From positions 1 through 21,130 of the IMG/VR virus record IMGVR_UViG_3300034018_002918: a stretch of 21,130 nucleotides of DNA, one strand, 5' to 3'. The notes beneath the pieces were generated by a model. The model saw only the letters and a program-made list of their open reading frames with translations. It did not search any database and had not been told where the DNA came from. A program made the position numbers and the translations under genes. Positions 1-21,130 of this stretch are shown in pieces. How positions within the stretch are numbered: position 1 is the stretch's first letter; the number at the start of each line of letters is the position of its first letter. This DNA comes from a virus.

Positions 1-324
1 GCCGAAGATAATAAAATATTATCTACTGGATATAATGGGTCTCCAAAAGGTATGCCTCATTGTTTAGATGAAGGATGCTTAAAGAATGAAGAAGGAAGAT
101 GTATTAGGACCGTTCATGCTGAAATAAATGCTATTTTATCTGTAGATTCACATTTAAGAAGAAATAGTACTTTATTTTGTACACATGAACCATGTGAGCA
201 TTGTACCAAATCTATAATACAAGCTGGCATCATAAAGGTAGTATATGAACATCCTTACCCTAATATAGTTAATAAGTTTTTTAGTACATATATCAAGTGG
301 ATACACTATAAAAAAAGGAGCTAA
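1..324 (+). CDS. dCMP deaminase, 3' part (start lies before the window)
   Basis: The reading frame is open from base 1 and stops with TAA at 322-324, so the true start is outside the window; the ATG at 52 lies inside the conserved domain and is not the start. The fragment has the zinc-dependent deoxycytidylate deaminase signature: GYNGSPKG at residues 10-17, HAE at 39-41 (zinc ligand His39, catalytic Glu41) and PCEHC at 64-68 (zinc ligands Cys65 and Cys68), followed by an IIQAGI segment. The family converts dCMP to dUMP, feeding dTTP synthesis, and is common in T4-like phages. The gene converges on clpC, and its stop codon lies inside the shared terminator hairpin. The product assignment is strong. 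Whether it prefers dCMP or another cytidine compound cannot be read from this fragment. Confidence 0.88.
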   Translation, partial: AEDNKILSTGYNGSPKGMPHCLDEGCLKNEEGRCIRTVHAEINAILSVDSHLRRNSTLFCTHEPCEHCTKSIIQAGIIKVVYEHPYPNIVNKFFSTYIKWIHYKKRS

Positions 325-340
325 TATTTAGCTCCTTTTT
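312..340. terminator. bidirectional intrinsic terminator
   Basis: A perfect 13-bp inverted repeat (312-324 with 328-340) has a 3-base loop TAT. The stem carries the GC-containing core GGAGCTAA, flanked by an A run on one side and a T run on the other, so it can end transcripts from both strands. It overlaps the stop codon of the deaminase gene and lies just past the end of clpC, which fits two converging genes sharing one terminator. Confidence 0.85.
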
Positions 341-343
341 AGT

Positions 344-2827
344 TTATGCTTCTATTTCTAAGTTAGTATTATAAGTGAAGATCAGTTTATCAAGTTTTTT
401 ATCAACTTTTATTTTCACTTCAGAACCATCTTTAATTAAGCCAGACAGTAATTCTTCAGATAATGGATCTTCTAGATATTTTTGAATGCTTCTTCGTAAT
501 GGACGTGCACCATATTTTTCATCAAATCCTTTATCTACTAAAAACTCCTTACATGTTTTAGAAATATTTAACGTTATATGTTTATCAGATAAACGACTTT
601 CTAATTTTTGGAGTTGAATATTTAAGATACTTATCATATCTTCTTTTTTTAACTTTTTAAAATAAACAATACCATCAAGACGATTGATGAATTCTGGAGA
701 GAACATAGTTTTTATAGCTGAATCTATTGTTTCTATAATATGCGATTCATCACTAGTATCTTTATTAATAGAAAAACCTAAACTTCCACCAGCTTTAATA
801 TCTCTTTGTCCAATATTAGATGTCATTATTAGTATTGTGTTTCTAAAATCTACTTTTCTTCCTAATCCATCAGTAAGATGACCATCATCAAATACTTGAA
901 GTAATGTATTTAAAGCATCTGGATGTGCCTTTTCTACTTCATCTAATAAAACTACGCTAAAAGGTTTTCTTCGAACTTTTTCAGTTAATTGACCACCTTC
1001 TTCGTAACCTATATAGCCTGGAGGAGCTCCAATTAATTTACTTACAGAAAATTTTTCCATATATTCAGACATGTCTACTCTAATTAAAGAATTTTCACTA
1101 TCAAATAAATGTTTAGCTAATGTTTTAGCAAGCTCTGTTTTACCTACACCAGTTGGACCAGTAAATAGAAATACTCCAGTTGGTCTAGAAGGATCTTTAA
1201 GACCTGATCTTGATCTTCTGATTGATTTTGCTAAAATATCTATCGCTTCATTTTGACCTATAACGTATTTCTTTAATTCATTATTAATGTTCATAAGTTT
1301 TTTTGCTTCATCTTCAGATACCTTTGTAACAGGAATACCAGTCATTATAGAAATTACTTTTGCTACATCTTCCTCAGTTACAATTTGTTGATTATCATCT
1401 AAAGATTTTTCCCATGAAAATTTTATTGCTTCTAAATCTACCTGTATATTCCTTTCTCTATCACGAAGTTTAGCAGCTTCTTCAAAATTTTGATTTCTTA
1501 TAGCCTGATTTTTTTCAATACTAATTTCACCTAATTCTTGTTCTAATGACAAAATTTCTTTTGGCACTTCGATATTTGATAATCTAACTCTAGCCCCAGA
1601 TTCATCTAGTACATCAAATGCTTTATCTGGAAAGAATCTATCAGTAATATATCGTTCAGATAATTTTACACAAGCTTTGATAGCATCGTCAGTGTATTTT
1701 ACACCATGATGCTTTTCATATTTATCTTTCACATTAGTAATAATTTCTAATGTTTCTTCTCTAGTAGGAGCTTCTATAATTATTTTTTGAAATCTTCTAT
1801 CTAAAGCACCATCCTTTTCAATATGTTCTCTATATTCATTGAGTGTTGATGCACCAATACATTGAATCTCACCTCTAGCTAAAGCTGGTTTTAACATATT
1901 AGCAGCATCTAAAGAACCAGAAGCACCACCAGCACCAACAAGAGTATGTAATTCATCAATAAATAATATTATATCTTCATTTTTTTCAAGTTCTTGAACA
2001 ACAGACTTCATACGTTCTTCAAATTGTCCTCTATATTTAGTCCCTGCAACCATTGATCCCAAGTCTAAAGAAATAACACGTTTGTTCATTAAAGCTCTTG
2101 GAACTTTTCTTTCAATTATTTTTAAAGCTAAACCTTCAACTATTGCTGTTTTACCAACACCAGGTTCACCTATTAAAACAGGGTTATTCTTTTTTCTTCT
2201 TGCAATAACTTGTACAACTCTTTCAATCTCATTAATTCTACCAATTACTGGATCTAATTTTCCTTCTGCCGCTAACTTTGTTAAATCTCTTCCAAAATTA
2301 TCTAAAACTGGAGTTTTGGTTTTAGTTGTAGTATTAGGTTTAGGTTTTTTTAATGCAGATCTGTTTATGGTTGAAGATAATGTTTCATCATCATTGTTAA
2401 TGTATAAATCTAATTCTTTTCTAAATGTATCATAATTTATATCTTGAGCGTGCAAAGATTTGGAAGCTTCATTCTCCTCATCTCTCAAAATAGATAGTAT
2501 TAAATGTTCACTTCCTATTTTCTCAGATTTGTACAATTTAGATTCTAAATAAGTTACCTTTAATACTTTTTCAGCTGTTTTTGAAACAGATAAATTTGTC
2601 GTTTGGATTGAAACTTTACTTGTATCTAATTCTTTAACAATTGATTTTTGTAATTGTTTTAAATCTGTATTAAGAGATTTTAGTACTTCAATTCCTATAC
2701 CTTCATTACGTTTTAAAACACCTAATAGTAGATGTCCTATCTGAATGGTATCATGTCCTAATCTCATTGCTTCTTCTCTTGAATTTCTAATGACTTCTTG
2801 AAGTCCTTCCGAGAAATTTGCTTCCAT
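344..2827 (-). CDS. clpC: ClpC-type AAA+ unfoldase (Clp protease ATP-binding subunit)
   Basis: This 827-residue protein has full ClpC architecture. A Clp N-domain repeat covers about 1-145. The first AAA+ module has Walker A GEPGVGKT at 220-227 and Walker B IILFIDE at 286-292. A UVR-like middle segment lies near 430-465. The second AAA+ module has Walker A GPTGVGKT at 557-564 and Walker B VVLLDE at 625-630. An LGF tripeptide at 683-685, just after the SNIG sensor region, matches the ClpP-docking loop of unfoldases that work with ClpP. ClpC uses ATP to unfold substrates and thread them into ClpP. The ATG start is preceded by AAAGGAA. The gene follows clpP on the same strand after a 76-base gap holding a hairpin and a late-promoter-like box. 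No key motif is missing, so it should be active. ClpA is less likely because of the UVR segment. Confidence 0.93.
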
Positions 2828-2872
2828 ATATGTTCCTTTTTGTTCTAGTTATTGGTAGTATCTTTTCTAAAT

Positions 2873-2882
2873 TTTATATATC
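2873..2882 (-). promoter_or_regulatory. putative phage promoter box GATATATAAA upstream of clpC
   Basis: On the minus strand the 10-mer GATATATAAA lies 45 bases before the clpC ATG, inside the clpP-clpC gap. The same 10-mer precedes four plus-strand genes in this window. It resembles the T4 late promoter TATAAATA. Its promoter role is inferred. Confidence 0.5.
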
Positions 2883-2903
2883 AATTGTAATACACTACAA
2901 TTG
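2882..2903 (-). repeat. 8-bp inverted repeat directly after the clpP stop
   Basis: CAATTGTA (2882-2889) and TACAATTG (2896-2903) form a perfect 8-bp stem with a 6-base loop, touching the clpP stop codon. There is no GC-rich core or T run, so it is a poor intrinsic terminator. An operator or an RNA-stability hairpin between clpP and clpC are alternatives. Confidence 0.45.
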
Positions 2904-3542
2904 CTATAGAATTTTATCTATGATACCATAATTTAATGCTTCCTCAGAAGACATCCAATTGTCTCTGTCTGCATCTTTCATAATTTTTTCAACACTCTGA
3001 CCTGTATGCTTTGAAATTACACTATATAAACTTTCTCGAATTTTAATCATTTCTCTTGTATAAATTTCTATATCTGATGCTTGACCTTGTGTACCACCTA
3101 AAGGCTGATGCATCATAACTCTTGAATGTGGCAAGGCATATCTTTTCCCCTTTGCTCCTGCGGTCAAAATCACTTGACCCATAGAAGCTGCCATACCAAC
3201 ACATATCGTCGATACATCAGGCTTTATGTATTGCATAGTATCATATATAGCCATACCTGCACTAACACTGCCTCCTGGTGAATTTACATAAAGATGTATG
3301 TCTTTATTAGGATCTTCAGACTGTAAAAATAAAAGTTGGGCTATAATTATGGAAGAAGCATAATCATCAATACCACTACCCAAATAAATAATTCGATCTT
3401 TTAATAATCTTGAGAAGATATCATATGATCGTTCTCCTCGTGAACTTTGTTCAATTACGTAAGGAATTAAATGAGATTTCATATTTTCTTTTAAAAATGA
3501 ATAATCAACTTTAGTTATAACCTTTTTATTATAAAATTGCAA
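2904..3542 (-). CDS. clpP: ClpP serine protease subunit
   Basis: ClpP is the barrel-forming serine peptidase that degrades substrates fed by ClpC, ClpA or ClpX. In the 212-residue frame the catalytic triad is Ser120 (in GMAASMG), His145 (in MMHQPLGG) and Asp194 (in DRDNW). The spacings of 25 and 49 residues equal those in E. coli ClpP. The sequences around [19 protein letters not shown] and QGQASDIEI are the usual conserved blocks and look most like Bacteroidota ClpP from memory. The frame can start at a TTG (3540-3542), giving an N-terminal extension, or at the ATG at 3480-3482 (residue 21), giving 192 residues, close to the usual length and beginning just before the [10 protein letters not shown] block. 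Bacteroidota ClpP often has an N-terminal extension, so I keep the longer frame but the start is uncertain. It is followed by clpC, its likely partner. Confidence 0.93.
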
Positions 3543-3556
3543 TTAGTTCAAACTAA
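3543..3556 (-). promoter_or_regulatory. inverted repeat with TAGTTTG, possible clpP control site
   Basis: TTAGTT-CA-AACTAA is a 6-bp inverted repeat right before the longer clpP frame. On the minus strand it contains TAGTTTG, one base short of the Bacteroidota -7 element TAnnTTTG. If this is the promoter, transcription would begin near 3541 and the ATG at 3480-3482 would be the natural clpP start. The evidence is weak. Confidence 0.25.
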
Positions 3557-3636
3557 TAAGAAAATGTTTTAATTAATCAATTATGATATATCGTATACAT
3601 AATAAAAAATATATAGGTTAAATTTAACTTTGTAAC

Positions 3637-4032
3637 ATGATTACAATTGTATCCATCCATTGGGATGTAAGAAATAAAGGATGGGTAATAGATTCAGATA
3701 AATGTAAGATCAAGTCTAATAAAAAAAATATTGTTGAAATTTCTATTTCTGGTGTTCGTAAAAATATATTCATACATAAAGACATATTTAAATATCTAGA
3801 AATATTCTACCCTACAGAATATAATAGTACTGATTATAGTAATATAGATTGGGCTGCTTATTCATTGAGGGATTGTATATTCTTTATAGAAAATACTCAG
3901 GATTTAAAAAAAGGGTTGTGTTATTTCTATCGAAATTTGGAAAAGGTAGAAATAAATGAAGAACTCAATGGAAATAAAATAGATTATTTTATAGATAGAT
4001 CATCATTTTCTCATGGATTTTTTATTTCTTAA
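3637..4032 (+). CDS. hypothetical protein, 131 aa
   Basis: I do not recognise this protein. It has no transmembrane segment or signal peptide, and is rich in Ile, Lys and Asn. A compact N-terminal part (VSIHWDVRNKGWVIDSDK) reads like beta strands and is followed by a more mixed C-terminal half with several aromatic residues. The ATG start is supported by the upstream stretch GGTTAAATT and by a start-site 13-mer, ATGATTACAATTG, shared exactly with the gene at 6032. It is divergent from clpP across a 94-base gap and lies directly before the tmRNA. An AT-only hairpin overlaps its stop codon. A small accessory or regulatory protein is possible, but nothing in the sequence shows a function. Confidence 0.65.
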   Translation: MITIVSIHWDVRNKGWVIDSDKCKIKSNKKNIVEISISGVRKNIFIHKDIFKYLEIFYPTEYNSTDYSNIDWAAYSLRDCIFFIENTQDLKKGLCYFYRNLEKVEINEELNGNKIDYFIDRSSFSHGFFIS

Positions 4033-4052
4033 ATTATTTTAATAAATAATTT
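4031..4052 (+). terminator. weak AT-only hairpin after the 131-aa gene
   Basis: AAATTATTT (4031-4039) pairs with AAATAATTT (4044-4052) around loop TAAT, overlapping the stop codon. It has no GC pairs, so it may slow rather than end transcription. It could also be chance in AT-rich DNA. Confidence 0.25.
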
Positions 4053-4080
4053 GAACTTTTCAAAATAATTTACTATATTG
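4050..4080 (+). promoter_or_regulatory. possible Bacteroidota-type promoter of the tmRNA
   Basis: TTTG at 4050-4053 and TATATTG at 4074-4080 are separated by 20 bases and end 9 bases before the first base of the tmRNA. This resembles the Bacteroidota -33 TTTG and -7 TAnnTTTG pair, but the -7 box lacks one T. Confidence 0.35.
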
Positions 4081-4089
4081 ATAATAAAT

Positions 4090-4478
4090 GGGGGTGTCAT
4101 TGGTTTCGATTAGCTTTTGACGCATCAAGAAGCAACCCGTGCTGATACTCGGTGGAGCACGATAATACAACTGAGTAATTTATAAATGGCAAAAACACAC
4201 ATATTTTCAATCATTATCCAATGGTTGAAGTATCTCAGAACCAATACGCAATAGCGGCTTGATTCCGAGTGATATAATTTGCGGTCGTTCTCATTATATC
4301 ACTCGTCGCTTATAACGACATATATCATAAGAAGCTTTCGTTTTATGAAGAACTTTAGAAAGCACAGTTGCTATCGGCTGCTCTTTGCCTAAATAGATAA
4401 CTTATTATAAAAGAGATATGGTTGTAGTGTTCTAATAACTTGGAAGTTAAGACAGGGGTTCGATTCCCCTCACCTCCA
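4090..4478 (+). ncRNA. ssrA: transfer-messenger RNA (tmRNA), complete
   Basis: tmRNA rescues stalled ribosomes and adds a degradation tag, together with SmpB. The acceptor stem GGGGGTG (4090-4096) pairs with CACCTCC (4471-4477) with one G-U pair, as in E. coli, and the discriminator base is A4478. The T arm is AGGGG / TTCGATT / CCCCT (4454-4470). GGTTTCGAT near 4111 matches the conserved 5' D-like segment. Pseudoknot 1 has stem CGTGCT/AGCACG (4138-4143/4156-4161) with loop TACTCGGT (4146-4153) pairing to ACTGAGTA (4170-4177). A later pseudoknot has a 13-bp stem (4266-4278/4293-4305) with loop GTCGTT (4284-4289) pairing to AACGAC (4314-4319). A third has stem TCATAA/TTATGA with loop GCTTTC (4334-4339) pairing to GAAAGC (4358-4363). 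A further one is likely near 4366-4405. CCA is not encoded (ACA follows), so it must be added. The RNA is intact and should be functional. Confidence 0.97.
4188..4262 (+). other. tmRNA tag reading frame, 24 codons
   Basis: After pseudoknot 1 the frame GGC AAA AAC runs 24 codons to TGA at 4260-4262. The tag begins GKNTHIFNHYPM and ends VEVSQNQYAIAA. The end matches the YALAA-type degron of other tmRNAs, and the GK start is like that of the Bacillus subtilis tag. The competing frame from GCA at 4189 ends in a non-degron sequence and was rejected. Most tags are about 8-15 residues, so this one is long. Confidence 0.85.
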
Positions 4479-4509
4479 CAAATTTATTTTTTATTATCAT
4501 TTTATTTAT

Positions 4510-4517
4510 TATATTTG
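4510..4517 (+). promoter_or_regulatory. host-like -7 box TATATTTG before the M28 peptidase gene
   Basis: TATATTTG is an exact match to the Bacteroidota TAnnTTTG element, 27 bases before the ATG at 4545. No clear TTTG lies at the -33 position. The same octamer precedes the exonuclease gene at 17309. Confidence 0.4.
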
Positions 4518-4544
4518 TATTAACATAATTTTAAAGGTAATAAA

Positions 4545-5348
4545 ATGAATAATTGGAAAACAAAAAGCTCATATGATATTCTTGAAGAATTTTCAAAGAT
4601 ATTATCTCATTCATCTTTTGATAAACACGCTCCTACATGGAATCCAAGACTTAATAAAATAACCAGAATTCTTGTTGAGTCTAATATTCCATATGAAACT
4701 ATCCATTATAATGTTCCATTTTATAAAAGGGATTTTACAAATATTTATATTTCTTTTTCAAAGGATTTAAATATTCCAGGGCTTATGTTTTTAGCACATC
4801 ATGATATTGTAAATGAAGATTCTGAAAATTGTCAGGATAATACTGCATCTATAAGTCATTTGTTAAAATTGGCATTAGACTTAAATGATAATCCTCCTCC
4901 TATACCTATACATATTGCAATAGTTGATTCAGAAGAACATGTAAATCCATATTGTTGTGGAAGTCAAGTTCTTTCTGAAGATATTAAATGTGGTAAGTTT
5001 GGAGATATATCCGCTTGTATAAACTTGGAACTAACAGGACTAGGAAAACATATATGGGTAAGTTCGTTTGAAAAATTTGAGGATATATGTGATCCTTATA
5101 TACAATTACTTAATGCAAAAAAAGTCCAAACTCCATATAATGATGCCTTTGTTCTTTCTTTACATGGAATACCTGCAATGTGTATAGGAATTCTTGATGA
5201 TTATGATATAGATGTTGCCTTAAATGGCTATGGTTATCCAAATATTTGGAATTTGTGTCATAGAATGGAAGATACATTTGATAAAATATCTAAAGAAGAT
5301 ATGGATGAATTTTATTTTAAACTTTTGAGCATTTGCAATTATGAATGA
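4545..5348 (+). CDS. M28-like zinc metallopeptidase
   Basis: This 267-residue protein has the motif order of M28/M20-clan zinc aminopeptidases. AHHD (84-87) supplies a His and an Asp. QDNTAS (97-102) holds the bridging Asp98. DSEEH (128-132) carries the catalytic and ligand Glu pair. NLELTG (160-165) sits where the fourth ligand is expected, with Glu162 in place of the usual Asp. CHRMEDTFDKI (238-248) resembles the HTPxDTxDKI end of the family and gives the last His. The family removes N-terminal residues or hydrolyses related amide bonds using two zinc ions. There is no signal peptide, so it should act in the cytoplasm. It is the first gene after the tmRNA and overlaps the next gene by 8 bases. 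The start is preceded by AAAGG. Substrate is unknown; peptides released by ClpP or cell-wall peptides are guesses. Confidence 0.75.
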   Translation: MNNWKTKSSYDILEEFSKILSHSSFDKHAPTWNPRLNKITRILVESNIPYETIHYNVPFYKRDFTNIYISFSKDLNIPGLMFLAHHDIVNEDSENCQDNTASISHLLKLALDLNDNPPPIPIHIAIVDSEEHVNPYCCGSQVLSEDIKCGKFGDISACINLELTGLGKHIWVSSFEKFEDICDPYIQLLNAKKVQTPYNDAFVLSLHGIPAMCIGILDDYDIDVALNGYGYPNIWNLCHRMEDTFDKISKEDMDEFYFKLLSICNYE

Positions 5349-5532
5349 AGAATATGGAAGAAGAAATTTATCATATAGAAATTTAAAACAACAAAAGATA
5401 GAATTAGATGAATCAAAAATAAATCCAATACTAAAAAAATTAATTCAACGAATGAATCAAGAACATTTCATGGAAGAAGAACCTAATGTTCTTATTAGAT
5501 TGGAAGAATATAAAAAAAGGTTTTCTGATTAA
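5341..5532 (+). CDS. hypothetical protein, 63 aa
   Basis: A short, highly charged, probably helical protein with a central segment PILKKLIQRMNQEHF and many Glu and Lys residues. It has no membrane segment. Its ATG lies inside the end of the peptidase gene (ATGAATGA, 8-base overlap), which suggests translational coupling and supports it as a real gene. I do not recognise a family. Confidence 0.6.
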   Translation: MNEEYGRRNLSYRNLKQQKIELDESKINPILKKLIQRMNQEHFMEEEPNVLIRLEEYKKRFSD

Positions 5533-5549
5533 AATTTATTTTTAAAAAT

Positions 5550-5560
5550 GATATATAAAT
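5550..5560 (+). promoter_or_regulatory. putative phage promoter box GATATATAAAT
   Basis: This copy of the GATATATAAA motif lies 25 bases before the ATG at 5586, in the gap after the 63-aa gene. It matches T4 late promoters in its TATAAAT core. Confidence 0.5.
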
Positions 5561-5585
5561 TTCACTTAAAAATAAAGTAAGATAT

Positions 5586-5927
5586 ATGACAATTTTTTTA
5601 ATAAGCTTTTCTTTAATAATTTTAGTTTCTGCATATTTTTTTATTTCTGATTATTTATTTCTTTTTCAAAAACCTTCTAGTGATTCAGAAAAAGAATCTG
5701 TTGAAACTTCAAATGAAAAGCAAAATGTTGAATTATATCCAATTCCAGAAGATGTAGAAAGTATTAATTCTACTCATAAAAAAGTTAAAAAGAATAGAAA
5801 AGTCAAAGACAAAGATACTGTTAAAATAAAAAAGAATGAAGTGTTAACGACAGGTACAGATTTCATTCAGAAATCTCAGGAACCCCAAACGGGTAAATCG
5901 AGAAGAGGAAGGAAGAAAAAAAGTTAA
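5586..5927 (+). CDS. small single-pass membrane protein with basic tail
   Basis: A 113-residue protein. Residues 1-27 form one strongly hydrophobic segment (FLISFSLIILVSAYFFIS), either a transmembrane anchor or an uncleaved signal. An acidic linker follows, then a Lys/Arg-rich C-terminal part ending SRRGRKKKS. The layout predicts a membrane-anchored protein with a low-complexity basic tail that might bind nucleic acid or the membrane surface. No family is recognised. It has its own putative phage promoter and a strong terminator follows, so it appears to be a single-gene unit. Confidence 0.65.
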   Translation: MTIFLISFSLIILVSAYFFISDYLFLFQKPSSDSEKESVETSNEKQNVELYPIPEDVESINSTHKKVKKNRKVKDKDTVKIKKNEVLTTGTDFIQKSQEPQTGKSRRGRKKKS

Positions 5928-5930
5928 ATT

Positions 5931-5953
5931 AAGCCCTGAAATCAGGGCTTTTT
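5931..5953 (+). terminator. intrinsic terminator
   Basis: AAGCCCTG (5931-5938) pairs with CAGGGCTT (5943-5950) around loop AAAT, followed by a T-rich run. This GC-rich stem with T tract is a classic terminator and closes the membrane-protein gene. Confidence 0.88.
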
Positions 5954-6031
5954 ATTTTTATTTCTACATTGAATGAACAAATATATTATTTTGCATAAAA
6001 TAATATGCACGATCATATTGGTTAAATTACA

Positions 6032-6253
6032 ATGATTACAATTGATGATTTAGAGCGATTAAGTGAAATCGTTAAAATAAAAAAGTTATGTGAAGAGTGT
6101 AATATTAATTATTCCACTATTATGGCTAAAATAAATAGAAAAACTGAACTTTCTATTAAAGAGAGTGAGTTAATATATACATTTTTACTTGGTAATGGGT
6201 TAAAATTTCAAGATGTTTCTCACATTAGTATAGAAGAATTAAAAAAATCATAG
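6032..6253 (+). CDS. hypothetical small protein, possible helix-turn-helix
   Basis: A 73-residue protein. Residues 10-50 (KIKKLCEECNINYSTIMAKI onward) resemble a Cro/MerR-like helix-turn-helix, with a putative recognition helix NYSTIMAKINR. It may be a small DNA-binding regulator, but the match is by eye only. The next gene starts 2 bases after its stop, so the two are probably cotranscribed. Its first 13 bases, ATGATTACAATTG, equal those of the gene at 3637, and both are preceded by GGTTAAATT. Confidence 0.6.
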   Translation: MITIDDLERLSEIVKIKKLCEECNINYSTIMAKINRKTELSIKESELIYTFLLGNGLKFQDVSHISIEELKKS

Positions 6254-6255
6254 CT

Positions 6256-6495
6256 ATGAAAATTAGTGAGTTAAGAAAATTTGTAAATGCTATCCCAAAA
6301 GAAATGGATGATTTTCAAATAATATATAGAAGATTTGAAGATGAAGATGATAATGTATTATTTTTAGATTATCCTCTTATTAGCATATATGTGGATGAAG
6401 AAAATCAAGAATCTATATTTCTAGATGAAGATGGATGGCACTATTTTAAAACAAATTTATTAATAACTGATGATGAAGAAACTGATGAAGAATAA
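6256..6495 (+). CDS. hypothetical acidic protein, 79 aa
   Basis: The N-terminus MKISELRKFVNAIPKEMDD resembles a frequent class of small phage proteins that begin with a short helix and continue as beta strands (FQIIYRRF, LISIYVDEE, ESIFLDEDG). The C-terminus is very acidic (DDEETDEE). The function of that class is not known to me. The gene begins 2 bases after the preceding stop, and the next small frame begins inside its end. Confidence 0.65.
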   Translation: MKISELRKFVNAIPKEMDDFQIIYRRFEDEDDNVLFLDYPLISIYVDEENQESIFLDEDGWHYFKTNLLITDDEETDEE

Positions 6496-6586
6496 AATAT
6501 TTCCAGAATATCATTGTACTGAAGATAATATAATGTTTATATCTATTTCAATTTGTATCATTTTTTTAGTAGGTTCTTTTTTATGA
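6485..6586 (+). CDS. 33-aa membrane microprotein (candidate)
   Basis: The frame starts at ATG 6485-6487 inside the end of the 79-aa gene (11-base overlap). It ends with TGA at 6584-6586, overlapping the ATG of the next gene as ATGA. The protein has a short polar N-terminus (MKNKIFPEYHCTEDN) and one hydrophobic segment (MFISISICIIFLVGSFL), so it would be a tiny single-pass membrane protein. Support comes from the chained overlaps, which are typical of translational coupling, and from the transmembrane segment. It is too short for certainty. Confidence 0.5.
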   Translation: MKNKIFPEYHCTEDNIMFISISICIIFLVGSFL

Positions 6587-6762
6587 AAGAAATATTTTTT
6601 TTAATTATTATTATACTCAATCTCATTTCAATTTATTTTATTTCTAACACATTATGTTCTTATTGGAAATTTTTATTGCCTAAAAGAAAATATACGTATG
6701 TATCACTTCTACTTTTTTTATTATTATTTTTATTTCTTTTTGTTTTATATGTAAAAAAATAG
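6583..6762 (+). CDS. small two-segment membrane protein, 59 aa
   Basis: I place the start at ATG 6583, because it overlaps the stop of the preceding microprotein (ATGA). The longer alternative would use a TTG at 6553. The protein has two hydrophobic segments (EIFFLIIIILNLISIYFI and VSLLLFLLLFLFLFVLYV) separated by a basic loop with LPKRK. Small two-span membrane proteins in phages include holins and superinfection-exclusion proteins, but nothing here decides between them. There is no endolysin next to it. Confidence 0.55.
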   Translation: MKEIFFLIIIILNLISIYFISNTLCSYWKFLLPKRKYTYVSLLLFLLLFLFLFVLYVKK

Positions 6763-6827
6763 TTTAACTTAGATATATAGATTTCTATATACTAAAGATT
6801 TAAGATATTTAGAATGTTTTAATACTT

Positions 6828-6835
6828 TATAAATA
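6828..6835 (+). promoter_or_regulatory. T4-late-like box TATAAATA
   Basis: An exact TATAAATA lies 28 bases before the ATG at 6864. A looser relative, GATATATAG, lies at 6772-6780. It may drive the 125-aa gene. Confidence 0.45.
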
Positions 6836-6863
6836 ATAACTATTTTTAAAATTACTATTTCTT

Positions 6864-7241
6864 ATGGTTGCATTAGCAGCTTCTGAATTCTATGAAGATA
6901 GAACAAATGTAGATGAAATGATTCGAGTCATATCAGATTCCACAGAAAGGATTGAGATAATTAGAACTAACTTTGAAACTTTATTAAATGATATGTATGA
7001 TAATATGATTGAAAAAGATCAAAACTTTGTCTACATACTTTCTCAGAAGTTTAAAAAACAAATAGAAAACCTACCTGATTATAGAGATTTATATACAATT
7101 TTAGTTGAAATAGATCTTAATACTTCCAAGCTTAAAACAACTCAAGATTCTTTTACCTTAATAGAAATATGTCAAGAGCATAAAGTTATTTTTGAAGAAT
7201 ACATAGACCTTCAGAAAATTTTTATCAATTTATACAACTAA
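6864..7241 (+). CDS. hypothetical helical protein, 125 aa
   Basis: The sequence looks almost entirely alpha-helical, with heptad-like spacing of Ile and Leu through residues 15-75 and 80-120, and it has no Gly-rich or beta segments. There is no membrane segment. It lies between the small-gene cluster and the virion module and has a TATAAATA box upstream, so it might be a late gene. A small virion or chaperone-like helical protein is possible. I do not recognise a family. Confidence 0.6.
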   Translation: MVALAASEFYEDRTNVDEMIRVISDSTERIEIIRTNFETLLNDMYDNMIEKDQNFVYILSQKFKKQIENLPDYRDLYTILVEIDLNTSKLKTTQDSFTLIEICQEHKVIFEEYIDLQKIFINLYN

Positions 7242-7295
7242 CCTCTCTTCTTAACACTGTTATAGCTATTTATTTTTCTAAAATTAAAACTTTTA

Positions 7296-7305
7296 GATAT
7301 ATAAA
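7296..7305 (+). promoter_or_regulatory. putative phage promoter box GATATATAAA
   Basis: An exact copy of the 10-mer lies 23 bases before the ATG at 7329, the first gene of the virion module. Confidence 0.55.
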
Positions 7306-7328
7306 GTAATAAATAAATTTCAACTGCT

Positions 7329-8060
7329 ATGACACTTGATGAACTCGTTGAACTAACTCAAGATGAACTTACTGTTTCGAGTGGTTTACCAAACTCAATA
7401 TCCCCTAGAGAAATTGAACGTATTATAAAAAATGCTGAACGCTGGTTTTTTATAAATTATAAAAACGCAGTAGAAAGTGACTTTTATATTATTCCACATT
7501 CTTATTTTGAATCTCAAGAATTTAAAAATAGAAGATTTGTACAGTTACCTGATTGTGTAATGACAATTTCTGATTTTAGGGAAATTAGAGGAGGTTCTCG
7601 TATTGGTATTGTGGATCGTGATATTACTGAAAATAAGATTATAGCATCTGAATTATTTTTATCACCTGTTACTGGCACTGATTTGGTTATGAGAACTGCT
7701 CAATATGCATATTGGGATATTACAAAAGCATACTTCTTGGATACTATAGCTTATTCGTTTAACCAAAATTCCAAAAGAATTAAAGTTACTGGTAGAAATC
7801 CTAGAACGAGTTCAGTTGTTAAATGTTATTCAAAGATATCTCAAGAATCTCTTTATAATGATGATTTATTTATAAGATGGGTTTTTGCTAAAAGTAAAAT
7901 TCAATTAGGATTTATGTATACTCTTTATACATTTCAATTACCATCGGGAGTCACATTAAATGGTAATATATTAAAAGATGCAGGCGAAAAAGAGTTACAA
8001 GAAGTTAAAGAACAAATTGATAAAGAAGCACCACCAAGTTGGTTTATACAATTTAATTGA
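7329..8060 (+). CDS. putative virion structural protein, 243 aa
   Basis: The N-terminus (LDELVELTQDELTVSSGLPNSISPREIERIIKNAERWFF) and C-terminus (a KSKIQLGF helix, then GVTLNGNILKDAGEKELQEV and PPSWFIQF) have the pattern I associate with a conserved virion protein in large T4-like phages. The middle is mostly beta (RRFVQLPDCVMTISDFREI). I cannot name the T4 counterpart. A neck or baseplate-connector role is a guess. The gene opens the structural cluster and has its own promoter-like box. There is no signal peptide, membrane segment or catalytic motif. Confidence 0.6.
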   Translation: MTLDELVELTQDELTVSSGLPNSISPREIERIIKNAERWFFINYKNAVESDFYIIPHSYFESQEFKNRRFVQLPDCVMTISDFREIRGGSRIGIVDRDITENKIIASELFLSPVTGTDLVMRTAQYAYWDITKAYFLDTIAYSFNQNSKRIKVTGRNPRTSSVVKCYSKISQESLYNDDLFIRWVFAKSKIQLGFMYTLYTFQLPSGVTLNGNILKDAGEKELQEVKEQIDKEAPPSWFIQFN

Positions 8061-8074
8061 TTGTATTATAACAA

Positions 8075-8084
8075 GATATATAAA
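8075..8084 (+). promoter_or_regulatory. putative phage promoter box GATATATAAA
   Basis: An exact copy of the 10-mer lies 13 bases before the ATG at 8098, followed by the A/T-rich stretch that most copies have. Confidence 0.55.
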
Positions 8085-8097
8085 ATAAATATTAGAT

Positions 8098-8646
8098 ATG
8101 CCTGCTAAATCAATTGCACAATTAAGACTTATGAGAATGGCTTATGCTTATAAATTAGGAAAATTAAAATCTGAACCTTCTCAAGAAGTAAAAGATATTG
8201 CTGATTCAATGACAGTAAGAGAGCTTACACATTATATAAAAACATCTGAAAAAAATCTTCCTATGCATGTAGACGAAGAGTTTGCAACACTAGCTAGTAC
8301 TCCAGGTATGGGTTCAGTTACAGCACCAACTGCTACTACAACAGGAAGTGGGGATTCTTTTAATTCTTATGGTTTGTATACTCAAAATTTTTTAGATAAA
8401 ACAAAAAAAGATAGGAAATCAAAGAAAAATGATCCTATGAAACATTATCATCCAGAAAAAGGAATTGTGAAATTTCAACCACATGGTAGTATCTTACATT
8501 TTGAAGATTTTATAAAAAATTTACAAATTAAAAATAAAGAAGAGTTTAACGATTATAATGACGAAAAAGATACAGAAGGTGATATAACGGCTAAAGATGG
8601 TTTTAGTGGTCGAGAACTAAATAATGATGGTGCTTTTGAAGAATAA
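8098..8646 (+). CDS. DUF3008-like phage protein with C-terminal extension
   Basis: The first 60 residues (MPAKSIAQLRLMRMAYAYKL, then GKLKSEPSQEVKDIADSMTV and IKTSEKNLPMHV) follow the DUF3008 pattern, in which a basic MPAKSxAQxRxMxxxYAYKxGK start is followed by a helical SMT/KTxxKxLP segment. That family is small, common in phages and of unknown function. This protein is 182 residues long. The rest is a low-complexity Thr/Gly/Ser linker, a basic stretch (TKKDRKSKKNDPMKHYHPEK) and an acidic end. The motif ILHFEDFIKN near 140-150 recurs in many phage proteins. It sits between virion genes and may be virion-associated. The next gene starts 24 bases later without its own promoter-like box. Confidence 0.7.
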   Translation: MPAKSIAQLRLMRMAYAYKLGKLKSEPSQEVKDIADSMTVRELTHYIKTSEKNLPMHVDEEFATLASTPGMGSVTAPTATTTGSGDSFNSYGLYTQNFLDKTKKDRKSKKNDPMKHYHPEKGIVKFQPHGSILHFEDFIKNLQIKNKEEFNDYNDEKDTEGDITAKDGFSGRELNNDGAFEE

Positions 8647-8670
8647 AAACAAAGTTTAATTTTTAAAATT

Positions 8671-11600
8671 ATGATGTATGCAGCCGATCAGTTTTTACGT
8701 AAGTTTTTAGGTATTTCTAGTATAGTGGATCCTGGAATACTAAATAATTATAATCATGAAGACCCTACATATCCTATATTTCATATTAAGTTTGCTTTTA
8801 ACCCACCAGAAGCAAAGCACCCAGATTATGTTACAAATAGATTACTAAGTGACCTCAAAGATGAAACGTCTCAGGTAGCTCCAGAATCAGCTATAAAATT
8901 TCTGTATAATGTAGGGGAGCCTGAAAGAGCAATTATGCTAAGAAAATTCAACTTAGCTTTAAAGTCAATTAGTGAACAAACCCCATGGTATTTTCAAGGT
9001 ATAAATGGAATAGAAGGTTTATTTAAACATGCATATCCATCTGAAGGTAGAGGTGAAGCAGGACTTACGGATGCAGTTATTGACATATCTACATTGGATA
9101 GTATTGACTTTAGGATTACGGCTTTAAAGGATCTTTATAGAAAAGCAGCATATGATAGGAAGTATAGAAGATGGGTTTTACCTGTCAATATGAGAAGATT
9201 TCGAATGACTATTATGGTCGGAGATGCAAGACAATTAGCTATAACAGAAGATAATTACTCTATAAATGGTAAACAAGCGTTACAAGCATTAAGAGATATA
9301 GATATTTTTAATGCTAGTAATATAGGTGGAAAACTTCTAGGTAAAGTTCGTGATGGATCTTTATCTTTTGTTAAAAGACTTCAATGGTGGGATAATCATT
9401 TTTCATGTTTAGTATTTGACTGTCAAGATTGTGAATTTGATATGAATAGTTTTAGTGGAATAAATAGCTTAAGTCACCCAAGACTTAAAGATACTACTCT
9501 TGCTCAGAGTCTAAAAATAAAAATAGGAAGAGTTATAGAAAGTAATACATATAGTCTTTTGGAATATTCATTAAGTGATAATTTAATTGAAAATTTTTTA
9601 AAGTCTGAAAATAAATCAGATGTAATAAAACTTTCTCAAACTTTAAATGCGGCTTTTAAACCTAAGGTTCCTTATTGGAATAATTATCAAAATCTAGAAA
9701 GAGATAAAGGGGATAATAAAAGAATTATTACTGAAGATGGTGGATTTGGAAGTGCTATATCTCAAGGTGCAAATGCTGCTGCTGCTGCTTTAGGCATAGA
9801 TGGTATCACGCAAGGTACAAATCTTGGTGGTGGAGGTGGAATTTTAGGTTCTTTAGGCTCTATTGTTGATTTTGCTGGAGATACTGCATCAGAAATAGCT
9901 CAAGAAGCTTTAGGTTTGGCAACTGAACAAATCACAAAGAATGTATTTGGTAATGATCTTTATCGTTCAGCAGCAGGTATAGGGCTTGGTATTTTAAATG
10001 GAGATTTAAATCAAGTAGCTCAAAACTTTGTAAATCCTGCTATCGCAGGTGCTTTAGGTATTAACATAGAATCTTCAGGAAGACCAATACAACCAAATCT
10101 CAGGGATGGTATTCCAACTAAATTAGAATTAGTAGCACCAAATGTACAAAAGTCTTTAAGCGACATTCAAGCAAATCTTTCAGGTCAAGGTGCAGATCCA
10201 AGATTTCAATCAATTGGAAGACCTGGGGGAAGTTTATTTAATAATCCTAATCCAACTGAAAAACTTTTTGATCAAAAAAATATTGATCTACAAGCTTCAA
10301 GAGTTGAAAAAGAAATGCCTCAAAATATTGAGTTCCAAACTGTTAGAAAAGAAACTAAAATTAATCCTAAAAAAGAAGTTTTAACTGGAGCAACTAAAAA
10401 AACTACATTTGATGAATCTTTAATAAACTTGGAAGGAGCAGGTAAAAAATTAGATTTAACTCCAAGTAGTGCAAATCTAAGTGGTGCTCAACCTCTAAAA
10501 GATTTAACCCCTAATAATGCAGATTTAGTAGGTGCTCAACCTCTTAAAGACTTAGTACCTGATAATGCAGATTTAGTAGGTGCTCAACCTCTAAAAGACT
10601 TGATTCCTGATAATGCAGATTTAGTAGGTGCTCAACCTCTTAAAGACTTGATTCCTAATAATGCAGATTTAGTAGGTGCAGAACCTCTTAAAGACTTGAT
10701 TCCTGATAATGCAGATTTAGTAGGTGCACAACCTCTTAAAGACTTAGTACCTAATAATGCAGATTTAGTAGGTGCAGAACCTCTTAAAGAGTTAGTACCT
10801 GTAAATGCAAATTTAATTGGGGCTGAATCTTTAAAAGACTTAGTACCTACAAGTGCAGAACTAACAGGAGCTGAAGCACTAAAGAAAATTGATCCTGCAA
10901 AAGTTATATTAGAAGGTCAAGATCCATTATTGAGTTTTGATCAAAAATCTATAACTTTAACAGGTACAACTCCTCTTACAAAATTCGCTTCTGCAAATGA
11001 AACTTTAGTGGGTGCAAAAGTGCTCACAGATTTAGCTCAAAGTAAAATTAATTTAGAGGGTACAGAGCCTTTAAATAGTTTAAGTTCTACAAATGTAGAT
11101 TTAGCTGGAAAAACACCATTGAGTAAATTTGAAGAATCTAAAATAGATCTTACAGAATCAAAAGTATTAAGGGATCTTCCTAATTTAAAAGAAGAATTGA
11201 TTTCTCCCACTAAGCAAACAAGTTTTAATGAAACTACAGCTGATTTAGATGGAATAAAACCTCAAACTAAATTTGCTGAAGACAATGTAAATTTAGAAGG
11301 AAGTGCAATTAAGTCAAGTTCAATTAAAAATGCTAATTTAATAGGAACACTACCGATTTCTAAATTGAATGAAAGTAATGTTGAATTAACTGGAAATAAT
11401 AAAAATACTGTAAAAGAACTTGGAGTTGCAGAACTAAATGGAAAAACACCAGCGGATAAACTTTCTGAGAGTAATGTTGGAAATATGGAATATAATGAAA
11501 GCTTAACATCTACTTCATTAGGAAAAGAAACGTTACTTGGCAAAGAGCCTGTCACAGCTTTTTCTGAAAATAATATAGGTAATATGAAAAATGAAGTTCC

Positions 11601-12504
11601 GAATACTTTATCTTCATTAGGAACAGAAACATTGCTTGGAACAAAACCTCTTACGAATTTATCTGAAACTAATGTTAATCTTGTAGGAGCTACAGTACAA
11701 AATAAAATTTCTGAAAAAATTGAATTAAACAGTGCAAGTATAACTACAAAAATGGATAAAAATGTTCGTTTAGAAGGTACAGCTCCATTAAATCATATGA
11801 ATGATAATGTAGAATTGAAAGGTGCTATAAATATAAATACAACATTTCCATCTACAAATATTAATCTAGAAGGTAAAGAGGGTGCTACTTTACTACCTAA
11901 TCAAAATGTAGAATTAGAAGGTAAGCAGCCTCAGAGTAATACCATAAGTAATGCTTTTGAAGGTCAACGTACTCTAGGTATAAATAAAAATAAAAAAACT
12001 TCCCAAGGAAATGTTGAACTAGAAATTTCGAAACCTCTACAGGTTCTACCAACAAAAAATGTTGATACAGAAACAAGAAGTTCTTCATATACAATAGGTC
12101 AAAATGTATTTCAGGAAAATAAAGGTATAGGGATAAAAAGTAATAATCAAACACTGCCACAAAGTCGTATAGAGTTTGAAACATCTTCTGTTATGGGAAA
12201 TACAACTTCTGAAAATGTAGGTTTTGAAACTCCCTTTACTAGAGAGAATACAACTTCTGAAAATGTAGGTTTTAAAACTCCTTTTACTAAAGAGAATACA
12301 ACTTCTGAAAATGTAGGTTTAGAAGCACCTTCTATTCAAGAAAATACAAATTATAAAAATGTAGGTTTAGAAGCACCTTCTGTTCAAGAGAATACAGGTT
12401 ACAAAAATGTACAATTAGGAGTACCTTCAGTTAATACACCAATAAGAGAAGTTTCTGGAGAACTGTCTGTTGTAAAAAATCCTAAAGATTCAAACTCACA
12501 ATAA
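8671..12504 (+). CDS. 1277-aa virion protein with 16-residue repeats
   Basis: Residues 1 to about 350 form a folded domain of tail or baseplate character (DPTYPIFHIKFAFNPPEA, RRWVLPVNMRRFRMTIMVGD, LVFDCQDCEFDM). A Gly/Ala-rich hydrophobic stretch follows at about 355-475 (ISQGANAAAAALGI, LGGGGGILGSLGS). From about 575 to 1260 it is repetitive, with a 16-residue period. The first block follows NADLVGAQPLKDLIPD, decays gradually, and ends in a second set of type ENTTSENVGFETPFTR. The layout suggests a baseplate or tail-tip protein carrying a long repetitive stalk. A tape-measure protein is less likely because the repeats are beta-like rather than helical. ATG at 8674 is an alternative start. 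Frame integrity over 3.8 kb supports a real gene. The T4 counterpart is not identified. Confidence 0.75.
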   Translation: MMYAADQFLRKFLGISSIVDPGILNNYNHEDPTYPIFHIKFAFNPPEAKHPDYVTNRLLSDLKDETSQVAPESAIKFLYNVGEPERAIMLRKFNLALKSISEQTPWYFQGINGIEGLFKHAYPSEGRGEAGLTDAVIDISTLDSIDFRITALKDLYRKAAYDRKYRRWVLPVNMRRFRMTIMVGDARQLAITEDNYSINGKQALQALRDIDIFNASNIGGKLLGKVRDGSLSFVKRLQWWDNHFSCLVFDCQDCEFDMNSFSGINSLSHPRLKDTTLAQSLKIKIGRVIESNTYSLLEYSLSDNLIENFLKSENKSDVIKLSQTLNAAFKPKVPYWNNYQNLERDKGDNKRIITEDGGFGSAISQGANAAAAALGIDGITQGTNLGGGGGILGSLGSIVDFAGDTASEIAQEALGLATEQITKNVFGNDLYRSAAGIGLGILNGDLNQVAQNFVNPAIAGALGINIESSGRPIQPNLRDGIPTKLELVAPNVQKSLSDIQANLSGQGADPRFQSIGRPGGSLFNNPNPTEKLFDQKNIDLQASRVEKEMPQNIEFQTVRKETKINPKKEVLTGATKKTTFDESLINLEGAGKKLDLTPSSANLSGAQPLKDLTPNNADLVGAQPLKDLVPDNADLVGAQPLKDLIPDNADLVGAQPLKDLIPNNADLVGAEPLKDLIPDNADLVGAQPLKDLVPNNADLVGAEPLKELVPVNANLIGAESLKDLVPTSAELTGAEALKKIDPAKVILEGQDPLLSFDQKSITLTGTTPLTKFASANETLVGAKVLTDLAQSKINLEGTEPLNSLSSTNVDLAGKTPLSKFEESKIDLTESKVLRDLPNLKEELISPTKQTSFNETTADLDGIKPQTKFAEDNVNLEGSAIKSSSIKNANLIGTLPISKLNESNVELTGNNKNTVKELGVAELNGKTPADKLSESNVGNMEYNESLTSTSLGKETLLGKEPVTAFSENNIGNMKNEVPNTLSSLGTETLLGTKPLTNLSETNVNLVGATVQNKISEKIELNSASITTKMDKNVRLEGTAPLNHMNDNVELKGAININTTFPSTNINLEGKEGATLLPNQNVELEGKQPQSNTISNAFEGQRTLGINKNKKTSQGNVELEISKPLQVLPTKNVDTETRSSSYTIGQNVFQENKGIGIKSNNQTLPQSRIEFETSSVMGNTTSENVGFETPFTRENTTSENVGFKTPFTKENTTSENVGLEAPSIQENTNYKNVGLEAPSVQENTGYKNVQLGVPSVNTPIREVSGELSVVKNPKDSNSQ
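10471..10902 (+). repeat. 48-bp tandem repeats in the 1277-aa gene
   Basis: About nine 48-bp units begin at 10471, 10519, 10567, 10615, 10663, 10711, 10759, 10807 and 10855. The central five or six are nearly identical at the DNA level and the outer ones are diverged. The unit is 16 codons, so copy changes keep the frame. Degenerate 16-residue repeats continue well past 11900 in the protein. Confidence 0.93.
12211..12450 (+). repeat. second set of 48-bp repeats, about five units
   Basis: Units begin at 12211, 12259, 12307, 12355 and 12403, each encoding a variant of ENVGFETPFTRENTTS. The period is again exactly 48 bases, although the sequence differs from the first block. Confidence 0.88.
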
Positions 12505-12524
12505 TTTTATGTTTTTATTTTTTT

Positions 12525-12534
12525 GATATATAAA
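12525..12534 (+). promoter_or_regulatory. putative phage promoter box GATATATAAA
   Basis: An exact copy of the 10-mer (GATATATAAATA here) is only 4 bases from the ATG at 12539. If it acts as a T4-late-like -10 box, the transcript would start at or near the ATG and be almost leaderless. Confidence 0.45.
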
Positions 12535-12538
12535 TACT

Positions 12539-13288
12539 ATGGAAAGAAATAATACATATTTTGGAAAAGTAGTAATCAATGATGATCCTGAAAGAATCGG
12601 TAGATGTAAAGTAAAAGTTCTTGGGGTCTTCGATGAATTACAAGACAACGATCTACCTTGGGCGTTTCCTGCTTATAATATGTCATTTGCAGGAGGAGAA
12701 TCAAAAGGTTATGGATCTATAAGTGTTCCAAAATTGGATACTATAGTACGAATACGATTTGAAAATGGAGACACATATTTTCCTGTATATTGGAGTATTC
12801 CAATTGCAAATGAAACTATGAAGTCTGAATTGAATGATTCATATTTAAATTCTCATGTAATTACTTACGATGAAGATGAAAATATGAAAATTCTATATAG
12901 TCCTTCAATTGGTTTAAAATACCATTTTAATGGATCTCATGTAACGATAAATCCTGATAAATCTATAACTATTGAACATGATGCAACTCAGTCAGTTATA
13001 GAATTAAATGGATCAAATATAACTATTGTAGCTAATAATAAAATTGAAGCAACAGCTCCAACTAAAATAGAAATAAATAGTTCAAATGTACATGTTAATG
13101 GTGTGAAAACAGAATTAGGAGCAGCTCCAGTATTTTCAAATATATGTGCGGAGCCCCTTTGGGTTTTTTTAAAAGCATTAGCAGCAGCAGCAGATGCAAA
13201 ATGGCCTCCATCACCAGGAGTACTTTCAGCACTTGCTGCAACTGCTGAAGTAGCAAGTACATCAAAAACTGTAAAAACTTCATTATAA
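12539..13288 (+). CDS. gp5-like baseplate central spike protein without lysozyme domain
   Basis: Residues 5-105 look like the OB fold of T4 gp5/VgrG proteins (YFGKVVINDDPERIGRCKVK, DNDLPWAFPAYN, GGESKGYGSISVPKLDTIV, RIRFENGDTYFPVYWS). About 110-190 are short beta strands with repeated I-x-I/V-x spacing (SITIEHD, SNITIVANNKIEATAPTKIE), as expected for a trimeric beta-helical needle. The C-terminus is an Ala-rich helix (WVFLKALAAAADAKWPP). In T4, gp5 forms the membrane-piercing spike and carries a lysozyme domain; at 249 residues this one has none. The 1135-aa gene starts 1 base after its stop, so the two are coexpressed. The call is firm for the OB domain and inferred for the spike role. Confidence 0.78.
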   Translation: MERNNTYFGKVVINDDPERIGRCKVKVLGVFDELQDNDLPWAFPAYNMSFAGGESKGYGSISVPKLDTIVRIRFENGDTYFPVYWSIPIANETMKSELNDSYLNSHVITYDEDENMKILYSPSIGLKYHFNGSHVTINPDKSITIEHDATQSVIELNGSNITIVANNKIEATAPTKIEINSSNVHVNGVKTELGAAPVFSNICAEPLWVFLKALAAAADAKWPPSPGVLSALAATAEVASTSKTVKTSL

Positions 13289-13289
13289 A

Positions 13290-16200
13290 ATGGCTAAATC
13301 ACTACTTCAAATAACGCCTTATGCCTTGGTAGAATTAGATTACGACACTACAGTAATATCTACCAATACGCAGTCTTTTTTGTTTTTCAATTCTTCATAT
13401 ACAAATGAAAGACAATTACTGAATGTTACAAAAGGAAATAATCCAACATCTAATATTTTAGATAGATCTGCTGTACGTTTGACTGATTCTAGAACTTGGG
13501 CACATTTAGATCAAGATAGAGCTATCCCTTATAATAGTTATGATTCTGCAAATCTTTCTCAAAGTTTATTAAGTGATTATACTAGTACACAATGGCCAGT
13601 TGAATATGAAACTTTAAAATTACATTTACTATCAGGATATAATCTAGAAGATTTAGATGGTTTACTTCTTAGTGTTGAATACCCTGAAGTTTCTGGAAAG
13701 AATTGTACAGTTGCTCAAATAGCTTATTTAAAAGGCGATGAGTTTATTAAATTCAATGCTAGACCAATTGTAATTTCAGGACGAAGTTATGATAGATATA
13801 TTGAAGTGTTAATACCCTCTCTTTTTAGTCTTAACGATGAATTTTATGCTAACCCTACATCTGGAGCTTTAGCTTATTGGTTAAGTTCTAATAACAAAGG
13901 TTTTTTGAGAAGCGGTTTAATTTCTATTACATTAAGAGAAATTACTACATCATCAGATAATGGAACAGTTCTTTCATTAACGGCAGGTAATGTTACAAAT
14001 ATAACATATAAACAACAGGATGCATATAGTTTATTAAGTGCTGTTATCATTGAAAATGATGAAGAAGATTGTTTTGAATATTACCCTTCATGGCAAGGTG
14101 GATTTGTAGAAGATTTAGTTTCTAGTTTAAATTCAGTTGGTGGAGATTATTATGTTTTTCATGAACTATATATTTATGAGCAATTAGGGTTTAGTCAAGT
14201 ACAAAGCGATTATTTTGTTTCTATACAAGAAGGTAATTTTAATGAGCCTAAAAAATTTAGGCCTATTTTAAAAAATGCAGATTCCGCATATTCCTTTAGT
14301 ATAGATTATGTAATGAGACTTACAGACAAAGATACTGGAAATCAAATTGTAAGGACAGCCTCTATCACTTCATTTGAGCCTAAAAGACATGGAAGAAAAA
14401 TAGAAAAAGTTAATTTAGAGGGTTCAGTAAGATCCTTTAAAATTTACAACAAAATTATAGAAGAAACTAAACTTCAAGTTAATAGAAAAGTAGTAGATAA
14501 AAGAGTAGAAAAATTATATACTCCTACATTTTTTGATTTTAATGAAGTAGCTGTAAATACATCTAATGTAATCTTAAAAACTGATGGAACATTTACTACT
14601 GAATCTGTTTGGAATTGGGATGTTATTTTTGGACAAGGCGAAGCTATTATGCTTATACATCCTTATGAGAACTATGTTAAATTTAAAATGCATAGATATT
14701 TAGAAAATAATGTTACGACTTCTTTAGATTTACGTTATGATGTTGATTTATTTTTAGTAATAGAATACGCTGGAAAAAGAGTAAGGTTTTCTAAATTAGA
14801 AGGATTTTATTCGACAAATTTAGCTGAAGGTGAAATAGTATTTAAGATACCTGCGAAAGATTCTTCTGCTATTTATTCTAATGAAGGTGGCATATTTTAT
14901 ATCACATCAAAAGTTCCATCCTTTATAAAAGTTAAAGTTATGGACAATTTTGTTGGAGGAATTGCTAATAAAGAAATTAATATTATTTCTAAAGAATTTT
15001 ATTCTAAGGGAGACACAGATTTATTTGAATTGATATATGATGGGGTTACTTATTTTGTTCCTAAAAATATGCTTCAAGTTATTCAAGTTATTCCTACAGG
15101 ATCAGGAGTTAGTGAAACTACTTTATATACAGGTAAATGGAGAAGAATGCAAGATGCAGATACTGTAAAAGATGATATTGAAAAAATAAGAAGAAATGAA
15201 CTTGAAAGGGTTTTAAATAATATTAGAACTTCTCAACTATCTTTGAATACTCGTCAATCTGAATTAAGTCAAAAATCATCTGAACTTGCAGCGTTAGAAG
15301 CTAAATTAAATGCGCAATCCTCCTCACAAAATGCACAAGCAGATTTACTTAATTCTCTACAAAGAGATGTTGCAAGTAAAGATAAAATAAATAATCAAAG
15401 AGAATTAGATTTAAGAGAACAAGCTAGGAAGGCAGCAGAAAAAGAAAATCAAAATATAGCTGCATTTCAAGACCAATTAAATAAGATTTTAAAATCTATT
15501 GAGGACCTTGAAAATGTAAGTGGTGAAGGTGCTGGTGGAGGTGAAGGTAACCAAGGTGGAGGAAACCAAGGTGGAGGTAACCAAGGTGGTGAAGGTGGAG
15601 GAAACCAAGGTGGAGGTAACCTAGGTGAGGGTTTGGGTAATCAAGGTGGAGGTACACAAGGATACCAAGGTGGAGATAATCCAGGTGGGGGAGGGATAGT
15701 CAAAACAGTGGTAACGCAAAATGATGTAATTAATCCTACGCTTGGATTAGATAGATTTAATCCAAATGCAAATATTACTGGTGTAGCTAAAACTATAAAT
15801 TATGTTGATTTTCTAGGAAGATCTGGCAGTGATTTGGGTGTTTTACCTTCAGTTGGATTTTCACCTCTAACTATAGATGCAGGTTTAAATTTTTCTAACA
15901 AAGGACCTTTAGTTGGTGGTGGATTTGGAACAGGTGTCCCAATAGTTAATAATAATTCAGGTGTTAATGCTATTTTAGGTACATCTGGTAGCTCAGTAGC
16001 TAACAAAAGATCATTTATTTCTGATTCTTTAGGAACAAGAAATGGTGCTGGATCTAATAGTGGTGTAACAGTTCTACCTCCTGCTGGAAATACTGAAAAA
16101 ATTGTAAAAGGAAAAGTTAAAACTTGGAGTGATATTTTAGGTGATACGCATACTGCTTGGCAACAATATTTTTCTTTATTTTCGAAATCTACAACTAATA

Positions 16201-16697
16201 TTCGTACTTATGAATCGTGGGATTTCTTTAATTATGATAGAAGGTTAGCTAAATCTGAAATAGATAAATATAACTATAGAGCTTTTGATTATATCCGTGC
16301 GAGAAACAAAGGAGAGATAATTGAATTACAAGTAGAATCTATTTATTATTTATCAGTAGGTGATTTATTAGTAAGTAAAGATGAACATGTGAAAATTGAG
16401 ATTACTTATTTATCATCACCAGGTAGAGTTCGTGGTATTTATATTGATACTAACGTTGCATATAGTTTGGGAAGAATTGGAGTTGTTTTAGGTAGAAATG
16501 TTAATTCTCCAGGAGCTCTTACGAAATATGGCAAATATACAAAAGGATGGGTATTAAAGACTATACTTTATGAAGAAGAAAACATTGATTGGACTATTAT
16601 CAAAAAGAATAGTGGTGGTAATAGAGGTGGAGGTAATGGAGATGGTGGTGGTGGAGGTGGAGGTGGAGAAGGTACTGGTGTTAAACAACCTCTTTAA
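13290..16697 (+). CDS. 1135-aa virion protein with coiled coil and Gly-rich linkers
   Basis: Residues 1 to about 620 are beta-rich with many aromatic residues and no recognised domain (for example SGRSYDRYIEVLIPSLFSLN, CFEYYPSWQGGFVEDLVSSL). About 625-740 form a strong coiled coil (NELERVLNNIRTSQLSLNTR, SELAALEAKLNAQSS, LREQARKAAEKENQN). About 745-802 is a Gly/Asn/Gln low-complexity linker of GGGNQ type. Residues 810-1100 fold again, and the protein ends in a second Gly-rich tail. This layout suggests an extended fibre-like or baseplate-attached virion protein. The gene follows the spike gene after 1 base and precedes a tail-tube-like gene by 21 bases, so it is part of the tail operon. Its exact role is unknown. 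Confidence 0.7.
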   Translation: MAKSLLQITPYALVELDYDTTVISTNTQSFLFFNSSYTNERQLLNVTKGNNPTSNILDRSAVRLTDSRTWAHLDQDRAIPYNSYDSANLSQSLLSDYTSTQWPVEYETLKLHLLSGYNLEDLDGLLLSVEYPEVSGKNCTVAQIAYLKGDEFIKFNARPIVISGRSYDRYIEVLIPSLFSLNDEFYANPTSGALAYWLSSNNKGFLRSGLISITLREITTSSDNGTVLSLTAGNVTNITYKQQDAYSLLSAVIIENDEEDCFEYYPSWQGGFVEDLVSSLNSVGGDYYVFHELYIYEQLGFSQVQSDYFVSIQEGNFNEPKKFRPILKNADSAYSFSIDYVMRLTDKDTGNQIVRTASITSFEPKRHGRKIEKVNLEGSVRSFKIYNKIIEETKLQVNRKVVDKRVEKLYTPTFFDFNEVAVNTSNVILKTDGTFTTESVWNWDVIFGQGEAIMLIHPYENYVKFKMHRYLENNVTTSLDLRYDVDLFLVIEYAGKRVRFSKLEGFYSTNLAEGEIVFKIPAKDSSAIYSNEGGIFYITSKVPSFIKVKVMDNFVGGIANKEINIISKEFYSKGDTDLFELIYDGVTYFVPKNMLQVIQVIPTGSGVSETTLYTGKWRRMQDADTVKDDIEKIRRNELERVLNNIRTSQLSLNTRQSELSQKSSELAALEAKLNAQSSSQNAQADLLNSLQRDVASKDKINNQRELDLREQARKAAEKENQNIAAFQDQLNKILKSIEDLENVSGEGAGGGEGNQGGGNQGGGNQGGEGGGNQGGGNLGEGLGNQGGGTQGYQGGDNPGGGGIVKTVVTQNDVINPTLGLDRFNPNANITGVAKTINYVDFLGRSGSDLGVLPSVGFSPLTIDAGLNFSNKGPLVGGGFGTGVPIVNNNSGVNAILGTSGSSVANKRSFISDSLGTRNGAGSNSGVTVLPPAGNTEKIVKGKVKTWSDILGDTHTAWQQYFSLFSKSTTNIRTYESWDFFNYDRRLAKSEIDKYNYRAFDYIRARNKGEIIELQVESIYYLSVGDLLVSKDEHVKIEITYLSSPGRVRGIYIDTNVAYSLGRIGVVLGRNVNSPGALTKYGKYTKGWVLKTILYEEENIDWTIIKKNSGGNRGGGNGDGGGGGGGGEGTGVKQPL
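15521..15696 (+). repeat. Gly-rich low-complexity DNA repeats
   Basis: Imperfect repeats of GGTGGAGGTAACCAA encode a (GGGNQ)n linker inside the 1135-aa protein. The tract is much richer in G than the surrounding DNA, and its strand bias may favour slippage. Confidence 0.85.
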
Positions 16698-16718
16698 TAA
16701 AAATCTTTTATATTTTTT

Positions 16719-17264
16719 ATGATACTAAATGCAAGACAAAATTTATTTGATTTTAGATTTCCTAAAGGATTCTTCTTTCCTCAGATTGAAGAAAAATATA
16801 GGTCATATATTAGAGCATTGCCTTTACCTATAGATAATGTAGCAGATTTTTTGAATCATACAATTCAATCTTTTACTTTACCTAGCATTTCAGTTCCTTC
16901 TGCTGAACAAACATTAGGTGCCAGAAAAACTTTTTGGAGAGGGCATTTACCACAACATTTATTAACTAATCAAAAATTTACAGTTGCATTTAAATTAACT
17001 GAAGGTTATATAAATTATTTTGTGTTGTATGATCAATTACGATTGTTTTTAGAATTTGATAATGAAATAGAATTTTTACCTACCTGTAGATTACGTCTTT
17101 TAGATTATGGAGGTAAAGAGTTTGTTGCAATAAAACTTCAACAAATTACCATGACAAATTTAAGTACTTTAGAACTAAGTTACACTTCTGCTTTGCCTGA
17201 ACAAAAAACATTTACATGTGAATTTACCTTTAATATTTTTGAATTATTAAAAGAAAAGAGTTAA
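16719..17264 (+). CDS. tail-tube-fold or baseplate tube protein, putative
   Basis: A 181-residue protein with FLNHTIQSFTLPSISVPSAE near 44-63, the kind of segment (FLNxTIQSxxLP) found in tail-tube and tube-initiator proteins of contractile tails. It is followed by beta strands and RLRLLDYGGKEFVAIKLQQI, then a strand pair LSTLELSYTS and FTCEFTFNIFEL. Tail tube proteins in the T4 group (gp19 and the related gp48/gp54) share this beta-barrel style and are about 160-350 residues long. It lies at the end of the tail operon, 21 bases after the 1135-aa gene. The assignment rests on pattern and context only. Confidence 0.5.
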   Translation: MILNARQNLFDFRFPKGFFFPQIEEKYRSYIRALPLPIDNVADFLNHTIQSFTLPSISVPSAEQTLGARKTFWRGHLPQHLLTNQKFTVAFKLTEGYINYFVLYDQLRLFLEFDNEIEFLPTCRLRLLDYGGKEFVAIKLQQITMTNLSTLELSYTSALPEQKTFTCEFTFNIFELLKEKS

Positions 17265-17272
17265 TTTATTAC

Positions 17273-17280
17273 TATATTTG
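17273..17280 (+). promoter_or_regulatory. host-like -7 box TATATTTG before the exonuclease gene
   Basis: An exact TAnnTTTG match lies 28 bases before the ATG at 17309. It is the same octamer, at about the same distance, as before the peptidase gene at 4545, which suggests host RNA polymerase use. Confidence 0.45.
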
Positions 17281-17308
17281 TACATATTTTTAAATTAATT
17301 GTAATAAC

Positions 17309-18022
17309 ATGTATACTTTAAATTTTATTCAAAAGTGTTTATTTTTTGATATTGAAACTACGTCTCGTTTTAAAACCTTTGAGGAATTCAGAATTAATGA
17401 ATATGAAATTTCTAAGATCTGGACAGACAAATGTTTAGAACATGCTAAATATAAAGATAATCCAGAAAAAAGCTATGAAGAATCTGCATCTTTATATCCT
17501 GAATATGGAAAAGTTGTTTGTATTTCTTATGGTTATTTTTGTACAACAGATAACAAGTGGAAAGTAGAATCTTTAAGTGATAATAATTCGAATGAATGTA
17601 ACTTGTTAAAGTCTTTTGCTAAAATAATAAATACAAGATTTTATCATCATATTTTAGCAGGATTCAACATTAAAAAATTCGATGTACCTTTTTTGTACAG
17701 AAGAATGTTAGTTCATAAAATTTTGCCCCCCACACAGTTTGATACATGGGATAAAAAACCTTGGGATATTATTTCATTAGACTTGTATAGAGTTTGGAGT
17801 GAACTTTATACAATTAACAGTATGTGTAGTTTTGATTTGATTTGTCATTTAATGGGTGTTGAATCTCCAAAAAATGGGAACGTAAGAGGATCTAATGTTG
17901 GTGAATTTTATTTTAATGGTAATATAGATGATATCGTTAAATATTGTAGAAAAGATGTACAAGCTTCAATAAGATTGGCTATGAATTTAGCTCATGAGAA
18001 GCTTGATGAAATTGTTAACTGA
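17309..18022 (+). CDS. DnaQ-fold 3'-5' exonuclease (PolB-exonuclease-like)
   Basis: This 237-residue protein has the three exonuclease motifs of the DEDD superfamily. ExoI is FFDIET with Asp14 and Glu16. ExoII is GFNIKKFDVPFL (119-129) with Asp125. ExoIII is YCRKDVQAS (212-220) with Tyr212 and Asp216, the DEDDy type. The family includes stand-alone exonucleases related to the proofreading domain of family B DNA polymerases, which remove nucleotides from 3' ends using two metal ions. No polymerase domain is present. A role in phage replication, repair or DNA breakdown is likely but not specified. Its end overlaps the end of the convergent minus-strand gene by 8 bases. The promoter is host-like, unlike those of the virion genes. 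Confidence 0.85.
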   Translation: MYTLNFIQKCLFFDIETTSRFKTFEEFRINEYEISKIWTDKCLEHAKYKDNPEKSYEESASLYPEYGKVVCISYGYFCTTDNKWKVESLSDNNSNECNLLKSFAKIINTRFYHHILAGFNIKKFDVPFLYRRMLVHKILPPTQFDTWDKKPWDIISLDLYRVWSELYTINSMCSFDLICHLMGVESPKNGNVRGSNVGEFYFNGNIDDIVKYCRKDVQASIRLAMNLAHEKLDEIVN

Positions 18023-18296
18023 TTTCATCGAATAAGTCTTTAAACGTTGGTATTTCTTCATATCCAGCAAAACTCCATAAATGATTTAGTAAATTTAGTT
18101 TACTTGTCTTTAATACTTTATTTGAAGGAAATACTGAAGATGACCTTTCAATATATGAATTATTTTTTCTTTTCCAACTTAAGTAATTAAGCAATTCATA
18201 TTCGGTTTGATTATCTTTAGGAATAATATGATACGTTGAAGAATTAAATTCTTTATAATTATTTATTATCAATTGAACCATAGTATACTTTCTCAT
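18015..18296 (-). CDS. C-terminal part of split RmlD-like sugar-nucleotide reductase
   Basis: The 93 residues match the tail of RmlD-type extended SDR proteins: a helix (TMVQLIINNYKEF), then SSTYHIIPKDNQTEYELLNY (compare GxYHxxxxxxxSKYELL), and the end LKTSKLNLLNHLWSF with IPTFKDLFDEI. No N-terminal half is present in this frame. That half lies directly upstream in another frame, and the two frames overlap by 38 bases (18259-18296). The ATG at 18294-18296 could be a real reinitiation start or just the first Met after a frameshift. It might be translated separately as a second subunit-like piece, or the pair may be a broken gene. It ends inside the 3' end of the exonuclease gene on the other strand. 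Confidence 0.6.
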   Translation of the reverse strand: MRKYTMVQLIINNYKEFNSSTYHIIPKDNQTEYELLNYLSWKRKNNSYIERSSSVFPSNKVLKTSKLNLLNHLWSFAGYEEIPTFKDLFDEIS

Positions 18297-18750
18297 CTAA
18301 TAATGATTGTTCTAAAAATTTATCATCAAACAAATCATATCGTAATAACCAGGCTCTAGCTCCTTCAATTTCTCCACTTGAACGAGTTTTAGCATATAGT
18401 GTTTTGGGATTATGAGAATCTATTTCAGTCTTGTCCCAATTAGTTTCGCCAAACACTACACCAGATGAAGTAAATATAAATTTTTGATTTGTATATTTAT
18501 TATAAATATAATGAGGCAAATATGAATTAAATATTATCATATCTTCAGCATTATTATTATTTAATTCTAAATCATAGATTACCCATTCAATGCTAGTATT
18601 CTCTTGAAGGATTTTTTCTATAAATCCATCTATATGATTAACAATATTTAACCCATGTATATTATCTGTAAGAGTAATACATAAACGAATAGAATTTTTA
18701 ATAACTCTTTTAGTTTCATTAGAAATAACAAGTATAGAGTTTTCAGTCAT
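18259..18750 (-). CDS. N-terminal part of split RmlD-like sugar-nucleotide reductase
   Basis: The 163 residues carry the core of an RmlD/dTDP-4-dehydrorhamnose-reductase-like protein: IEWVIYDLEL (54-63), FNSYLPHYIY (74-83), FIFTSSGVVFGE (91-102) with the catalytic-type Ser, TEIDSHNPKTLYAKTRSSGE (108-127) and AWLLRYDLF. These enzymes make or modify deoxysugar nucleotides. Two oddities appear. The N-terminus lacks the GxxGxxG nucleotide-binding loop, and the YxxxK motif reads YAKTR (Lys replaced by Arg), so the enzyme may be inactive or altered. The expected C-terminal third follows in a different frame, needing a +1 (or -2) shift within 18259-18296. The frame may be broken, or a sequencing indel may be present. 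Confidence 0.62.
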   Translation of the reverse strand: MTENSILVISNETKRVIKNSIRLCITLTDNIHGLNIVNHIDGFIEKILQENTSIEWVIYDLELNNNNAEDMIIFNSYLPHYIYNKYTNQKFIFTSSGVVFGETNWDKTEIDSHNPKTLYAKTRSSGEIEGARAWLLRYDLFDDKFLEQSLLDEKVYYGSIDNK

Positions 18751-18817
18751 GGTATATTTAAATCTTAAGTGAAGAAATTTTGTATTAAAAACTTTTTATA
18801 ATTATTGTAAGGGTATT

Positions 18818-18825
18818 CAAATGTA
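18818..18825 (-). promoter_or_regulatory. possible TAnnTTTG box for the RmlD-like genes
   Basis: TACATTTG on the minus strand lies 67 bases before the ATG at 18750. It matches the host -7 consensus, but such octamers also occur by chance in this AT-rich DNA. Confidence 0.25.
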
Positions 18826-18835
18826 TAAGATAACT

Positions 18836-19501
18836 CTATAAATTTTTAGGCATTATAATATCTATTTTATCTTCGGATTCTAATTTTATTTCTTCTTCTG
18901 CTTCAAAAGTTTTCGTACTTTCTTCAAGTTCAGAAGCATTTTTTATAGCCATTAATAGATTTCTAGTACCACGAAATTTTAAAGAGTTAGGATTAACTCC
19001 TTCAGTATCTTCCATAGGCAGTTTTTTCTGTTCAAATAATTCGCTTTTTAATTCTTTATAGTTTTTTTCCAAAACCATAACAGTTTGTAAAAGTTCCTTT
19101 GGCATATTATCTTTTGAACCCAGTAAGGATGCTAAAGCATTATACATTTTAAAATCATCATCTCCAGAATCAATTCTTTCCATTATTTGTATTAAAGCTA
19201 CATCACTTATTGCTTTTTTCCATAATATTTCTGATAAAGCAATTGTATCAATATTAAGCCTTTGTTGAACTTTAGGATCTAACATATTTTCAGTTGAAAC
19301 ATAAGATTCACAAAATGCTTCTACAATAGGCCTAACAGTATGATTTGTTTCATCTAGTAATTTTCTAAAATCTGTAAAACCTGTTTTTGGTTTAGTTACA
19401 GTTTGTATTATTTTAGGATCACTTTGTATTTTACCTTGAATATCTTGATTTACTCTTTCAAGTTCTCTTAAAATATCAATATCTTGATTATTTGAACTCA
19501 T
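18836..19501 (-). CDS. hypothetical acidic protein, possible small terminase or packaging protein
   Basis: The 221-residue protein is acidic and predominantly helical, with an N-terminal helix (DIDILRELERVNQDIQGKIQ), a central helical bundle of about 60-150 residues and an acidic tail (TFEAEEEIKLESEDKIDIIM). There is no catalytic motif. It starts 36 bases after the stop of the gp14-like neck gene on the same strand. In T4-like genomes gp14 is followed by gp15 and the small terminase gp16, which is also a helical protein of similar size, so a packaging role is an inference from position. The sequence alone does not show it. Confidence 0.6.
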   Translation of the reverse strand: MSSNNQDIDILRELERVNQDIQGKIQSDPKIIQTVTKPKTGFTDFRKLLDETNHTVRPIVEAFCESYVSTENMLDPKVQQRLNIDTIALSEILWKKAISDVALIQIMERIDSGDDDFKMYNALASLLGSKDNMPKELLQTVMVLEKNYKELKSELFEQKKLPMEDTEGVNPNSLKFRGTRNLLMAIKNASELEESTKTFEAEEEIKLESEDKIDIIMPKNL

Positions 19502-19537
19502 ATGTATTCCTATTATCTATAATAGAGTTATAGTAAA

Positions 19538-21130
19538 TTATAACAATTTGTTTGGATGACCACCAACGTATGGTAATTTTATTCTTGGTATTGCATTATC
19601 AATAATAATAGATTGATCTGAATCTGAAACTATTGATTCATTTAAAAACTTAACCATTTTTTCTGGTTCTATAGTTGTTGACATTAGTCTTAAATTTGTC
19701 ATCTTTAAATAACTAGCCATGACTTTATATTTAAATGAATGAGATACATCATTAATATCTATATTATTATAAATATATTCATACATAACATCCATATCTG
19801 TAGTACTTGGTGTATTGGTATTTTGATTCCACTTTCTCTTTAATATAGTAAGTGACAGTTGCTTATACTGAGCTGAATAATTAAATACTAAACAATACCA
19901 AGTATCAAGAGATAAACCTTCAGGAAGTATAAAATTATAAACGTCAGTTCCTACAGTAGCTTTAAAGAATTTATTATCATGACATTCTAATCTAAACCCT
20001 TTATCATTATAAAGACCATCTATAAATATCTTAGGATAATTTTTTCTTACTTTTAAACCAGCATAATTACAATTCCAATCTGGATATGTATTATTTAAAT
20101 AATTTTGAATATCTGTTGATATTTCTACTTTTATTACTAATGATGATACTTTTTCAGTAACTGTTCCATAAAATGTTAATGTCGAATTTGTTTTTGTAAA
20201 TGTAACAGTGTCACCAACTTTAGCTCCTGTATCAGCATTCGTTGTAATTGTATATTCTGTACCATATTCTTGTAAAACTGTTACTGAACGAATTAGAGTA
20301 GTTGGATTTCTCAATAAAAACCAACATGTTAACGCTCGTTCGGCTGTTGTATTCCAAGCCACAGGTACTAAGTAATCTATCATAGTTCTTACAATTCCTT
20401 CCGAATCTACTGGAGAAGCACTCAAATCATATCTATAATGTGATATTAAAGTATGATAGTTTATTAAGTCTCTTTCTTCAATTATAAGATTAGGATCTAT
20501 ATAATCTCTAACTTTATCTGTTCTTTTTGTAGATACTGTAAACTGCTGAATATTATTTATTTTTTTTAATTCCTGATTCACTTTATCATCAAATAATTCA
20601 GAAGTGCTATTACTTAATTCATCAAGTTCTGCTAAAATCGCTTCATCTTTTAATACATTTGCTTTATCTGCATATTTAATTAAAGAAACTTTATAATATA
20701 AATCTTTATACATAAAATCTCTATGCTGTGTAGATGAAGCAACTTCATATAAACGATTTGAGATAGGAAGATAGATTATATCTCTTTTTTGTGGTCCTAC
20801 ACCTTTCCCGAAGAATGATTCAAAGTATCGTTTATCTATATGGACTTCAAATGGTTCTTCATAATCAATATTAAATGGATTGAAGGCTAACTTCGAATCT
20901 GGAAATTGATTATTTGGTACTAATATCTTTATACATTTATAATCCTTGGATGATTCATAAATTCCATATTCCTTTAGAATTACATCCAAAGATCGCATCT
21001 GAGGAGTTACTCGAATATAAGCTGCTTTATGTCCAAAAATTTTATTTACATTATATGATAATTTTCTTTGTAGTTCAACTCCTAAATTTACTGCATATGG
21101 ATCAAAATAAAAATCATTAAGAAATGCGGA
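19538..21130 (-). CDS. gp14-like neck protein with extra C-terminal beta domain (partial)
   Basis: The frame stays open to the window edge, so the protein starts outside; 530 residues are visible and the Met at 20998 is internal. Near the start of the visible part, DPYAVNLGVELQRKLSYNVN resembles the FGxELxRxLSF segment of T4 gp14. Further on, KRDIIYLPISNRLYEVASS, DLYYKVSLIKYADKANVL and EAILAELDEL follow the order of the second half of T4-like gp14 (GDxIYxP...LFEI...YK). gp14 caps the portal and joins head to tail. T4 gp14 is about 256 residues. This protein goes on for about 370 more, including a beta-rich stretch (FIDGLYNDKGFRLECHDNKF, LSLDTWYCLVFNY) that reads like a lectin/LamG-type jelly roll. 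The assignment is by eye. The extra domain could decorate the neck. Confidence 0.55.
   Translation of the reverse strand, partial: SAFLNDFYFDPYAVNLGVELQRKLSYNVNKIFGHKAAYIRVTPQMRSLDVILKEYGIYESSKDYKCIKILVPNNQFPDSKLAFNPFNIDYEEPFEVHIDKRYFESFFGKGVGPQKRDIIYLPISNRLYEVASSTQHRDFMYKDLYYKVSLIKYADKANVLKDEAILAELDELSNSTSELFDDKVNQELKKINNIQQFTVSTKRTDKVRDYIDPNLIIEERDLINYHTLISHYRYDLSASPVDSEGIVRTMIDYLVPVAWNTTAERALTCWFLLRNPTTLIRSVTVLQEYGTEYTITTNADTGAKVGDTVTFTKTNSTLTFYGTVTEKVSSLVIKVEISTDIQNYLNNTYPDWNCNYAGLKVRKNYPKIFIDGLYNDKGFRLECHDNKFFKATVGTDVYNFILPEGLSLDTWYCLVFNYSAQYKQLSLTILKRKWNQNTNTPSTTDMDVMYEYIYNNIDINDVSHSFKYKVMASYLKMTNLRLMSTTIEPEKMVKFLNESIVSDSDQSIIIDNAIPRIKLPYVGGHPNKLL

Follow-up and report, generated by a model that had tools for sequence, protein, structure and literature searches.

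A phage tmRNA gene with a 24-residue tag beside clpC and clpP, and the co-occurrence of long tags and ClpC in phages

Results and Discussion

Genes and features of the tmRNA locus

The window, that is the whole stretch of 21,130 nucleotides analysed here, comes from IMG/VR as a 21-kb virus record and encodes neck, tail-tube and baseplate proteins of T4-like type. The tmRNA locus contains the following genes and features.

344..2827, minus strand: ClpC-type Hsp100 unfoldase, 827 aa, with LGF as ClpP-docking loop at residue 683
2904..3542, minus strand: ClpP peptidase, 212 aa, with Ser/His/Asp triad (NCBIfam TIGR00493)
3637..4032, plus strand: 131-aa ORF between clpP and the tmRNA, kept in relatives with 60% and 39% identity
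4090..4481, plus strand: one-piece tmRNA gene, ssrA (ARAGORN; Rfam RF00023, full length)
4090..4096, plus strand: 5' half of the acceptor stem, GGGGGUG, pairing with 4471-4477 and giving the G3.U70 pair of alanine identity (sequence)
4188..4190, plus strand: resume codon GGC (Gly), aligned to the Rfam resume codon and preceded by a box common to host and phage tmRNAs
4188..4262, plus strand: tag reading frame, 24 codons plus TGA (ARAGORN, RF00023, relatives)
4205..4230, plus strand: 11-bp hairpin within the tag frame, arms 4205-4215 and 4220-4230, loop AUCC (fold of 4173-4330, relatives)
4238..4265, plus strand: smaller hairpin with the QYAIAA end and the stop codon (folds; comparison with host and phage tmRNAs)
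4267..4304, plus strand: 12-bp stem GAGUGAUAUAAU / AUUAUAUCACUC at the position of pseudoknot PK2 (RF00023 and fold)
4471..4481, plus strand: 3' half of the acceptor stem, CACCUCC, with discriminator A and then CAA (sequence)
4545..5348, plus strand: M28-family peptidase downstream of the tmRNA, kept in relatives

The unfoldase has Clp_N, two AAA domains, a UVR motif and a ClpP-docking loop of the (I/V/L)GF type, which are the marks of a ClpC, and its best PDB match is ClpC of B. subtilis (3j3s, E 8e-254). The peptidase scored above the equivalog cut-off of TIGR00493 (318.4 vs 308.6), with the catalytic Ser in GMAASMG, His in MMHQ and Asp in DADRDNW. A 56 kb contig matches both proteins at 100%. 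The order clpC, clpP, 131-aa ORF, tmRNA and M28 peptidase is kept in two relatives, with occasional extra genes between. The 131-aa ORF gave no match in family searches, and its AlphaFold2 model (pLDDT 53.7, from 3 sequences) was too poor to use; we regard it as a candidate adaptor. SmpB was not found in the contigs of the window lineage, which are fragments of 27-80 kb.

ARAGORN reported a one-piece tmRNA at 4090-4479 on the plus strand, with the tag GKNTHIFNHYPMVEVSQNQYAIAA encoded by gene positions 99-173, equal to window positions 4188-4262. The Rfam covariance model RF00023 matched 4090-4481 over its full length with 125.2 bits (gathering 47) and E 5.5e-49. The tRNA-like domain has an alanine-type G3.U70 acceptor and an intact T arm (4090-4096, 4450-4478). 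The terminal CCA is not encoded in the window tmRNA (A-CAA) and is encoded in one relative, L124. Along the gene, PK1 is followed by the resume codon at 4188, the hydrophobic degron YAIAA and the stop TGA.

Judged by these parts, the window tmRNA looks intact, with putative aminoacylation, SmpB binding and tagging activity. The tmRNA of mycobacteriophage DS6A is little more than a tRNA-like domain, and a similar molecule inhibits tmRNA (PMC4131195), so a decoy or inactive tmRNA which titrates SmpB or disturbs host rescue, with the tag length irrelevant, was also considered. All parts are present here in intact form (G3.U70 acceptor, T arm, PK1, open tag frame, stop and PK2), and we find a decoy hardly credible.

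Length and origin of the tag

tmRNA tags are regarded as short and almost constant degrons that host ClpXP recognises. A reading made from the sequence alone had proposed a 24-codon tag at 4188-4262, and both programs agree with it on the gene, on GGC 4188 and on the tag sequence. That reading could have been overturned by a covariance model placing the resume codon further downstream; the model's own resume codon aligns with GGC 4188-4190. The box before it, TAAAT followed by GGC, matches Bacteroidota tmRNAs, which have TAACT, TAATT or TAAAT followed by GGC or GAC with the resume codon at gene position 94-99, and the same box stands in most of 28 other phage tmRNAs. An annotation artefact, with a short true tag resumed near SQNQYAIAA, has one point in its favour, the resemblance of the YAIAA end to a 9-residue host tag. 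Against it, the Rfam alignment places the resume codon at 4188, host tmRNAs whose frame is certain have the same upstream box, and in relatives a whole-codon indel leaves the frame open. We rejected such an artefact on the Rfam alignment and on the box shared with host and phage tmRNAs, and consider a short tag very improbable.

Comparison with related phage tmRNAs also bears out the long frame, as three non-identical relatives encode 25-residue versions, GNNSTHIFNLYPMVESTQNQYAVAA, GNNSTHIFNQYPLVGNTQTQYAVAA and GNNSTHIFNLYPMVENTQNQYAVAA (tmRNAs in L124, L204 and L468). For a Bacteroidota-type tmRNA the tag is long, with 24 residues against 9 in 20 of 20 Bacteroidota tmRNAs (e.g. GENNYALAA), so about 15 more than in the likely hosts. 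The claim of unusual length thus holds against Bacteroidota and does not extend to uniqueness, because other phages of this study reach 36 residues and Mycoplasma/Mesoplasma tags, at 27 residues, are also long. PMC8138137 describes the Mycoplasma/Mesoplasma tag as differing in length. The YAIAA end keeps the general degron form of the host tags (YALAA/YAMAA), as had been stated. The internal Met that had been pointed out is present in the window tag and varies even among close relatives (M to L in L204).

Because the tags of the relatives have 25 residues, those of the hosts 9, and the upstream box is shared, the phage tag resembles a tag of Bacteroidota type (GKN...QYAIAA) enlarged by about 15 inserted codons between GKN and NQYAIAA, including an RNA hairpin. 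The phage tmRNA is like the chromosomal tmRNA of Bacteroidota in its one-piece form, in the GGC/GAC resume codon after the same box, in the G..N start and in the YA(I/L)AA end. It is unlike them in that the 9-residue host tags are too short for an internal coding hairpin, and in the tmRNA tree it lies outside the host (Bacteroidota) clade. The tree thus gives no support for recent copying from such a host.

Hairpins and selection in the tag frame

The 11-bp hairpin is part of the insert relative to the 9-residue host tags. Folding of 4173-4330 gave a whole-region z of -3.4, and the hairpin is kept in 4 relatives with 95.5% of cells paired and one compensatory pair, in L204, although these sequences are too few for significance. 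The smaller hairpin at 4238-4265, rather than the 11-bp one, is likely the counterpart of canonical helix 5, while the Rfam alignment gives this role to the 11-bp hairpin instead. Other families with long tags are also predicted to form extra hairpins within the tag frame. Among members of the VSENFL family the hairpin register shifts by one base.

In the VSENFL family (13 distinct tags of 25 codons), pN/pS of codons 1-13 was 0.23 (95% 0.08-0.40), with 1.3 and 4.0 for the two alternative frames, while the seven hairpin codons gave 0.99 (0.60-1.91). From these two values it follows that in this family one part of the tag is selected as peptide and another part is kept as RNA. The window tag family, with four variants, gave 0.56 (0.21-1.59), an interval that spans 1.

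The extra coding stretch folds into an RNA hairpin, a feature missed by the sequence-only reading, so some of the added length may be there for the sake of the RNA. The lengthening could even be driven by RNA entirely: the insert would be selected as a hairpin, for folding or stability of the tmRNA or for the pace of the ribosome on the tag, the extra residues would be a by-product, and host ClpXP would act through the unchanged YAIAA. The window hairpin with its compensatory change, the predicted hairpins of the other families and the neutral hairpin codons of VSENFL all speak for this. Against it, the constraint on VSENFL codons 1-13 is at the peptide level, and the co-occurrence with ClpC described below would not be expected. 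We judge lengthening by RNA alone unlikely, although it is the strongest of the rival explanations.

Long tags and ClpC across phages

We sought tmRNAs in phage records encoding relatives of the window ClpC and, in the reverse direction, searched tmRNA-bearing records for class-I Hsp100 (PF17871). Tags were read by hand where ARAGORN failed, and a tag of at least 20 residues was counted as long. Wherever a phage record had a detected ClpC and a tmRNA tag that could be read, the tag had at least 20 residues; G064, with a weak, permuted match, is outside this count. The ClpC-positive records hold about ten unrelated tag families, as follows.

THIFN (the window's family): 24-25 residues
AINSFG: 25 residues
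ATVGHFV: 21 residues
VSENFL: 25-26 residues
VDENFL/IDENFL: 26 residues
IFNNAD: 33-34 residues
LNKMALV: 22 residues
GDLFANL: 23 residues
Tag of LR756504: 24 residues
Tag of LR756508: 36 residues

The window record belongs to this group, with 24 codons and clpC on the same record. Among IMG/VR records of at least 150 kb, 9 of 9 ClpC-positive records from the first ClpC-based search had tags of at least 20 residues, against 10-16 residues in 13 of 13 ClpC-negative records (Fisher's exact test, p 2e-6, with records that are not independent). This count covers the first search only. It leaves out six records of 152-271 kb, with completeness not established, which have long tags and no detected ClpC (G147, G150, G156, G162, G163, G174); in G150, G162 and G163 the tmRNA is shared with ClpC-positive records. 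Several shorter fragments also had a long tag and no detected ClpC. Eight further ClpC-positive records, reached via ClpP, all had long tags. The annotated huge-phage genomes gave two long tags with ClpC (LR756504, LR756508) and three short tags without it. The complete Lak phages, which have ClpP and SmpB and no ClpC, and LR756500, also without ClpC, have 10-residue tags.

Shared descent only, in which ClpC and a long-tag tmRNA were passed down together in a small number of huge-phage lineages with no functional link, could give the same pattern. Long tags do cluster on the tmRNA tree, and the tree offers four independent contrasts of ClpC and tag length, one of them well supported, which are too few for significance. 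However, the long-tag tmRNAs do not all fall in one group, and the ClpC tree shows four separate phage lineages with long tags whose sequences are unrelated. The 10-residue tags of the ClpC-free Lak phages and LR756500 argue in the same direction. We consider descent alone rather improbable, and less probable than lengthening driven by RNA.

SmpB was found in many ClpC-positive huge phages and in 0 of the 13 short-tag IMG/VR records. SmpB as the driver of long tags was rejected, because the Lak phages combine SmpB with 10-residue tags. In the huge-phage records G021, G043, G044, G049 and G055 clpP lies 64-600 nt from a tmRNA, about 20 loci have it a short distance upstream of the tmRNA, and tmRNA, SmpB and clpC stand within about 9 kb in G168, G170, G171 and G176. 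Tag sequences differ completely between the families, with no common ClpC motif visible, and the N domain is absent from some of the phage ClpCs.

A possible tag for the phage's own protease

The sequence-only reading had suggested that the extra residues serve a phage-specific unfoldase. This fits well with ClpC about 1.3 kb and ClpP about 0.5 kb from the tmRNA and with the co-occurrence of long tags and ClpC, which is a correlation and not a demonstration. Our preferred explanation, held with modest confidence, is a phage trans-translation system in which the long tag fits the phage's own ClpC-ClpP. The phage tmRNA would rescue ribosomes stalled during infection by ordinary trans-translation and add the 24-residue tag, a Bacteroidota-like tag enlarged by about 15 hairpin-bearing codons between the resume codon and the QYAIAA degron. 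The added residues would be a longer unstructured handle, a recognition segment for ClpC, or both, with YAIAA acting as general degron, and the tagged products would be degraded by phage ClpC-ClpP as well as by host ClpXP. The analysis shows the tmRNA with its resume codon and tag length, the conserved hairpin, clpC and clpP as neighbours and the joint occurrence of long tags and phage ClpC; the expression, the tagging and a preferential degradation of tagged products by phage ClpCP are what we infer.

More tentatively, large phages may have a private and complete quality-control route with their own tmRNA, SmpB, ClpC and ClpP. The tag would then be a ClpC-specific signal of two or three parts (recognition segment, RNA-hairpin spacer and general degron), steering rescued products to the viral protease. 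This wider proposal is possible, and we hold it less firmly than the match of the long tag to the phage ClpC-ClpP.

Comparison with known systems

Two elements of this proposal are already published: phage tmRNA with SmpB, and an unusual tag that follows another protease (Mycoplasma/Lon; PMC8138137, PMC3985003). In Mycoplasma/Mesoplasma, ClpXP is absent and Lon recognises the long tag (Gur and Sauer 2008, via PMC8138137 and PMC3985003). The likeness is an unusual tag length tied to a different protease. The difference is an AFA end with Lon there, and YAIAA with a proposed phage ClpC-ClpP partner here. Neither sign of a Lon-directed tag of Mycoplasma type (AFA end, no ClpP) was found in the window, where the tag ends in YAIAA and ClpP is encoded adjacent.

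Huge phages encode tmRNA and SmpB, as described by Al-Shayeb et al. 2020 (PMC7162821), and the window is like them in carrying phage-encoded trans-translation parts. Unlike the present analysis, that paper gave no hit for ClpP or Clp protease in a word search of its main text, and its tmRNA passages are silent on tags. In the open-access literature searched, with subscription journals and preprints largely outside, we found no report of long phage tags, of a link to phage ClpC or of a coding hairpin.

A table in PMC8138137 lists ClpC/MecA degrons of B. subtilis, FMLYPK... in ComK and IILYPR in ComS. The window-family tags contain IFN(H/L/Q)YP, and L124 has FNLYP. We take this likeness as a lead only: it is short, was noticed post hoc, coincides with the hairpin loop and has no counterpart in the other long-tag families.

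If the preferred explanation is true, it would be the second case, after Mycoplasma/Lon, of tag length and content following another protease, which would mean tag-protease co-evolution, and some phages would bring their own rescue-and-degrade system. The question why phages carry tmRNA would become directly testable with one purified unfoldase-peptidase pair, and long tags could be usable as orthogonal degradation signals in the laboratory.

Further observations

ARAGORN missed many long-tag phage tmRNAs that were mostly above the Rfam cut-off (L286, L288-L291, L323-L325). Its tags for L110 (9 residues) and L285/L318 (23/24) were discarded, as the conserved upstream box gives 35, 33 and 34. 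The long-tag pattern is easily overlooked because ARAGORN misses or shortens many such tags.

The 380 kb record G021 (IMGVR_UViG_3300030102_006934) has two clpP genes and two tmRNA genes, at 82619-82990 and 327939-328335, with different long tags, GNEFDIDENFL... and GNILENATVGHFV.... Permuted tmRNAs with short tags of the ANDSVYALAA type and a ClpP-like gene 1-9 kb away were seen in L045, L050, L053, L063 and L087; no ClpC was detected in these records. Four phage records with ClpC and SmpB (G028, G029, G030, G040) gave no tmRNA match above the Rfam cut-off; in these a diverged tmRNA may have escaped detection.

A MAG contig labelled Bradyrhizobiaceae (L342, JAGFIZ010000106.1) encodes a ClpC 61% identical to the window's. 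It is probably misbinned, because its ClpC groups with Ignavibacteriae and Melioribacteraceae in the ClpC tree. No isolated phage emerged as a ready test system. INPHARED ClpC matches under the names of Listeria, Staphylococcus and Enterococcus phages were set aside as they look like host contamination; records so named, among them OR847363, OR846612 and OR844998, carry bacterial ClpC/ClpB genes. Xanthomonas phage XaC1 has ClpP and an Hsp100 with no tmRNA match, MaF61 gave neither a tmRNA nor an Hsp100 match, and the tmRNA match in CcrColossus was an ordinary tRNA.

Elsewhere in the window, a 1277-aa ORF at 8671-12504, between structural genes, has a long tandem array of short peptide repeats (PLKDLIPDNADLVGAQ-like) and is probably a fibrous virion protein. 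A 1135-aa ORF at 13290-16697 contains glycine-rich GGGNQGGG stretches and has remote matches in LR756500 and Flavobacterium phage MaF61.
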